Below, in pieces: positions 1-64,000 of a stretch of 64,000 nt of DNA. Below the pieces are notes generated by a model. It searched no databases and was not told where the DNA came from. It saw only the letters and a program-made list of their open reading frames with translations. Made by a program: the position numbers and the translations under genes. Positions within the stretch are counted from its first letter, which is position 1; each line of letters starts with the position of its first letter. Source of the stretch: Cytophagales bacterium (GTDB taxonomy: Bacteria; Bacteroidota; Bacteroidia; Cytophagales; UBA9547); assembly GCA_013297755.1 (NCBI GenBank), contig JAAFIH010000001.1:1-64000 (forward strand). The letters are read 5' to 3'.

Positions 1-61
1 TCTCATCTAAGTTTGGTATAAATTTGGTAATCTTTTCTATCAATAATGAATCGTTTGACAT
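1..61 (-). CDS. 5' end of a gene leaving the window (20 codons visible)
   Basis: On the minus strand an ATG at 61-59 opens a frame that stays open to the window edge and begins MSNDSLLIEKITKFIPNLDE. It lies 46 bp downstream of the stop of the CHASE3-like reading frame, on the same strand, so it may be the next gene of that transcript. Too little is visible to name a family. There is no Shine-Dalgarno sequence, which is normal in this window. Confidence 0.35.
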   Translation of the reverse strand, partial: MSNDSLLIEKITKFIPNLDE

Positions 62-107
62 TTTATATCTTTTTACAAAAATAGAAAAAAAATATAAAAC
101 GTATCAC

Positions 108-470
108 TTAATATTTAACAAATCCTAAATCGCACATTTGTTTCATATTGGCGAATGTAGAAGAATCTCCTTTTGAAACACGAGTAAGTTCGTTGGAGAG
201 TAACAAAACTGAATTTATATGGTTTTGTAAATCATTTATGTGGGATTCGTCTCGTGTGATAATATATGCTCTTACGCCATTTTCGGCTTTATAAAGGGTA
301 TTGATGATAGTTTTGGTATTTTCTACTACAAAGTGAACTTGCTCCCATTCATTGAATTGGTCTTGCAGTGATTCTTCTGTGGAGTAGGTAAAGTAAAGAG
401 AGATAAGCAAAACCAATACAGAAACAGAAAAACCTGATAAGAAAAGAATAAGGGTTTTGGATAGCTTCAT
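108..470 (-). CDS. Truncated CHASE3-like sensor fragment, membrane anchored
   Basis: 120 residues. An N-terminal hydrophobic helix (about residues 7-29) is followed by a charged helical segment containing TEESLQDQFNEWEQV and a typical CHASE3-type centre (about residues 57-90, KAENGVRAYIITRDESHIND). CHASE3 is an extracytoplasmic helical sensor domain normally followed by a second membrane helix and a histidine kinase or cyclase. Here the frame stops in the middle of the helical domain, and no second membrane helix or output domain follows in any frame up to the window edge. It may be a decayed sensor kinase or a small membrane protein in its own right. The family assignment is moderate and rests on motif resemblance only. 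Confidence 0.55.
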   Translation of the reverse strand: MKLSKTLILFLSGFSVSVLVLLISLYFTYSTEESLQDQFNEWEQVHFVVENTKTIINTLYKAENGVRAYIITRDESHINDLQNHINSVLLLSNELTRVSKGDSSTFANMKQMCDLGFVKY

Positions 471-756
471 TTTTTGTAGTAGGTATGAAATCAGGTTTTA
501 TTTTACAATAATAATAAAACTAATTAAATTTCAAATTTATTAACGTAAATTTTATTTAATTGGTTATTTTTAAATACTAAAAATGGCAAACTTATTGTTT
601 TGAAATCATTTTTTTTCTATAAATATTCGATATTATTCGATAAATTACACTTTAGGAGCTTTGAATAAAAATAATCCTAAAAATTCATTTATTTTATAAA
701 TATGATTTGAACTTAATTTTATTTTAATTTGTAATTATAAATATGAACAATAAGCA

Positions 757-1083
757 ATGATTAGTATTTCAGAAAAAGCAAAAGAAAAAATTATTGAAAT
801 CAGAGAAAAAGAAAATCAATCTGAAAACCACAATATACGAGTAGCCGTGAAAGGCGGTGGCTGTTCTGGCTTGATGTATGATTTATTGTTTGATGCCCAA
901 ATAGGAGAAAAAGACCAAATTTTTGAAGATAAAGGAATAAAAATATTGGTAGACAAAAAAAGTATTTTGTATCTAGCTGGTACTATTTTGGAATTTTCGG
1001 ATGGCCTCAACGGAAAAGGGTTTCAGTTTGTAAATCCAAATGCGACACGTACTTGTGGATGTGGCGAGAGTTTTTCGGTTTGA
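757..1083 (+). CDS. HesB/IscA/SufA-type iron-sulfur cluster assembly protein
   Basis: 108 residues, the usual length for A-type Fe-S carriers. The three conserved cysteines are present: Cys36 in VKGGGCSGLMYDL and Cys100/Cys102 in the C-terminal TRTCGCGESF. Proteins of this family bind a [2Fe-2S] or [4Fe-4S] cluster or iron and deliver it to apoproteins in the cytoplasm. No isc or suf partners are next to it, so it stands alone and I do not choose between iscA, sufA and erpA. The start ATG at 757 gives the canonical beginning MISISEKAKEKI. The upstream 286 bp are AT-rich with no other gene visible. Confidence 0.93.
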   Translation: MISISEKAKEKIIEIREKENQSENHNIRVAVKGGGCSGLMYDLLFDAQIGEKDQIFEDKGIKILVDKKSILYLAGTILEFSDGLNGKGFQFVNPNATRTCGCGESFSV

Positions 1084-1125
1084 TATAACATCCTAAAGTT
1101 ACACTTTGGAGTTGAATTAAATTTT

Positions 1126-2040
1126 TTAAAAAATACCAATCCCAGTTTTAGATACAAAAATTTCTAGGGCTTTGGAGCCAACCAGAGAGTTGCCAGATGC
1201 ACTCAATCCAGGCGACCAAACAGCTACAGATAATTTGTTGGGTACTATACTTACTATTCCACCACCTACGCCACTTTTTGAGGGCAATCCTACCTTGTAG
1301 GCAAAATCTCCTACTGAATCATACATGCCACAAGTAAGCATCAAGGCATTAATTCTATCAGAATCCTTTTTTGTAATAATTTCTTTATTTGAATGTATAT
1401 CAACGCCTTCGTTTACTAAATACATAAATGCTTTACTTAGTTGATTGCAACTCATAGCTATAGAACATTGATGAAAATAAACATCTAATGTTTGTCGAAC
1501 TTGGTTATGAATATTTCCAAAACTTTTCATAAAATAAGCCATTGCAAGGTTTCTATTACCAGTTTCTCGTTCGGATTTAGCTACTTCTAAATCAAAATCT
1601 ATACTTTTATCATTGGAAACCTGACGGATAAAATTCAGAATTTCGGCTTTAGGATTTTCATAATTTGAGGTTAAAATATCTGTAATTACATGCGCTCCTG
1701 CGTTGATTAAAGGATTTCGTGGAATTCCATTTTCATGTTCTAGTTGGACGAGGGAGTTAAATTTACTACCTGAGGGTTCTCGCCCTACCCTTTTCCAAAG
1801 TAAATTATTTTCTAATCTCATGGCCATGGAAAGAGTAAATACTTTGGAGATACTCTGAATCGAAAAAAGCTCTTTGCTATCGCCAACCTCAAAAAGTTTA
1901 CCATCTATTGTATGTACCGACATACCAAACTTTTTGCTATCAATACCAGCTAAAGCTGGTATATAGTTGGCTACTTTGCCCAAACCAAGATAAGGTTGAA
2001 TCTCTTCTTTTATTTCAAAAAGTATTTTTTGATAATCCAT
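1126..2040 (-). CDS. glsA: Glutaminase (serine-dependent beta-lactamase fold)
   Basis: 304 residues, matching the usual ~305-310 for bacterial glutaminase A. It hydrolyses L-glutamine to L-glutamate and ammonia in the cytoplasm. The Ser-x-x-Lys nucleophile/base pair is seen as SISK (Ser63, Lys66) within [16 protein letters not shown]. Other family blocks are [11 protein letters not shown] near residue 21, [29 protein letters not shown] and the C-terminal [15 protein letters not shown]. The gene is convergent with the Fe-S carrier, with only about 40 bp between their stops. It reads as intact and has no obvious operon partner. Confidence 0.96.
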
Positions 2041-2088
2041 TTTTGTAGTTTTAAAGTTAAATTAAGATAAAAGTACCCAACCAGCCTG

Positions 2089-2145
2089 AATAAAAGCCCC
2101 CAAACCCCCGAATAAAAGCCCCCAAACCCCCGAAGGGGGCTTAGC
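2089..2145. repeat. 22-bp G/C-rich direct repeat with hairpin
   Basis: Two consecutive copies of a 22-bp unit (AATAAAAGCCCCCAAACCCC plus CG) occupy 2089-2132, followed by AAGGGGGC. The last copy and its tail can fold as GCCCCC...GGGGGC. The same sequence family recurs at 17,230-17,255 and, translated in frame, inside the type IIG enzyme at about 23,590-23,690, 24,103-24,132 and 25,083-25,120. Confidence 0.85.
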
Positions 2146-2180
2146 TAACGCATTAATAAACTACAAATAAATGAATTTTA

Positions 2181-2271
2181 ATCAATAATCAATAATCAAT
2201 AATCAATAATCAATAATCAATAATCAATAATCAATAACTTATAACTTATAACTTATAACTTATAACTTATA
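2181..2271. repeat. Two fused 7-bp microsatellites, 8x ATCAATA + 5x ACTTATA
   Basis: Positions 2181-2236 hold eight perfect copies of ATCAATA. Positions 2237-2271 hold five perfect copies of ACTTATA in uninterrupted 7-bp phase. The array ends three bases before the stop codon of the giant surface-protein gene (stop at 2275-2277), so it occupies that gene's 3' flank. Related heptamer arrays occur at 17,167-17,186, 17,312-17,330, 43,947-44,020 and 44,091-44,125. Confidence 0.95.
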
Positions 2272-2274
2272 AAC

Positions 2275-5200
2275 TTATTTTCTTCTCAATTCTACAAAGC
2301 CGCTGATTGTTTTTTTGCCATTTACAAAAAAGTAATAATAGGTGCCATCCATGACTGATTTTTTTTGGTTGTTGGTGCCTTCCCAGTCGTTTTTGTAGTC
2401 GGTTGTTTCGTATATCATTTCGCCATATCTATCCATGATGGTAAGTTTGTTGGGTTCTTTTACGTTTATTCCTCTGATGATTAGTCTATCGTTTTTGCCA
2501 TCGTTGTTGGGGGTTACGAGTGAGGCTGCCTGCAAATCATCGGGTTTGCGAATGAAAACCAAATAATCTTCGGTTTCACCTGAGCCTCCTGTTTTGGCAC
2601 AGGGGTCGTTGGGGGCTATGGCCGCATCTGCTCGCATGCTCACACGCATCCTGCGTGGGCCTTCGTACTCGGTTTGGTTTTTGATGATGATGTTTTTGAT
2701 TTCAAATGCGTTGGCGTTTTCAAACGAGGCTGCCACAAAATCGTCTTGGTCAGTAAATTTTCCGTTGTTGTTGTAATCTATCCAAACGGCAAAAAAGGCA
2801 CTTTTGCCATTGCTTGTAATAGATTGCAAATTGAGGTCGTAGGCATCGCCCATCATCAAAGTATCGAGTTTTAGACCCAAAGTGTAATCGCCAAAGCCTG
2901 CTCGGCTGCAACCTGTGTTGAGGTTGGAGAGTTTGCCAAGTTTTACGCCTGTGATATAGGCATTCTTACATTCGGTAACCTCTGGTGGACACTCTACTTT
3001 TTTGAGATCTTTTACTAAGTCAGACTCAGCAGATGTTACAGGATTTACACGAATAAGGCTGTTGGAAACAATATTTTGGTCTGCATCTCGTACAATACTT
3101 GTAACTTCGGTTTGGGTTGCATTTGGCTCAAATATTACTTGCAAATTAGGGGTATTTTCTGTACCAGGCACTATTTTTGCTCCCACACCAGATATAGACC
3201 AAGCGTAAGAATAGCCAGCAATAGAGGGCTGACTATACGTTACTACATTGCCCGTTGGCACTATTGTAGAGCCAATAATATCAAAATCTCGACCTGGTAT
3301 AGATGACACATTGACTGCTAAAGATTGAAAAGCCAAAGAATCGAAATTGATGCTAGATTTTTGCCATACCAAAATGTTGGTTTGGCCTGCTTTCAGTCCT
3401 TTGATTTTAGCGTTTTGAAGACTAGCTACACTTGGGTTTTGAATTTGAAAAATTAATGGCAGACCACTTTGAGCCTCTGCACCAATAGTAAGCGAATCTC
3501 CCACAGATATATTGACTGCTTTTGGTAATATTTTGAAGCTATTTGGCGATTTTAATACACTCAATGTTGCATTGGTGTATTCATATTGATAGGCATTATC
3601 GGTACCACCAGAAATGATTATAGGGTAATTTCCTACATCTGAAGTTGCGTTGGCTACACTATTTGCCGCAGGCAAAGCATCTAAATTATTGGCCACATCG
3701 CCATTGATAAACCCAAATAAACTATATTGGAAACTAGGATTTGGCGTGCCATACACACGATTTGTGTTGATTCCAATGACTGAAAGTGGCACTTTTGCAA
3801 TAGCAAATACTTGTATCACAGGCAAAGCAGGCAGGTAAGTTGGTGGATTACCAACTTGCGTGGCAGTAACCGTAACGGTACCTCCTCCAAGAATAATTAT
3901 TTGATTATTACTAAAAATTACTACATTATTTGCAGGATTTGAAGTAACAGATATACTTACTGGCAAACCACTTGTGGCTGTAATTATACCTAAATTTATG
4001 GGAGCATCTCCATAGGTTTTGTTAGAAATTGGATTTAGACCAAGGATGGTCTGAGGCATATCTACAAATTGTTCGGTTATAATAACATTTCTACTAACAA
4101 GAGTTCCACAAGTTCCAGAAACTGTAACTTGATAGATGCCACCACTCGAAACCGAAATTTGAGACGTGTTTAAGCCATTGCTCCACAAATAACTCAGATT
4201 TGTACCAACTGCCAAGACAGAAATTGAAGTTGAAGTGCCTGATAAGAACGAGGCATTTTGGGGTTCGGCCGTAATTTGTGTTGGCGTTTGCAATAATATT
4301 GTAATTGGACTACTAATGGCATTTCCACATTGACCAGAAAGTGTAACTGTATAATTTCCAGAAACATTTGCTACAATATTACTTGTAGTATTGCCATTGC
4401 TCCAACGATATTGTAGATTTTCGCCAATGGCAGTAACTGATAAAGCGGCACTTGGCCCACAAATGGTTTGGCTTTGACTAATACCATTTATGTTTGTACC
4501 TGAAATGGTGGAAATAGTTGCTGTATTTGAAACTGCCAAACCACAAGTTCCAGCAACTGTAACTTGGTAATTGCCTGCTAATGATGTATTTATGCTATTT
4601 GTAGTTGCACCATTGCTCCATAAATAACTTAAATTTGAGTCTGTGGCTGAAACAGAAAGTGTAGCAAGGCTACCTTCACATACAGTTTGAGAAATGGGGT
4701 GAGAAGTAATTAGGGTTTGATTTTGAAGAGTTATAGCAATAGTATTGCTTACCACAACCCCACAAGTACCCGAAACTGTAACTTGATAATTACCAGAAAC
4801 ATTTGCTATAATATTACTTGTAGTGTTGCCATTGCTCCAACGATATTGTAGATTTTCGCCAATGGCAGTAACTGATAAAGCTGCACTTGTACCACAAATG
4901 GTTTGGCTTGAGCTAATTCCCGTAATGCTTGTACCTGAAATGGTGGATATAGTTGCTACATTTGAAACTGCCAAACTACAAGTTCCAGCAACTGTAACTT
5001 GGTAATTGCCTGCTAATGATGTATTTATGCTATTGGTTGTCGCTCCATTGCTCCAAAGATAACTCAAACTTGAACCTGTGGCTGAAACTGAAAGTGCTGC
5101 AAAGCTACCTTCACATACAGTTTGAGAAATGGGGTGGGAAACTATTTGTGTTTGATTTTGAAGAGTTATAGCAATAGGATTGCTTACCACAACACCACAA

Positions 5201-8200
5201 GTACCCGAAACTGTAACTTGATAATTGCCAGAAACATTTGCTACAATATTACTTGTAGTATTGCCATTGCTCCATAAGTAAGTTACGTTTTGCCCAACAC
5301 CAGCAACTGATAAAGCGGCACTTGGTCCACAAATGGTTTGGCTTTGACTTATACCTGTAATGCTTGTTCCTGAAATGGTGGATATAGTTGCTGTATTTGA
5401 AACTGCCACACCACATAAACCAGCAACTGTAACTTGGTAATTGCCTGCTAATGATGTATTTATGCTATTGGTTGTCGCTCCATTGCTCCAAAGATAACTC
5501 AAACTTGAACCTATGGCTGAAACTGAAAGTGCTGCAAGGCTACCTTCACATACAGTTTGAGAAATGGGTTGTGTAGTAATTGAAACTGGAATGCACTGAC
5601 CAGAGACTGTAATTACATTAAACCCACAAACAGTATTGTAACAACCACTTACGGTTACTATGCCATCGGTAAGGGCTGTTAGTACACCTGCACCGTTTAT
5701 GGTTGCTACCGAAGTGGGGTTTGTATTCCAACCTATGAGGGTATTTGTATTGGCATTGGCAGGAGAAAAAGCTGAGGTAAGTGTGATGGAGCCATCAGCT
5801 ACTGAAATAGTATTGGGACCTGAAACGGTGGCGGAGGTAACGGGCATTGCACCCAAAATGGTTGTAATTGTAACAGCAATAGAAACACTATTGCCACATG
5901 TACCAAAAACGGTAACTGTATAAATGCCTGCAACAGAGGTAGAAATACTAGAGGTAGTTTGCCCTGAATTCCATAAGTAGGTTAAATTTGTGCCAAGTGC
6001 GGTTACCCCTAAGTTTGCAAAATTTCCTGCTAAAATGGTGGTGTTTTGTGGTTGAGTTACAATAGCTACTCCAACAATTGAATTTAAACTTACTGTATTT
6101 GATACTAAAGCACCGCAAGTACCCGAAACAGTAACAGTATAATTTCCAACTATATTTGAAGTTATGGTGCTTGTTATGGAAGAATTATTCCATAAATAAG
6201 TTAAACCAGCCCCAGTAGCCGATACCGAAAAACCTATATTGCTTCCTAAACAAGTGCTTTGTGAAACAGGTTGAGTTACAATAGCTACTCCAGCAATTGA
6301 ATTTAAACTTACTGAATTTGATACTAAAGCACCGCAAGTTCCCGAAACAGTAACGGTATAGTTTCCAACTACATTTGAAGTTATGGTTCGAGTTGTAGCC
6401 AAATTGTTCCATAAATAGGTCAGGTTTGCCCCAGTAGCCGATACCGAAAAACCTACATTGCTTCCTGTACAAGTATTTTGACTTTGTGGTTGGGTTACAA
6501 TGGCTACGCCTGCTACTGAAGCATCTCCTGTGATAGTCCAGCTTCTATTATTAGTTAAGAAATTTCTTGCAACAGAAGGTGAGCAATATTGACGTCCAGC
6601 CGCTCCTAAAGTTTTACCCGTAATGGTAGTGGCACTAAAACCTTGCAAAGTAGCTTCATAGTTTGCTATTGACAATCCTGAGTTGTCAAGCAAATTACCT
6701 AAAGTTACACTTGAATTTAGTTTTGTACCCCAAGCACCTATTGATTTATCAAATGAAGTTGCATTTGAAAACATTGAATTCATATTATTAACAGCACTTA
6801 TATTCCAGCCATCAATAGATTGATTAAATGAAGCAGCATATCCAAACATTAAATTCATATTAGTAACTGCACTTACATTCCAACCTCCAATAGATTGATT
6901 AAATGCAGTTGCATCAAAAAACATATAATTCATACTAGTTACTGCACTTGTATTCCAGCTACCAATAGGTTGATTAAATGAAGTAGCATTTCGAAACATT
7001 TGACCCATGTCGGTTACTGCATTGGTAACCCAATTTCCTATAGGTTGATTAAATGCACTTGCATTTCCAAACATTAAATTCAAATTAGTAACTGCACTTA
7101 CATTCCAACCTCCAATGGATTGATTAAATGCAGTAGCATCATTAAACATTGAACTCATATTAGTAACTGCACTTGTATTCCATCCTCCAATGGGTTGATT
7201 AAATGCAGCAGCTCCTTCAAACAATCTTGTCATGGTTGTGACAGCACTTGTATTCCAATTATTGATATTAGAAGGAATAGTTAAAACAGCACAATTGCGA
7301 AACATATTTGCCATATTATTAACACCAGCCCAATTTGGAATATCAGTTGCAGCTATTTTTAAATTACCACATCCTTCAAAAGCACTTGCCATGGTTCCTG
7401 TCCAAGTTACATTTCCCCATTGCGCTACATTGGTTAATCGGTTAGCATCTGAACTATTAACTGCGAATCGGTTAAAATTTGTACTATTTAAACTTAATCG
7501 AATACGTTCACCAGTAGGAAGGCCAGTTAATGATGCAGTTGGCGCAGTAAAAGAACCCGAACCTGAAACAGTAGTGATAGGAATAGTAGTCCATTGATAA
7601 TTTACAGTGCCGCTTGGACCAGCAGTAAAAGTAAGCTGATTTGCACCTGAGCCTGAAACAGCTAAATTCCATTCGGTAACAAAAGCATTGTCGTTGTTAG
7701 TAATGGTTACATTGATAATATTGGAAGTTATAGTTCCATAAACGCTTTGCAAACGCACTACGCCATTGCCAAATTGATTTGCTGTAAGAACACCAGTAAC
7801 GGTATTGAAACTAGCAATACCATTGAGGGTAGTGTTCCATGATGTTACTGTAGTATTTGTATTTGCATTTGCAGGTGCAAAAGAACTTGTAATTGTTGTT
7901 GAGCCAAAAGAAGAAATAATAGGGTTAAAAGTAGCATTAAGCCCAGATGATGTGACTTGAATTATTGCATTTGAAACTGAATAACCGTAAACTCTATTTG
8001 CGGCACAACTTGAATTTGGAAAATTTGCCCGAACTCGAAAAGAGCCAGTACCTGTAGTAGTAGGAATACCAGCAACCACACCTGTTAAAGAGTTTATAAA
8101 TATTCCTAGGGGTAGACTTCCAGTTTGAATATCCCAAAATTGTGGTGTAATTTGATATGTTAAACCTGATACTGAAAATGGCGTTGTATAAAAACTATTT

Positions 8201-11200
8201 ATAATCCCTAAAAGTGTAAATAGAGTGGGACCAACAGCCAAGTTACAATCAACTGTGGTAACATAGATTCTACTAGCTAAACAACCTTTACTTAAACCTA
8301 AAATGGTTGTAGTAGTATTTGCATTTTGACCTGAGACTGTCCCGAACAATAAACCTGAAGTAGTATTAAATGTAACTCCTAATGGCAAATTATTAGTGCC
8401 TAAAATCGTAAAAGCACTAGGTAAACCTGTCATACTTGTGATAGAAATAGATTGAGATGCAAGATCTGATAGCCTAAATGTAAAAGATGAAAATGAGGTC
8501 GGTGATAAACTTACAGCAGGGCAAGTAACATTCAATATTTGACTCAAAGGCGTGGCTGCTTGATAACTGGCATTACCCGCTTGATTGGCTGTAATGGTAG
8601 TTACTCCTGCACTCAAAATATTGACCACATTGCCACTAATAGTAGCCACTGCCAAGTTGCTACTCGTAAACGTAACCGCATTGCCAGAAAGACCTCCATT
8701 TACACCTAATATGGTATAAAAATTGGTCGATGCGGATTGGGTGGGGATGGATGTGAAGCCTGTGATGGATTGGGGGAGATTTGAACCCGTTCCGCTCCCC
8801 AAAAATGTAAAAACATACGGATTTCTAAAACTAGCATTTGTATTAAGTGAAATATCTAAATTTCGTATGCCAGTGGCTGTAGGTTTAAATATAATCGAAA
8901 ACGAAGTAGTGCCTCCTATACTTACCACACTAAGCATTCCAGTAGTATTTACAGAAAATTCATTTCTATCTTTTCCTAGACTTAAACCTCCCAAAGTTAG
9001 AGATGTTCCTGCACTAGTGCTGTTTTGAATCGTAATCGTAATGCCAGCTGATGTAGTATTTATCAAAGTAGGTTGGAAAAAATTATTAATAGAACTGAAA
9101 CCAACTATTGTGTTTAAATTCTTAAAAATTGGATTTGAAGAAGCAACCGAACTAAATACCTTTATAGCTTTATTCGACCATGTATCATGCGTTATTATTT
9201 GCCCCTGAGGATTTATGGCAGAGTAATAAGGACTAAAATTAAATATATCCAGATTCGCATTTTGGGCATTGATTACAGCTTGAGCTACTCCAAATTCATT
9301 ATATTTCCATATTCCAATACCAGGATTATCTGTAATAATAATTTCATTATTAGAAGATTTGTACAAACCGGTAGGTTGTTGAAGAAAATTGCTACCGGAA
9401 AAAGTTTCTTGAAATTTGTACAAAAATCCACCAACGGTGTTTAATACCTGTATGCTATAGCCTGAGTTATTTGCATCTCCTATGTATAATTTGTTATTTA
9501 GGTATGCAATTAGACTTGGTGATTGGAATTGACCATTAGTGTTTGGACCTAAGTTGAAGTTGAAACTATTTAATAAGGAGCCAGCATTATTATAACATTG
9601 ATAGCTTTTATTGCTGCTATTATCAATAAAAATAACATGCACATTTTCATTTGCATCTATATCGAAGTCTTGAATATATCCATTACCTCCAGTTGATAGT
9701 TTAAAACGATTAAGAATAACCCCATTTGTGTCGTATTTTGTCAATGTCTCTGCCAAATTATAAATGAAATTTCCAAAAGATTTTACTAAATAGCCATCCA
9801 AAGATGCTATTTGCCTTTTGAAAACGCCATTTTTAGAAAATATAAATATTCTATTGTTGCTTGGCAGAACTATATCGCTAGTAGTTGAAATTATACCTCC
9901 AAAACACCTCCCAAGTTGTATATTAGTATATGGATCGTAGTTGCCAAAGAATCCTGTAAAAGTTCCATTGGGGGCAAATTTGTATAAATCGCCATTTGCT
10001 AGTATTGTTTCAGAATTTGAGTTAATTGCAAATCGTGGATAGCTAGACCAAAAAAAATCATAGGAATAGCTATTATTTTCTCGTAATTTATATAGGTACG
10101 TACCCGAATTATTAAACACTTGAATTCTATTAGTACCAAAGTTATAACCACGCTCATATAAATAAATTTTGCCATCTGTTCCTACTTCCAAATCAGAAGA
10201 TAGGTATGAATCAAACATTTGCCCTGTATTTGTGCCATAGTTTCCAAAATGCGAAATGTAATTGCCGACATTGTCGATTTTAAAAATTTTAGCAAATGAG
10301 TTTGCTCCATCTTCTGTATAAAAGTAAATATTTCCAGAATTATCGACCGATAAGGGGCCAATCAATTTCAAATTTACTCCTCCTATTGTCGCACCAGCTT
10401 CGACAACTGTTCGTATTTCTACTCCTAATGGAGTAAATTCTTTTATTTGGTTTGGACCAGAAACCAAAATATTGCCATTGGTATTGATTTTTATAGTTTG
10501 AGGAAGTACTAATATTATTGCATCACCGAATTTTCTAATAAAATTTCCATTAGAATCAAAAACTTGAATATCGTTTCTTGTGGCATCCAAAACATAAATA
10601 TTTCCTGAATTATCTACAGCGATGTCTTTAATTTCTCTAAATTGTCCATTGCCATTCCCAAATCCTCCAAATTTTCGTAAAAAACTACCGTTTGAGCTAA
10701 ACACTCGAATATCAAAATCACCACTATTTTCTCCTGCTGCATACACATTTCCTACATTATCATAACTTACTATACTAAAACCATTTGCACTTAATCCATC
10801 TTGGTTTTTGTTTGAAATAGTTGATAGATAATCTCCATTAATAGAGAGCACATAAATTTGAGAAGGATTAGGCCCGCCTTTTAAAGTGTAAATATTATTT
10901 TGTACTGCAAAGTCATTTAGGTATCCTACCGAATTGTAATATTGCTGACCAGTTTGTCCATCAATTTTAGTTAAAAAAGTACCCGTAGTGGAAAAAACTT
11001 GTATTCTACTTCCTACATTATAATTATCTCCATCAATTGCATAGATTTTATTATTGAATATATCAATCTTTAAAATATTTTGGAATTGACCATCACCACC
11101 ACCAAATGTACCAAATTGAGATTGATATACGCCACTTAAATTAAAAGTTTGTATTCTATTATTTTTTGAATCACTTACATAAATTCTGCCTGTTGATGTG

Positions 11201-11820
11201 AGAACAAATAGTGAAGTAGGTTCATTAAATTGCCCATTTCCAGTTCCAGATACACCAAATTGAGATTGATAAACACCTAAGTTATTGAATTTTTGTATCC
11301 TATGGTTCTTGGAATCAGCCACCCAAATATTGCCCAATTGATCTACATTTATTCCTTTAGGCGTATCAAACTGCCCGTTACCAGTTCCAGAGCTGCCAAA
11401 GGCACGAATAAAATTTCCGTTAGCATCGAATACTTGCATTCTATTATTATCGGACACATATACATCACCAGTATAACTAACATGAATTGCATTTATTGCC
11501 AAAAAAAAACCAGTTCCCGTACCATATCCTCCAAATTTGCTTACAAATTGATTTGAAGAATTAAATATTGAAATTCCATTATTTCCTCCAATGTAAATAT
11601 TCCCGTTTACTGGACTTACGTCCATTGCGGAGCAGCCGCTCAAATTTTCGATTCTACTTGTTTCAAGTGAATTTCCAAACTCAAATAAAAGTTTGTGCTG
11701 CCCCCAGCTCCAAACCGAAAGCAAAAGAAAGAGAAATGTAAACCTATAAGGTTTCTCAAACCTTATAGGTTTGAAAGAAGTGGTAGTGTTCATTTTATTG
11801 GTTTTTAGTAGATTTTTCAT
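2275..11820 (-). CDS. Giant secreted multidomain surface protein with T9SS type B C-terminal domain
   Basis: 3,181 residues. Order of domains, with rough residues: signal peptide ending near WSWGQ (1-41); NHL beta-propeller repeats with phrases such as IWVADSKNHRIQKF (50-890); choice-of-anchor D/ASH-like domain (895-1010); BIG_2- and putative-Ig-like domains (1015-1390); seven or so BspA/DUF285 25-residue repeats of the type WNTSAVTNMSSMFNDATAFN (1390-1750); Ig/PKD-like repeats with QTVCEGS...YLWSNG cores (1763-2583); MBG-type domains (2590-2760, YGTPNPSFQYSLFGF); GEVED domain (2944-3094, VWIDYNNNGKFTDQDD and GETEDYLVF); C-terminal gliding-motility-associated/T9SS type B sorting domain (3096-3181, SLVTPNNDGKNDRL, DWEGTNN, GTYYYFF). 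It should cross the inner membrane by Sec and the outer membrane by type IX secretion. An adhesive or scaffold role is inferred. The start could also be the ATG at 11,793. The signal region contains a repeat-derived insertion. Confidence 0.93.
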   Translation of the reverse strand: MKNLLKTNKMNTTTSFKPIRFEKPYRFTFLFLLLSVWSWGQHKLLFEFGNSLETSRIENLSGCSAMDVSPVNGNIYIGGNNGISIFNSSNQFVSKFGGYGTGTGFFLAINAIHVSYTGDVYVSDNNRMQVFDANGNFIRAFGSSGTGNGQFDTPKGINVDQLGNIWVADSKNHRIQKFNNLGVYQSQFGVSGTGNGQFNEPTSLFVLTSTGRIYVSDSKNNRIQTFNLSGVYQSQFGTFGGGDGQFQNILKIDIFNNKIYAIDGDNYNVGSRIQVFSTTGTFLTKIDGQTGQQYYNSVGYLNDFAVQNNIYTLKGGPNPSQIYVLSINGDYLSTISNKNQDGLSANGFSIVSYDNVGNVYAAGENSGDFDIRVFSSNGSFLRKFGGFGNGNGQFREIKDIAVDNSGNIYVLDATRNDIQVFDSNGNFIRKFGDAIILVLPQTIKINTNGNILVSGPNQIKEFTPLGVEIRTVVEAGATIGGVNLKLIGPLSVDNSGNIYFYTEDGANSFAKIFKIDNVGNYISHFGNYGTNTGQMFDSYLSSDLEVGTDGKIYLYERGYNFGTNRIQVFNNSGTYLYKLRENNSYSYDFFWSSYPRFAINSNSETILANGDLYKFAPNGTFTGFFGNYDPYTNIQLGRCFGGIISTTSDIVLPSNNRIFIFSKNGVFKRQIASLDGYLVKSFGNFIYNLAETLTKYDTNGVILNRFKLSTGGNGYIQDFDIDANENVHVIFIDNSSNKSYQCYNNAGSLLNSFNFNLGPNTNGQFQSPSLIAYLNNKLYIGDANNSGYSIQVLNTVGGFLYKFQETFSGSNFLQQPTGLYKSSNNEIIITDNPGIGIWKYNEFGVAQAVINAQNANLDIFNFSPYYSAINPQGQIITHDTWSNKAIKVFSSVASSNPIFKNLNTIVGFSSINNFFQPTLINTTSAGITITIQNSTSAGTSLTLGGLSLGKDRNEFSVNTTGMLSVVSIGGTTSFSIIFKPTATGIRNLDISLNTNASFRNPYVFTFLGSGTGSNLPQSITGFTSIPTQSASTNFYTILGVNGGLSGNAVTFTSSNLAVATISGNVVNILSAGVTTITANQAGNASYQAATPLSQILNVTCPAVSLSPTSFSSFTFRLSDLASQSISITSMTGLPSAFTILGTNNLPLGVTFNTTSGLLFGTVSGQNANTTTTILGLSKGCLASRIYVTTVDCNLAVGPTLFTLLGIINSFYTTPFSVSGLTYQITPQFWDIQTGSLPLGIFINSLTGVVAGIPTTTGTGSFRVRANFPNSSCAANRVYGYSVSNAIIQVTSSGLNATFNPIISSFGSTTITSSFAPANANTNTTVTSWNTTLNGIASFNTVTGVLTANQFGNGVVRLQSVYGTITSNIINVTITNNDNAFVTEWNLAVSGSGANQLTFTAGPSGTVNYQWTTIPITTVSGSGSFTAPTASLTGLPTGERIRLSLNSTNFNRFAVNSSDANRLTNVAQWGNVTWTGTMASAFEGCGNLKIAATDIPNWAGVNNMANMFRNCAVLTIPSNINNWNTSAVTTMTRLFEGAAAFNQPIGGWNTSAVTNMSSMFNDATAFNQSIGGWNVSAVTNLNLMFGNASAFNQPIGNWVTNAVTDMGQMFRNATSFNQPIGSWNTSAVTSMNYMFFDATAFNQSIGGWNVSAVTNMNLMFGYAASFNQSIDGWNISAVNNMNSMFSNATSFDKSIGAWGTKLNSSVTLGNLLDNSGLSIANYEATLQGFSATTITGKTLGAAGRQYCSPSVARNFLTNNRSWTITGDASVAGVAIVTQPQSQNTCTGSNVGFSVSATGANLTYLWNNLATTRTITSNVVGNYTVTVSGTCGALVSNSVSLNSIAGVAIVTQPVSQSTCLGSNIGFSVSATGAGLTYLWNNSSITSTITSNIVGNYTVTVSGTCGALVSNTVSLNSIVGVAIVTQPQNTTILAGNFANLGVTALGTNLTYLWNSGQTTSSISTSVAGIYTVTVFGTCGNSVSIAVTITTILGAMPVTSATVSGPNTISVADGSITLTSAFSPANANTNTLIGWNTNPTSVATINGAGVLTALTDGIVTVSGCYNTVCGFNVITVSGQCIPVSITTQPISQTVCEGSLAALSVSAIGSSLSYLWSNGATTNSINTSLAGNYQVTVAGLCGVAVSNTATISTISGTSITGISQSQTICGPSAALSVAGVGQNVTYLWSNGNTTSNIVANVSGNYQVTVSGTCGVVVSNPIAITLQNQTQIVSHPISQTVCEGSFAALSVSATGSSLSYLWSNGATTNSINTSLAGNYQVTVAGTCSLAVSNVATISTISGTSITGISSSQTICGTSAALSVTAIGENLQYRWSNGNTTSNIIANVSGNYQVTVSGTCGVVVSNTIAITLQNQTLITSHPISQTVCEGSLATLSVSATDSNLSYLWSNGATTNSINTSLAGNYQVTVAGTCGLAVSNTATISTISGTNINGISQSQTICGPSAALSVTAIGENLQYRWSNGNTTSNIVANVSGNYTVTLSGQCGNAISSPITILLQTPTQITAEPQNASFLSGTSTSISVLAVGTNLSYLWSNGLNTSQISVSSGGIYQVTVSGTCGTLVSRNVIITEQFVDMPQTILGLNPISNKTYGDAPINLGIITATSGLPVSISVTSNPANNVVIFSNNQIIILGGGTVTVTATQVGNPPTYLPALPVIQVFAIAKVPLSVIGINTNRVYGTPNPSFQYSLFGFINGDVANNLDALPAANSVANATSDVGNYPIIISGGTDNAYQYEYTNATLSVLKSPNSFKILPKAVNISVGDSLTIGAEAQSGLPLIFQIQNPSVASLQNAKIKGLKAGQTNILVWQKSSINFDSLAFQSLAVNVSSIPGRDFDIIGSTIVPTGNVVTYSQPSIAGYSYAWSISGVGAKIVPGTENTPNLQVIFEPNATQTEVTSIVRDADQNIVSNSLIRVNPVTSAESDLVKDLKKVECPPEVTECKNAYITGVKLGKLSNLNTGCSRAGFGDYTLGLKLDTLMMGDAYDLNLQSITSNGKSAFFAVWIDYNNNGKFTDQDDFVAASFENANAFEIKNIIIKNQTEYEGPRRMRVSMRADAAIAPNDPCAKTGGSGETEDYLVFIRKPDDLQAASLVTPNNDGKNDRLIIRGINVKEPNKLTIMDRYGEMIYETTDYKNDWEGTNNQKKSVMDGTYYYFFVNGKKTISGFVELRRK
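4070..5580. repeat. Long tandem repeats coding Ig-like modules, 435-bp period
   Basis: Within the giant gene the segment TTGCCTGCTAATGATGTATT recurs at 4571, 5006 and 5441, exactly 435 bp apart. That is a 145-residue higher-order unit made of two roughly 72-residue Ig-like modules. The copies remain very similar at DNA level, which points to recent duplication or ongoing homogenisation. Confidence 0.88.
6745..7270. repeat. 75-bp tandem repeats coding BspA/DUF285 25-residue units
   Basis: The segment TGATTAAATG recurs at 6821, 6896, 6971, 7046, 7121 and 7196, a strict 75-bp period, with degenerate copies on both sides. Each unit encodes one 25-residue repeat of the form WNTSAVTNM..MF..A..FNQSIGG, the BspA/DUF285 pattern of bacterial surface proteins. 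Confidence 0.92.
11740..11772. repeat. Palindromic element (15-bp stem) inside the signal-peptide coding region
   Basis: AAACCTATAAGGTTT at 11,740-11,754 and its exact reverse complement at 11,758-11,772 form a perfect 15-bp stem with a CTC loop. It is read in frame on the minus strand as KPIRFEKPYRF just before the hydrophobic core of the giant protein's signal peptide. A second copy lies at 12,172-12,204, and both share the preceding GAAATGT. Confidence 0.95.
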
Positions 11821-11872
11821 AGTAGTTGAAATTTTTTTTTGTAGTTTAAATGATAATAAGGGCTTTGAATGA

Positions 11873-11880
11873 CAAAAGTA
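11873..11880 (-). promoter_or_regulatory. Candidate -7 element upstream of the giant gene
   Basis: On the minus strand the octamer is TACTTTTG, an exact match to the Bacteroidota -7 consensus TAnnTTTG, 53 bp upstream of the start at 11,820. No good TTTG -33 box stands at the usual spacing, so support is moderate. Confidence 0.4.
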
Positions 11881-12077
11881 AGTGTTTTAATAAATTTTAT
11901 GATACTAGATTCAAAATTTTGTAATTTTTGCAATAAAATAAATAAAAAATTAAAAGTCAATCCCCTATTTGGGGGATATTTTTAAAAAACATCGAAATTG
12001 AAGTAAAAACGAATAAAAATTTAATAATTTTCTTAAAAAAGTTTGAATTAGTAATAAAAAGCTGTAATTCGGATATA

Positions 12078-12135
12078 AAACCGCTCGAAAAGTAAAAAAA
12101 ACTTTTCGAGAGTAGCTGGAACAATTGGAGCGGTT
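12078..12135. other. Nested inverted repeats, possible structured element
   Basis: CTCGAAAAGT (12,084-12,093) and ACTTTTCGAG (12,101-12,110) form a perfect 10-bp hairpin. An outer pairing of AACCGCTC (about 12,080-12,087) with GAGCGGTT (12,128-12,135) competes with or encloses it. No reading frame covers it. It belongs to a cluster of hairpins filling 11,940-12,250. Confidence 0.6.
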
Positions 12136-12171
12136 GAAACCCCTCGAAACGGTTTATTATTATCGAAATGT

Positions 12172-12204
12172 AAACCTATAAGGTTTCACAAACCTTATAG
12201 GTTT
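12172..12204. repeat. Palindromic element, second copy (15-bp stem, intergenic)
   Basis: AAACCTATAAGGTTT (12,172-12,186) and its exact reverse complement (12,190-12,204) flank a CAC loop. It is the same element as at 11,740-11,772, differing only in the loop, and carries the same upstream GAAATGT. A run of seven Ts follows soon after on the plus strand, so it could act as a terminator. Confidence 0.95.
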
Positions 12205-12213
12205 GGTTTTTTT

Positions 12214-12244
12214 ACGCTGACAGGGTTCAAAACCCTGTCAGCGT
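12214..12244. repeat. Perfect 14-bp palindrome with 3-nt loop, terminator-like
   Basis: ACGCTGACAGGGTT (12,214-12,227) and its exact reverse complement AACCCTGTCAGCGT (12,231-12,244) flank a CAA loop and are followed by TTTT. It sits six bases from the end of the decayed Rpn copy. It may serve as a terminator for either strand or be a REP-type repeat. Confidence 0.9.
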
Positions 12245-12249
12245 TTTTG

Positions 12250-12501
12250 TTACAATTTTTCAATTTGTTCTTTTGTCAGCCCAGTAGCTTGCAAAATAAT
12301 ATCGATTGATATACCAAGTTTTCTTAGATTTTTTGCAACTTCTAAATTTCTTTCCATTTTTCCTTGTTCAAATCAGTAATCTAAGGTATTTTTATAATCT
12401 CAATGAGCTTTTAAACTAAGTTCATAAGCATGTTTTTCACTTTGTCCTAAATTTGAAATATCAGCTTGTATAAACGCTTTTGCAAAAAAATCATCTATCA
12501 T
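12250..12501 (-). pseudogene. Decayed C-terminal copy of an Rpn-family nuclease/transposase
   Basis: Read on the minus strand this 84-codon stretch (MIDDFFAKAFIQADISN... to GLTKEQIEKL-stop) aligns along its length with the last ~80 residues of the intact gene just upstream (VFIKAFEKAEIANYSE... to GLTKEQIEKL). It holds two in-frame TGA codons: one where the intact copy has Arg in IYRDLKN, and one in the segment matching DTSYDEG. The ATG-like beginning is only 11 bp past the stop of the intact gene, so this is a partial tandem duplicate that has lost function. The N-terminal catalytic half is absent. Confidence 0.88.
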
Positions 12502-12512
12502 TTTAGTATTTT

Positions 12513-13343
12513 TTACAATTTTTCTATTTGTTCTTTTGTTAAACCAGTTAGTTGCATAATAACTTCGGTAGCTAACCCAATTTTACTTGCATTCTTAGCA
12601 ACTTCAAATTTTTCTTCCAGTCTACCTTCGTCATAGGAGGTATCAATCGTGTTTTTCAAATCTCTATATATTTTGAGGCTTTCTTGGTAATTATTACGCT
12701 CTGCTTCAGAATAATTGGCTATTTCTGCTTTTTCAAATGCTTTTATAAAAACGGAATCTTTGAAAATGACTGGTATTGACTGAAAATCCTCGAGATGTTT
12801 GATAAAATAAAGCCATTTGTCTAAACGGGTTTCTAATTCATGTTCTTTTTTGTCGAAATGAGGCATTTCGAGGTATATAAAAGTAAGCTTATCATAAAAT
12901 ATTTTGTTGTTTTGGTCTTTAAGATTTACGGTATGCACAACTTCTTTTTTGCCCTCTTTTAGGTTCTCTTCAAATGCAAAATCCAAGATACCAATGCAAT
13001 ACACCGCTTTTAGTTCGTAATTCCAATCGCCAGTTTCTGATTGTTCTTGAATAGGAAAAGTGCTGTAAAAAACTGTGCGGTCTTTAAAATAATTTTGTTT
13101 TGCTTTTTGTAACTCAATGATAATTCGCTCTCCAGCAGTATTTTCACAGTATATATCAAAAATTGCTTTGCGGTCTTCTACTGTTTTGCCTAATTTTTCT
13201 TTATCTTTAAATAAAATATCTGTAATTTGAGCTTCAGGCAGCAAACTTTGCAAAAAATCCATCAACAAAGGCTTACTCGCCTCTTCGCCAAATATTTTTT
13301 TAAATCCAAAATCAGTAAAAATGTTGATGTACTTCGCTTTCAT
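12513..13343 (-). CDS. Rpn family recombination-promoting nuclease/putative transposase
   Basis: 276 residues. The N-terminus KAKYINIFTDFGFKKIFGEEASKPLLMDFL is the hallmark of the Rpn/PD-(D/E)XK 'putative transposase' family. The nuclease core is visible as FDIYCENTAGERIIIELQ (Asp of FDIY and the Glu-x-Gln variant of the ExK motif, about residues 63-79). A C-terminal charged helical region ends in GLTKEQIEKL. Family members are Mg-dependent DNA endonucleases that raise RecA-independent recombination. They are numerous in Bacteroidota, although their mobility is not established. No terminal inverted repeats bracket it here. A partial degraded copy follows immediately downstream. It reads as intact. 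Confidence 0.92.
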   Translation of the reverse strand: MKAKYINIFTDFGFKKIFGEEASKPLLMDFLQSLLPEAQITDILFKDKEKLGKTVEDRKAIFDIYCENTAGERIIIELQKAKQNYFKDRTVFYSTFPIQEQSETGDWNYELKAVYCIGILDFAFEENLKEGKKEVVHTVNLKDQNNKIFYDKLTFIYLEMPHFDKKEHELETRLDKWLYFIKHLEDFQSIPVIFKDSVFIKAFEKAEIANYSEAERNNYQESLKIYRDLKNTIDTSYDEGRLEEKFEVAKNASKIGLATEVIMQLTGLTKEQIEKL

Positions 13344-14004
13344 ATCAAATTAGTTGCACAAATTTACAAACAATTTTGGTAATTATTTTAATTTTAGCTG
13401 ACAATTTCATAACTCTAAACCAAATGCAAAAGGTGGAGAAGAGCAAACCTTTAAGGTTTGATATAATTAGTTTTTTCGTAATTGACATCCATATTGGCAC
13501 TATTTTATAGATTGTTCTATAATTATAAAAATTAAAATATTGATTTTCTTCAAATCTACAATCGTAACTTTACTTTTTCAAGTCCCCAAACTGAATATAT
13601 TTAGATTATAATTATATGTAGGAAATAGCACATATAGTTATTCCTCCGTTGAAAAAGCCCTTTTGCCTTATGGAATTTTACACCAAAAATAGAATTTATT
13701 GGAGCTAGAGTCAAATTAAGCCTTTGATTCTAAATCTGGAATGTTATGTTTTTAAAAAAAACATATTATTATTAAAATTCAAAGCCATTTTTTATAATTT
13801 TGAAAAATATTTACACGTTATAAACTTAATATAATTTCAAAAATCACATTTGGGTTGATGTAATATGTTTTTCAGCAAAACTATTGTTTTGAGAAAAGAC
13901 GTGGATTGCTCCAAAGTGATAATTTTTAAAAAAATAATTGGTTAAAAAAAATCCATTAAATAAAAAAACTCAACTTTAAGTATGTATGTATAATAAAATC
14001 ATGT
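13344..14004. other. Gene-free AT-rich spacer, 661 bp
   Basis: No reading frame with codon use like the neighbours is visible on either strand. It contains one imperfect relative of the palindromic element (AAACCTTTAAGGTTT at 13,444-13,458) and several A/T runs. The promoters of the divergent flanking genes must lie here, but I cannot place a convincing -33/-7 pair. Confidence 0.6.
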
Positions 14005-14922
14005 ATGAATTTTAGCAACTCAAAAAAATTACTCTTATTAATTTTAATTTTTACTTTATTTCTTAATCACTCGTGCGTTACACGCAAAAAAACATCATTG
14101 CGAGAGTTGATAAGTAAAATAAATTCTGAAATTATTGGCGAAAACAAAGCTGTAGATACATCCTATAAACCAAGTTTGGCACTTACCAAAAAACAAGATT
14201 TAAAAAAAGAAGAGGAGAAAAAGAAAAAAATTGGAGCAAAAACATTTTATAATCTTAAAACCATGCGCAGATTTACTCGCAAAGGTAAAGACCCCAAAAA
14301 CCGAGAGTACGAAATATTTTTTGTACTAAAAAAATACCTTGAACCCGACCCACTTATCAAAGACATATATTGGTATTATAGTAAGAAAAGAGTAATTGTT
14401 ACTGGCGATATTACGAAATTTGACAAAAAATACTTAAAACCTTTGCATGGACCTTATCTGAAAAAAATTGGTAAAAAAATTATGGAAGAAGGTATTTACT
14501 ATGTAGGTACAAAACATGGTAGATGGAACAAGTATGATAAAAATTATATTCTTTTGGATAAAAAAAGATATTACAAAGGCTATGCCACAGATGCAGAAAT
14601 AACCTATTATGATGAAGATAAAAAGAAAATAAAAGAAGTAATTCCTTACCAATTAGGAAAAATGGAAGGAGAATATTCTTACTACCTCGAGGATGGAACT
14701 TTAATAATATCAGGCACTTACAAAGATGGCATAAAAGTAGGTGTGTGGACAGAGTATCATCCAAATAAAAAGAAAAAACGTGAAACCCAGTACGTAAAAG
14801 AGAAAGATCCATACCAAAATTTTACCCCATTTACAATAAGAGAATACAACGAAAAAGGCAAACCTATCTATGATTTTAAAAAAGAAATTAAAAAAGATAC
14901 TACCCAAATGAATAAAAAATAA
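14005..14922 (+). CDS. MORN/YwqK-type repeat lipoprotein
   Basis: 305 residues. A lipoprotein signal (LLLILIFTLFLNHSC, lipid-accepting Cys24) is followed by a lysine-rich linker (about residues 50-80) and repeats of the MORN/YwqK pattern: HGPYLKKIGKKIMEEGIYYVGTKHG, KMEGEYSYYLEDGTLIISGTY, KDGIKVGVWTEYHPN. In Bacteroidota such repeats are common in periplasmic or surface lipoproteins. Members are sometimes named 'toxin-antitoxin system YwqK family antitoxin', a label with little functional support. Function is unknown. The start at 14,005 is chosen because the ATG four bases upstream hits a stop after four codons. A tRNA-Ser gene follows on the same strand with its own promoter. Confidence 0.82.
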   Translation: MNFSNSKKLLLLILIFTLFLNHSCVTRKKTSLRELISKINSEIIGENKAVDTSYKPSLALTKKQDLKKEEEKKKKIGAKTFYNLKTMRRFTRKGKDPKNREYEIFFVLKKYLEPDPLIKDIYWYYSKKRVIVTGDITKFDKKYLKPLHGPYLKKIGKKIMEEGIYYVGTKHGRWNKYDKNYILLDKKRYYKGYATDAEITYYDEDKKKIKEVIPYQLGKMEGEYSYYLEDGTLIISGTYKDGIKVGVWTEYHPNKKKKRETQYVKEKDPYQNFTPFTIREYNEKGKPIYDFKKEIKKDTTQMNKK

Positions 14923-14930
14923 AATAAAAT

Positions 14931-14960
14931 TTTGTGTTTAAAAATAGTTTTCTATATTTG
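14931..14960 (+). promoter_or_regulatory. Bacteroidota-type promoter for tRNA-Ser
   Basis: A TTTG -33 box at 14,931-14,934 and a perfect TATATTTG -7 box (TAnnTTTG) at 14,953-14,960 are separated by 18 bp. The tRNA begins about 46 bp downstream. This is the clearest promoter in the window. Confidence 0.75.
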
Positions 14961-15006
14961 CACTCCGTTTGAAAAACGGATAGTTAGACCAAAAAAAATA
15001 TCTCAT

Positions 15007-15091
15007 AGAGAGGTGGCAGAGTGGTCGATTGCGGCAGTCTTGAAAACTGTTGACTGTCATAGGTCCGGGGGTTCGAATCCCTCCCTCTCTA
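15007..15091 (+). tRNA. tRNA-Ser (anticodon TGA)
   Basis: The cloverleaf is readable: acceptor AGAGAGG (15,007-15,013) pairs with CCTCTCT (15,084-15,090). The D arm is GCAGAGTGGTCGATTGC, the anticodon loop is CTTGAAA (anticodon TGA), a long variable arm typical of class II tRNAs follows, and the T arm is GGGGG-TTCGAAT-CCCTC. CCA is not encoded. It lies between the MORN lipoprotein and a strong terminator hairpin. Confidence 0.95.
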
Positions 15092-15094
15092 CAC

Positions 15095-15133
15095 AAAAAC
15101 CGCATTTATTTACATTAAATGCGGTTTTTTATT
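15095..15133 (+). terminator. Rho-independent terminator after tRNA-Ser(TGA)
   Basis: AAAAACCGCATTTA (15,095-15,108) pairs perfectly with TAAATGCGGTTTTT around a 7-nt loop, and the 3' arm runs into a T-rich tract. It starts four bases after the tRNA. Confidence 0.85.
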
Positions 15134-15179
15134 TAAAAAAATAATCGATAATAGATTTCATTCTATTGTTTTCAAGATT

Positions 15180-15229
15180 ATCTAAGTCTTCTATAAATCT
15201 TAGTTTAGAGATTTATAGAAGACTTAGAT
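15180..15229. repeat. Perfect 21-bp inverted repeat between two tRNA-Ser genes
   Basis: TCTAAGTCTTCTATAAATCT (15,181-15,200) is exactly the reverse complement of 15,209-15,228, with one further A-T pair outside, around the 8-nt loop TAGTTTAG. It is AT-rich and lacks the G/C-rich lower stem of a classical terminator. Confidence 0.9.
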
Positions 15230-15275
15230 CAATTTTTAAAATCTAATAAAAGGTTTTTAGAAGTGTCTATTACAA

Positions 15276-15362
15276 AGAGAGGTGTCTGAGTGGTCGAAAG
15301 AGCACGCCTGGAAAGTGTGTATGTCAGCAATGGCATCGAGGGTTCGAATCCCTTCCTCTCTT
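15276..15362 (+). tRNA. tRNA-Ser (anticodon GGA)
   Basis: Acceptor AGAGAGG (15,276-15,282) pairs with CCTCTCT (15,355-15,361). The D arm TCTGAGTGGTCGAAAGA, the anticodon loop CTGGAAA (anticodon GGA), a class II variable arm and the T arm GAGGG-TTCGAAT-CCCTT are all visible. CCA is not encoded. The overall sequence resembles enterobacterial tRNA-Ser(GGA) closely. Confidence 0.95.
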
Positions 15363-15449
15363 CTTATTTTGATTAACTCAAAGTTGATTAATATCAGTAT
15401 ATACTCAATGTGCATTTTTTAAACCATATTTTAAGTTTTTTTCAAAAAT

Positions 15450-16574
15450 ATGCAAAAAAAAATTATCATTTCTGTAACATCAGATCTTGTGTCTGACCAA
15501 AGAGTTCACAAAGTAGCACAAACTTTGCACGAAGTCGGCTTTGACATAACATTGGTAGGTAGAAAAAAAAAAAACAGCCAAAAATTAGATATTAGAGATT
15601 ACAAAACAGTAAGATTCAATCTTTTGTTTGATAAATCATTTTTATTTTATATTAATTATCAAATAATTTTATTTTTTTACCTATTATTACACAAATCAGA
15701 TATAGTTTTGAGCAACGATTTAGATACTTTATTGCCAAATTATATCATTTCTAAAATCAAAAATACAAGTATTGTGTATGATACCCACGAATATTATACA
15801 GGAGTACCCGAACTATTGCAAAGACCAAAAGTAAGAGCAATATGGAAAAAAATTGAAGATTATATTTTCCCAAAATTACCAATCATCTATACTGTTAATG
15901 AATCTATTGCAAAGATATACACAACCGAATATGGCAACAATATTACTATTATCAGAAATTTACCTTTTCTAAATAAATCAATACTAGACCCAGAAAAAAG
16001 TCCTTATTATGCTCATTATCAAACGATTAGGTCTATAAATTTACCCATCATATTGTATCAAGGTGCTGTAAACAAAGATCGTGGATTAGAAGAAGTAATA
16101 GAAGCTATGACATGGATTGACAATGCCAAGTTAGTCATTATAGGAGATGGAGATGTGTTAGAAAAATTAAAAAACAAAACATCAAATATTACCAATAAAG
16201 TGTATTTTACTGGTAATATTCCTTTTCAATATTTGCCTCAATTTACTGCTCTAGCCACTCTAGGCATTTCGCTAGAAAAACCAACCAATATCAATTATAC
16301 TTATGCTTCGCCCAACAAAGTGGTTGATTACATACATGCAGAAGTGCCTGTTTTGGCATCAAAATTGATTGAAATAGATAAAATTATTACTCAATTTGAA
16401 GTTGGTTTATGTATAGATTGGCAAAATGCCAAACAAATTGCTGATGCCATAAATAATATAATTTTTGATGTAAAAAAAATCAATAATTGGAAACAAAATT
16501 GTATTTTAGCAAAAAATATTTTGTGTTGGGAAAACGAAAAGCACAAACTGATTAAACAATTCAAAAATCTCTGA
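15450..16574 (+). CDS. Glycosyltransferase, GT4/GT-B fold
   Basis: 374 residues. The N-terminal half begins KKIIISVTSDLVSDQRVHKVAQTLHEVGFDITLVGR, the SDxRVxK-type opening of GT4-like glycosyltransferases. The C-terminal half carries LYQGAVNKDRGLEEVIEAM, KLVIIGDGDVLEKLK, YLPQFTALATLGISLEK and YASPNKVVDYIHAEVPVLAS, the nucleotide-sugar-binding lobe. It probably transfers a sugar to a surface polysaccharide or lipid on the cytoplasmic face, but the substrate cannot be read from sequence. There is no other glycan gene nearby. It is followed after 28 bp by peptide deformylase on the same strand and may share its transcript. Confidence 0.88.
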   Translation: MQKKIIISVTSDLVSDQRVHKVAQTLHEVGFDITLVGRKKKNSQKLDIRDYKTVRFNLLFDKSFLFYINYQIILFFYLLLHKSDIVLSNDLDTLLPNYIISKIKNTSIVYDTHEYYTGVPELLQRPKVRAIWKKIEDYIFPKLPIIYTVNESIAKIYTTEYGNNITIIRNLPFLNKSILDPEKSPYYAHYQTIRSINLPIILYQGAVNKDRGLEEVIEAMTWIDNAKLVIIGDGDVLEKLKNKTSNITNKVYFTGNIPFQYLPQFTALATLGISLEKPTNINYTYASPNKVVDYIHAEVPVLASKLIEIDKIITQFEVGLCIDWQNAKQIADAINNIIFDVKKINNWKQNCILAKNILCWENEKHKLIKQFKNL

Positions 16575-16602
16575 TTTAAAAAACCGAATAAATTAATATA
16601 AC

Positions 16603-17163
16603 ATGATTCTTCCTATTGTAGCCTATGGCGATACAGTTTTAAAAAAAGTGTCTACAACGATTGATGCTGGCTATCCAGAAATAAAAAAATTGATTTCAGA
16701 TATGTATGAAACCATGTACGAAGCCCATGGTGTTGGTTTGGCTGCTCCACAAATAGGTAAGAATATACGATTATTTATTACAGATGGCTCTCCCATAGAA
16801 TCATTAAAAGATGCTGGATTTAAAAAAGTATTTATCAATCCAGAAATCATCGAAGAGTCTGGCCAGGAGTGGGTTTACAACGAAGGCTGTTTGAGTATTC
16901 CAGATATTAGAGAAGATGTCATGAGGCTTCCACAACTCAAAATCAAATATTTGGATGAAAATTTTGAAGAACATACCGAAACTTACGATGGCGTAGCAGC
17001 TCGAATTATTCAACATGAATACGATCACCTAGAAGGAATTTTGTTTATCGATCACCTTTCGGCCCTAAAAAAACAATTACTCAAAGGAAAATTATCAAAC
17101 ATTAGTAGAGGAAAAACTGATGCTGAATATAGAATGAAATTCCCGTTGGCTAACAAAAGATAG
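16603..17163 (+). CDS. def: Peptide deformylase
   Basis: 186 residues. It removes the formyl group from the N-terminal methionine of nascent proteins at the ribosome. All three signature motifs are present: GVGLAAPQIG (43-52), EGCLSIP with metal-ligand Cys96, and QHEYDHLEG with His138/His142 as metal ligands and Glu139 as catalytic base. Length is normal for the Bacteroidota type. The stop is followed within three bases by a heptamer-repeat fragment. Confidence 0.98.
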   Translation: MILPIVAYGDTVLKKVSTTIDAGYPEIKKLISDMYETMYEAHGVGLAAPQIGKNIRLFITDGSPIESLKDAGFKKVFINPEIIEESGQEWVYNEGCLSIPDIREDVMRLPQLKIKYLDENFEEHTETYDGVAARIIQHEYDHLEGILFIDHLSALKKQLLKGKLSNISRGKTDAEYRMKFPLANKR

Positions 17164-17166
17164 TTA

Positions 17167-17330
17167 TGATTATTGATTATTGATTAAAATTCGTGTATTT
17201 GTAGCTTTAAAATTGCTTTTATCGCAATTTTCCCTTCGGGGGTTTGGGGGCTTTTAAAAAAATCCTATTTTCCCCTCCCTTTGGGATGAGGGGGCAGGGG
17301 GTGAGGCATTTGATTATTGATTATTGATTA
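17167..17330. repeat. Composite intergenic repeat island
   Basis: In order: TTATTGAT-type heptamers (17,167-17,186), a G/C-rich element read as TTCCCTTCGGGGGTTTGGGG and following bases (17,230-17,255), a second G/C-rich hairpin element (CCCTCCCTTTGGGATGAGGG region, 17,268-17,311), and again heptamers (17,312-17,330). The first G/C-rich element is the reverse complement of the family at 2,089-2,145. No coding potential is visible from the def stop to about 17,470. Confidence 0.8.
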
Positions 17331-17473
17331 AAAAACTATTTTAAGAAGACAAAAAAATAATATTCTGAATTTTAGGATTTTTAAGAATATTATTCTATAT
17401 TTTTATGTTTATTTTTTTATTTTAGAATATTATTTTGTTTATTTGTATTTATATTCAAAATAACTATTTAAAA

Positions 17474-18187
17474 ATGTTAAGAAAATTATTCCTACTTATT
17501 GTTATCTCGATACAAATTGTTGTTTCACAAACTATCGAAAGCCAAACAGAAACTTGGTTTCAGGTATTTGCCAATGTTCGTTTGCATGACAAATGGAGTG
17601 TAGCGGCCGATGGTGGTTTTAGAAGAGAAGAAAATTTTGTACAAAAACATTTTCAAAACCTTTCTAGGATTGGTCTTGTAAGGCATTTTGGTCAAAATTC
17701 TTTGACTGCTGGGTATGCTTTTTTTACGACAGATGGCAATATTGAACATAGAGCATATCAATTTTTTGTTACTCCTCAATCCTTTGGAAGACTGCAATTA
17801 CGACATAGGTATAGGTTTGAACAAAGGTGGAGACATCAACCCAAGTTGGATAAATTTATATTTAATTATAGATTTGGCTATCAAATCAATATTTCGATTC
17901 CACTTAGTGGCCCAAAAATGGCACCCAAAATTCCGTTTTTAATTATTCAGGACGAAATATTTTTTAATTTTGGAAAAAATATTACCAATAATTTCTTTGA
18001 TCAAAATCGATTGTTGATTGGTTTTGGGTATCCTTTTAGTAAAGTTATCTCGGCTACTATTGGCTATCAGTATAATTTTGTACAACGTGCCACCCCCGAA
18101 ACTTACGAACAAATAAATTGTATCAGATTAAACACTATTTTGAACTTTGATTGCCGAAAACCCAAAGAAGAGCCTGTGAAAAATTGA
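17474..18187 (+). CDS. DUF2490 domain-containing outer-membrane-like protein
   Basis: 237 residues with the chosen start. The ATG at 17,474 directly precedes the signal peptide LRKLFLLIVISIQIVVSQ; an in-frame ATG 39 bp upstream would add a poorly fitting extension. The mature part begins QTETWFQVFANVRLHDKWSVAADGGFRREENF and alternates short amphipathic strands (LVRHFGQNSLTAGYAFF, QLRHRYRFEQRW, FNYRFGYQINI, LLIGFGYPF, ATIGYQYNF), the pattern of DUF2490, a presumed small beta-barrel of the Bacteroidota outer membrane. Function is unknown. It stands alone between a repeat island and a 440-bp AT-rich spacer. Confidence 0.85.
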   Translation: MLRKLFLLIVISIQIVVSQTIESQTETWFQVFANVRLHDKWSVAADGGFRREENFVQKHFQNLSRIGLVRHFGQNSLTAGYAFFTTDGNIEHRAYQFFVTPQSFGRLQLRHRYRFEQRWRHQPKLDKFIFNYRFGYQINISIPLSGPKMAPKIPFLIIQDEIFFNFGKNITNNFFDQNRLLIGFGYPFSKVISATIGYQYNFVQRATPETYEQINCIRLNTILNFDCRKPKEEPVKN

Positions 18188-18629
18188 TGGAGTAATTTAA
18201 AATTTAATACTAATTAAATCAATGTTGGTTAATTAAGAATCAAATTATCTTTCTCCTTTGGAGATAGAATAAAATAAAGGCAAAAAAAAGATTAAGTAAA
18301 CAACATTGCTAAACAAGTCTTAAATAGATTCTAGCAAATATTTATTTATATTTTTTTGAATATGCCCTTTTCTGACTTCTAAAAAGGGTTAAAATATTGA
18401 AACTTATAAATAATTAATAGTCTTTATATTTATTAATAAAATCACTTAGTTAGCTCTTATTCTAACCCATATCAGTAAGAAAATAATAATTTATTTGTTT
18501 ATTAAGACAAAACCGTAATAAAATTTTTAGTTGCAAAAAAAAACAAACCAACTATTTAATAAATGATTTATAATTTTGTTTAAATAAAATGTATATTTGA
18601 ACCATAAATAATTATTCAATAAGATTTAT
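18188..18629. promoter_or_regulatory. AT-rich spacer with candidate ldh promoter
   Basis: No gene is visible. At the right end a TATATTTG octamer (18,592-18,599) matches the TAnnTTTG -7 consensus 30 bp upstream of the dehydrogenase start. A TTTG lies at 18,575-18,578, which is closer (13 bp) than the usual -33 spacing. Confidence 0.4.
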
Positions 18630-19697
18630 ATGTATTCTTACGAAAGTTTAAAAGAATTTACTGAAAAAATATTTGTAAAAATGGGTTGCTCAGCAGCCGA
18701 AGCCAAAAGTGGTGCTGAGGTTTTGTTATCGGCCGATTTGCGTGGTGTCGATTCGCATGGCGTGGCTCGTTTGTCGGGTTATGTGCGTTTATGGGAATCA
18801 AAACGCATAAATGCTACCCCAAATGTGCATATTGTGCATCAAACCCCAAGCACAGCTGTAGTCGATGGCGATGCAGGGTTAGGATTGGTAGTAGCCCCTC
18901 AGGCCATGAAAATAGCGATAGAAAAAGCCAAAAATGTGGGTACTGGATGGGTAAGTGTAAAAAACTCCAATCACTATGGCATAGCTGGCTATCATGCCAT
19001 GATGGCCCTAGAACACGACATGATAGGCATAAGCATGACCAATGCTAGCCCATTAGTGGCACCTACATTTTCGCTTGACAGAATGCTTGGCACAAATCCT
19101 ATAGCTGTTGCTATCCCTGCCCATAAAGAGCCTCCTTTTGTGGCCGATTTTGCTACTACAACTGCCGCAAATGGAAAATTAGAAATATTACAACGCAAAG
19201 GAACAGAAGCTCCTATGGGCTGGATTCAAGATAAAAATGGTGCTCAAACCCCCAATCCACACGAACTCAAAGAAGGTGGAGCTTTGCTACCTCTAGGGGG
19301 CGACCGTGATCATGGAAGCCACAAAGGTTATTGTTTAGGAGCAATAGTAGATATTTTTTCGGCAGTACTTTCTGGTGCCAATTATGGCCCTTGGGTGCCT
19401 CCATTCGTAAGTTTTTTGCCAGTTTCTGACAATCCAGTAGGGCAAGGAATTGGTCATTTTTTTGGTGCTATGCGTATAGATGCTTTCAGACCAGCTAACG
19501 AATTTAAACATCATATTGATAATTGGATTTCTACTTTTAGAAATGCAAAAGCAATAGACGGCCATCATGTACAAATTCCTGGCGACTACGAAAGAATTGA
19601 ATCTATCAACAGACTAAAAAACGGTATTTATTTACTACCACCCGTTGAAAAAGATTTAATTGAACTTGGGCAAAAATTTGATGTTAAATTGAATTAA
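18630..19697 (+). CDS. Ldh family oxidoreductase (malate/L-lactate/ureidoglycolate dehydrogenase-like)
   Basis: 355 residues. It is an NAD(P)-dependent dehydrogenase of the Ldh_2 family, which is unrelated to Rossmann lactate dehydrogenases. Motifs: LLSADLRGVDSHGVARL (about 28-44), VVDGDAGLGLVVAPQAM, VSVKNSNHYGIAGYHAMMAL, MTNASPLVAPTFSLDRMLGTNPIAVAIPA, DFATTTAANGKLEI, and the glycine-rich GSHKGYCLGAIVDIFSAVLSGA. The exact 2-hydroxyacid substrate cannot be fixed from sequence, since family members act on malate, sulfolactate, ureidoglycolate and others. It is a single gene with a TATATTTG box upstream. Confidence 0.93.
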   Translation: MYSYESLKEFTEKIFVKMGCSAAEAKSGAEVLLSADLRGVDSHGVARLSGYVRLWESKRINATPNVHIVHQTPSTAVVDGDAGLGLVVAPQAMKIAIEKAKNVGTGWVSVKNSNHYGIAGYHAMMALEHDMIGISMTNASPLVAPTFSLDRMLGTNPIAVAIPAHKEPPFVADFATTTAANGKLEILQRKGTEAPMGWIQDKNGAQTPNPHELKEGGALLPLGGDRDHGSHKGYCLGAIVDIFSAVLSGANYGPWVPPFVSFLPVSDNPVGQGIGHFFGAMRIDAFRPANEFKHHIDNWISTFRNAKAIDGHHVQIPGDYERIESINRLKNGIYLLPPVEKDLIELGQKFDVKLN

Positions 19698-19827
19698 ATT
19701 AGAAAGAGCAACCTTATTGATCTTTACATTTACTAGGCTTTTGGTTTACTCAAAGTTTTGATTTAGGAATCTACATTCGAATTGAAAATCTCTGTTTACC
19801 AAAAGCTACAAACCGATACATTGCATG

Positions 19828-20220
19828 CTATTTGGACATAATAAAATTGTCTCCAAAAAATGAATTTATTACATGAATTAGATTTTCTTTTGCTAATGGC
19901 TTTTGCATAAAATTATAAAAACCCGCTTCTAACATATCCACTTTGTCTTGGGGGCGTACAGAAGACGAAATACCTATATTACATATATCTTTTTTCTGAT
20001 ATTTTTTTAGCACTTCTATTACTTCAATACCTGATTTTTCAAAAGTTCCTAAATGAAAATCTATAATTGAAACATCAAATTGAATATATTGAATTAACTC
20101 TTTTGCTACTTCATAATTTAGGGCATGAAAAAGCAGAAACTCATTTTTTAATAATTCAGAAATAATCAACATATTAATAGGGTCATCTTCTACAATGATT
20201 ATTTTCTTTTTAGGATTCAT
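19828..20220 (-). CDS. Single-domain response regulator (CheY-like)
   Basis: 130 residues, one receiver domain and no output domain. The acidic pocket is Glu11-Asp12-Asp13 (IIVEDDPINML), the phosphoacceptor is Asp54 (VSIIDFHLG), the switch serine region is at 85-87 (GISSSVRP), and the conserved Lys is Lys107 (FMQKPLAKE). It should accept phosphate from a histidine kinase and signal by protein contact. No kinase is adjacent in the window, so its partner is unknown. Confidence 0.93.
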   Translation of the reverse strand: MNPKKKIIIVEDDPINMLIISELLKNEFLLFHALNYEVAKELIQYIQFDVSIIDFHLGTFEKSGIEVIEVLKKYQKKDICNIGISSSVRPQDKVDMLEAGFYNFMQKPLAKENLIHVINSFFGDNFIMSK

Positions 20221-20563
20221 ATTCTTAATTCAACAATCTATTTATACATATATATCACAAAAAAAATAACTATGTAACTATTCTAACTATGTATTATAAC
20301 ATATTAGTATGTAATAAATATAGTCAAAAAATTGGTTTAAAAGTGATTTTTGTAAATAAGCTACTTATAAATGACTTAAAAAGTATATCAAAGTAGCTAT
20401 ATTAGTAATTTTTTTTAAATTACAGGAATTATTAGAAATGTATGATTATTTGAAATGATTAAACATAAACAAATAAATAAAAGATTTAAAAAAATAAATA
20501 TAAACCTCCCAAACCTTTGTAAGACAAGCAATAATATTAATATTTGCAAAAAAGTAATTTTCA

Positions 20564-21202
20564 ATGACAAAAGCAGAAATTGCTACTACTATAGCAAAAA
20601 ATCTTTTAGAAATAGAGGCTATCAAACTAAGACCAAGCGAACCTTTTAAGTGGAGTTCGGGTTGGAACTCGCCTATTTATTGTGATAATAGAATTGCATT
20701 ATCGTTCCCAGAAGTAAGAAATTTTATAAAAAATTGCCTTGTCGAGGAAATTAAAATCAGTTTTCCAGAAGTAGAGGCCATCGCTGGTGTGGCTACTGCT
20801 GGGATTCCACAGGGTGCTTTGGTGGCCGATGCCCTAAACCTGCCTTTTTTGTATGTAAGGCCTACGCCAAAAAATCATGGTATGGAAAATCTAATTGAAG
20901 GAAAAATTACTCCAGGCCAAAAAGTTGTATTGGTAGAAGATCTGATTTCTACGGGTGGTAGCTCGCTCAAGGCGGCAGAAGCCATGCAAAAATCAGGATT
21001 TGTTATACATGGAATGGTGGCCATTTTTACATACAATTTTGAAACTGCAGCTCAAAATTTTGACAATGCTAATATCATTTTGAAAACATTGTGCGATTAT
21101 TCAAGTTTGATTTCTTACTGTGAATACAATAAAATATTTTCAAAAGATGAAATTGCATCTCTCAACGAATGGCGTAAAAATCCATCTATTTGGAAGATAT
21201 AA
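20564..21202 (+). CDS. pyrE: Orotate phosphoribosyltransferase
   Basis: 212 residues. It joins orotate and PRPP to give orotidine 5'-monophosphate in pyrimidine synthesis. The PRPP-binding loop is seen at 121-134 (VVLVEDLISTGGSS). SSGWNSPIYCDNR and VATAGIPQGALVADAL are typical of bacterial PyrE. No other pyr gene is next to it. The following hypothetical gene starts 27 bp downstream and may be cotranscribed. Confidence 0.97.
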   Translation: MTKAEIATTIAKNLLEIEAIKLRPSEPFKWSSGWNSPIYCDNRIALSFPEVRNFIKNCLVEEIKISFPEVEAIAGVATAGIPQGALVADALNLPFLYVRPTPKNHGMENLIEGKITPGQKVVLVEDLISTGGSSLKAAEAMQKSGFVIHGMVAIFTYNFETAAQNFDNANIILKTLCDYSSLISYCEYNKIFSKDEIASLNEWRKNPSIWKI

Positions 21203-21229
21203 ATAATAAAAAACTAAAATTAAATAATT

Positions 21230-21658
21230 ATGCCTGACAGAATAAGTAAGATTAAGCGTTTGTTGCATCTGATTTCTCCCAAAGCTTCCTCAGCAGTTGT
21301 GGATGATATTGCGGCTCAATCGCATACAGAAGCCGATTTTTTGATTCAAATAGAAAAAAATCATATTGCTCAACTTTTTGACAACAAATCATCGTGGGAC
21401 GATATATCATTTTCGCTTCGTAAATTAATCATCGAAAATCATATTGATGTAGATATTATGGCCGATACCATGATAGAATATGCAGGTAGCGATAATATGC
21501 TGGCCAAAGTAGCCAAATCGTTTGCTAAACAAGGCTGGGCAGTGTGCGATTTCAACGATGCTCCCGAGCTTTACCATTTATCCATAGTGCCTATGCAAAC
21601 AAAAAACGAATTGAAAAAAGAAGTAGAAGACTTGAAATGGTATGTACAGTTTTTTTAA
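21230..21658 (+). CDS. Hypothetical protein downstream of pyrE
   Basis: 142 residues, soluble, mildly acidic, with no signal peptide or membrane segment. It begins MPDRISKIKRLLHLISPKASSAVVDDIAAQSHTE and ends with the helical KKEVEDLKWYVQFF. I do not recognise a family. Codon use and the close spacing after pyrE argue that it is a real gene. The 190 bp after it, up to the convergent restriction enzyme, hold no gene. Confidence 0.7.
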   Translation: MPDRISKIKRLLHLISPKASSAVVDDIAAQSHTEADFLIQIEKNHIAQLFDNKSSWDDISFSLRKLIIENHIDVDIMADTMIEYAGSDNMLAKVAKSFAKQGWAVCDFNDAPELYHLSIVPMQTKNELKKEVEDLKWYVQFF

Positions 21659-21850
21659 TTAAAAATTGTTAAAAAAAATATAAATATTACTAATTTTAAT
21701 TAAAAAAATTTTAGTTTTGTCTTAGTTTGAGATTCTGACCTCAAAAATGATGCTGCAGTGAATCAACGTTTGATTATTCTCAAATGGGTCTGCCATGCAG
21801 AAAAGCCCCGTTTTGTGAAAAAGCCATGTTTCGAGCAGTCCTTTGTAAGT

Positions 21851-24800
21851 TTATGTAGATTCTATTATTTTAATTTCTTCTTCTGTTAAGTCATATAATT
21901 GGTAAACTAATTGGTCTATTTGGGCTTCCAAGGCTGATGTGTCTGTAGATGGGTTTTGTTTTTTAATTAATACTTTATCAACTAATTTTATCAAAATTGA
22001 CTCTTGTTTTGAATTAGGATAAACAACTGGTACTTGTTCAATAGCTTGAACTGTAATTTCTCCATCAATTCCACCGCTTTGATAAAATTTAAGAAATGCA
22101 AATTGAAATAATTTAGAATTTAATAAAGCTAAAAGATATTTTAACTTTTCGCCAACAAGAATATAGCTTGTGTTTAATACAAAATGTCCTTCGTTGTCAT
22201 AAGCAAATGCTTTAATTGTCGATGCTTTTGAAAATACTATTTTTTCTTTCTCAAATTCACTTGAATAATTAGACACATCTTGTATTTCAAACCACTTATA
22301 ATTTCCTGGTTTTCTGCCTATCTTTTCTTCACTTAATTTTGGTGTTAGATTAGTTTTATAATTATTTAAGTAATCAATTACTGTCTTATATTTATGTTCA
22401 TTTAACCCTCTTTTAGTGAAAATCAACCACATTTGATTTTGTAAGAACCTATATTTTTTAATATCCCTCCCTCTCAAAAGTGGTTTTATAATTTCTGTAT
22501 TTTTTTTATTTTCATTTATTAATTTATCTTTTATTTCTTTTTCAACAACAAAAGCATCGTTGAAACCAGTTGTTATACCTCTATAGAATCTCACATCCCA
22601 AGTTTGAAGAATTTTTCCTTTTTTTTCTATTTTTTCTCTGATAGATTGGTGCTTAAATCCTCCTAAATTCCAGTTTTCATTTAGATTTATAATTTTTGTG
22701 GAGGATTTAATATTGTTTAAAAAATCAATAACTGTTTCTGACTTTTCTTTTACATCAAATTCCAAATAGTCAGTTCGTTTGCCGTTTTTGTTGGAAAATG
22801 ATAACAAACAAGCATCAACTGCTGCTTCATCAAAGACTTGGAATTTATTAAAATCAACTATAAAAATATCGCTAGTATGTTCAGACAAAAAAGTTCTAGT
22901 TTTTTCACCATAACTTGCAGTAAGCCATTTATTGGAAACAATAAAATGATTAAATCCCAATTTATTACCAATATTTTTACAAAGTTCGATAAACAAGCAA
23001 TAAATATCGGTACTTTTTATAAATGTTTTATGGTTTGTGGCTTCAAAATAGCTTAAATATGATTTTTCTATATTTGAAATTGAAAAATAAGGCGGATTTC
23101 CAATCACTACATCAAAGCCCACAAAATCTCCATTATCATTGAGTACTTCAGGGAACTCAAAACGCCATTCAAAAGCGTTTTCAAAAATCTTGTTTGATTT
23201 TACTGCTTCAATTTCAATGTCTAAATTTTCTAAATCTTGGCTTATTTTATCTATTTTGATTTGGCGTTCTTGTTTTTGGGTTTCGTTTTCGTCAAACAAG
23301 CCTATTTGCATAGTAAGGTTATACAATTCGCCACCCAACATGGCTTTTCGTTTTATTTTTGGGTCGTTTTTTGTTATTTCGGTTCTAAAATCAGACTTTA
23401 TGCTGCTTATCAGCTTTTCCATCTCTCGCTTTTGCTCTTTGTTTTGGGCATTTCGATAGGTGTCTACGGCTATGCGGTAGCTGTCGATTGTCCATTTGCT
23501 TTTTTTGAGGGTTTGGCTCAAATCGGCATCCATGGCAAAACGGCTTACCAGCGAGTTTCCACATTTTATATTGATGTCAATATTTGGTAGGGTTTCAAGC
23601 CCCCTAACTCCCGAAGGGGGAATTTGAGAAGCAGTTGAAGCAGCCTTTGCTCCCCCTTCGGGGGTTGGAAGGCTTTTATAATACGCACTTTTCAATAGTT
23701 CAATCCATAACCGTAAACGACAAATTTTCACCGAATTTGGATTTATATCCACCCCAAAAAGACAATTTTCTATAATAGTTTGTTTTTCTTGAAAAATGGT
23801 TTCTTGTATGCGTTGGCTTTCTTTGTTTGTTGGGTTGTATTCAAACAGCTCTCCATCTTCGTCTGTTATTGATAGCTCATCGTTATCAACCGTTATTTCG
23901 TAACGTGTTAAAGATTTTCCTTCTTTATCTTCTAGTATTTTCAAATCATTTTTTATTGCAATCATTTCGTTGAGTGCCGAAACCAAAAAATGTCCTGATC
24001 CTACTGCTGGGTCGCAAATTTTTATTGAATTGACAATTTCATTGGCTTTTTTCCTTGATATTTTTTGAGGAATCAACTCATAAATATCTTCAATAGTACT
24101 TATTCCCCCTTCAGGGGTTAGGGGGCTTTCGTTGAATTTTTGAACCACTGCTTTACGTATCGTTTCACGACACATATACATGGTGATGAAACCTGGCGTA
24201 AAGAAAGAACCATCTTTGTAGCCGTTTATTTTCTCAAAGATTAAGCCAAGAACAGAAGCATTAATCAAAGTTTTATTTTCTTCTTGAATTTCTGCTGATC
24301 CTTCGCTGGCAAAGTCGTAAGCGTTTAAGAAGTCAAATAAATAGGCTAAGGTGGTTAAATTTCCAGCTTGTTTTTTGCCTTGGTCGTTTTTGAGAACAGT
24401 GGTTGAAATGACTGGAATCGTTTTATCATCTTTCAGATTGCTGATAAATAAAGTAACTTGTTCCAATTCTGTTGGCTCAAAAAGCGAACTATTTAAGTGT
24501 GGCACTTTTTCAAACGCCTTTTTTACATCTTGGTTTCTATCTTCGTACTTGCGTGCCAACACCTGAAAAAACAAGCTGTTTAGGTCATCATAATTTTTGA
24601 TTTTATCTAAGTTTAGAAACGAATACGATTTGTCGCCTTTGTGATAAGCAATTAACTGAGCTTCTAATAATTTGAGAAACAAAATCCTATTTATCCAAGT
24701 AATAGAAAGTTCTAGGGCAACATTGAACAAGCGTTCTTGTTGTGTTTTTCCAAATTGACTTGGTTTATCAAGTCTGTTCAATTTATCTAAGCTATCAAGC

Positions 24801-25702
24801 TGAATGATGGTATTCTCAAGAATAGAACCTGAATTTCTTTCGCTCTCTATGTTCCTTTCAATGAGTTTTTTGCTTCCATCTTTGGTTTCGGTCAGGCCAA
24901 TAATGTGCAGCAACTCGCTATAAAAACTTTTGTTTAGGCTGTTGCTGTCGTTAGTAAACGGAAGTTTTAAGAGATGCTCGGCCGAAAGTAGTTTGAATAA
25001 TGCAATGAGTTGGTGGTCGTCTGCCTTGTCATTGTTGCGAAGTGGCTTTTGATAATCACGAAAATCGAAATAGGTAAATTCAAGCCCACCCCCTACTCCT
25101 CCCGAAGGCTGGGGAGCTAATATTTGAGCAATGAAAGGCTCTGCGATTTGTTTGTAGAAAAAATCAGTTTTGGTGTCAGCCAATCGTCCGCTTTCAAAGT
25201 CGGCAAATTGTTTTACAAAATTTTTGTTTTGAGCAAAAAGCCTGTCGAATATTATAGCATCAAATATAAACCATTCATTTATATTGGTTGCCACCAAATG
25301 TTTTACTTCAAGATTTTTATGTGTTATTCTTTCTCTTAAATAATATAGCACTAGCTCCTGAAGTGCTTTTTTATTTATATTATCAAGAGTTATCATTTCG
25401 GCTTTATTTGTCTGCTTTTTTGCTTCAATGATTACACCAACAGAACTACTTGCGTTATTTCCGTTATGAATAACGAGGTCGTTTCTACCTTTGGTATTTA
25501 TAAAATGGTTTGGGTCGTAATAGGTTTTCTTTAAAAAGTCAATAACAAGGTTTTTGTGAAACTCCTCGCTTTCTGTTTCATTTGTACTGTCGAGCAACTG
25601 GATAAGATTTGTTTTAAAACCCTCAATTTCGGTCCTGTTCGGCTTTAATTTTAAAAAGGCTTTGTTGAGTGCCTTTCTGGGTTTCAATACTTTCAATTCC
25701 AT
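21851..25702 (-). CDS. Type IIG restriction enzyme/N6-adenine methyltransferase (Eco57I-like)
   Basis: 1,283 residues, a single-chain restriction-modification enzyme. The N-terminal PD-(D/E)XK-like nuclease site reads Asp75 (GRNDLVIHN) and Glu93-Ala-Lys95 (VIIEAKK). The gamma-class N6-adenine MTase has motif I ICDPAVGSGHFLVSA (about 560-575) and motif IV NPPYF (868-872). A C-terminal target-recognition region contains YRGITTGFNDAFVV and ends with QIDQLVYQLYDLTEEE, typical of Eco57I/TaqI-like enzymes. It should cut and methylate the same site and needs no partner subunit; none is nearby. Three peptide insertions are encoded by intergenic-type G/C-rich repeats (about 25,083-25,120, 24,103-24,132 and 23,590-23,690), lying between the conserved blocks. 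A BREX PglX-type role is less likely without other BREX genes. Confidence 0.9.
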   Translation of the reverse strand: MELKVLKPRKALNKAFLKLKPNRTEIEGFKTNLIQLLDSTNETESEEFHKNLVIDFLKKTYYDPNHFINTKGRNDLVIHNGNNASSSVGVIIEAKKQTNKAEMITLDNINKKALQELVLYYLRERITHKNLEVKHLVATNINEWFIFDAIIFDRLFAQNKNFVKQFADFESGRLADTKTDFFYKQIAEPFIAQILAPQPSGGVGGGLEFTYFDFRDYQKPLRNNDKADDHQLIALFKLLSAEHLLKLPFTNDSNSLNKSFYSELLHIIGLTETKDGSKKLIERNIESERNSGSILENTIIQLDSLDKLNRLDKPSQFGKTQQERLFNVALELSITWINRILFLKLLEAQLIAYHKGDKSYSFLNLDKIKNYDDLNSLFFQVLARKYEDRNQDVKKAFEKVPHLNSSLFEPTELEQVTLFISNLKDDKTIPVISTTVLKNDQGKKQAGNLTTLAYLFDFLNAYDFASEGSAEIQEENKTLINASVLGLIFEKINGYKDGSFFTPGFITMYMCRETIRKAVVQKFNESPLTPEGGISTIEDIYELIPQKISRKKANEIVNSIKICDPAVGSGHFLVSALNEMIAIKNDLKILEDKEGKSLTRYEITVDNDELSITDEDGELFEYNPTNKESQRIQETIFQEKQTIIENCLFGVDINPNSVKICRLRLWIELLKSAYYKSLPTPEGGAKAASTASQIPPSGVRGLETLPNIDINIKCGNSLVSRFAMDADLSQTLKKSKWTIDSYRIAVDTYRNAQNKEQKREMEKLISSIKSDFRTEITKNDPKIKRKAMLGGELYNLTMQIGLFDENETQKQERQIKIDKISQDLENLDIEIEAVKSNKIFENAFEWRFEFPEVLNDNGDFVGFDVVIGNPPYFSISNIEKSYLSYFEATNHKTFIKSTDIYCLFIELCKNIGNKLGFNHFIVSNKWLTASYGEKTRTFLSEHTSDIFIVDFNKFQVFDEAAVDACLLSFSNKNGKRTDYLEFDVKEKSETVIDFLNNIKSSTKIINLNENWNLGGFKHQSIREKIEKKGKILQTWDVRFYRGITTGFNDAFVVEKEIKDKLINENKKNTEIIKPLLRGRDIKKYRFLQNQMWLIFTKRGLNEHKYKTVIDYLNNYKTNLTPKLSEEKIGRKPGNYKWFEIQDVSNYSSEFEKEKIVFSKASTIKAFAYDNEGHFVLNTSYILVGEKLKYLLALLNSKLFQFAFLKFYQSGGIDGEITVQAIEQVPVVYPNSKQESILIKLVDKVLIKKQNPSTDTSALEAQIDQLVYQLYDLTEEEIKIIEST
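23590..23690. repeat. G/C-rich repeat copies read in frame in the type IIG gene
   Basis: The plus strand shows AGCCCCCTAACTCCCGAAGG near 23,600 and GCTCCCCCTTCGGGGGTTGG near 23,650, members of the same repeat family as the intergenic copies at 2,089-2,145 and 17,230-17,255. Translated on the minus strand they give LPTPEGGAKAAS and IPPSGVRG, between the conserved RLRLWIELLKSAYY and TLPNIDINIKCGNSL blocks. Confidence 0.85.
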
Positions 25703-25926
25703 CTTCGCTTTTGTCTTTATATTTTAGAGATGCTAAGATACTATTTAATGTCAAAAAAAATGTTGATGTATTAAAAAAAAACTTTTTTGGTATTGCGAAG
25801 CAATCCATTGTGTATGTGGTAAAAAAATAAGCTATTTTTTTGGGTTTGCATTTTGGTTAGATTTTATGTCTATTAGGGTTGCTTTGAAAGTCTTATGGGG
25901 TTGTTATTATAACTTCAATTCCTCAT

Positions 25927-26436
25927 CTAAATAAATTTCTCAAAAGCCAATTTATTTTTTACAACAGTTTCTTTTCTTACTTTTTCTTGTAATTTTATTA
26001 TTCCACCAATGAGTGCTTCTGGGCGTGGAGGGCAGCCTGGCACATACACATCTACTGGAATAATACGATCTACCCCTTTCACTACATGGTAGCCATGCTC
26101 CCAGTAGGGGCCACCACAATTAGAGCAAGAACCCATCGAGATAACATACCTGGGTTCAGGCATTTGCTCATAAAGCCTTTTGATACGATCGGCCATTTTG
26201 AAAGTAACTGTGCCAGCCACCAACATCACATCTGATTGGCGTGGCGATGGCCTTGGAATTACGCCAAATCTATCTAAATCATACGCAGAGGCATAGCTGC
26301 TCATCATTTCGATAGCACAACAGGCCAAACCAAAACCCATAGGCCAAAGCGATGACAGCCTAGCCCAATTAATTAAATCGTCTAACTGAGAAATAAAAAT
26401 ACCTCCATGTTCTACATCTCTATCTAATAATCCCAT
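25927..26436 (-). CDS. nuoB: NADH-quinone oxidoreductase subunit B
   Basis: 169 residues. NuoB is a peripheral-arm subunit of respiratory complex I and carries the N2 [4Fe-4S] cluster that hands electrons to quinone. The cluster ligands are all present: Cys39-Cys40 (GLACCAIEM), Cys104 ([16 protein letters not shown]) and Cys134 ([12 protein letters not shown]). Neighbouring blocks SYDLDRFG-like, [15 protein letters not shown] and [12 protein letters not shown] are also standard. The gene stands alone: upstream is a divergent transporter, downstream a restriction enzyme. Other nuo genes must lie elsewhere, or the locus has been split. Confidence 0.96.
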
Positions 26437-26622
26437 GACTACAAAATTAAATTTATTTTATTGTTTATTTTAAAAAAGTTTGATTTTTAAGATTTTATTC
26501 AAAAATCAATCGTACAAATTATAAAAATTAGATTTATAAAATTAAATTTATGTTATAAAATACAAAAATTTAACTTTTAATGTATAATTTGCACCTATAA
26601 AGTACATACAAAAAAATAAAAT

Positions 26623-29600
26623 ATGTCAGAAGAGATTTTAAAGGCGTTGATGCAACTTTTTGCAATTATTACTAAACAAGACGATGGAGTAAGCGAAAAA
26701 GAAAGACTTTTTGTAGAAAATTTTCTCAAAACCCAACTCAATACCGAAATGGTGGCTTCGTACATGGCTTTGTATGAAAGTTTTTTGGGCACCAAAGAAC
26801 AAGAGCAAGAAGACGACACCAAAAAGAAAAAACTTACTTCTGTCAAAGATTCTGTAAAGACATTATCTATTTGCAAAAAAATAAACAAAACCCTTACCCA
26901 AAAACAAAAATTTGTAGTTCTAATTCGCTTATTTGAATTAATAGATACTGATACTGTAGCAGAAACCACAGCCAATCAACGCTCTGAAATCATCAATACA
27001 GTAGCTACTGTATTCAATATCGAAGAATTTGAATTTGCTCAGATAGAAAGATTTTGTCGTACAAAAGACATAAATTTATTAATCGAAAATCCAAATATAT
27101 TACTCGTAGGCAACGGCATACAAAAAACCGAAAATGGTGCCAAAGTAATAGCCAACGAAATAGATAGCACCATTGGCATACTTCATATTTTGTCAGAAGA
27201 TATGTATTTTATGCGCTATTTGGGTACCACAAATATATTGCTCAATGGCCAACCAGTAAGCAAAAATCAAGTAAGTTTATTTGCTTATGGTAGCACTATA
27301 AAATTGCCACAAGGCGAACCCATTTATTACTCTGATGTGCATACCAGATTTTTGTCTTCTTTGGATATTCCCAAAATATCATTTGAAGCCAAAGAATTAG
27401 AATATAAGTTTGCCAACGGCAATATTGGCCTCAGAAACATACAAATAAGTGAAGGCCCAGGCCATCTGATAGCCATTATGGGTGGCTCAGGAGCCGGCAA
27501 AACCACCCTTTTGAATGTGCTAGCAGGCCTCGAAAAACCAACCAATGGCACCATTACTATCAATGGAATTGATGTAGTCAAAAACAAAAAAAAGATAGAA
27601 GGTGTGATTGGTTTTGTGGCCCAAGATGATATACTTTTTGAGGAACTTACGGTGTTTCAAAACTTATTTTTCAACGCCAAACTATGTTTCAAAGATTATA
27701 CCGAAATTCAATTAACAGAGGCTGTGCACAAAACCCTCAAAAGTTTGGGTTTATTTGAGATTAGAGATATAAAAGTTGGGAATGTTTTAAATAAAAAAAT
27801 AAGTGGCGGCCAACGAAAACGCCTCAACATAGCTCTAGAGTTAATCAGAGAACCAGCCATTATGTTTTTGGACGAACCCACCTCTGGTTTATCGTCTCGT
27901 GATTCTGAAAATGTGCTCGATTTATTGAAAGAACTTACTCTAAAAGGTAAATTAATATTTGTAGTCATCCACCAACCCTCGTCTGATATATACAAAATGT
28001 TTGACAAAGTGGTCATTTTGGATGTGGGCGGCTACCAAATATATTATGGCAATCCAGTAGAAGCTGTGTCTTATTTCAAACGAATAACCAACCAAATCAA
28101 TGCCGAAGAAGGCCAATGTTTGAGTTGTGGCAATGTAAACCCAGAACAAATTTTCAATACCATAGACGCCAAAATAGTAGATGAGTATGGAAATATTACT
28201 GAAACCAGAAAAATATCTCCCAAAGTATGGAATAATTATTTCTCAGAAAAAATAAAAATAGAAAAAATAGAAGTAGTTTCAGATGCATTACCCAAGTCGC
28301 TTTCTGTGCCTAATATATTGAAACAATTTATCGTTTTTACAAAACGGGATGTACTTTCTAAAATTGGAAATACCCAGTATATGCTCATCAACTTGCTAGA
28401 AGCACCACTTTTGGCGTTTTTGTTAAGTTTTATAATTAGATATATAGACGACCCCAAGGGCGACACTTATTATTTTGGCACAAACGAAAACATCCCTGCC
28501 TATCTATTTATGAGTATCATTGTGGCCTTGTTTATGGGGCTCACTATCAGTGCCGAAGAGATAATAAGAGATGCCAAAATCAGGAAAAGAGAGACTTTCT
28601 TGAACCTCAGTCGCCTAGGCTACATCACATCTAAAGTTTTTATTTTATTTACCATTTCTGCCATTCAAACATGTCTGTTTGTTGTCATCGGCAATTCAAT
28701 TCTAGGCATTAGCGATATGAATTTTAGTTATTGGGTTATGCTTTTTTCGTTGAGTTGCACTGCCAATATGATGGGTCTTAATATTTCAAACACATTCAAC
28801 TCTGCTGTTACGATTTATATACTTATCCCTATTTTATTGATACCACAAATGGTATTGAGTGGTGCTATTTTTAGCTTTGATAAATTAAATAAATTTGTAT
28901 CCAACCGAGATAATGTGCCCATAGTGGCCGATGTGATGGCCTCGAGGTGGGCTTTTGAAGCCTTGGCGGTAAAACAATACAAGGACAATAAATTCCAAAA
29001 AATGTTTTATGAGTACGAAAAAAACGAAAGTTTCCATGATTTCAAAAGTGTATACTGGGCACCCAAATTGGATAATAAATTGGATGAAGCACGTAGTTTG
29101 TTTATATCAGCACAATCCAAAGAGGTAACGCAACCTTTGATAGAAAACTGCAAAAAAGTAATAAAAGCAGAGTTTTTATCTGAAATTAAAGCCAACCCAT
29201 CGCTTGCCTTTGATGCTTCAGATTTGAAAAATGCGTTCGATAAATTTGATTTTCGCTCTTTAGAATATCTCAAAAACTGTGTTTTGGTAATGAAAAATTA
29301 TCACAGCAACAAATACAACGAAGTCAATAGTCAAAAAGACGAATTAGTATCCAAATACATGGATACCCAAGAGCATGTAGCGTTGTATAATGACACAAAA
29401 AAACACTATTTTAATGAATCTCTGGCCGATTTAGTAAAAAATCAAAAATCTAAAAACAAAATAATAGAATATAAATCAAAATTTGTTCAATTAAAAGACC
29501 CAGTATTTTTAGATGCTACCATCCAAGAATTTCCGCTTAATTATCGCACCCATTTGTATGCACCCAAAAAACATTTTTTTGGCAAGTTATGGGATACTTT

Positions 29601-29727
29601 CAATTTTAATTTATGTGTCATTTGGCTTTCTACATTGCTATTGGGAGTAAGTTTGTACTATGATTTATTCAAAAAATTGCTATCAAGTTTCGATAAAATA
29701 TCAATTTTGAGTAAGCTAAAAAAATAA
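26623..29727 (+). CDS. TerB-FHA-like-ABCG transporter fusion (ATPase plus permease)
   Basis: 1,034 residues. Residues 1-150 are helical and TerB-like (LMQLFAIITKQDDGVSEKERLFVENFL). About 160-245 is a small FHA-like beta domain (ILLNGQPVSKNQVSLFAYGSTIKL). About 250-480 is an ABCG/White-type ATPase with Walker A GGSGAGKTT at 287, signature SGGQRKR near 394, Walker B MFLDEPTSGLSS near 413 and switch His in VVIHQPSSD. About 570-780 is an ABC-2 permease with several membrane helices. A long soluble charged segment (780-980) follows, with a last membrane helix near 1,005. As a half-transporter it probably works as a dimer. The substrate is unknown. TerB and FHA domains suggest regulation by signalling, possibly phosphothreonine. 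It is divergent from nuoB. Confidence 0.88.
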   Translation: MSEEILKALMQLFAIITKQDDGVSEKERLFVENFLKTQLNTEMVASYMALYESFLGTKEQEQEDDTKKKKLTSVKDSVKTLSICKKINKTLTQKQKFVVLIRLFELIDTDTVAETTANQRSEIINTVATVFNIEEFEFAQIERFCRTKDINLLIENPNILLVGNGIQKTENGAKVIANEIDSTIGILHILSEDMYFMRYLGTTNILLNGQPVSKNQVSLFAYGSTIKLPQGEPIYYSDVHTRFLSSLDIPKISFEAKELEYKFANGNIGLRNIQISEGPGHLIAIMGGSGAGKTTLLNVLAGLEKPTNGTITINGIDVVKNKKKIEGVIGFVAQDDILFEELTVFQNLFFNAKLCFKDYTEIQLTEAVHKTLKSLGLFEIRDIKVGNVLNKKISGGQRKRLNIALELIREPAIMFLDEPTSGLSSRDSENVLDLLKELTLKGKLIFVVIHQPSSDIYKMFDKVVILDVGGYQIYYGNPVEAVSYFKRITNQINAEEGQCLSCGNVNPEQIFNTIDAKIVDEYGNITETRKISPKVWNNYFSEKIKIEKIEVVSDALPKSLSVPNILKQFIVFTKRDVLSKIGNTQYMLINLLEAPLLAFLLSFIIRYIDDPKGDTYYFGTNENIPAYLFMSIIVALFMGLTISAEEIIRDAKIRKRETFLNLSRLGYITSKVFILFTISAIQTCLFVVIGNSILGISDMNFSYWVMLFSLSCTANMMGLNISNTFNSAVTIYILIPILLIPQMVLSGAIFSFDKLNKFVSNRDNVPIVADVMASRWAFEALAVKQYKDNKFQKMFYEYEKNESFHDFKSVYWAPKLDNKLDEARSLFISAQSKEVTQPLIENCKKVIKAEFLSEIKANPSLAFDASDLKNAFDKFDFRSLEYLKNCVLVMKNYHSNKYNEVNSQKDELVSKYMDTQEHVALYNDTKKHYFNESLADLVKNQKSKNKIIEYKSKFVQLKDPVFLDATIQEFPLNYRTHLYAPKKHFFGKLWDTFNFNLCVIWLSTLLLGVSLYYDLFKKLLSSFDKISILSKLKK

Positions 29728-29760
29728 GAATAGACGAATAAAAAGATTTGTAAGTTAATA

Positions 29761-31194
29761 TTGTGCATTTTATTTTCCATTTCTGCATTTTCAAAGGCAA
29801 CAATATTTGGTAAAATCATAAATACTACTTGTACTGGTTTAAAAATCAGCTATTTAACTAATATTATTGAAGATGATAATTATACTGATTTTTATACAAC
29901 AGTTGATAAAAAAGGAAATTTTAAAATTGAGATAGAGATAAATCAACTCAAGTCTGTAATTCTAAATGTTGGTAACAAATACTTGCCTTTATATATTGAA
30001 CCAAATGATAGTTTAAATATTTTTTCTGATAATAAGGATTTTTTTGCTTCACTTCGTTTTTCAGGTAAAGGAAGCGGAAACAATAATTTAAGACATAAAA
30101 AATTTAAAGAATTCGGACATTTGTTTTATTCAGGAATTGATAGAACTTTGGTACAATCAAAAGCTGAAAAATCTAATGCTCAAGAATTTACATTATTCAC
30201 AGACAGTTTATCAAATTATTACAACACTTATCTTGAAAACAACAAAAAAGATTTAAGCCTTGAGTTCTATAAATATACTAAAACATCTTTGTATTTTTTG
30301 ATACTCAATCAAAAAATCATATATCGCTATTTCAATTATAATAACATTTTTAAAAAGGGAGAACCAGTAAGTTTATCTCCATATTTTGAATATTATCGGT
30401 TTTTGGATTCAATTACTGTTTCTCAAGATTCCTTACTTTCAAATGAATATTATAGGGATTTTTTACAGCTATATCTTAATTTAAAAAGAGATTTTACATT
30501 AAGTTCATTAAACAACAAATATGCTACAATTAATCAAAAATATGCGTTTGGTAATTTACCAACTTATTATTTGAGCGATATGCTGTTTAGTGATAAAACT
30601 CGCGAATATATGTTGGCGTATAGTGTACATTCAGGCTTTTTTTATAGCACACAAAAAAAAGAAAGAGAAAAGTTATATTCATTTGCTAAAAAAGACATTA
30701 AAGATTCTTCATACCTTAAAATTATAGAAAAATCTTATCAAAACAATCTAAGCAGAATAGATGAATTACAAATTAATGACCAATTTCCAGATTTTAATCT
30801 CAAAGATATTAAAGGAAACACAATTACTTTAAACTCACTCAAAGGCAAAGTAGTTTTTGTTGATTTTTGGGGTGCGTGGTGCAAAGGGTGCATGGCCGAA
30901 ATGCCAAAAGTCAAAGAATTAAAAGAAAAACTCGGAAACAAAAAAAATCAAATTGCTTATTTATATTTTAATTGTTTTGACCAAGAAATAAAATGGAAGG
31001 AAACAATAGAAAAAAATCAAATTGAAGGCTTGCATTTTCATTTACCCAAAAAAGAAAATATTGATTTTTTTGCTATTAACGGATTCCCAAAATATTTTTT
31101 ATTAGATAGAAACGGTAAAATAGTAAAAGTTTCATTTGGTTTAAGTGATGATTTTTCTTCAACTGAAATTTTAAAAGTTTTAGAATCAAATTAA
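29761..31194 (+). CDS. TlpA-like thioredoxin-fold protein with DUF4369-type N-terminus
   Basis: 477 residues. A hydrophobic signal-like start (CILFSISAFSKATIFGKI) is followed by a beta-rich domain resembling DUF4369, a long helical middle, and a C-terminal AhpC/TSA-TlpA domain (about 335-477: FPDFNLKDIKGNTITLNSLKGKVVF). The active-site motif Trp-Cys-Lys-Gly-Cys is in FWGAWCKGCMAEMPK. Such proteins are periplasmic disulfide oxidoreductases in Bacteroidota. No ATG is available at the N-terminus. The frame is open back to 29,734, so start is either TTG at 29,761 or a rarer codon such as ATT at 29,746, which would add ICKLI and give a better positively charged signal peptide. Confidence 0.85.
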   Translation: MCILFSISAFSKATIFGKIINTTCTGLKISYLTNIIEDDNYTDFYTTVDKKGNFKIEIEINQLKSVILNVGNKYLPLYIEPNDSLNIFSDNKDFFASLRFSGKGSGNNNLRHKKFKEFGHLFYSGIDRTLVQSKAEKSNAQEFTLFTDSLSNYYNTYLENNKKDLSLEFYKYTKTSLYFLILNQKIIYRYFNYNNIFKKGEPVSLSPYFEYYRFLDSITVSQDSLLSNEYYRDFLQLYLNLKRDFTLSSLNNKYATINQKYAFGNLPTYYLSDMLFSDKTREYMLAYSVHSGFFYSTQKKEREKLYSFAKKDIKDSSYLKIIEKSYQNNLSRIDELQINDQFPDFNLKDIKGNTITLNSLKGKVVFVDFWGAWCKGCMAEMPKVKELKEKLGNKKNQIAYLYFNCFDQEIKWKETIEKNQIEGLHFHLPKKENIDFFAINGFPKYFLLDRNGKIVKVSFGLSDDFSSTEILKVLESN

Positions 31195-31424
31195 TAAATT
31201 TGGATTCTTTCTTCGTGGTTTTAGGCACACAAAACACCAAACAAATTTGTATTCTGTGAGCTAAGTATAAAGTTGTAAGAAGTGCTCTTTTTGCCAGAGA
31301 CCTTGTTGAAATTTATGGTAAAAAAACAATATATTTTTAGTCAAATATTTTTATTTTGATTTTTTTTGAGAAATGACTTACCACAAAAGACAGAGTATGT
31401 AGCTTAAAAAAAGATAATAAATTT
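31195..31424. other. Short intergenic stretch without a recognised feature
   Basis: About 230 bp between convergent genes. No reading frame, tRNA or strong hairpin is visible. Confidence 0.5.
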
Positions 31425-31532
31425 TTATTTTACTGAAACTGATTCAATCGTTGGCTTATCAAAAAATATTTCATAAAAAATGACTAAAATACCAACAAAA
31501 GACATAATTCCAAACAACAATAAGGCTTCCAT
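31425..31532 (-). CDS. 35-residue single-helix membrane peptide
   Basis: On the minus strand, ATG at 31,532-31,530 opens MEALLLFGIMSFVGILVIFY followed by EIFFDKPTIESVSVK and a stop. It is one hydrophobic helix (residues 3-20) with a short polar tail. It starts five bases after the stop of the upstream 76-residue membrane protein, so the two are almost certainly cotranscribed. No family recognised. It is too short for many gene finders. Confidence 0.55.
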   Translation of the reverse strand: MEALLLFGIMSFVGILVIFYEIFFDKPTIESVSVK

Positions 31533-31537
31533 AATTT

Positions 31538-31768
31538 TTATTTTTTAGCTTTTTCAAATAATATTATACCTGCTAGAGATAGTATAAGTGTGCAAACTAA
31601 ACCAAAAGCAACGATTAATATCTTAGGAAAATTATCAATTTTTAGTACTGTAGCCAACACTACACCACCAAAAATAAGTTTTCCAAAATCAATAAGTAAC
31701 TTTGCAATTTCTTTTTTAGTTTCATTTGCAATCATACACAAATTTGTGGTATTTATATTTAAAAACAA
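31538..31768 (-). CDS. Small two-helix membrane protein
   Basis: 76 residues (or 65 if the internal Met at residue 12, MIANETKKEIAKLL, is the start, which looks better). Two hydrophobic helices are seen (about 32-44 LIFGGVVLATVLK and 49-71 ILIVAFGLVCTLILSLAGIIL). It resembles short Bacteroidota proteins of the DUF6722 kind, but I am not sure of the family. It is followed immediately by a 35-residue membrane peptide. Confidence 0.6.
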   Translation of the reverse strand: MFLNINTTNLCMIANETKKEIAKLLIDFGKLIFGGVVLATVLKIDNFPKILIVAFGLVCTLILSLAGIILFEKAKK

Positions 31769-31909
31769 ATTTATTTTATATATTTTTTATTCTAATATTG
31801 AAATTAAGCCTTTCAGCCTTTCTTGGAATTCTTCTCCAACAAATCAAGCAATATTGAAAAAATTTTTACTGATTGAGAATATTTACAAAAAGACAAAAAT
31901 TACTTATAT

Positions 31910-32728
31910 TTAAGGATTGGTGAGTAATAAAAATCCATTTGATTCTATTAACTTTTGTCCTCTTTCAGATTTGCAATAATTTATAAAATCCAAAACTGAA
32001 GTATTATTTTTGTCATACATCAGGTATAAATCTCTATAAAGTGGGTATTTTCTGCTTTTGATATTGGCTTCGCTAGGTTCTATCACGTTGCCATCGCCAG
32101 ATTTGAGGGCAAGTGCTTTAATATTTTCGTCTACAAAAGCACAGCCTACATAGCCAATGTACTCGTTTGAGGCCCCAACAGCATATATGATTGAAGAAGT
32201 GTTAGAAAACTGAGCACAGCCTGGGCTAATATTACTTTTCTTCATCAAAGATTCTTTGAAAAATTCGGCCGTTCCCGATTTTGTATCTCTTATGATAGGT
32301 TTGATACCTATTTTTTCATCATCAAAATAAGACCAAAATTTAATCGTTCCATTATACACATTTTCTAAATCATCGAAAGTAATATAATTTAATCTATTTC
32401 TTGAATTGACAATAATACAAAGTGCATCCAATGCCAATGGATAAATTTCATAATTTATATTTTGTTTTTTAAGAGCTTCTATTTCGTCTTTGTGCAACTG
32501 CCGAGATAGCATAGCAATATTATTTTTTTTAGTAATAAAATCTTGTATTCCTACACCAGTACCCTCTCCGTGTATAGTAAAAATTGTATTTTGACTTCTA
32601 CTGTAACTGGTGGCTATAGATTTTACTAATTGAAACATCGTATTGCTACCTGTGATAGTAATATTTTGAGAATAAATAGTAATATTGAATATACAAATTA
32701 TTGAAACAATATAAATTATTTTAGTCAT
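31910..32728 (-). CDS. PstS-like periplasmic substrate-binding protein
   Basis: 272 residues. The signal peptide (MTKIIYIVSIICIFNITIYSQ) is followed directly by the phosphate-binding-protein opening NITITGSNTMFQLVKSIATSYSRS and HGEGTGVGIQDFI. Later blocks IKPIIRDTKSGTAEFFKESLM, EYIGYVGCAFV, YPLYRDLYLMYDK and DFINYCKSERGQKLIESNGF are standard for the PBP-like family. It probably binds phosphate. No pstCAB or phoU genes are adjacent, so it may act as a stand-alone binder or serve a distant transporter. Confidence 0.88.
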   Translation of the reverse strand: MTKIIYIVSIICIFNITIYSQNITITGSNTMFQLVKSIATSYSRSQNTIFTIHGEGTGVGIQDFITKKNNIAMLSRQLHKDEIEALKKQNINYEIYPLALDALCIIVNSRNRLNYITFDDLENVYNGTIKFWSYFDDEKIGIKPIIRDTKSGTAEFFKESLMKKSNISPGCAQFSNTSSIIYAVGASNEYIGYVGCAFVDENIKALALKSGDGNVIEPSEANIKSRKYPLYRDLYLMYDKNNTSVLDFINYCKSERGQKLIESNGFLLLTNP

Positions 32729-32850
32729 ATTATAGTTATATTTTAAAATTTTAAAAAATATATTTTTATTTATTTATTACGAAATATTGAATTAATAGTT
32801 TCAAATAAAAGTAATTTATTTGACAATAATTTTAAATTCAAAATCCATTT

Positions 32851-33540
32851 TCAAGAAGTCATAGATGACAATATATGATACATCCAATCGTTGTTTTGTT
32901 GGCACAATTCATATTGCGAAGCTATAACCTGATTAGATTGCACAAAATCATCTTGTTGTAGTTGGCCAACCTCGTCAAACATACCTTTGATGGCCAATTC
33001 TGTCATTTCTGGGTGAAATTGTAGCCCCAAAACATATCCATCGTTGAAACTAAAAGCCTGATTTTGAGTGGCTTCGCTACTGGCCAAATGTACAGCACCC
33101 CTTGGCAACTCAAATGTATCGCCATGCCAGTGCATTGTTTTAAATTTGCTTGGTATGTTAGCAAAGGCAGGTATTTCTTTAGATTTAATTTTTAAATCAA
33201 TATCAAACCAACCAATTTCTTTTTTGGTATTGGGATACACTTTTGCACCCAAAACTGAAGCTATGATTTGTGCACCAAGACATATACCAAGTACTTTTTT
33301 GTTATCCAAAATACATTGTTTAATCAATGCTTTTTCGGCTTCCATCCACGAGAAAACTTGATCATCATTGGCCCCCATAGAACCACCCATAACGATTAAA
33401 AAATCTATATCTGAAGCCTTAGGGAATGGTTCGTTTTCAAATATATGGGTATGAGTTACAGAGTGATTGCTAGATTTCAACCACTGACGAATACAACCTA
33501 GGTCTTCAAATTTTTCGTGTTGGATATAATGAATTTTCAT
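32851..33540 (-). CDS. Type 1 glutamine amidotransferase (GMP synthase GATase-like)
   Basis: 229 residues. The class I GATase triad is complete: nucleophile Cys87 (VLGICLGAQII), His176 and Glu178 (LGLQFHPEMTE). The segment IGWFDIDL is typical of the stand-alone YfeJ-like group. It likely releases ammonia from glutamine or a gamma-glutamyl compound; no synthetase partner is adjacent and the acceptor is unknown. Divergent from leuB with an 83-bp intergenic region. Confidence 0.9.
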   Translation of the reverse strand: MKIHYIQHEKFEDLGCIRQWLKSSNHSVTHTHIFENEPFPKASDIDFLIVMGGSMGANDDQVFSWMEAEKALIKQCILDNKKVLGICLGAQIIASVLGAKVYPNTKKEIGWFDIDLKIKSKEIPAFANIPSKFKTMHWHGDTFELPRGAVHLASSEATQNQAFSFNDGYVLGLQFHPEMTELAIKGMFDEVGQLQQDDFVQSNQVIASQYELCQQNNDWMYHILSSMTS

Positions 33541-33623
33541 ATTTTGGAAATTTAATTTGTAAATTTAAAATTTATGTTTCAATACTAAATCATATTTTTT
33601 TACTTTTACAAAAAAAATAATAC

Positions 33624-34694
33624 ATGAACAAAAACATATTAATCATTCCAGGCGATGGCATAGGCCAAGAAGTAACCACTTGGGGCAAAAAAGTACTCGA
33701 GGCCATAGCTCAAAAATATAATCATACATTCCATTTTGATACTGCACTGATGGGACACGTGGCCATAGAAGCCACTGGCAACCCACTACCAGACGAAACT
33801 TTAGCCAAAGCCAAAACTACTGATGCTATCCTTTTTGGTGCTATTGGACATATAAAATACGACAACGACCCATCTGCAAAAGTAAGGCCAGAGCAAGGTT
33901 TGCTCAAAATAAGAAAAGAACTAGGCTTATATGCCAATCTTAGACCTATAAAACTATTTGATGAGCTATTAGGAGCATCGAGTATAAAACCAGAAATATT
34001 ACAAGGAGCCGATATTTTATTTTTTAGAGAACTTACTGGAGATGTGTATTTTGGCGAGAAAAAAAGAAGCGAAGATAGACTTACTGCATCTGATTTGATG
34101 GTATATTCTGCGTACGAAATAGAACGAATTGCCCATAAAGCATACAAAGCTGCACAAACAAGAAGTAAGAAATTATGCTCTGTTGATAAAGCTAATGTGC
34201 TAGAATCGAGTAGATTATGGAGAGAAACAGTACAAAAAATTGCATTACAATACCCAGATGTAGCCACCGAACACATGTTTATCGACAACGCAGCCATGCA
34301 ATTAATCAAAGACCCAAAGAAATTTGATGTAGTGCTTACTGCAAACTTATTTGGAGATATTCTTACTGATGAAGCCTCTCAAATAGCAGGTTCTATGGGT
34401 ATGTTGGCCTCGGCCTCTATTGGCGATTCAGTAGGATTTTACGAACCTATACATGGCTCTGCCCACGACATAGCTGGCAAAGGCATAGCCAATCCTTTGG
34501 CTTCCATTTTGTCGGTAGCTCTCATGTTGGATATATCTTTTGGATTGCAAAATGAAGCTAAAAATATCATTAGTGCAGTAGAAAAAACTTTAAAACAAGG
34601 ATACAGAACTGCTGATATTGCCGACAAAACAACCACTGAAAATATGCGTTGTTCTACCCAAAAAATGGGAGAAATAGTCATACAAAATTTGTAA
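33624..34694 (+). CDS. leuB: 3-isopropylmalate dehydrogenase
   Basis: 356 residues. It oxidises and decarboxylates 3-isopropylmalate with NAD in leucine synthesis. Motifs: NILIIPGDGIGQEVTTW at the N-terminus, EQGLLKIRKELGLYANLRP, RELTGDVYFGE, SVDKANVLESSRLWRE, VLTANLFGDILTDEASQIAGSMG and PIHGSAHDIAGKGIANP. Together these separate LeuB from isocitrate dehydrogenase. The usual leuACD partners are not next to it, so the leucine genes appear dispersed. It ends near a possible bidirectional terminator facing the Crp/Fnr gene. Confidence 0.95.
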   Translation: MNKNILIIPGDGIGQEVTTWGKKVLEAIAQKYNHTFHFDTALMGHVAIEATGNPLPDETLAKAKTTDAILFGAIGHIKYDNDPSAKVRPEQGLLKIRKELGLYANLRPIKLFDELLGASSIKPEILQGADILFFRELTGDVYFGEKKRSEDRLTASDLMVYSAYEIERIAHKAYKAAQTRSKKLCSVDKANVLESSRLWRETVQKIALQYPDVATEHMFIDNAAMQLIKDPKKFDVVLTANLFGDILTDEASQIAGSMGMLASASIGDSVGFYEPIHGSAHDIAGKGIANPLASILSVALMLDISFGLQNEAKNIISAVEKTLKQGYRTADIADKTTTENMRCSTQKMGEIVIQNL

Positions 34695-34715
34695 TATCAG
34701 AAGAATGTTATTTTG

Positions 34716-34778
34716 TAAAAACTCCCCTCTCAAAAATTTTGAATCAATCATTCATAAATCTATTTGGGTGGGGGTTTT
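34716..34778. terminator. Possible bidirectional terminator between leuB and crp-like gene
   Basis: AAAACTCCCC (34,717-34,726) can pair, with one bulge, with GGGGGTTTT (about 34,770-34,778) across a long loop, and each arm has A or T runs. Weak, and other foldings exist. Confidence 0.35.
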
Positions 34779-34824
34779 ATTTTATGAATCTGAAATGATA
34801 TTAAAATTCTAAAATTTTTATTTT

Positions 34825-35418
34825 TTATTTTTTATTTTTTGAATAAATCCTACTAAATGTTTCTTTAGAAATTCCCAAATAAGAGGCAATATCTTTTGAC
34901 TTCATTCTATCAATTATATCTGGCATTTTAGTAATAAAATCATCATATCGTTCTTCGGCAGAGGCAAAAAGCATGCTATGTAAATGAGCATCGTGCCTTA
35001 CAAAATACATTTCGGCAATTTTGCGTCCTACTGTTTCTACACAATGATATTTAGCATACATTTGATGCACTTTGTCTCGTGTGGTTTCTAAAAGTACACA
35101 ATCCTCGACTGTAATTATATTTTCGATTGATGGCTCGTTAGTAATAAAACTTTTATAATTAGTAAATGGAAATTTATCCATCATTATCCATGTAGTACAT
35201 TCTCGCCCATCTTTTAAGAAAAAACTTCTCAAAAGACCTTCATATAAAAACCACATTTTATTAATTTTTGTACCTTCTTTGGCCAAAAGAGTATTTTTTT
35301 TTACAATTTTAAGTTCAAAAATGGTGCTAATATCTGCTATGGCTTCGTCAGTTAATGGAGAAATAGAAGTGAAAAGATTTAACATTTCTTTGCCTACAAC
35401 GTCTTGATTTATTTTCAT
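34825..35418 (-). CDS. Crp/Fnr family transcriptional regulator
   Basis: 197 residues. The N-terminal cyclic-nucleotide-binding-like barrel (ELKIVKKNTLLAKEGTKINKMWFLYEGLLRSFFL) is followed by a dimerisation helix and a C-terminal helix-turn-helix (KSKDIASYLGISKETFSRI, about 170-190). No Fe-S cysteine cluster is visible, so an Fnr-type oxygen sensor is unlikely. Ligand and targets are unknown. Convergent with leuB. A 415-bp AT-rich region lies upstream. Confidence 0.92.
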   Translation of the reverse strand: MKINQDVVGKEMLNLFTSISPLTDEAIADISTIFELKIVKKNTLLAKEGTKINKMWFLYEGLLRSFFLKDGRECTTWIMMDKFPFTNYKSFITNEPSIENIITVEDCVLLETTRDKVHQMYAKYHCVETVGRKIAEMYFVRHDAHLHSMLFASAEERYDDFITKMPDIIDRMKSKDIASYLGISKETFSRIYSKNKK

Positions 35419-35833
35419 ATATTATTTATTTGGGTTTATTCATGCTATATTTTAACATCAAAAAAAATGTTTTGCTTATCAAATTGATTAACAATTATAG
35501 TTTTTTTTAACAAGTATTTATTAAAAAGAATGTTAATTAATTATGTTTATTTTGAATTAAATTAAGAAATTAGAAAAATATGTAATTTATTTAAAAAATA
35601 TAAAAATAATAATATTCAATATTTATTACATTTTATTTTTTTTAAAAATATATACAAAATTACTTATTTAAAAAAATGTTTTTTAAAAAATATACCCAAT
35701 TCAAATGTTATTTTAATATTTCATCAAATAATTTAAAATCATTTATATTACTTAAATTATTTTTTTTTATATTAATAGTAAATAATACAAAAAAAATGAT
35801 AGTTTTGCCAAAATTAACAAAACAATTACCTAT
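35419..35833. promoter_or_regulatory. AT-rich divergent control region
   Basis: About 415 bp of very AT-rich sequence with no gene. It separates the Crp/Fnr gene from the DUF2795 gene. On the plus strand, TAGTTTTG at 35,800-35,807 matches the TAnnTTTG -7 consensus 27 bp before the DUF2795 start. No -33 TTTG is seen at the right distance. Confidence 0.4.
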
Positions 35834-36055
35834 ATGTATTGGACACTCGAATTAGCATCCTACCTTGAAGACGCACCTTGGCCAGCCACAAAAGAAGAAT
35901 TAATTGATTTTGCGGTACGCACAGGGGCACCTATGGAAGTTGTAGAAAATTTACAAGAATTGGAAGACGATGGCCAGCCATTTGAAAACATAGAAGAAAT
36001 TTGGCCTGATTATCCTACCAAAGATGATTTCTTTTTTAATGAAGACGAATACTAG
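35834..36055 (+). CDS. DUF2795 domain-containing small acidic protein
   Basis: 73 residues. MYWTLELASYLEDAPWPATKEELIDFAVRTGAP is the near-invariant start of a small Bacteroidota family with the DUF2795 fold, ending IWPDYPTKDDFFFNEDEY. It is strongly acidic, soluble and has no catalytic motif. The family is highly conserved but functionally unassigned. An osmC-like gene follows 21 bp downstream on the same strand, suggesting a shared transcript. Confidence 0.93.
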   Translation: MYWTLELASYLEDAPWPATKEELIDFAVRTGAPMEVVENLQELEDDGQPFENIEEIWPDYPTKDDFFFNEDEY

Positions 36056-36076
36056 CCTTTAACTTTTGGTAAGATT

Positions 36077-36493
36077 ATGAAAATAAATATCAAAAGAATA
36101 AACGATGCCGTCCATTTGCAAGCTACCAACGAAGAGGGTATAACTATGCAAATGGATGGTTCGACAGCTATTGGTGGTCAAAATTTGGGACTTAGACCTA
36201 TGCAACTGCTTTTGGCTGCCTTAGGTGGCTGTAGCTCTATGGATGTGCTTAGTATTCTCAAAAAAATGCAACAAGAAGTACTTTCGTATGATGTGGAAGT
36301 TGATGGAGATAGAGAACAAGGTGTAGAACCATCGCTTTTTAAAACCATTCATGTCAAATTTATCTTTAAAGGCAATAATTTAGATAGCTCTAAAGTAAAT
36401 AGAGCCATAGAATTATCAATGACAAAGTATTGTTCGGTAGCCAAAACACTTGAGCCAACTTGCAAAATTGATTATAGTTTTGAAATTTTATAG
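36077..36493 (+). CDS. OsmC family protein
   Basis: 138 residues. The OsmC/Ohr fold is recognised from LRPMQLLLAALGGCSSMDVLSILKKMQQE (about 38-66) with the first reactive Cys at residue 52, and KYCSVAKTLEP with the second at about 118. Family members reduce organic peroxides through these two cysteines. Because the spacing fits the YhfA-like branch more than Ohr, the substrate is left open. Close downstream of the DUF2795 gene. Confidence 0.92.
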   Translation: MKINIKRINDAVHLQATNEEGITMQMDGSTAIGGQNLGLRPMQLLLAALGGCSSMDVLSILKKMQQEVLSYDVEVDGDREQGVEPSLFKTIHVKFIFKGNNLDSSKVNRAIELSMTKYCSVAKTLEPTCKIDYSFEIL

Positions 36494-36528
36494 TTGGATA
36501 AATTTTGTGAATTAAATCTATCCAACTA
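36491..36528. terminator. Bidirectional terminator between osmC-like gene and thrC
   Basis: TAGTTGGATA (36,491-36,500) and TATCCAACTA (36,519-36,528) form a perfect 10-bp stem. The osmC-like stop lies in the left arm, and T-rich sequence follows on the plus strand. Confidence 0.65.
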
Positions 36529-36544
36529 TTTACCTTTTTTAGAA

Positions 36545-37843
36545 CTATTGCAACAAAAACGATTTAAAAACATTGAAATCGTTTTTCATTTTTATTGAAA
36601 CTTTTTGTTTATTTTCTAGGTCAGACAATGCTTTTGGAATTTCAACTTTGGGTTTCATATCAGGTTCGTAAGTATCCACAAACTTGGCTGGGTGGGCAGT
36701 ATGCAAGAACACACCAGTAAGATTTTCTTTTTGTGTATTCAAATATTTCATCAATCCTAAATACCCAACAGCCCCATGTGGGTCCATCATATATCCTGTT
36801 CTGTTATATATTTCTCTGATACTATTTTGTGTAACTTTATCATCAAAAGAATAACCCGAAACATGATTTTTTATTACTCCAAACTCTTTGTTAAACAACT
36901 CATTGATACGCACAAAATTACTAGGATTGCCCACATCCATAGCGTTTGAAAGGGTGGCCACAGATGGTTTTGGTAGATAAGTGCCAGTGTTCAGAAATTG
37001 CACAAATGTATCATTGGCATTGACAGAGGCGACAAAATGATGCACAGGAAGCCCCATTTTTTGTGCAATCATACCAGCACAAATATTGCCAAAGTTGCCG
37101 CTGGGGATTGAATATACGATTGGTTTACCCAGCTTTTTCAACTGAGCATACGAAGCATAATAATAAAAAGATTGAGGTATAAGTCTTGCAATATTGATAG
37201 AATTGGCTGATGATAAATTTACTTTTTGAGTTAAATCTGAGTCCAAAAATGCAGTTTTAACCAATTTTTGACAATCATCAAATGTACCATCAATTTCAAG
37301 AGCTGTAATATTGTGGCCAAGAGTTGTTAGTTGTTTTTCTTGTGATGCACTTACTTTTCCGCTAGGATACAAAATAGTTACATTGATGCCATCTGTTTTA
37401 AAAAATCCACTTGCCACAGCACCACCAGTATCACCAGAGGTGGCTACTAAAATATTGATATTGTTATTTTTTTTGCCTAAAAAATATGCCATTAATTGTG
37501 CCATAAACCTTGCTCCAAAATCTTTGAAAGCTAAAGTAGGTCCATGATACAATTCTAGTGAATAAATATTGTTTTCTACATGCACAGCTGGAGCAGTAAA
37601 TGTAATCGCTTTTTGAATAATAGTATGAATATCATTATCTGAAATAGAACCCACAAATAGGGCCTTGCAAACCTCAAAAGCTATTTCTTGTATAGATTTA
37701 TTCTCGATAGTATCAAAAAAAGCTGATGGCAATTTGGGAATAACAGTAGGCATATAAAGGCCATTGTCAGGAGGAAGGCCCTTAAATACTGCTTCTTGTA
37801 AATCTACAATATGATTTGGATTATTGGTTGAGTATAATTTCAT
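36545..37843 (-). CDS. thrC: Threonine synthase
   Basis: 432 residues. PLP enzyme that converts O-phospho-homoserine to threonine. The PLP-binding Lys107 is in YHGPTLAFKDFGARFM, and the phosphate-binding ATSGDTGGAVASGF follows. The N-terminal MKLYSTNNPNHIVDLQEAVFKGLPPDNGLYMP is typical of the long (class II) bacterial form. HTAHPAKFVD near the C-terminus is also standard. thrA/thrB are not adjacent. Confidence 0.96.
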   Translation of the reverse strand: MKLYSTNNPNHIVDLQEAVFKGLPPDNGLYMPTVIPKLPSAFFDTIENKSIQEIAFEVCKALFVGSISDNDIHTIIQKAITFTAPAVHVENNIYSLELYHGPTLAFKDFGARFMAQLMAYFLGKKNNNINILVATSGDTGGAVASGFFKTDGINVTILYPSGKVSASQEKQLTTLGHNITALEIDGTFDDCQKLVKTAFLDSDLTQKVNLSSANSINIARLIPQSFYYYASYAQLKKLGKPIVYSIPSGNFGNICAGMIAQKMGLPVHHFVASVNANDTFVQFLNTGTYLPKPSVATLSNAMDVGNPSNFVRINELFNKEFGVIKNHVSGYSFDDKVTQNSIREIYNRTGYMMDPHGAVGYLGLMKYLNTQKENLTGVFLHTAHPAKFVDTYEPDMKPKVEIPKALSDLENKQKVSIKMKNDFNVFKSFLLQ

Positions 37844-37986
37844 TGAATAAAACTAGATTTGGCAATATCTAAAAAGAAAATATTTTAGATATTTTAATTA
37901 AAGTTCAAATGTAAAATTTATAGTTAAATATACCAAAAAAATTGTAGCTATTACATCTATTTAAGGCTGCAAAAGTGATTATAAAC

Positions 37987-38469
37987 TTATAAAATTGCAG
38001 CTCTATCAAAAATATTTTTAAATTCTGGATTTATGTTGGCATATTCTTTTAAAGCCAGAACGATGTTTTTGTTTTTCTTAGCTTCCAACTCAACAGCATC
38101 TTTAATGGGTGCATTTGCAGCTCTTCTATCCCACCACATATATATAATAGAACCCAAAAGACCTGCGATAAGTGTAAGAATTAGATTATTAGTAAAATCA
38201 ATTTGTCGTTGCAAGGCCTCAAATCTAGCATCAGTTTTTTTGCTTTCAGCATCAAATTTTGAATTAATTGAATCAAACTTTGAATTTATTGCATCAAATT
38301 TTGCATTTATTGCATCAAACTTTGCATCAATGGTTTTCAAGCCTTCTTCTAATTTTGCTTCAAGTCTCATCATCCTATCACGGTCGTCCATAGTGTAGGG
38401 TATAACTTTAGAGTCGGCATTGATTTTGAAACAAAAAAATAAAGATAAATTAATAAATATAGTTTTCAT
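37987..38469 (-). CDS. Coiled-coil membrane protein, tandem paralogue 1 (longest coil)
   Basis: 160 residues. Signal-like segment (MKTIFINLSLFFCFKINADS), a conserved VIPYTMDDRDRMMRLEAKLEEGLKT, then a coil of heptads IDAKFDA-INAKFDA-INSKFDS-INSKFDA-ESKKTDA, the invariant ALQRQIDFTNNLILTLIAGLLGSIIYMWW membrane helix and a cytoplasm-like tail ending YANINPEFKNIFDRAAIL. There are 38 residues between GLKT and ALQRQ, the longest of the four copies. No family recognised. The coil probably oligomerises. It is the last gene of a same-strand array of four. Confidence 0.75.
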   Translation of the reverse strand: MKTIFINLSLFFCFKINADSKVIPYTMDDRDRMMRLEAKLEEGLKTIDAKFDAINAKFDAINSKFDSINSKFDAESKKTDARFEALQRQIDFTNNLILTLIAGLLGSIIYMWWDRRAANAPIKDAVELEAKKNKNIVLALKEYANINPEFKNIFDRAAIL

Positions 38470-38484
38470 AGCAAATAAATTGAT

Positions 38485-38901
38485 TTATAAAATTGAAGCT
38501 CTATCAAAAATATTTTTAAATTCTGGATTTATGTTGGCATATTCTTTTAAAGCAAGAACGATGTTTTTGTTTTTCTTTGCTTCCAACTCAACAGCATCTT
38601 TGATGGGTGCATTTGCTGCCCTTCTGTCCCACCACATATATATAATAGAACCCAAAAGACCTGCGATAAGTGTAAGAATAAGATTATTAGTAAAATCAAT
38701 TTGTCGTTGCAAGGCATCAAATCTAGCATCAAATTTTGAATTAATTGCATCAAATTTTGCATCAATTGTTTTGAAGCCTTCTTCTAATTTTGCTTCAAGT
38801 CTCATCATCCTATCACGGTCGTCCATAGTATAGGGTATAACTTTAGAATCGGCATTGATTTTGAAATAAAAAAATAAAGATAAAGTAATAAATATAGTTT
38901 T
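38485..38901 (-). CDS. Coiled-coil membrane protein, tandem paralogue 2
   Basis: 138 residues from the ATG at 38,901, chosen because the paralogues all start MKTIFI.LSLFF and an upstream ATG at 38,943 would overlap the previous gene's stop at 38,921. Same architecture: signal-like start, TMDDRDRMMRLEAKLEEG, short coil IDAKFDA-INSKFDA-RFD (17 residues between the conserved flanks), one membrane helix and the conserved tail, ending DRASIL. Identity with its neighbours extends into the intergenic sequence. Confidence 0.72.
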   Translation of the reverse strand, partial: KTIFITLSLFFYFKINADSKVIPYTMDDRDRMMRLEAKLEEGFKTIDAKFDAINSKFDARFDALQRQIDFTNNLILTLIAGLLGSIIYMWWDRRAANAPIKDAVELEAKKNKNIVLALKEYANINPEFKNIFDRASIL

Positions 38902-38920
38902 CATAGCAAATAGATTGATT

Positions 38921-39304
38921 TTACAAAATTGCAGCTCTATCAAAAATATTTTTAAATTCTGGATTTATGTTGGCATATTCTTTTAAGGCAAGAACGATGT
39001 TTTTGTTTTTCTTAGCTTCTAACTCAACAGCATCTTTAATGGGTGCATTTGCTGCCCTTCTGTCCCACCACATATATATAATAGAGCCCAAAAGTCCAGC
39101 AATAAGAGTAAGAATTAGATTATTAGTAAAATCAATTTGTCGTTGCAAGGCATCAAATCTAGCATCAACAGTTTTCAAACCTTCCTCTAGTTTTGTCTCA
39201 AGTCTCATCATCCTATCACGGTCGTCCATAGTATAGGGTATAACTTTAGAATCGGCATTGATTTTGAAATAAAAAAATAAAGATAAAGTAATAAATATAG
39301 TTTT
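38921..39304 (-). CDS. Coiled-coil membrane protein, tandem paralogue 3 (shortest coil)
   Basis: 127 residues from the ATG at 39,304. The coil is reduced to VDARFD between GLKT and ALQRQ. Relative to paralogue 2 it lacks 11 residues, a hendecad, a change that keeps coiled-coil phase. The membrane helix and tail are identical or nearly so to the other copies. Same strand and same ~20-bp spacing as the rest of the array. Confidence 0.72.
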   Translation of the reverse strand, partial: KTIFITLSLFFYFKINADSKVIPYTMDDRDRMMRLETKLEEGLKTVDARFDALQRQIDFTNNLILTLIAGLLGSIIYMWWDRRAANAPIKDAVELEAKKNKNIVLALKEYANINPEFKNIFDRAAIL

Positions 39305-39323
39305 CATAGCAAATAGATTGATT

Positions 39324-39776
39324 TTACAAAATTGCAGCTCTATCAAAAATATTTTTAAATTCTGGATTTATGTTGGCATATTCTTTTAAGGCAAGAACGA
39401 TGTTTTTGTTTTTCTTAGCTTCTAACTCAACAGCATCTTTAATGGGTGCATTTGCTGCCCTTCTGTCCCACCACATATATATAATAGAGCCCAAAAGTCC
39501 AGCAATAAGAGTAAGAATTAGATTATTAGTAAAATCAATTTGTCGTTGCAAGGCCTCAAATCTAGCATCAGATTTTTTGCTTTCAGCATCAAATTTTGAA
39601 TTAATTGCATCAAATTTTGCATCAATGGTTTTCAAGCCTTCTTCTAATTTTACTTCAAGTCTCATCATCCTATCACGGTCGTCCATAGTATAGGGTATAA
39701 CTTTAGAGTCGGCATTGATTTTGAGTAAAGAAACAAAAAATAACAACAAAATATATTTTTTCATTTTCATTTTCAT
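39324..39776 (-). CDS. Coiled-coil membrane protein, tandem paralogue 4 (first of array)
   Basis: 150 residues from the ATG at 39,776; ATGs at 39,770 and 39,764 are equally possible. The signal segment differs from the other three (MKMKMKKYILLLFFVSLLKINADS) but from KINADSKVIPYTMDDRDRMMRLE onward it is the same protein. The coil IDAKFDA-INSKFDA-ESKKSDA-RFE has 24 residues between the flanks. As the 5'-most copy it carries the array's own promoter region and may be the ancestor of the duplications. Confidence 0.73.
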   Translation of the reverse strand: MKMKMKKYILLLFFVSLLKINADSKVIPYTMDDRDRMMRLEVKLEEGLKTIDAKFDAINSKFDAESKKSDARFEALQRQIDFTNNLILTLIAGLLGSIIYMWWDRRAANAPIKDAVELEAKKNKNIVLALKEYANINPEFKNIFDRAAIL

Positions 39777-39815
39777 TTGTAATTCTAATTTAAGTACTAA
39801 TTTTAAAATTAGCAA

Positions 39816-40055
39816 ATAATTGTATTAATTCTAATATAACTATAAACTCCAATATAAAAAATTTGTTATTTTATTACGATAAATACCTTTTAAATCTATA
39901 AAGAAACTATTTTAATTTAAAATTATTAAAAAATATTTTAAAAAATCAAAAAAAGTATTTTTATTCTATGAAAACTTACTTTTTTAAAAAAAAATAAAAA
40001 AAATCAGATTTTTGAAAATTTAAAAAATATAAAAAAAGAAAGATATTTAAAAAAA
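39816..40055. other. AT-rich spacer upstream of the four-paralogue array
   Basis: About 240 bp of very AT-rich sequence between the TonB-operon terminator and the paralogue array. No gene or clear promoter pair is visible on the minus strand, although the array's promoter must lie here. Confidence 0.5.
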
Positions 40056-40089
40056 ATCCTTTTTGTAGCATTATTGCTACAAAAAGGAT
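40056..40089 (-). terminator. Rho-independent terminator of the exbB-exbD-exbD-tonB operon
   Basis: ATCCTTTTTGTAGCA (40,056-40,070) and its exact reverse complement (40,075-40,089) form a perfect 15-bp stem with a 4-nt loop. On the minus strand it is followed by a run of Ts and sits just after the tonB stop. Confidence 0.85.
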
Positions 40090-40097
40090 ATAAGCAC

Positions 40098-40901
40098 TTA
40101 CTGAGCCAATTTAAAGTTAATAGGCACTGTAAATTTTACTGATGCAGCTCTACCATTTTGCTTACCTGGTTTCCATTTAGGAAGAGATTTTATAACTCTG
40201 ATAGCTTCTTCATCACAACCATCTCCAATTCCTTTCATAACTTCTGGACTTACAACTTCACCTTCTTTATTTACAACAAATGATACAATTACTCTACCAG
40301 TAGTACCCATTTCCATAGCTTTGGCAGGATATTTTATATTTTTTGCTATATATTTCATCAAAGTTGCATTGCCACCATCTGGAAACTCAGGCATTTCTTC
40401 GACCGCCAAGAAGATTTCATCTTTTACCTCTTCTACCACTGCTGGTCCTGTTTCTACAATCTCTTCAACGGTAGTTTTTTCGCCTTCACGGTTTTCAGTA
40501 GAGATTTGCTTGTCTTTCATATCGTCCACTGTGGGTGGATCTTCTTCTGTTACTTTTTCGTCTTCTACTACTTTTGGTGGAATAAATTTGACAGCTGCCG
40601 CCAATTTTGGTGCCTCAATTTTTGGAGGCGGTGGTGGTGGTGGCAAATTAGGATCCATAGGTGGTGGTGGTAGCAATTCAAGATTAATTTCTACCATTTC
40701 GGCTTTCTCTTCTTTTCCTAAGTCTAGCACACTCATAATTAATGGAGCTGCAATAGATATTGAGAATATTATACAAGAAATAATAAGCGCTCGAATGATA
40801 TATCTATCATATTCGGTACGCAATTCATAAGCACCGTAAGATTGATTTCTATTATCAAAAATAATCGATTTCCAGGTTTTGTTAATTAAAATATCAGCCA
40901 T
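40098..40901 (-). CDS. tonB: Energy transducer TonB
   Basis: 267 residues. The N-terminal cytoplasmic stretch and one membrane helix (about 33-58, YIIRALIISCIIFSISIAAP) are followed by a proline-rich periplasmic spacer (PPPPMDPNLPPPPPPPKIEAP), an acidic region, and the C-terminal TonB domain (about 185-267: YIAKNIKYPAKAMEMGTTGR, VVSPEVMKGIGDGCDEEAIRV, WKPGKQNGR). It couples the inner-membrane proton motive force to outer-membrane receptors. The start overlaps the 3' end of the second exbD by 8 bp, so translation is probably coupled. Confidence 0.94.
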   Translation of the reverse strand: MADILINKTWKSIIFDNRNQSYGAYELRTEYDRYIIRALIISCIIFSISIAAPLIMSVLDLGKEEKAEMVEINLELLPPPPMDPNLPPPPPPPKIEAPKLAAAVKFIPPKVVEDEKVTEEDPPTVDDMKDKQISTENREGEKTTVEEIVETGPAVVEEVKDEIFLAVEEMPEFPDGGNATLMKYIAKNIKYPAKAMEMGTTGRVIVSFVVNKEGEVVSPEVMKGIGDGCDEEAIRVIKSLPKWKPGKQNGRAASVKFTVPINFKLAQ

Positions 40902-41448
40902 CTTCGTATTTCTTGATTAATTCTTTTTCTGTATCATCTAATCCCACAATAGCGTATCTTTTAGATCCAGTAATGTGCATTTCATCTAATATATCAACCA
41001 TATTTTTATATTTGGCAGTTTCGGCTGCTTTTATAACAATAATGATTTTGTATAGCTTTTTTTCTTGGTCGTAACCAATTTTTTTGGTTTCATCAAGGAT
41101 TAATTTACGAATGCCATCGGCTGAAAAGTCTGTTTTTTGTAACAAGTCTTTTTCTTGTGCTTCTTTGGCTGTAACACCCGAAAACCAATAAATTTGGTCG
41201 TCTTTTCCCATGATTACAGTCATCGTTTGAGATGCTTTTACATCTTGTTGTTCGTCTGTAATTGTTTTGTCGGGCATATTCAATTCCATAGTTTTGGGCT
41301 TACTCATGGTTGTAGTAAGCATAAAAAATGTAATCAGTAGGAATCCCAAATCTACCATGGGGGTCATATCAACTTTGGTGGAGTTTTTCTTGCCGCCTTT
41401 CTTCTTGCCTTTTTTGCCTCCGCCTCCGTCATCTGCAATTTCTGCCAT
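40894..41448 (-). CDS. exbD: ExbD/TolR biopolymer transporter, second copy
   Basis: 184 residues. A lysine/glycine-rich cytoplasmic N-terminus (DDGGGGKKGKKKGGKK) precedes the single membrane helix with the proton-relay Asp in VDMTPMVDLGFLLITFFMLTT. A periplasmic domain follows. It should form the ExbB-ExbD motor that energises TonB. Two dissimilar ExbD proteins in one operon are a recurrent Bacteroidota arrangement and may form heterodimers. It overlaps tonB by 8 bp. Confidence 0.93.
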   Translation of the reverse strand: MAEIADDGGGGKKGKKKGGKKNSTKVDMTPMVDLGFLLITFFMLTTTMSKPKTMELNMPDKTITDEQQDVKASQTMTVIMGKDDQIYWFSGVTAKEAQEKDLLQKTDFSADGIRKLILDETKKIGYDQEKKLYKIIIVIKAAETAKYKNMVDILDEMHITGSKRYAIVGLDDTEKELIKKYEDG

Positions 41449-41489
41449 TTCTATTTATTTTTTAAAATGTTTGACATAATATTATACCA

Positions 41490-42101
41490 TTACAATCCAG
41501 CAGCCATAGGTTTGGCTTCCATTCCTGTAATCAAATTAAATCTGTTGATGTTTTGGTCTTGCAAAGTAGCTATAACTTTACTCACAATTTTTGCATCTGT
41601 TGCTTTATCGCCTTTGATAGCTATTCTAGATTTAGGATTGGCGTAGCGTGCTTGCATTACCCATCCTGAAAGTTCGTTTACTAGCGAATCGCAAGGGATA
41701 CCTGGTTGTTTGAAACCTGATAATTCTGGACCTTCAAGATTAAGAAATGCTGGTAAAGCTGCTATTGAAACTCCAAAATTATCCATCAACATAAAGTTTT
41801 TGACTTGTTTGGCGTTTAAAGTTAAACCTTTTTCTTGAGCTACTTTTTTCAAAATAGCTTCTCTAGTTGGCTGTGCATCTACTCCAAAGAAAATTTGATT
41901 ATCTTTCCCAATAGAAATGGTAATCAAATCTGCATCTGGAATCGGCAAATCAGAAACTGATGTAGGTGTATCCACTGGCATAGCCTCATTGGGCTTAAAC
42001 TTAGTGGTTAATATAAAGAAAGTAAGCAATAAGAAAGCCACATCACACATGGCTGTCATATCTAGGGAAACTCCTTTACGTTTTACTTTTACTTTTGGCA
42101 T
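41490..42101 (-). CDS. exbD: ExbD/TolR biopolymer transporter, first copy
   Basis: 203 residues. Basic N-terminus MPKVKVKRKGVSLDMTAMCDVAFLLLTFFILTT with the catalytic membrane Asp (MCDVAF) in the single helix, followed by a periplasmic domain longer than in the second copy, including PDADLITISIGKDNQIFFG and ANPKSRIAIKGDKATDAKIV. It works with ExbB and TonB in proton-driven energisation. There are 42 bp between it and exbB, and 41 bp to the second exbD. Confidence 0.93.
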   Translation of the reverse strand: MPKVKVKRKGVSLDMTAMCDVAFLLLTFFILTTKFKPNEAMPVDTPTSVSDLPIPDADLITISIGKDNQIFFGVDAQPTREAILKKVAQEKGLTLNAKQVKNFMLMDNFGVSIAALPAFLNLEGPELSGFKQPGIPCDSLVNELSGWVMQARYANPKSRIAIKGDKATDAKIVSKVIATLQDQNINRFNLITGMEAKPMAAGL

Positions 42102-42143
42102 TTTTTTAGTGTTTTAAATTTAAAACATGAAATTTAAAATCGA

Positions 42144-42947
42144 CTATTTTTGTGTTGCTGCAAATGTTTGAGATATTGACATTCCTGCCTCGTCAATAGA
42201 ATATGTCAAAGTATCTATTTTGCTTGTAAAGAAGTTGTACATGATAATAGAAATGGCCGAAGTTCCAATACCGATAGCAGTATTAATAAGAGCCTCAGAG
42301 ATACCAGTAGCAAGTGCAGTGGCATCTGGTGCACCAGCCGAAGACATGGCAGCAAATGCTTTTATCATACCCAATACAGTACCCAAAAGTGCTACAAGCG
42401 TTGCTACAGAGGCAAGTGTAGATAATATAGTAAGATTTTTTTCTAACATAGGCAACTCAAGTGAAGTATTTTCTTCCACAGTTTTTTGGATGTTAGCAAG
42501 TTTTTGTTCTTTGTCTAAGCCTGTAGCTGAGGACATTTCTTTGTAGCTTTTAAGTGTGGCTTTGATTACATTACCAACAGAACCTTTTTGTTTATCACAC
42601 TCTGCAATGGCAGAATCAACATTGTTGGCAGACAATAGATTTCTGATTTTAGAAACAAAACCTTCTACAGAACCAGATCCATTGGCTTTAGATAAAGTAA
42701 GAAAACGCTCGATAGAAACAGTAAGTACAATCAATAAAAAAGACATTAAAAATGGAACTATAAAACCACCTTTGTAAACTATACCTAAGTAGTTGCCTGG
42801 CAATGGATGGTTGGCATTATCGCCACCTTCAAAGTTTGTGCCTGCTCCTAATATAAAATGATAAATTATTTGTGCTACAATAATACATACCAAGATGGTT
42901 GCACCAGCAAATATTGAGCCAACTTTGTTTTCTTTTTTATTTTCCAT
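42144..42947 (-). CDS. exbB: MotA/TolQ/ExbB proton channel family protein
   Basis: 267 residues. Membrane helices are seen near residues 12-33 (IFAGATILVCIIVAQIIYHFI), 58-80 (GGFIVPFLMSFLLIVLTVSI), 170-195 (LTILSTLASVATLVALLGTVLGMI) and 215-240 (LINTAIGIGTSAISIIMYNF). The conserved MotA/TolQ/ExbB core LLGTVLGMIKAFAAM and GISEALINTAIGI are intact. It forms the pentameric stator channel of the Ton system. First gene of the operon. A TATATTTG promoter box lies about 90 bp upstream. Confidence 0.94.
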   Translation of the reverse strand: MENKKENKVGSIFAGATILVCIIVAQIIYHFILGAGTNFEGGDNANHPLPGNYLGIVYKGGFIVPFLMSFLLIVLTVSIERFLTLSKANGSGSVEGFVSKIRNLLSANNVDSAIAECDKQKGSVGNVIKATLKSYKEMSSATGLDKEQKLANIQKTVEENTSLELPMLEKNLTILSTLASVATLVALLGTVLGMIKAFAAMSSAGAPDATALATGISEALINTAIGIGTSAISIIMYNFFTSKIDTLTYSIDEAGMSISQTFAATQK

Positions 42948-43241
42948 TTTTTGTTAATAATTATGATTGAAAGGGATTTGTTACTTATGTTAAATAATTG
43001 TTAATAAATAGTATTTTTTATAGATAATACAACTGCAAATATATACTTCAATTTGATTAACGAAAATATTTATAAATTATTTTTTAAAATTATTTTATAA
43101 ATGGTTTTCAAATAAGGCAAGAATAGGATTAAATAGTTCCAAAATAGCTTAATTTAAAGCAAAATAGGCAATTTTTAATAAAACATCTATTTTAGATTTT
43201 TTCTAAATAATATTTTAAATAATGTTAAAATAGGATAAAAA
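42948..43241 (-). promoter_or_regulatory. exbB operon promoter in a 294-bp spacer
   Basis: On the minus strand a TATATTTG -7 box occupies 43,043-43,036, an exact TAnnTTTG match. At about 18-bp spacing, TTTTCG (43,066-43,061) resembles the TTTG -33 box. The leader to exbB is then about 85 nt. The rest of the spacer holds no gene. Confidence 0.55.
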
Positions 43242-43946
43242 CTATTTTGAAAGCAACCTGCCAACGAGTAAAACTGCAAATAAATGGCTCCAAACAGCCT
43301 CTATCACACTTACATCTTTGATGATAGGAATGGCATCTGGATATGAAGTATCCAAAGCCCCAACAACATTGAGACTGTATGATACACACATCATGTAGCT
43401 ATGAAAACGCATTTCGTGCAATACGCCAGTAGCATTGGGGTAGACCAAACACACTATATCGTAGACGCTCGCAAAACTGATTGTAATCATCAAAAAAATA
43501 CTTGCAGAACCCCACATACGCTCTTCCATGTTGCTGTTTTCGCTAAATATTTCGATAATGGTAAAATATATCATGGTACAAAAACTGTAATATAAGCTAC
43601 ATTGCACACAAAAAAGTACAAATCTTTTGACAGATTCGTCTAATATTTGCACTCCAGGGCTTGCCAAAGTTGCTCCTATCACAAATGCAGTTATTAATAC
43701 AATATATACTGTGTTTACAATTTTAGTGTTTGATTCAAAACCTTTGACCATTTTAAATAAACTATACATATACCATATAGTAGTGGCCAGAAACATCAAT
43801 TCGCCTACGCTTTTGGAAGCCTCAGTTATTTCTCCAAAAATCATTATAATAATGTCATCGGTTAGCATGGCCTGAACCACCATTATAAATTGACTAAAAA
43901 TAGTCATTTTAAACCTATTTACTTTTGCATTTTCGTTTATTTCCAT
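43242..43946 (-). CDS. Unknown multi-pass membrane protein
   Basis: 234 residues with six or seven predicted membrane helices (near 13-37, 46-66, 78-100, 108-133, 145-170, 181-200 and 215-232). Sequence landmarks are LTDDIIIMIFGE, CVQCSLYYSFCTMIYF, SFASVYDIVCLVYPNATG, and SVIEAVWSHLFAVLLVGRLLSK. I recognise no family. It lacks the helix-G Lys of microbial rhodopsins. It is a single gene, and its start codon directly abuts a ten-copy heptamer array, leaving no ordinary leader, so its promoter must lie in or beyond the array. Confidence 0.65.
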   Translation of the reverse strand: MEINENAKVNRFKMTIFSQFIMVVQAMLTDDIIIMIFGEITEASKSVGELMFLATTIWYMYSLFKMVKGFESNTKIVNTVYIVLITAFVIGATLASPGVQILDESVKRFVLFCVQCSLYYSFCTMIYFTIIEIFSENSNMEERMWGSASIFLMITISFASVYDIVCLVYPNATGVLHEMRFHSYMMCVSYSLNVVGALDTSYPDAIPIIKDVSVIEAVWSHLFAVLLVGRLLSK

Positions 43947-44020
43947 TATTGATTATTGATTATTGATTATTGATTATTGATTATTGATTATTGATTATTG
44001 ATTATTGATTATTGATTATT
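43947..44020. repeat. 7-bp microsatellite, 10x TATTGAT
   Basis: Ten perfect copies of TATTGAT from 43,947 to 44,016 plus TATT. On the opposite strand this is the ATCAATA heptamer of the 2,181-2,236 array, shifted in phase. The first repeat base directly follows the ATG (read on the minus strand) of the unknown membrane protein. Confidence 0.95.
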
Positions 44021-44090
44021 ACAATTTTATTTTTATTAAAAAAATATTACATTTAATTTAATTAAATTTATGGCTAATTCAAATTAACAA

Positions 44091-44125
44091 TTAACCATTA
44101 ACCATTAACCATTAACCATTAACCA
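44091..44125. repeat. 7-bp microsatellite, 5x TTAACCA, overlapping the murE stop
   Basis: Five perfect copies of TTAACCA, with a degenerate TTAACAA before them. The murE stop codon (44,112-44,114) lies inside the array, and the last repeat copies encode the C-terminal residues MVNG. Confidence 0.95.
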
Positions 44126-45575
44126 TTAGAAAAGCATTTTCAACCTCTTCTCTATCGTCAAAATGTTGTTTAACGCCTTTTATTTCCTGGTAATTTTCGT
44201 GTCCTTTGCCAGCAATTAAGATAATATCGCCACTTTGAGCCTGATTTACCGCATGTTGTATGGCGGCATGCCTATCAGCAATGGTGGAGTATTTTTTAAA
44301 ATATTGGCCTTCAATTCCAGTTTTCATTTGTTCTAAAATTGAGTTAGGATCTTCGTTTCGTGGGTTATCAGAAGTTAAGATAACTTTATCAGCATATTGG
44401 CAGGCAATATTGGCCATGATGGGTCGTTTGGCGGCATCTCTATTGCCCCCACACCCAACAATGCAATATACAGTTTCGTTTCTCGTTCGTAAGTTTTGTA
44501 TGGTTTTTAATACATTTTCGAGTGCATCAGGCGAGTGAGCATAGTCTACAATGGCCACAACCCCATTTTTCGAGAGTATAGTCTCAAAGCGACCTTTTGC
44601 ACCAGATACAGCTGAGAGTGCTTCTAAAACTTTTTCTTTATTTTCGCCCAACAATACTGCTGTAGCATATACACCAAGTAAGTTATAGGCATTAAACTCG
44701 CCAATAAGTTTAAACCAAATATTGATATTATCTATTTGCATTTCTAATCCTTGCAAACCACAAGAAAGTAATTTTCCTTTAAATTCTGCAGCTTGTTTTA
44801 AAGCAAAAGTATGATTTGTAGCTTTAGAATTTTGAAGCATCACAAGCCCCCGTTTATCATCTATATTGGATAAAGCAAAAGCTGAGGTTGGTAAGTTGTC
44901 AAACAATTTTTTCTTGGCTTTAATGTAAGCATCAAATGTGCCATGATAGTCTAAATGGTCGTGGGTAATGTTGGTAAAAACGGCTCCATCAATGCTAATT
45001 CCAGAAATTCTATCTTGGTCTATGGCATGGCTACTGGCTTCCATAAAACAATGTGTACAACCTGCTAAGACCATTTTGTGCATCAAAAAATTCATCTGAA
45101 CAGCATCTGGAGTAGTGTGAGTGGCCTCTACTATTGTGCCATTGATAAGATTTTGGACGGTAGACAACATACCCACTTTATAACCCAGTTTTCGGAATAA
45201 ATTATACAATAAAGTAACATTGGTGGTTTTTCCATTTGTGCCAGTAATGGCCACTACTTTGAGATTTTGGGATGGATTTTGGTAATAATTTGAGGCCATT
45301 ATACCAAGAGCTGCTGCTGCATTCTCGACTTGTATAAAAGTAATATTTTGATTTTCTGCTTCTGGTAATATCTCACAAACAACTGCCACTGCACCATTGT
45401 AGATAGCTTTTGAAATAAATTCATGTCCATCTACATTTGTGCCTCTGGTGGCCACAAAAAGTGATTTTTGATTTACTTTTCGGGAATCAAATTGTATATC
45501 CTTGATTTCGATTTGGGTATTTCCAAAAATAGAAATTGTTTTTATTTTAGTAATAATACTTGATAGTAATTGCAT
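44112..45575 (-). CDS. murE: UDP-N-acetylmuramoyl-L-alanyl-D-glutamate--2,6-diaminopimelate ligase
   Basis: 487 residues. It adds meso-diaminopimelate to the peptidoglycan precursor in the cytoplasm. The ATP-binding loop AITGTNGKTT is at 109-118. HTTPDAVQMNF, MEASSHAIDQDRISG and TNITHDHLDYHG are standard Mur ligase blocks. The DNPRNEDP motif (about 404-411) is the signature for meso-DAP specificity. mraY, murF and other dcw genes are not adjacent, so murE is outside the usual cluster in this genome. Its last four residues (MVNG) and stop are encoded by a heptamer repeat array. Confidence 0.96.
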   Translation of the reverse strand: MQLLSSIITKIKTISIFGNTQIEIKDIQFDSRKVNQKSLFVATRGTNVDGHEFISKAIYNGAVAVVCEILPEAENQNITFIQVENAAAALGIMASNYYQNPSQNLKVVAITGTNGKTTNVTLLYNLFRKLGYKVGMLSTVQNLINGTIVEATHTTPDAVQMNFLMHKMVLAGCTHCFMEASSHAIDQDRISGISIDGAVFTNITHDHLDYHGTFDAYIKAKKKLFDNLPTSAFALSNIDDKRGLVMLQNSKATNHTFALKQAAEFKGKLLSCGLQGLEMQIDNINIWFKLIGEFNAYNLLGVYATAVLLGENKEKVLEALSAVSGAKGRFETILSKNGVVAIVDYAHSPDALENVLKTIQNLRTRNETVYCIVGCGGNRDAAKRPIMANIACQYADKVILTSDNPRNEDPNSILEQMKTGIEGQYFKKYSTIADRHAAIQHAVNQAQSGDIILIAGKGHENYQEIKGVKQHFDDREEVENAFLMVNG

Positions 45576-45735
45576 TGTTAAGAAAAATAGATTTATTATT
45601 TACTTGCTTTTTGGAATTTTTAATTCATAACAAAGCAAATATATTCTAAATTCATAAAAATCAATATAATTTTAAAATTTATATCTTAATATACTATTTT
45701 ATATTTTAGATTTGTCAAAAAACATTTTTAATACC

Positions 45736-47454
45736 ATGCTCAATATTGATATATATTCAAAATTGCAAAGAAATTTTGTAAGTCATAATTTTAAAATCGA
45801 AAACTGGGAAACTTTAGTGCCTTATTTTAATCAACTTTTGGATAGAAATTTAGACTCTCCAGAGGCTCTACATCAATGGATGTTGGATAAATCAGAACTT
45901 GAAAGTATTATTGAAGAGGAATCTGGTTGGCGATACATTCTTATGAGTTGCGACACTGCCAATGAAGAAAAACAAAAAGACTATAACTTTTTTATTACAG
46001 AAATAGAACCACATATTCAACCAATTAGTAATAAACTTGACAAAAAACTACTTAATTGCTCCTACAAAAATAGCCTTAGTTCTACAGCTGAAAAAATGAT
46101 AGTAAAGACTGTAGAAAATGCTGAAAAGATATTTAGAGAAGAGAATATTCCCATTTTTACAGAAATGCAACAAGCCCAAGTAAAATATGGTGCTACCGTT
46201 GGTGGATTGATGGCAAATATTGATGGAGAAGAGATGACGCTTCCCAAAGCGAGTAACTTTATGTTTAATCCTAACCGAAAAGTAAGAGAAAATGCTTATT
46301 TTGAAATTCAAAAACAAAGATTATCAGTAAAAAATACTCTTGATGATTTGTTTGATAATTTGATAAAAATGCGTCATAAAATAGCTATAAATGCAGGTTT
46401 TGACAATTATCGAGATTATATGTTTGTGGCCATGAACAGGTTTGATTACACCCCAAAAGACTGTTTTAAGTTTCATGAGGCTATAGAATCTCAAGTGTTG
46501 CCTATTGTAAACAAAATTACTGAAAACAGAAAAAAAGCCCTTGATGTGGCCTCGCTAAAACCCTGGGATTTGAGTGTGGATACTCAAAATAGACCAGCCT
46601 TAAAAGCATTTGATACTGGAAATGATTTGATTAAAAAAACGATTCAAAATTTTAATCAATTACATCCTTTTATAGGAAAATGTGTTGCAGAAATGCAAAA
46701 CATGGGCCATTTGGATGTAGAATCACGTAAAGGAAAAGCACCTGGTGGCTACAATTATCCTTTGTATGAAACAGGAGTGCCTTTTATTTTTATGAATGCC
46801 ACTGGAAATGTGCGAGATTTGGTAACAATGGTACACGAAGGTGGCCATGCTTTGCACTCTATTCTTACCAAAGATTTGGCTCTGGTAAACTACAAAAATT
46901 TAACTTCTGAAGTAGCAGAACTTGCCTCTATGTCTATGGAGCTGATGTCTATGGAATATTGGGATGTGTTTTTTGACAACAAAGAAGACTTGAAAAGAGC
47001 CAAAAAGGAACACCTAGAATCAATCATTGACACCCTGCCCTGGGTAGCAACCATAGATGCTTTTCAGCATTGGATTTACGAAAACCCAACCCATACCAGA
47101 GAAGAACGAACCAAAAAATGGAACGAAATTCATTCTAGGTTTTCGTCTACGCACATCGATTGGAGCGATTTGCAAATCAATAAATCTAATATTTGGCAAA
47201 AACAACTACACCTTTTTGAAGTTCCATTTTATTATATAGAATATGGAATGGCACAGTTGGGAGCTATTGCTGTTTGGAAAAACTTTAAAGAAAATAAACA
47301 AAATGGTCTAGAATCTTACATGCAAGCATTATCACTTGGATATACAGAAAGTATTGGCAAAATATATGAAACAGCCCAAGTAAAATTTGATTTTTCAAAA
47401 GAATATATCCATTCATTGATGGCATTTGTGCAATCAGAGTTGGATAATTTATGA
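45736..47454 (+). CDS. M3 family oligoendopeptidase (PepF-like)
   Basis: 572 residues from the ATG at 45,736; a TTG at 45,712 in the same frame would add eight residues. The zinc motif HExxH is HEGGH (about residue 367) in LVTMVHEGGHALHSIL, with the downstream Glu ligand in LTSEVAELASMSMELMSMEY. Oligoendopeptidases of this family degrade short peptides in the cytoplasm. Length is normal for the PepF-like M3B group. Divergent from murE. Confidence 0.94.
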   Translation: MLNIDIYSKLQRNFVSHNFKIENWETLVPYFNQLLDRNLDSPEALHQWMLDKSELESIIEEESGWRYILMSCDTANEEKQKDYNFFITEIEPHIQPISNKLDKKLLNCSYKNSLSSTAEKMIVKTVENAEKIFREENIPIFTEMQQAQVKYGATVGGLMANIDGEEMTLPKASNFMFNPNRKVRENAYFEIQKQRLSVKNTLDDLFDNLIKMRHKIAINAGFDNYRDYMFVAMNRFDYTPKDCFKFHEAIESQVLPIVNKITENRKKALDVASLKPWDLSVDTQNRPALKAFDTGNDLIKKTIQNFNQLHPFIGKCVAEMQNMGHLDVESRKGKAPGGYNYPLYETGVPFIFMNATGNVRDLVTMVHEGGHALHSILTKDLALVNYKNLTSEVAELASMSMELMSMEYWDVFFDNKEDLKRAKKEHLESIIDTLPWVATIDAFQHWIYENPTHTREERTKKWNEIHSRFSSTHIDWSDLQINKSNIWQKQLHLFEVPFYYIEYGMAQLGAIAVWKNFKENKQNGLESYMQALSLGYTESIGKIYETAQVKFDFSKEYIHSLMAFVQSELDNL

Positions 47455-47492
47455 TAGGGATATGAAATAAATATAAATCCACCACCCTCCAA

Positions 47493-48179
47493 ATGAAAAT
47501 GATTAAAGACTTTCTTTATTTACTTTTCCCAGAAAATTGTTTTGGATGCCAAGCAGTGTTGGTGGCGGGCGAAAAAACCATTTGCACTGGTTGCCAAATA
47601 AGATTACCCAAAACAAATCATTTTATAAACCATGAAAATGACCTTAAAATTAGGTTTTATGGTAGAGTTAATTTCAAATATGCTATTGCCATGCTACACT
47701 ACTCCAAGCATGGCATAGTGCAGCAATTATTACGAAATCTAAAATATAAAAATGCACCTGAAATAGGATATTTTCTAGGCAATTTGGCTGCCAGCGAAAT
47801 GCAATATTATGGTATAAACTATGGATTTGAAACCATAATACCAGTACCATTGCACAAAAAAAGACACAAATTGCGAGGATACAATCAAGCAGAGGCTTTT
47901 GCAAAACCCATAGCCGATAAATTAAATATTGTACTTGACATAGATAGCATAGAACGAAAAGTGGCCAATCAATCGCAAACAAAATTTTCGGGTTTGGCAC
48001 GTTGGCAAAATGTAAAAGATATATTTTTTGTAAATAATCATGTAAATATTCAAAACAAAAATGTACTTTTAGTAGATGATGTAGTAACCACTGGTGCTAC
48101 CATCGAATCTTTGATAGAGGAAGTATTAAAATGTAATCCCAAAAGTATCAGCTTGATTACCATAGCTGATGCCAGCTAA
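47493..48179 (+). CDS. ComF family protein (phosphoribosyltransferase fold)
   Basis: 228 residues. The N-terminal zinc-knuckle-like CFGCQAVL...CTGC (about 15-35) and the C-terminal PRTase loop VLLVDDVVTTGATIESL (about 191-207) define the ComF family. EAFAKPIADKL and RGYNQAEAFA are also typical. In naturally competent bacteria ComF supports inward movement of transforming DNA; elsewhere its role is uncertain. No other com genes are visible. The next gene overlaps or closely follows its stop. Confidence 0.92.
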   Translation: MKMIKDFLYLLFPENCFGCQAVLVAGEKTICTGCQIRLPKTNHFINHENDLKIRFYGRVNFKYAIAMLHYSKHGIVQQLLRNLKYKNAPEIGYFLGNLAASEMQYYGINYGFETIIPVPLHKKRHKLRGYNQAEAFAKPIADKLNIVLDIDSIERKVANQSQTKFSGLARWQNVKDIFFVNNHVNIQNKNVLLVDDVVTTGATIESLIEEVLKCNPKSISLITIADAS

Positions 48180-48183
48180 GAAA

Positions 48184-50232
48184 ATGAGCATAGATAGAAA
48201 AACAAAAATTCAGCGTATTTACCTTTGTTTATGCTTAGGTGCTTTGATGGCTTATTTTTCGATGATTTTTTTTAGTATTCACAATGCTAAATTATATACC
48301 CACTTAAACTCTTATAATTTTTTTGTTAATACTTTTTTAGCTTTATTTACAGTAAGTATTTTTAATTTTTACAAAATTACCATTGGCTCGTTTGATGGCG
48401 AAGGGTTTAATGATTTGCTCTGGAAAGCATTTGTAACAGGAATTATAACCACAGCCATTTGCACTACTTTGTATCTATTTATAATATCCAATAGCTCTAT
48501 CGTCTATGGGTATATTTCTATATTTTATTACTTATTATATGTTTGTGCCATTGTTTACGTATGCCTTTTGTTTTTTGTATTTAAAAAAATGATATTGTAT
48601 CAAAAAACAAAAGAAACATCCAATTTTTGGCAAATATTTGAAATACTTTTATATATATGTATAATCATTAATTTTTTAAAAATTCCTACTTATGATATAC
48701 TCTTTCCATTGATATTAATCCCATTAATAGTGATGGGTTTGATACTAAGTTTGAATCTTGGATGGGTTGCCTATTTGAGTTATAAATTAAAAATAAAAGC
48801 AAGTATTTTTTTAAGTTTTATTCTTATTTTTTCTTGCATATTTATTTTCATTTTGTATCACTTTGATAGTTTTTCGAGTATTGGCACATCGCTATCTCAA
48901 AACATTTTTTTGATTTCATTATTGATATTTATTACTATTTATGCTTTGATTTCAGTATTGGTATTGTTGTTTAATTTGCCAACATCGTCTGTATTTGAGC
49001 AAAAATTTAGTGAAATATTGCAATTACAACGCATTAGCGGAAACTCTCAGTATGGCAAAACTGAATCAGAGGTATATGATATGTTGATGGATAGTTGTAT
49101 GGGAACTTTTTTGGCACAAACGGCTGTATTGGAGATTTTGAATAAAGAGGGCGAGATTACAGAAGTAGTTTTTCGTAATTTTAATGCCAATAATTTTTCG
49201 GAAATAAAAAAATTGATTCGTAAGAATAATCTTAAAATAAATGAAGAATATTTAATCATTGAAGACACCAGTAAACTTAACAAAACCAAAAATAGTGATT
49301 ACTTTGGTATTCAATCTTTTTTGGTTCTACCATTGCTAAATTTTGGCGAAAAACTGGGCAATATTTATATTTTTTCAGAACTTAAAAGTGCCTTTGAAAA
49401 AGAGATGATTGATATAGTTATTACTTATGTCAATCAAGCTAGTGCATCTATCAGTAATTATAGACTTTTGGCTCAGGAAGTAGAAAATGCACGATACAAA
49501 GAAGAGAGAGAAATTGCCAAAAAAGTAAAAAAACACCTTGTACCAGCACTTGAGATAGATAACGATGACTTAGAAATGGTGGCCGTAAGCAAAAGTGCTG
49601 ACGATGTTGGTGGCGATTTTTATGATTTTATTGCTATCAATTCTCATCAATATGCCATCATTATAGGAGATGTGTCAGGCAAAGGCACCACTGCTGCATT
49701 TAATATGGCTGCTATGAAAGGTATATTTCATAGTTTGATTCAAAATTTTACAGATTGCGAATCTTTTGCTAAACAAGCCAATCAGTCATTGTCATTTTGT
49801 TTAGAAAAATCTTCTTTTATTACTTTGTCGCTTTTTATTGTTGATACAAAAATTAATTATATTTCTCACTTTAGAGCAGGACATTGCCCCTCATTTTTAT
49901 TTCATTCTAAAAACCAAGAATGTATCAAGTTGATGCCCTCTGGCTTGGGTTTAGGTATTATAAGAAACGATAACTTTTTAGAACATCTCCAATCAGAAAT
50001 GTATGCTATAACCAATGGTGATATAATTTTTGCTTTTACTGATGGCATTGTAGAAGCCGAAAATGAAAACAAAATACCTTTTGGATATGATAAAATCGTT
50101 CAATTTTTATGTTCAAATTACCAAAAGCCATTGCCTAGTATGAAAAATGAGTTTGAAACTTTATTATTAAAATATTGTGGTTTAGATGCTCTAAACGATG
50201 ATTATACTTTTTTAATATTAAAAATTAAATAA
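48184..50232 (+). CDS. SpoIIE/PP2C-type serine phosphatase with membrane and GAF domains
   Basis: 682 residues from ATG 48,184; the ATG at 48,169 would overlap comF by 11 bp and give 687. About seven or eight membrane helices fill residues 1-270. A GAF-like domain follows (about 290-430, LAQTAVLEILNKEGEI, FLVLPLLNFGEKLGNIYIF). A linker helix containing EEREIAKKVKKHLVP leads to a SpoIIE phosphatase domain (about 455-682) with metal-binding Asp pairs in DDVGGDFYDF, IIGDVSGKGTTAAFNM and FAFTDGIVEAEN. It should dephosphorylate anti-sigma-factor antagonists or similar targets in response to membrane or ligand signals. No anti-sigma partner is adjacent. Confidence 0.9.
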   Translation: MSIDRKTKIQRIYLCLCLGALMAYFSMIFFSIHNAKLYTHLNSYNFFVNTFLALFTVSIFNFYKITIGSFDGEGFNDLLWKAFVTGIITTAICTTLYLFIISNSSIVYGYISIFYYLLYVCAIVYVCLLFFVFKKMILYQKTKETSNFWQIFEILLYICIIINFLKIPTYDILFPLILIPLIVMGLILSLNLGWVAYLSYKLKIKASIFLSFILIFSCIFIFILYHFDSFSSIGTSLSQNIFLISLLIFITIYALISVLVLLFNLPTSSVFEQKFSEILQLQRISGNSQYGKTESEVYDMLMDSCMGTFLAQTAVLEILNKEGEITEVVFRNFNANNFSEIKKLIRKNNLKINEEYLIIEDTSKLNKTKNSDYFGIQSFLVLPLLNFGEKLGNIYIFSELKSAFEKEMIDIVITYVNQASASISNYRLLAQEVENARYKEEREIAKKVKKHLVPALEIDNDDLEMVAVSKSADDVGGDFYDFIAINSHQYAIIIGDVSGKGTTAAFNMAAMKGIFHSLIQNFTDCESFAKQANQSLSFCLEKSSFITLSLFIVDTKINYISHFRAGHCPSFLFHSKNQECIKLMPSGLGLGIIRNDNFLEHLQSEMYAITNGDIIFAFTDGIVEAENENKIPFGYDKIVQFLCSNYQKPLPSMKNEFETLLLKYCGLDALNDDYTFLILKIK

Positions 50233-50318
50233 ATTTCAATAAAAAATAAACTTACAAATATGTTTATAAATTAAAACTTCAATAGTTTTGAATAAAATAA
50301 GATATAAACAATACAAAA

Positions 50319-51149
50319 ATGAAACAGTATAGATTAAACAGGCTTTTCAATGCTAATTCTAACAAGTGCTTTGATGTGGCCATAGACCATGGTTTTTTTA
50401 ATGAACATTCATTTTTACAAAGCATCGAAAATATAGAAAAAGCAATAAAAGTAATTGTAGAGGCCAACCCAGATGCTGTACAGCTAACCACAGGCCAAGC
50501 AAGATATTTGCAAAGTATCCCAGGCAAACAAAAACCAGCGTTGGTTTTACGTACTGATGTAGCCAATGTATATGGCACTTCGTTGCTTTCGACCTCGTTT
50601 TCGTTGATGCTCGAAGATTGTGTAGAGCAGGCCGTGAGGTTGGATGCCGCTTGTATGTGTGTCAATCTTTTTCAAATACCAGGTGCCCCTGAGGTTACCA
50701 AAGAGTGTGTTCAAAATATTTTGAAACTAAAACCACTTTCTGAAAAATATAGTATGCCTATGATGGTAGAGCCTCTTGTATTCAGACCAAATTCAGAAAA
50801 AGGTGGGTATATGGTCAATGGTGATTTGAAACAAATATTACCATTGGTACGTCAGGCTGTTGAGCTAGGTGCTGATATTATCAAAGCTGATCCATGTGAT
50901 AACGTAAAAGAATATCACAAAGTTGTAGAGATAGCTGGTACTATTCCTGTGCTTGTGCGTGGTGGTGGTCGTGCATCTGACGAGGAGATTTTGGATCGTA
51001 CAGAAGAGCTAATGAAACAAGGTGTAGCTGGTATTGTATATGGTCGTAATATTATCCAACATCCAAAACCTACTGCTATCGTAAAGGCTTTGATGGAAAT
51101 GGTGCATCATAATATTTCGGCAAAAGAGGCCATAAAATATTTAAAATAG
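50319..51149 (+). CDS. Class I fructose-bisphosphate aldolase family (DhnA/FbaB or DeoC/LacD-like)
   Basis: 276 residues. A TIM-barrel aldolase with the Schiff-base Lys at residue 189 (GADIIKADPCDN) and the phosphate-binding GTIPVLVRGGGRASDEEIL. The N-terminal CFDVAIDHGFFNEHSF and ANPDAVQLTTGQARYL suit the DhnA-type class I aldolases. It probably cleaves fructose-1,6-bisphosphate or a related phospho-sugar, but the substrate is not certain. Its stop is followed by a strong terminator shared with the convergent beta-mannosidase gene. Confidence 0.85.
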   Translation: MKQYRLNRLFNANSNKCFDVAIDHGFFNEHSFLQSIENIEKAIKVIVEANPDAVQLTTGQARYLQSIPGKQKPALVLRTDVANVYGTSLLSTSFSLMLEDCVEQAVRLDAACMCVNLFQIPGAPEVTKECVQNILKLKPLSEKYSMPMMVEPLVFRPNSEKGGYMVNGDLKQILPLVRQAVELGADIIKADPCDNVKEYHKVVEIAGTIPVLVRGGGRASDEEILDRTEELMKQGVAGIVYGRNIIQHPKPTAIVKALMEMVHHNISAKEAIKYLK

Positions 51150-51160
51150 TAAAGATTATT

Positions 51161-51196
51161 ACTAAAAGTTGGTCTTAAAAATGGCCAACTTTTAGT
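51161..51196. terminator. Bidirectional terminator between aldolase and beta-mannosidase genes
   Basis: ACTAAAAGTTGG (51,161-51,172) and CCAACTTTTAGT (51,185-51,196) form a perfect 12-bp stem. It lies 12 bp after the aldolase stop and 12 bp before the beta-mannosidase stop. Confidence 0.75.
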
Positions 51197-51207
51197 CATA
51201 TAATAAA

Positions 51208-53820
51208 CTAAATATCAGCCAATGATTTTAGTTTTAAATTATTTTCAAAATCAGCTTGAGTGGCTTCTGTCTTACAATGAACTACTACTGGTGTATTTGG
51301 CAGCATATCTAAGTAATTGTCATCAAAAAACACTTCAATTTGGTCATTTTTTATGTAAAGTGATTTTACAAAAACATCTGATTGCAATGTAATATCAAAT
51401 CCAGTTTTGGTTTTGGTTATAGACTTTGTAATAGTTGGTTTGTCAAATGTAATGTTTTTTGGCACATCCAAAAGCATTGTGTTATCTGCAAATATTTCGC
51501 CTTTATTACTTTTCGCATATACATATAGTAATACATTTTTATTGATATTTTTGCCAATTAAAGCTAAAAAATCTTTGGTAATTGCTGTTGTGTTTTCGTT
51601 GGCAATGGCAGTAGATTTTACTTCTTCATTGGCAATAATATTACCTTTAAAATCCATTAACTTAAACCCTACTATCAAATCTGTGTCTAATATTTTGTCA
51701 GATAATATACTAATACTTAGGTTATTAAGATTTAATTTAGGTAATATTATTAAATCTTGATATGCTTTTTTTACAGCGTAGTGAGCTGCTTTCCATCTAA
51801 AGTAATAATCAATAGAAGACCACGAAATTGTGGGCCAGCAATCGTTGAGTTGCCAATACATACTGCCCCAGCAATAAGGTTTTTGGCTTCTATGGGCTTG
51901 TATAAGTGTTTTTAAGCCATCGGCTTGCACAAGTTGGCTTAGATACAAAAAATTATCAAAAGTGGTTGGCGATTTGTAATACATTTTGATATAAGCCAAA
52001 ACCATATCGTTACCATTGATTACATTGCCAGAGCTATCTTTTCCTATCCAGGGCATAACGCTTCTTTGTTTGTAATCAAACAATTTTGCATCGTAAGTTG
52101 TATCATTTGGAGTCGAAAAGGCTTTGATAGTTTTGATTTCAGGGTAAGATTGTAGGCCATATTCGCTTACAAAACGCTGTTTTATGGGTGCCACTTGTTC
52201 AAATGTTGTTTTGCTAAACCAAACTGTCCAGTTGTGTACATCACCAGAAGTAGGCGTTTGGCGTTTATCAAATTCATATCCTCCAGAGGGCGAACTTGGC
52301 CAATAAGCACGTGTGCTGTCGTATTTTTGAATAGTTTTTGGTATTAATCCATAAAAAATTTTATTATAAGTAAGCATCAAATCAGTAGAATCACTGGGTT
52401 TTAGGTTATATTTTTTTTGCAAACCCCAGTCAAACCAAGCTACCATATTTTCATTATTGCCACACCAAAGAGCCAAACTTGGATGCTGGCGAAGGCGTTT
52501 TACATTATATTCAAATTCATTTTTTAGATTTAATAGATGAGCAGTATCACCTGGAGACATGCTACAAGCAAACATAAAATCTTGCCATACCAAAAGGCCA
52601 TTTTTATCGCATAAATCATAAAATTCATCGTTTTCGTAGATTCCACCACCCCAAACTCTTAGCATATTCATATTGGCATCTTTGGCAGCTGCTATTGTTT
52701 TTTGGTATCTTTCAGAAGTTACATCAGTAAGGATATTATCTCCTGGAATATAATTAGCTCCCTTTATAAATACATCAAGTCCATTGACTCTAAATTTGAA
52801 TAAATTACCTACAGAATCAGGGGTTTGCACAAGTTCTATGGTTCGTACACCTACATTTTTGGTAATTTCATTGGATGGTTTATTGTGTAAAAATAGTTTT
52901 GCTGATATGGCATAGAGTGGTTGCTCGCCAAGCCCATTGGGCCACCAAAGTTTTGCATTATTGATGTCAATATTTAATTTTATGGTATTTACTCCTTTTT
53001 TAAGAAAAATTTTCCTTGAATTAACAACCCTTTGCTCAATAGAAACTTGAATCATGGCTTCCGTTCGCTTAGCAGAAATAATTTCTATTTGGGCATCAAA
53101 ATTTGCTTTAATTTTAGTAATACTTTTTTGTTCGTAATAAACATTAGCTATATGAGCCTCGTCCCAACCTTGTAAAACGATGGGCCTATAAACCCCAGCT
53201 GTAACAATACGTGGCCCCCAATCCCAACCATAATGATAGGGAGCTTTTCGGGTAAAAACACTGGTTTTTTTGTCATCAGCGGCCAATTCGTTTACTGCAG
53301 GCACTAAATATGGGCTTTTTTCTAATTTTTTCATTCCTACTTTAGTGGCCGACAAAAAAACGAGTTTTATGCTATTCTTACCTTTATGAAAATGTTTCTT
53401 GCATGGTATTTTGTGTTCTACAAACATATTGTCGGCTTTATAAACCATTAAATCATTGATATAAATATCGCAATAGGTATCAAGTCCCTTAAAAATTAAG
53501 TCCAAATGATGTTTTTCAAACAACTCTTGGGTAATATCGATGGTTGATTGATATATCCAACTTTTATTTTCTATTGCTATGGCGGCTTTTTCGTTATCGA
53601 GCAAAAGTGGATTAGGTAACAAATGATTTGCTACTAAATCGCTATGTACTGTACCAGGGATTTTGGCAGGAAGCCAGTCGTTGTTGGTGCTATCTTCCCT
53701 AAAAGTCCAATCTTGGTCTATATAGACTTCTTTGTAGGTAGCTATTTTTTCTTCATTTTTGAATATAAATGGGAAAAAAATTGAACCAAAAATTAATACT
53801 ACAAATATAATGTATCGCAT
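51208..53820 (-). CDS. Beta-mannosidase, glycoside hydrolase family 2
   Basis: 870 residues. A signal peptide (MRYIIFVVLIFGSIFFPFI) directs it to the periplasm. The GH2 N-terminal sugar-binding domain (IPGTVHSDLVAN, GLDTYCDIYIND, RKAPYHYGWDWGPRI) is followed by an Ig-like domain and the TIM barrel. Landmarks are MLRVWGGGIYENDEFYDLCD, WCGNNENMVAWFDWG (acid/base Glu near residue 454) and RFVSEYGLQSYPE (nucleophile Glu near 552). It should release terminal beta-mannose from mannans or N-glycan-type substrates. No SusC/SusD pair is nearby, so this is not a classical polysaccharide utilisation locus. Confidence 0.94.
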   Translation of the reverse strand: MRYIIFVVLIFGSIFFPFIFKNEEKIATYKEVYIDQDWTFREDSTNNDWLPAKIPGTVHSDLVANHLLPNPLLLDNEKAAIAIENKSWIYQSTIDITQELFEKHHLDLIFKGLDTYCDIYINDLMVYKADNMFVEHKIPCKKHFHKGKNSIKLVFLSATKVGMKKLEKSPYLVPAVNELAADDKKTSVFTRKAPYHYGWDWGPRIVTAGVYRPIVLQGWDEAHIANVYYEQKSITKIKANFDAQIEIISAKRTEAMIQVSIEQRVVNSRKIFLKKGVNTIKLNIDINNAKLWWPNGLGEQPLYAISAKLFLHNKPSNEITKNVGVRTIELVQTPDSVGNLFKFRVNGLDVFIKGANYIPGDNILTDVTSERYQKTIAAAKDANMNMLRVWGGGIYENDEFYDLCDKNGLLVWQDFMFACSMSPGDTAHLLNLKNEFEYNVKRLRQHPSLALWCGNNENMVAWFDWGLQKKYNLKPSDSTDLMLTYNKIFYGLIPKTIQKYDSTRAYWPSSPSGGYEFDKRQTPTSGDVHNWTVWFSKTTFEQVAPIKQRFVSEYGLQSYPEIKTIKAFSTPNDTTYDAKLFDYKQRSVMPWIGKDSSGNVINGNDMVLAYIKMYYKSPTTFDNFLYLSQLVQADGLKTLIQAHRSQKPYCWGSMYWQLNDCWPTISWSSIDYYFRWKAAHYAVKKAYQDLIILPKLNLNNLSISILSDKILDTDLIVGFKLMDFKGNIIANEEVKSTAIANENTTAITKDFLALIGKNINKNVLLYVYAKSNKGEIFADNTMLLDVPKNITFDKPTITKSITKTKTGFDITLQSDVFVKSLYIKNDQIEVFFDDNYLDMLPNTPVVVHCKTEATQADFENNLKLKSLADI

Positions 53821-53922
53821 AAACTTAATTTATTGATAAAAATAACGAAATTATACTATAATAGGTTGTTAAATGTTAAAATTAATTATTTGTAGCTTTT
53901 AATATTTGTAAAAAAGTTCTAT

Positions 53923-54855
53923 TTAATAGTGCAAAAATCCTTTAGTTTGTAATTTTATTTTATAAACACTCCTAGGTGTAGTTACATACAAGTAGTCTAA
54001 GTTTGTGCCACCCCAAGCCAAATTGCTTGGATTTTCGGGTACTACAATAGTGCCAAGAAGTGTACCATTTGGATTAAAAATGACAATTCCATTATTTCCT
54101 GTGGCATATATGTATCCATTAATATCTACTTTGATTCCATCTGGGTTGCCAGTTATTTTATCAGATTGATAAAATATTTTAGATGATATTACATTGCCGT
54201 TTGCGTCCAGATGGTAGACTTTCCATAACCAATTAAATTCTGATTGAGCCACATACAATTTTGTTTCATCAGGCGATAGGCATATTCCATTGGCTCTTAT
54301 CAATGTTGAATCTATCAAAGTACATTTATGGTGATTGAAAAAATATACGCCTGTAAATGAAATTTGGCGAGGAGTATCTTTAAAAAATTGATAATGCCCA
54401 TAAGGTGGATCTGTAAAATACAGAGAACCATCTTTTCGCATCACTACATCGTTGGGGCTGTTGAAAGATTTATCTTCGTATTTTGAAACTATGGTATGCA
54501 ATTTGCCATGTTTCAATCTAGCAACTCTTTTATTGAACTGGTCGCACACCACCAAGTGTTTGTTTCTATCAAAAGTAAGCCCATTTGAGTTACCAGAAGG
54601 AATCAAAAAAGTGCTTTTTTCGCCCATTTCTGTAATTTTAAAAATTGTATTTGCGGGTATATCACTATAATAAAGGCATTTATTATCGACATCCCAAACG
54701 GGACCTTCATTAAATTTATGACCAGTTGTAACAAAAATAACCTCTGTTTCTTTTGGAACTATGCTAAAAAATTCATCACTCTCTGGAATTAAAAACGATT
54801 GACAAAAAACAAGTAATGGTGTAATAATAAGTGATTTCAGAAAAATAGACTTCAT
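53923..54855 (-). CDS. SMP-30/gluconolactonase/LRE family protein
   Basis: 310 residues. A signal peptide (FLKSLIITPLLVFCQSFL) precedes a six-bladed propeller of the SMP-30 family: GHKFNEGPVWDVDNKCLYYSDIPANTIFKI, GNSNGLTFDRNKHLVVCDQF, NSPNDVVMRKDGSLYFTDPPYG, RANGICLSPDETKLYVA, GNPDGIKVDINGYIYATG. The metal-site residues (Glu of FNEGP, Asn of SPNDV, Asp of NPDGI) are present. Family members hydrolyse sugar lactones such as gluconolactone with a divalent metal. Substrate unknown. Sits downstream of the inositol monophosphatase gene. Confidence 0.92.
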   Translation of the reverse strand: MKSIFLKSLIITPLLVFCQSFLIPESDEFFSIVPKETEVIFVTTGHKFNEGPVWDVDNKCLYYSDIPANTIFKITEMGEKSTFLIPSGNSNGLTFDRNKHLVVCDQFNKRVARLKHGKLHTIVSKYEDKSFNSPNDVVMRKDGSLYFTDPPYGHYQFFKDTPRQISFTGVYFFNHHKCTLIDSTLIRANGICLSPDETKLYVAQSEFNWLWKVYHLDANGNVISSKIFYQSDKITGNPDGIKVDINGYIYATGNNGIVIFNPNGTLLGTIVVPENPSNLAWGGTNLDYLYVTTPRSVYKIKLQTKGFLHY

Positions 54856-54910
54856 TGATTGGGTTGTAAATTAAATTTAATAAAAAAGAGACATTTTTAA
54901 AGTACAAAAA

Positions 54911-55714
54911 CTAACTATACCATTCAGATTGTACTATTTTCTGAAATTCTTGGTGTATATCGCCACCACAACTTGCTACAATATTTCGGCCAAAAATATA
55001 ATCGTTTCCACCTCTAAAGTCAGTAACTTTGCCACCTGCTTCTTGCAAAATAATACAACCAGCTGCTATGTCATAAGAATTGATATTGTATTCAAAATAG
55101 CCATCAAATCTGCCAGCGGCCACCCAAGCCATATCTATGGCTGCCGAGCCACACCTTCGCAAACCGTGAGAGTTTTTCATTAATTTTTTTAAAATGTTGA
55201 TGTAAGCATCTAGTTTTTCAAAATCATAAAAGGGTATTCCTGTTGCAATCATACATTTAGACAACGATGGTGGTTCTGACACATAAATTTTGGTATCGTT
55301 GCACCAAGCCCCTCCGCCTTTGAATCCATAAAAACATTCATCTCTGTTGGGGTCTAAAACTACACCTGCTACCATTTTTCCTTCTCTCATCAAGCCTACG
55401 CTACATGAATAAATGGGTACTTTGTGCATAAAATTATTGGTACCATCCAACGGATCGATAATCCACATCAAATCTTTTGTTTCTTGCAGTACAGTTTCTT
55501 CTTCTGTAATAAACCCAGCTTCTGGCACTAATTTTGAAAGTGCATCTACTAATAATTTTTCGGTTTCTTTGTCTACATAAGACACCATGTTGCTTTCGTG
55601 GCCTTTGAACTCAATTTTGGATTTATCAAAATTTCTTACCTCTTGTTGGATAAATTTACCAGCATCGTCTACAATAGATGCCATTTTGAGCGTAATTTTT
55701 TGTAAGTTTATCAT
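54911..55714 (-). CDS. Inositol monophosphatase family protein
   Basis: 267 residues. The metal-binding motifs of the IMPase/SuhB superfamily are intact: GFITEEE (Glu71-Glu73 region), IDPLDGTNNF (Asp87, Asp90) and a WVAAGRFDGYFE plus YDIAAGCIILQEAGG block. It probably hydrolyses inositol 1-phosphate or a related sugar phosphate, and may act on 3'-phosphoadenosine 5'-phosphate like CysQ. The start codon overlaps the lnt stop by 4 bp (ATGA type), so the two are cotranscribed and translationally coupled, with lnt upstream. Confidence 0.93.
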   Translation of the reverse strand: MINLQKITLKMASIVDDAGKFIQQEVRNFDKSKIEFKGHESNMVSYVDKETEKLLVDALSKLVPEAGFITEEETVLQETKDLMWIIDPLDGTNNFMHKVPIYSCSVGLMREGKMVAGVVLDPNRDECFYGFKGGGAWCNDTKIYVSEPPSLSKCMIATGIPFYDFEKLDAYINILKKLMKNSHGLRRCGSAAIDMAWVAAGRFDGYFEYNINSYDIAAGCIILQEAGGKVTDFRGGNDYIFGRNIVASCGGDIHQEFQKIVQSEWYS

Positions 55715-57333
55715 TTAATAAATATTTTAAAAAACATAGCTATTATGATTGAAATAAAAGAGGCAAAAACACAATAATATCCAATATAATCACCATAGCT
55801 TACGTAAAAAGAAATAGATTTGTTTGTAAAAATTTTTTCTTTTCTTACATCTTGTTGAGCATAATTGGTACGTTCACTAAAATCGCCTTTTTGGTCTACA
55901 AAACAAGATATACCAGTATTGGCAGCTCTAGCAATGGGCCTACGTGTTTCTATGGCTCTTAATCTTGAGAATGCTAGGTGTTGTGTATGGCCAGGAGTGT
56001 TGCCCCACCAACCATCGTTGGTTATGATGGCCAAAAATTGAGCCCCATTTTGTACATATTTACTCACAAATTCTCCAAATATGGATTCATAGCATATAAT
56101 TGGTGCTACACTGACTCTTGATTTATTCACAAAATTTAATCTTTCAGGTTGAGTACCCAAACTACCAGGTATAAACCCCAAATCTCCTGCCAACACGTTC
56201 AAATATTTTGTTAATACAGGAAATGGCATACACTCCACCCCAGGCACAAGTTTGGATTTGTGATAAAATTGTAACTTATTTTTATTTTCAATACATACTG
56301 CTGTATTAAAATAATCATACCAGCCCAAACCCTCTTGATACCTAGAGGTAGTAAGTTTATCAAATTCTTTCATATAAATCTTGTATGTATCAGCCCCTGT
56401 GATAAGAGTGGCGTTGGGATATTTGGCCAAAAAATCTTTTATTCTAAAAATCTCTGGTTGGGTGCTCATTAAATCTTCGTCATACCCTTGAGGAATGGAG
56501 GTTTCTGGCCAAAATACAAATTCGGTATTTTCAGTCATTTTTTGTTTCGATAAATCCATCATTCTATCCAATTGTACATTGTAAGGAATAAATTTAGAAG
56601 TACCACTAAATTTCTCTTCAAAAGGGTCAATGTTGGGCTGTACTACTACTACTTCAATGGATTTTTCTTTATTATCATAAGTAAAATAAGTTACCAAACT
56701 TACTAGCATTGGCAAAATAAAAGCTACAAATAATATTACTTTTCTTTTAAAATTATTTCTTATTAATAATCTGTAAATCAAGATGTTAATTAATAAAACC
56801 CAGCATGTACCACCCAAAGCACCAGTGGTTTCGTACCATTGCACCAAATAATGTGCATGACCAAAGCTGTTTCCCAAATTGAGCCACGGCCAAGTAAGAT
56901 CCCACTGCATGTGCAAATACTCAAAACTAATCCAAAAAAATATAAATATTACAAATTTAAAAGATCTTAATAAATAGATAAACTTTTTAATATTGATTAA
57001 AAAACGTGTAAGAATGACAGGGATACACATCAATAAACTGTTCAGAACGAAAGCCAAAATAGCCCCAATCCAAGTACTATTGACTACCCACCAAGTAACT
57101 AAAATATTCCAAACCAAAAACATGATATAAGAATAAAAAAATAACTTTTTATTACTTAATTCCTTTGAGTCAAAAAGACAAAGTAGAGGTACAAATCCAA
57201 TAAAAGTAAAAATAGGATGAACATACCAACCCAAGGAAAGTACAATTGAAGCCATCAAAACTGATAGCAGTGGGTTGGATTGTACTTTTGTAATAAAAGA
57301 TTGCAAATTTTTGAAAATATAATAGTTATGCAA
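55711..57333 (-). CDS. lnt: Apolipoprotein N-acyltransferase
   Basis: 540 residues. An N-terminal set of about six membrane helices is followed by a carbon-nitrogen hydrolase domain. The catalytic triad appears as Glu in FWPETSIPQ, Lys in YHKSKLVPGVECMPF, and nucleophile Cys in APIICYESIFGEF (about residue 413). The enzyme adds the third acyl chain to lipoproteins in the inner membrane. Consistent with this, the window encodes at least one clear lipoprotein. It overlaps the downstream phosphatase gene by 4 bp. Confidence 0.95.
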   Translation of the reverse strand: MHNYYIFKNLQSFITKVQSNPLLSVLMASIVLSLGWYVHPIFTFIGFVPLLCLFDSKELSNKKLFFYSYIMFLVWNILVTWWVVNSTWIGAILAFVLNSLLMCIPVILTRFLINIKKFIYLLRSFKFVIFIFFWISFEYLHMQWDLTWPWLNLGNSFGHAHYLVQWYETTGALGGTCWVLLINILIYRLLIRNNFKRKVILFVAFILPMLVSLVTYFTYDNKEKSIEVVVVQPNIDPFEEKFSGTSKFIPYNVQLDRMMDLSKQKMTENTEFVFWPETSIPQGYDEDLMSTQPEIFRIKDFLAKYPNATLITGADTYKIYMKEFDKLTTSRYQEGLGWYDYFNTAVCIENKNKLQFYHKSKLVPGVECMPFPVLTKYLNVLAGDLGFIPGSLGTQPERLNFVNKSRVSVAPIICYESIFGEFVSKYVQNGAQFLAIITNDGWWGNTPGHTQHLAFSRLRAIETRRPIARAANTGISCFVDQKGDFSERTNYAQQDVRKEKIFTNKSISFYVSYGDYIGYYCVFASFISIIIAMFFKIFIK

Positions 57334-57601
57334 TTTTAATTATTTTAATTGAATAAGTATTTTTTTTGTTTGATTTTTATAAAAAACAAATTTTTTTGTC
57401 GCTAAAATGTCATTCATTAGTTGATTTATGGGAACTTATAAAAAACCTAATTCCTATAAAGCCCTCCCTCTTGGATTCTGTGGCATCGTAACAGAAATTG
57501 GTTTGGGAGGGGTTTTTGAAATTAAATTATGGGTTTTTAGAAGTTCCCTTATTGTATTTGAAATTATTGATTTATTCAATTACATTTGTTCAATCAAATC
57601 A

Positions 57602-58591
57602 ATGTTGCAACTTATGGTGTTATTTTTTCAGATATTATTACGAATTTTGCTTGGTGGATTATTTATATTTTCGGCCTATACTAAATTATTTCCTGTCGAA
57701 TATTTTGAATATTTTTTATACAAACATGGTTTTAGTTTTTTTTGGGTACAATGGTTTGCTCGTATCATTATTTGGTTGGAGTTTTTCTTAGGTTTTGGTT
57801 TTATTTTTATATCCAATATCAAAAAAATAATCATTCCTATCGCCTTCATTTTATTGAGCTTGTTTTGCATTCAGTTAATATATACCCTTATTTTTGTGGG
57901 CAATACAGATGATTGTGGCTGTTTTGGTAGCTACATGCAATTTACTCCACTTCAGGCTTTGATAAAAAACATCATTAGTCTTGTAGCTATTTTATACTTA
58001 TTTGTTTATAAAAATATAGAATATAAATATTATAATATTACTAAATCATTTAATAATATTTTACATTTATATTTGAAAAAAAATACTCAAATATTGATTT
58101 ACATATTGATTATAATCACACCGATTTCTTACATTTTATACATTTCGCCACCTGTAGCATTTTTTATTTTTGACAAAAAAGAATACGAACTGGAAGACAA
58201 AAATTTGAAAGTTTCATTGTTGTATGAAAGCGAAAAATTTGAAAAACCTAAAATTGATTTCTCAAAAGGCAAGTATGTGATAGCTTTTTTGAGTTTAACT
58301 TGTCCTCATTGCAAAATAGCTGCTTTGAAACTCCATGCTCTAAAATTCAAAAATCCTACTTTTCCAGTGTATATGATCCTAAATGGCGAAACACAAGATT
58401 TGAAACCTTTTTTGGACGAATCCAAGTCTACAAATGTGCCATTTACAAGACTAAATGAGCCTGGTTTTATAGAAATAACCCAATATGTAGTGCCTACTAT
58501 TTTACTGATCAATGATGGCAAAATTGAAAAAAAACTGTCCTATAAGTATTTAGATGATGTATTGATTTCAGAATGGCTTTTGAAAAATTGA
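57602..58591 (+). CDS. MauE/DoxX-like membrane protein with C-terminal thioredoxin-like domain
   Basis: 329 residues from the ATG at 57,602, which directly precedes the first membrane helix (LQLMVLFFQILLRILLGGLF). An ATG at 57,428 would add 58 residues of doubtful, non-conserved sequence over a repeat-like region, so it is not used. Four helices form the MauE/DoxX-like domain, with a conserved DDCGCFGSYM. A linker helix is followed by a thioredoxin-like domain with the redox pair in LTCPHCKIAALKL and a cis-Pro-like VVPTILLIN. Related to the BT_3928-type family of Bacteroidota, thought to take part in periplasmic redox. Divergent from lnt. Confidence 0.86.
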   Translation: MLQLMVLFFQILLRILLGGLFIFSAYTKLFPVEYFEYFLYKHGFSFFWVQWFARIIIWLEFFLGFGFIFISNIKKIIIPIAFILLSLFCIQLIYTLIFVGNTDDCGCFGSYMQFTPLQALIKNIISLVAILYLFVYKNIEYKYYNITKSFNNILHLYLKKNTQILIYILIIITPISYILYISPPVAFFIFDKKEYELEDKNLKVSLLYESEKFEKPKIDFSKGKYVIAFLSLTCPHCKIAALKLHALKFKNPTFPVYMILNGETQDLKPFLDESKSTNVPFTRLNEPGFIEITQYVVPTILLINDGKIEKKLSYKYLDDVLISEWLLKN

Positions 58592-58686
58592 TAAATTATA
58601 AGTTTTTTAAAACTGAAATATAGGGCATTTCTAAAAGAAATACCCCACATTTTCAATCAAAATTATTTGGATAGACTTCTACCAAA

Positions 58687-59061
58687 TTATTTTTGCGAAT
58701 GAAGACCTATCGTATTTCCCTCGCTGTCAATAAAAATAGAGATATACCCAAATTCACCAATGTTGGTTTTAGGTTGTAATACTTTGCCCCCTGCTTTTTC
58801 AATTCTTTTTTCTTGAGTTATACAATCTTCTGTTTCAAAATAGACGATTGTAGCGTTTGGATGAGGTATCATGTCTTTTTTTTCGACTAAAGCTCCCGAA
58901 ATATTTGGACTTTCGTGGTAAAAAGGAAAAAAAGACTGCCTGCCCCACTCCATTGGCAAATCTGTAAATTGAACATCGAAAACGGATTCATAAAATTTTT
59001 TTGCTCTGTCGATATTGGCTACCTGAATATCAAACCAACACACTGGATTTTGATGGGTCAT
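58687..59061 (-). CDS. VOC family protein (glyoxalase/bleomycin-resistance fold)
   Basis: 124 residues. The two beta-alpha-beta-beta-beta modules are seen from CWFDIQVANIDRAKKFYESVF through GYISIFIDSEGNTIGLHSQ. The Asp and Glu/His positions of a metal site are plausible but not diagnostic. VOC proteins include dioxygenases, glyoxalases and antibiotic-binding proteins, so the activity is not named. It lies just downstream of the AraC-type gene on the same strand, with 94 bp between, and may be its target. Confidence 0.9.
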   Translation of the reverse strand: MTHQNPVCWFDIQVANIDRAKKFYESVFDVQFTDLPMEWGRQSFFPFYHESPNISGALVEKKDMIPHPNATIVYFETEDCITQEKRIEKAGGKVLQPKTNIGEFGYISIFIDSEGNTIGLHSQK

Positions 59062-59155
59062 TTTTTTACATTTATTGTTTATTGCAAAATTGCGTTACAA
59101 AAATAAATCATCACAATAAGGTAAAATTGTAAAAATGGGACATATATATATATCA

Positions 59156-59965
59156 TTATTTATCAAAAATTAAAGACATTTTTAAATCATCTCCATAAAA
59201 TTCTTTTGGGGTGAGTCCTGTAAATTCTTTGAAATCTTTTATGAAATGGGCTTGGTCGAAATATTCGTTTTCATAGGCTAAATCAGTAAGACTTGTTACT
59301 TTTTTTGATAATAATTTTTTCAAAGTAGCTTGTATTCTTATGGTTTTTGAGAGTTGTTTGGGGCTTAACCCAATGGATTCTGTAAATTTTCTACATAATT
59401 GTCTTCTGTCGATTTTAGTTTTATGAGAAAGTTCATTTACAGAAAAAAGACCTTTTGAGTCTAAAATAGTATCAATGGTTGATTTTACAACATTATCTAT
59501 TGCTTTTTTATTTGACAATCGTTTTAATAAAAAAGATTCGACTAGGCTTATCCTTTCAAATGTAGATTTTGAATGTAATATTAAATTGCCTAATTTTTGG
59601 CCATCAGCTCCAAAAAGTCTATCTAAAGGCACTGCTGTATTTTCCATTTCTTTGATAGGTATGGTGGAAAAAGGCAAAAAACCATTGGGATGAAATCTTA
59701 CAACAAATGAGCCAGTATGTCCGAGGGGTTCTACAATATAAGGTTGGGTCAGTTGCCCAATCAAAAAACATTTTGGAAGTATTATGCTATCGCCATTTTT
59801 GGGATGATGCCTGTATGTATCTGCATAATGAAAAATAAGTTTCATTGTGCCATCAGGAACTATGGTATTCATCAAAGGGGTAGTTTCTTTACTGCCTTCT
59901 AAATTCCAATAACACATCACAAAAGCTGACAAATCTTGCGATGAATCAAATATTTGTGGTTTCAT
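59156..59965 (-). CDS. AraC family transcriptional regulator (DUF6597-type N-terminus)
   Basis: 269 residues. The N-terminal half (SAFVMCYWNLEG, IVPDGTMKLIFHY, FLIGQLTQPYIVEPLGHTGSFVVRFHPNGFLPF) matches the DUF6597-like sensor domain common in Bacteroidota. The C-terminal half holds two helix-turn-helix motifs (FSVNELSHKTKIDRRQLCRKF and SLTDLAYENEYFDQAHFIKDF) and ends TGLTPKEFY, the AraC signature. Ligand unknown. Upstream of the VOC gene on the same strand. Confidence 0.94.
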   Translation of the reverse strand: MKPQIFDSSQDLSAFVMCYWNLEGSKETTPLMNTIVPDGTMKLIFHYADTYRHHPKNGDSIILPKCFLIGQLTQPYIVEPLGHTGSFVVRFHPNGFLPFSTIPIKEMENTAVPLDRLFGADGQKLGNLILHSKSTFERISLVESFLLKRLSNKKAIDNVVKSTIDTILDSKGLFSVNELSHKTKIDRRQLCRKFTESIGLSPKQLSKTIRIQATLKKLLSKKVTSLTDLAYENEYFDQAHFIKDFKEFTGLTPKEFYGDDLKMSLIFDK

Positions 59966-60580
59966 GTAAATACATTTTATATATTTAAAGGAATAAATTT
60001 TATATTATATTGAACCGAAAAAAAAATATTACAATTTTATTTTAAACCCCTCTTTTAATTTCTCCCCAAGTGGAAAAAAAAATATAGGTATGTAATTTTA
60101 ATTTTTCGGTTTGATATAAATCAAGAAATTGATGTTTTAAAACATTTTACTTTCAACCCCTTTTATGTTTCGCAGTACAAGTGCTTTTAAGATATTTTAA
60201 AAATAAATACCTGTTTTTTTTAAAATAAATACCTGTTTTTTAAAGCACCAACCCAACCCAATTTTACCAGGGCAAACGCATTTAAGATATTTTAAATAAA
60301 ATTACCTATTATTTTAATAACCCCACCCTAAATCCCTCCCCAAAGGGAGGGACTTTAGATTCAACTATTTAAAAAATATTCTTTTTTAGTAATATTTTAC
60401 TATTTTTTATTCTATAATATTTTTAAATACGTTTGCCCTGCAATTTTACAACACCACATTCCTAACTCAAAACTTTCGTTTTGGTCTGATTCCACAGAAT
60501 CCAAAAGGCTGGGAATTTTGATACTATTTCTAAAAATATTACTTTTAAAGTAATATTTAATATTATAACTTATATTATTT
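59966..60580. repeat. Repeat-rich intergenic region, 615 bp
   Basis: No gene is visible. The 18-mer AATAAATACCTGTTTTTT occurs at 60,202-60,219 and 60,224-60,241. The longer segment GCTTTTAAGATATTTTA is echoed as GCATTTAAGATATTTTA about 95 bp later. CAGGGCAAACGCATTTA near 60,269 is matched in inverted form by TAAATACGTTTGCCCTG near 60,425. A small hairpin CCCTCCCCAAAGGGAGGG lies at 60,334-60,351. Confidence 0.75.
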
Positions 60581-62020
60581 TTAAATGCTTTTGCTCTGAG
60601 CCTTTTTCTGAAACTTTGATTTAATTTTATCTATCATTATATGAAAATAATCGGTTTCAAGCACTCTTGAGTCGTTTTTGGCTTGTCTCAAAAAAAACAA
60701 ACCTATGGGTAAATATATAAGATTGGCAAGCCACATCCCAAAAACAATATTTACAAAACCTTGCTTAGACCATTTTTCAAAAACGATTAATAATACATAA
60801 TAAGTAATAAAAAAACAAATCCCTATCAAAACTGGAACTCCCAAACCCCCTTTTTTGATAATAGAACCTAAAGGAGCACCCACCAAAAACATAACAAAAC
60901 AAGCCAATGAGATTGTAAATTTACGCAAACGCTCAATCATACTGGCATTGTAATCTAATTTATAAAAATCTTGTCTTTCTTTTTGAGATGCAATAAAAGA
61001 TTTGATACTTCTGGCATGGTTGGTGGCTTGTTCTAAAATACTTTTTTTCATGATAGTATCTACCAAATAGGCTGGTTGCCGCAATTTCATTTCTGGGTTT
61101 AGTTTATATTGAGTAGAATCAACATATAAATTATGGCTATAAAATGGTCTTACACCAATCAGTGCTTGTTTAGAAACGGTATCTATTTGCTTACTTATCG
61201 AATCAGCATCATGTTTCAACTCACTCACATTGCGCATAATTTTATTTTGCTTAAACAAGTCTTCTTGGGTTCGTTGTAAGCCAAACGATTCTAAATTAAA
61301 AATAATTTGACTGGTAGAATACTTATTTCTTACAAACTGTTGTTTATTAATATTCTGATTTTCAACCATTTCAGAGCAAGATGTGCCTTCAAATAATTTC
61401 ATTACCAAGTATCTATCATCCATGATTGTATACATTTGTGCTGAATCGGCCACTACTACTTCTATATTTCCACGTCCTTGTGTGTGATTATAAATGATTA
61501 CGTTTCTCATGGCACGACCTTCGTCTGTTTTTTCGCCAATTTTGATACTATACCCAGGAATACCATTATAAAAAGCACCTTCTTTAAAATCTAAAGTTGG
61601 TTTTTTTTGGCGTGCATCATACAACAAACTAAATGCTTTAAGATTGGCATATGGTACTACATTATTATTTAAAAAAAACGATGCTACACACAAAATCAAT
61701 GCAATAACTCCCACTGGCACCAAAATTCTAATCAAAGAAATACCAGCACTTTTGATGGCTGATAGCTCAAAATGTTCGCCAAGATTGCCATAACTCATCA
61801 AGCATCCAATCAAAATGGCCAAAGGAAGTGCATTTGGAGAAACCGAAATAGCAAAAAATAAAATTAATTGTCCAAAAACATCCCATCCCAAGCCTTTGCC
61901 TACCAATTCAGGAAAATATTTGACCAAATATTGAATCAAAAATATAAAAACTACTACCAAAAAAGATAGTATAAAAGGCCCTAAAAATGATTTAATGATT
62001 AATTTATCTATTTTTTTCAC
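60581..62020 (-). CDS. LptF/LptG family permease
   Basis: 479 residues. Membrane helices at the N-terminus (about 10-30, 45-85, 95-120) and C-terminus (370-465) flank a large periplasmic domain, the layout of the YjgP/YjgQ family. MKKIDKLIIKSFLGPFILSFLVVVFIFLIQ is the characteristic opening, and GAPLGSIIKKGGLGVPVLIG the conserved loop before the last helices. It would form, with LptB and a second permease, the transporter that extracts lipopolysaccharide from the inner membrane. Its start is one base from the stop of the START-like gene, so they form one transcript. Confidence 0.93.
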   Translation of the reverse strand: MKKIDKLIIKSFLGPFILSFLVVVFIFLIQYLVKYFPELVGKGLGWDVFGQLILFFAISVSPNALPLAILIGCLMSYGNLGEHFELSAIKSAGISLIRILVPVGVIALILCVASFFLNNNVVPYANLKAFSLLYDARQKKPTLDFKEGAFYNGIPGYSIKIGEKTDEGRAMRNVIIYNHTQGRGNIEVVVADSAQMYTIMDDRYLVMKLFEGTSCSEMVENQNINKQQFVRNKYSTSQIIFNLESFGLQRTQEDLFKQNKIMRNVSELKHDADSISKQIDTVSKQALIGVRPFYSHNLYVDSTQYKLNPEMKLRQPAYLVDTIMKKSILEQATNHARSIKSFIASQKERQDFYKLDYNASMIERLRKFTISLACFVMFLVGAPLGSIIKKGGLGVPVLIGICFFITYYVLLIVFEKWSKQGFVNIVFGMWLANLIYLPIGLFFLRQAKNDSRVLETDYFHIMIDKIKSKFQKKAQSKSI

Positions 62021-62021
62021 C

Positions 62022-62420
62022 TCAGCCGCCTACTTTTTCTTTTAAGTTTCTCATAAAATTGTCCCACATTTCGTTTAGTTCTGCTTCATCGTTCATTTCC
62101 GAAAAATCTGTAATTTTAAAATAAGTAACCCCTGCAAAATCATCAGTTTCGAGATGAAAATCTACATAATTGGGGGTTGTATTATCTGAAATTTCATTTT
62201 TAGGGAAAAATTCAAATTTTACAAACGAGTTTAGTCTATGGGTTTTCAAGACTGCTTTGAGGGGTTCGCCTTGCCAATCAAAATGAAAAACTTGGTTAGA
62301 GTCAATCCAAACTTTGTCTACAAACCAATCGCTAAGCCCGCTTACAGTACTTATATAATGATACAAAATTTTGGCGGTAGCTCTAAATTCATAATCTTTT
62401 GTAAATTTATATTTTGCCAT
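62022..62420 (-). CDS. START-like (SRPBCC-type) small protein
   Basis: 132 residues. MAKYKFTKDYEFRATAKILYHYISTVSGLSDWFVDKV is the typical opening of the Bacteroidota START-like family, related to the AHSA1/SRPBCC helix-grip fold that encloses hydrophobic ligands. FHFDWQGEPLKAVL and YFKITDFSEMNDEAELNEMW follow. It precedes the LptF/G gene on the same strand, separated by one base, so a link to lipid or LPS transport is possible but not shown. Confidence 0.88.
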   Translation of the reverse strand: MAKYKFTKDYEFRATAKILYHYISTVSGLSDWFVDKVWIDSNQVFHFDWQGEPLKAVLKTHRLNSFVKFEFFPKNEISDNTTPNYVDFHLETDDFAGVTYFKITDFSEMNDEAELNEMWDNFMRNLKEKVGG

Positions 62421-62883
62421 TGTTGATTTAGTTTAATTTGTTGAAGTAGTAATATTTAAAATTTTTATCAAAGTCAAAATAAATCCAAACATTTAAAAAA
62501 CTCAAATTCATAATAATAACTAAAATAACATTCAAATTTTAATAACTAATAAATAAATTTGAAATAATACACATTTAATTGAGACTAATTAGTAAATGAA
62601 GTATTAAAAACCCTAAATTTATTTTTTAAAACCTCCACCCAAACCCGTTTTACAACCTCAGAACTTAGATTAAAATTTCCCTTTTACGATAATACATAGA
62701 ATACAAAAGGTAAGACTTCAAAGGAATTTAAGTTTTTTAAAATTAAATTTATAGTTCAAAGTGGTTATTATTTTTAAAAATTATTCTTAAATAATATTTT
62801 AAAATACATTACACTACTTACATTTGTGTACCTTAAATAAAATAAAAAGTTTATTTTATTTAAAAATATTTATTGTTAAAAAT
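62421..62883. other. AT-rich spacer, 463 bp
   Basis: No gene, hairpin or promoter pair can be supported. It separates housekeeping genes from the protease cassette on the same strand and is clearly richer in A/T runs than the rest. Confidence 0.5.
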
Positions 62884-63183
62884 TTAAAATATAGTGTTAA
62901 ACTGATTTTTTAATTTTAAGCCTGTGTTAAATGATTCAAATCCATTAATTTTATATTCATTTTGAGTAGGATTATTATTATAAGTATCTAATGTAATTCT
63001 GTGTAAATGACTTTCATTAAAACTTAACAAATTATTTTCTCGTTTTTTTGCAAATCCTTTTTTTACTAAAACATCAAAATCTTTTATAGCTTTTTCATAT
63101 ATTTCTATTATTGAATCATTTTTAAAAGCAAATTCATTTTCTGAAATTATTATTTTTAATTTATTTGAAATGTTGTTTTCCAT
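62884..63183 (-). CDS. Hypothetical protein of the protease cassette (third gene)
   Basis: 99 residues, soluble, with no membrane segment. Starts MENNISNKLKIIISENEFAF, contains a helical IYEKAIKDFDVLVKKGFAKKRENN and ends FNTGLKLKNQFNTIF. I recognise no family. Its ATG follows the stop of the 40-residue gene by one base, so all three genes of the cassette are probably cotranscribed. Confidence 0.65.
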   Translation of the reverse strand: MENNISNKLKIIISENEFAFKNDSIIEIYEKAIKDFDVLVKKGFAKKRENNLLSFNESHLHRITLDTYNNNPTQNEYKINGFESFNTGLKLKNQFNTIF

Positions 63184-63184
63184 T

Positions 63185-63307
63185 TTATATAAATTTCCTT
63201 GTTTGAATAAATATTGAATGTCTATTTGTTGTTACAAAGTCAAAGAATAAATCATAGTACTGTCTAATTAGTTTTCTGTAATCCTCATTGCTAAAGTCTT
63301 CAATCAT
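63185..63307 (-). CDS. 40-residue hypothetical protein of the protease cassette
   Basis: MIEDFSNEDYRKLIRQYYDLFFDFVTTNRHSIFIQTRKFI, read on the minus strand from ATG 63,307-63,305 to the stop at 63,187-63,185. It is acidic at the N-terminus with an aromatic helix in the middle. It starts 12 bp after the protease stop and ends one base before the next gene's ATG. That tight packing, more than its sequence, argues that it is translated. Confidence 0.5.
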   Translation of the reverse strand: MIEDFSNEDYRKLIRQYYDLFFDFVTTNRHSIFIQTRKFI

Positions 63308-63319
63308 CAACCGAATACT

Positions 63320-64000
63320 TTATAATGTTTCAATATTTATTGGTCTTCCATGAGATTTCCATAAATTACTGTCGCTTAATTTATCTGCAATTTCCTTGGC
63401 TCTTTTTTCTTTTTGTTCTGATGTTACTTTTGTTCCTTTAAGAGTAGGGGAAGTTTTATGTACTATCCAGTTTTTAAATTTATATTTTACAAGCCATTTT
63501 TTAAGCAAATCAATTGTCAAGTTTTTAGCTTGCTCATATCCTCTTAATTCAGCCAAATCAATATCTTTCAAAATCAGAAACTCTGCTTGTGTCAATTGAT
63601 TATCAGGTTCTTTTGACTTTGCTTTTTCAATTAACTCATTTACTTTGTCTAAATACCCTAAAGCAGCTACCCATTTGCCATCTTTGTTTTGTACTTGTGG
63701 GTCAATAGGCCCTAAAACAGAAAAATAATCCATCAAAATATTGTCACCACTCATACAAAATATAGTACCAGCACTATATGCACAATCGGGAATTATAAAA
63801 TTTACCTCATTGTAATGGTGTCTTAAAATATTAACATACCTTTCTACTGCAACTGCACTTCCACCTGAAGTAGTTAGCATTATGTATATTTTATCTTTTT
63901 TTTCTTTATCTGTTGCTATATCTTCTACAATTTTTAAAAATACATTTTCATTTCCATCTACAATAGGTCCATAATAAACCAAAAAATCAGCTTGAAAATG
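63320..64000 (-). CDS. SDH-family Clp-fold serine proteinase, 5' end outside window
   Basis: At least 226 residues are visible, and the frame is open to the window edge, so the N-terminus is missing. HFQADFLVYYGPIVDGNEN and IYIMLTTSGGSAVAVERYVNILRHHYNEVNFIIP are the Clp/crotonase-fold core. The catalytic Ser lies in DCAYSAGTIFCMSGDNILMD, and FSVLGPIDPQVQNKDGKWV follows, as in the SppA-like 'serine dehydrogenase proteinase' (PF01972) family. A long helical C-terminal part contains many Lys and Glu. There is no signal peptide in the visible part, so it may be cytoplasmic. Upstream neighbours are unknown. Confidence 0.85.
   Translation of the reverse strand, partial: HFQADFLVYYGPIVDGNENVFLKIVEDIATDKEKKDKIYIMLTTSGGSAVAVERYVNILRHHYNEVNFIIPDCAYSAGTIFCMSGDNILMDYFSVLGPIDPQVQNKDGKWVAALGYLDKVNELIEKAKSKEPDNQLTQAEFLILKDIDLAELRGYEQAKNLTIDLLKKWLVKYKFKNWIVHKTSPTLKGTKVTSEQKEKRAKEIADKLSDSNLWKSHGRPINIETL

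Follow-up and report, generated by a model that had tools for sequence, protein, structure and literature searches.

Likely exchange points in the coil-coding repeats of a tandem family of membrane-anchored coiled-coil proteins from a Cytophagales bacterium

The four tandem genes described here are best supported as a real, functional multigene family that recombines, with the coil-coding repeats as the points of exchange. They are located in the window, i.e. the whole 64,000-nucleotide stretch of DNA that was analyzed (positions 1 to 64,000 of contig JAAFIH010000001.1). In the complete explanation, the proteins are secreted coiled-coil proteins that cross the inner membrane once; their family, which has no name, recombines, its coils are constrained in phase and its members share an anchor. 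The probability of this explanation was placed at roughly 0.6.

All four genes are complete open reading frames on the minus strand, separated by gaps of 15–16 nt (Table 1). Each protein comprises, in order, a signal peptide, a short head, a coil, one membrane helix and a tail. The head of the window proteins is PYTMDDRDRMMRLE (the pattern for the family is PYTxDDRDRxxRLE), the coil is of the heptad type with KFDAINS units, and the membrane helix ends in MWWDRR. The helical tail that follows WDRR has ca. 45 residues and ends in LKEYANINPEFKNIFDRAAIL. A single residue differs among the aligned membrane helices and tails of the four copies. Copy 4 was modeled as a single chain in AlphaFold2 using six related sequences (mean pLDDT 71, pTM 0.28; oligomers are beyond the scope of this model). 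An unbroken helix spans residues 27–118, and tail helices occupy residues 124–146 and 148–159. Because the positively charged WDRR follows the membrane helix, the tail is predicted to be cytosolic.

Table 1. Coordinates of the array, its coil of special interest and its neighbors in the window. Copies are numbered in the order of transcription.
Feature	Position	Strand	Description
exbB/exbD/exbD/tonB-like operon	40098..42947	-	Neighbor judged unrelated
Predicted intrinsic terminator	40056..40089	-	15-bp stem and T run (inverted repeat); between tonB and the array
A+T-rich leader preceding the array	39777..40055	-	Promoter presumed; none identified above chance
Array copy 1	39324..39776	-	150 aa; GLKT-ALQRQ segment 24 aa; from ORF and alignment; coil 33 aa from MRLE to ALQRQ
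Array copy 2	38921..39307	-	128 aa; GLKT-ALQRQ segment 6 aa
Copy 2 coil-coding DNA	39152..39196	-	15 aa from MRLE to ALQRQ; 82–84% vs. the other coils, flanks identical to neighbors
Array copy 3	38485..38904	-	139 aa; GLKT-ALQRQ segment 17 aa
Array copy 4	37987..38469	-	160 aa; GLKT-ALQRQ segment 38 aa
thrC-like gene	36545..37843	-	Other neighbor; not conserved beside the array; named by sequence recognition

An earlier, sequence-only reading of this DNA had described four tandem paralogues with GLKT-ALQRQ segments of 38, 17, 6 and 24 residues in coordinate order, and these lengths were found to be exact. The features that it regarded as common to all copies were retained in part: the membrane helix and tail are indeed nearly identical, but the signal peptide of copy 1 differs from those of the other three, and the GLKT anchor, present in the other copies, reads GFKT in the copy beginning at 38485. 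That reading had also extended copy 1 to 39815 by way of a TTG start codon. The start is probably the ATG at 39776, with in-frame ATGs just after it as the other candidates. A search for a Bacteroidota-type promoter upstream of the array yielded nothing convincing.

The evidence for exchange at the coil comes from comparisons within and between arrays. In the window, the DNA encoding the signal peptide and head of copy 2 has 1 mismatch in 111 positions to that of copy 3, and the DNA encoding its membrane helix and tail has 0 mismatches in 231 to that of copy 1. The near-identity of the DNA between the genes, asserted previously, was borne out: the 357-bp interval extending from ALQRQ in each copy to MRLE in the following one is the same in intervals 1 and 2, and the third has 18 differences. 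Despite these identical flanking segments, the 45-bp coil of copy 2 is only 82–84% like the other window coils. The presence of a diverged coil between identical flanks suggests that homogenization of both flanks stopped at the coil. A two-parent crossover was considered as the origin of copy 2 and was rejected; its coil differs at 7–8 of ca. 44 positions from all other copies, and no better donor was present among the fetched loci. A better fit is an older coil whose two flanks were both converted. At the start of the coil (39152–39196), copies 2 and 4 apparently differ by transitions only, which is probably due to chance.

A comparable discontinuity is found in the array on contig C12 of the source genome. 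The 5' part of its second copy is 57–59% identical in DNA to its neighbors, and the 3' part is 97–98% identical. The head of this protein is 91% identical to that of copy 4 of the C35 array and 61% identical to those of its own neighbors; its tail is 100% identical to theirs. Trees were calculated separately for heads and tails, and they conflict. In the head tree, which was based on 72 columns only and has two long branches, copy 1 of genome G001 (same genus) grouped with copies 1 and 3 of the C35 array (support 99/99), and the AU test rejected a pairing of the two G001 copies (p 0.008). Tails (228 columns) gave the opposite result: the two G001 copies paired (95/98), and the head grouping was rejected (p 0.0025). 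The placement of C12 copy 2 by heads was not significant alone (p 0.13–0.22). The conflict between the trees implies that exchanges fall in or beside the coil. At least two head types seem, from these relationships, to be older than the divergence of the two species, and the tails are array-specific; between arrays, they differ at 18–46% of residues. Thus, the proposals that the coding repeats serve as recombination sites and that gene conversion is likely were both upheld: exchanges lie in or next to the coil repeats, as judged from the tree conflict and the 357-bp units flanking a diverged coil, and conversion or unequal crossover is at work in the family.

Coil lengths were measured between fixed anchors. 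They are 33/15/26/47 residues in the window array (C1), 36/22/43/29 in C12, 22/11/40/36/36 in C35 and 39/21/21/35/14/14/28/35 in C52. In other genomes, they are 36/26 (G001) and 64/50/57 (G087). The 15 copies of g171, a distant genus of the class, range from 26 to 55 residues and equal 37 plus -11, -7, 0, 7, 11 or 18. In a separate measurement, the figures for two of its genomes (G469, for which the common anchors failed, and G615) depend on the boundary drawn beside a variable membrane helix, and one G615 difference is 6 with that boundary anchor and 7 with the common anchor. The copies beginning at 38921 and 38485 differ by 11 residues and the other differences in the window are multiples of 7, as had been noted from the sequence. 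When each distinct length was compared to a reference from its own array or genus, 21 of 21 comparisons fell in 0, 3 or 4 modulo 7; the chance of this outcome under random in-frame differences is ca. (3/7)^21 = 2e-8. The phase of the coil is therefore kept in the window and in the other arrays, all of which, as measured, also differ internally in coil length. This length rule means that the coil stays in phase, and it could reflect either selection or a mutational unit of 21/33 bp. Coil length differs among single-copy genes as well, so arrays are not required for length diversity.

By their pattern of substitution, the copies behave as proteins that are translated and under constraint, and each array has one tail. 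Between the tails of neighboring copies, synonymous/non-synonymous changes numbered 18/2 in C1, 18/0 in C12, 18.5/4.5 in C35 and 36/17 in C52. Pooled over six arrays, dN/dS was 0.07 for the tail segments vs. 0.45 for the signal peptide and head; signal peptides evolve fast regardless. Values of dS between arrays were saturated, so the apparently tighter constraint within arrays is only suggestive.

Tandem arrays are a recurrent arrangement of this family. The source genome has them on C1 (four copies), C12 (four), C35 (five) and C52 (eight, one of which is frameshifted), and single genes are located on C19 and C34. The C12 array adjoins what we take to be a sulfite/nitrite-reductase gene, the C35 array adjoins a presumed RluA-like gene and the C52 array is near a presumed rarA-like gene, all named by sequence recognition. 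No partner gene common to the arrays of the source genome was found. A search for such arrays in other Bacteroidota, as the sequence-only reading had recommended, detected them in several Bacteroidia. Two copies are present in G001 and three, with EIKEIKQ-type heptads, in G087; in g171, there are four in G561, three in G615 and five units, one of them broken, in the closed genome G469. The distribution is patchy: when 395 genomes of the class were sampled, 16 had a match at E 1e-8. A scan of the collection with a closer family alignment returned the G001 contig as its sole match.

Several observations were made at these loci in passing. Within the C52 array, after the frameshifted first copy, there is a ParE-type toxin (PF05016) with an unnamed upstream partner (L011:8846-9429). 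The same contig starts with ca. 1 kb of simple repeat DNA (L011:1-1080) that has several open frames and THYTLHI repeats and is a possible cause of the contig end. In G002 (C262, L072:5870-6300), a family gene has decayed to a relic that no longer has an open frame, indicating loss of copies within the genus. One unit of the G469 array (L141:7650-8087) has two stops, and its neighbors are intact.

The favored explanation has a serious rival, namely that coil length drifts neutrally as long as the phase is kept. Under such birth-and-death evolution, a tolerant coiled-coil protein would be duplicated, conversion would keep the copies alike and heptads would drift within phase; the lengths would be meaningless, and extra copies would serve as dose. 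Insertions and deletions of repeat units explain the steps of 7 and 11 residues, pseudogenes and fragments exist (the G469 unit with stops, the G002 relic and the frameshifted C52 copy) and the positions of arrays differ between species of one genus. However, purifying selection acts on the tail segments of every copy, the same array pattern recurs in separate lineages, and two head types that seem older than the split of two species have been kept side by side in both. On this evidence, the neutral account was considered to have somewhat less than an even chance.

It was also considered that the family might consist of membrane partners (tethers, regulators or substrates) of periplasmic, caspase-like TPR-CHAT proteins in an envelope-stress or conflict system, and that it diversifies for that reason. 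The linkage to TPR-CHAT genes, found in one genus, is the only functional lead for the family. In the six genomes of g171 that carry the coil family, a TPR-CHAT gene abuts ca. 8–9 of 15 family loci, and at four of these (L147, L149, L150 and L152) the two genes are arranged tail-to-tail with gaps of 2–4 nt. The TPR-CHAT proteins encoded at these loci combine TPRs with a signal-like start, and their ATHG and SACETG motifs are intact. In the source genome, the single family gene on C34 (G000, L013:4300-9001) is followed by a retropepsin-like gene, a PorP/SprF gene (PF11751) and a long gene with a CHAT domain at its end. Against this, no CHAT gene is located beside the window array or the source genome's three other arrays, nor beside the family loci of G001, G011, G033, G087 and G125; in G469, both families are present and unlinked; and the linked pairs may represent one segment duplicated within one genus. 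A general partnership of this kind was thus regarded as doubtful. All 11 g171 genomes have CHAT genes, with the coil family in six only, and by a rough estimate CHAT genes make up 1–2% of g171 genomes.

An assembly artefact, in which near-identical short repeats were mis-assembled and copies were created or deleted, was judged very improbable. The genome is a 70-contig draft, the 357-bp exact repeats are longer than short reads and the C35 and C52 arrays are near contig ends; yet many synonymous sites set copies 3 and 4 apart from the others, the closed genome G469 holds the same kind of array and G087 has three well-separated copies. The least certain part of the array is the exact form of the copy at 38921-39307. 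Finally, a functional link to the TonB/ExbBD operon, which is adjacent to the array and on the same strand, is scarcely credible given the predicted terminator that separates them, the absence of a family gene beside either this operon or thrC in G001 and G002 and the unrelated genes that adjoin the other arrays.

In the recombining-family explanation that we favor, the signal peptide would export the short head and the helical coil to the periplasm, followed by the membrane helix and the predicted cytosolic tail. Unequal crossover and gene conversion would create and exchange copies, and exchange tracts would tend to end in the repetitive, length-mismatched coil. With tracts ending there, tails would be homogenized within an array, and older heads and different coil lengths would persist and be recombined. 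Selection would keep the coil in phase and maintain one tail sequence per array. Members may oligomerize or bind a common partner through the shared membrane helix and tail, and the coil lengths may place the heads at different distances from the membrane. A shared membrane or cytosolic partner combined with heads at graded distances is the most likely functional reading; the idea that the coil lengths constitute a "ruler" or a set of stalks is unproven.

Searches of Pfam-A, NCBIfam, PHROGs and PADLOC returned no match at cut-off, and weak matches cover the coil. Profile matches in the PDB (including influenza HA2) were discarded as coil-only, and those to known families and defense models as coil-type chance matches. 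A phage or viral origin was likewise discarded, as neither viral contigs nor phage records contained a match. The literature searches turned up no published account of such a system.

Four known systems offer partial likenesses. In E. coli, the periplasm becomes 3 nm wider with Lpp+14 and 4 nm wider with Lpp+21 (PMC5736177). Like the present family, Lpp is a periplasmic helical coiled coil whose length can be changed by whole heptads. However, it is an outer-membrane lipoprotein crosslinked to peptidoglycan via a C-terminal lysine, whereas the anchor of the window family is a membrane helix toward the C-terminal side, and its tandem copies come in several lengths. The window copies have no lipobox cysteine (a lone Cys occurs in one signal peptide, LFFCFKINAD, with Tyr in two others) and no C-terminal lysine for a peptidoglycan link, their C-termini being AAIL or ASIL. 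In trimeric autotransporter adhesins of the YadA, BadA and UspA types, coiled-coil stalks vary in length by recombination of repeat units. BadA is reported to differ among Bartonella isolates (PMC8859334). The likeness lies in the stalk-like coils and repeat-based length variation; these proteins, unlike ours, are surface adhesins with an outer-membrane beta-barrel anchor. No YadA-like C-terminal beta-barrel anchor is present in the window family, for which the model is all-helix and Pfam gave no match. The Vlp and Vsa proteins of mycoplasmas are size-variable surface lipoproteins that undergo phase switching in wall-less bacteria. Their multigene families, too, pair a constant membrane part with a repeat region that varies in length, but neither switching nor surface exposure is indicated for the window family. 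In concerted evolution, the paralogues of one genome resemble each other more closely than they resemble their orthologues in another species (PMC6053082). The tails of the window family behave in this way, being more alike within a genome than across species; the difference is that only one side of the coil is affected, and the heads keep cross-species relationships.

A broader possibility, which we regard as rather unlikely, is an envelope diversification system in which each array would have one anchor and tail with heads on graded rods, reshuffled by recombination targeted to the rod repeats; it would offer different combinations of reach and head to one cytosolic partner, with a tie to TPR-CHAT proteins in some lineages. 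More generally, a family lacking a Pfam or NCBIfam name occurs in several families of Bacteroidia, repeatedly as tandem arrays. It is a clean natural example of intragenic repeats that preserve diversity in one part of a gene as the remainder is homogenized, and its coils, with differences of 7 and 11 residues, form a natural series for the study of rod length in the envelope. The most useful new fact is that the histories of head and tail separate at the coil. As a new lead, the CHAT linkage is the most useful, and in one genus it opens a testable path to function.
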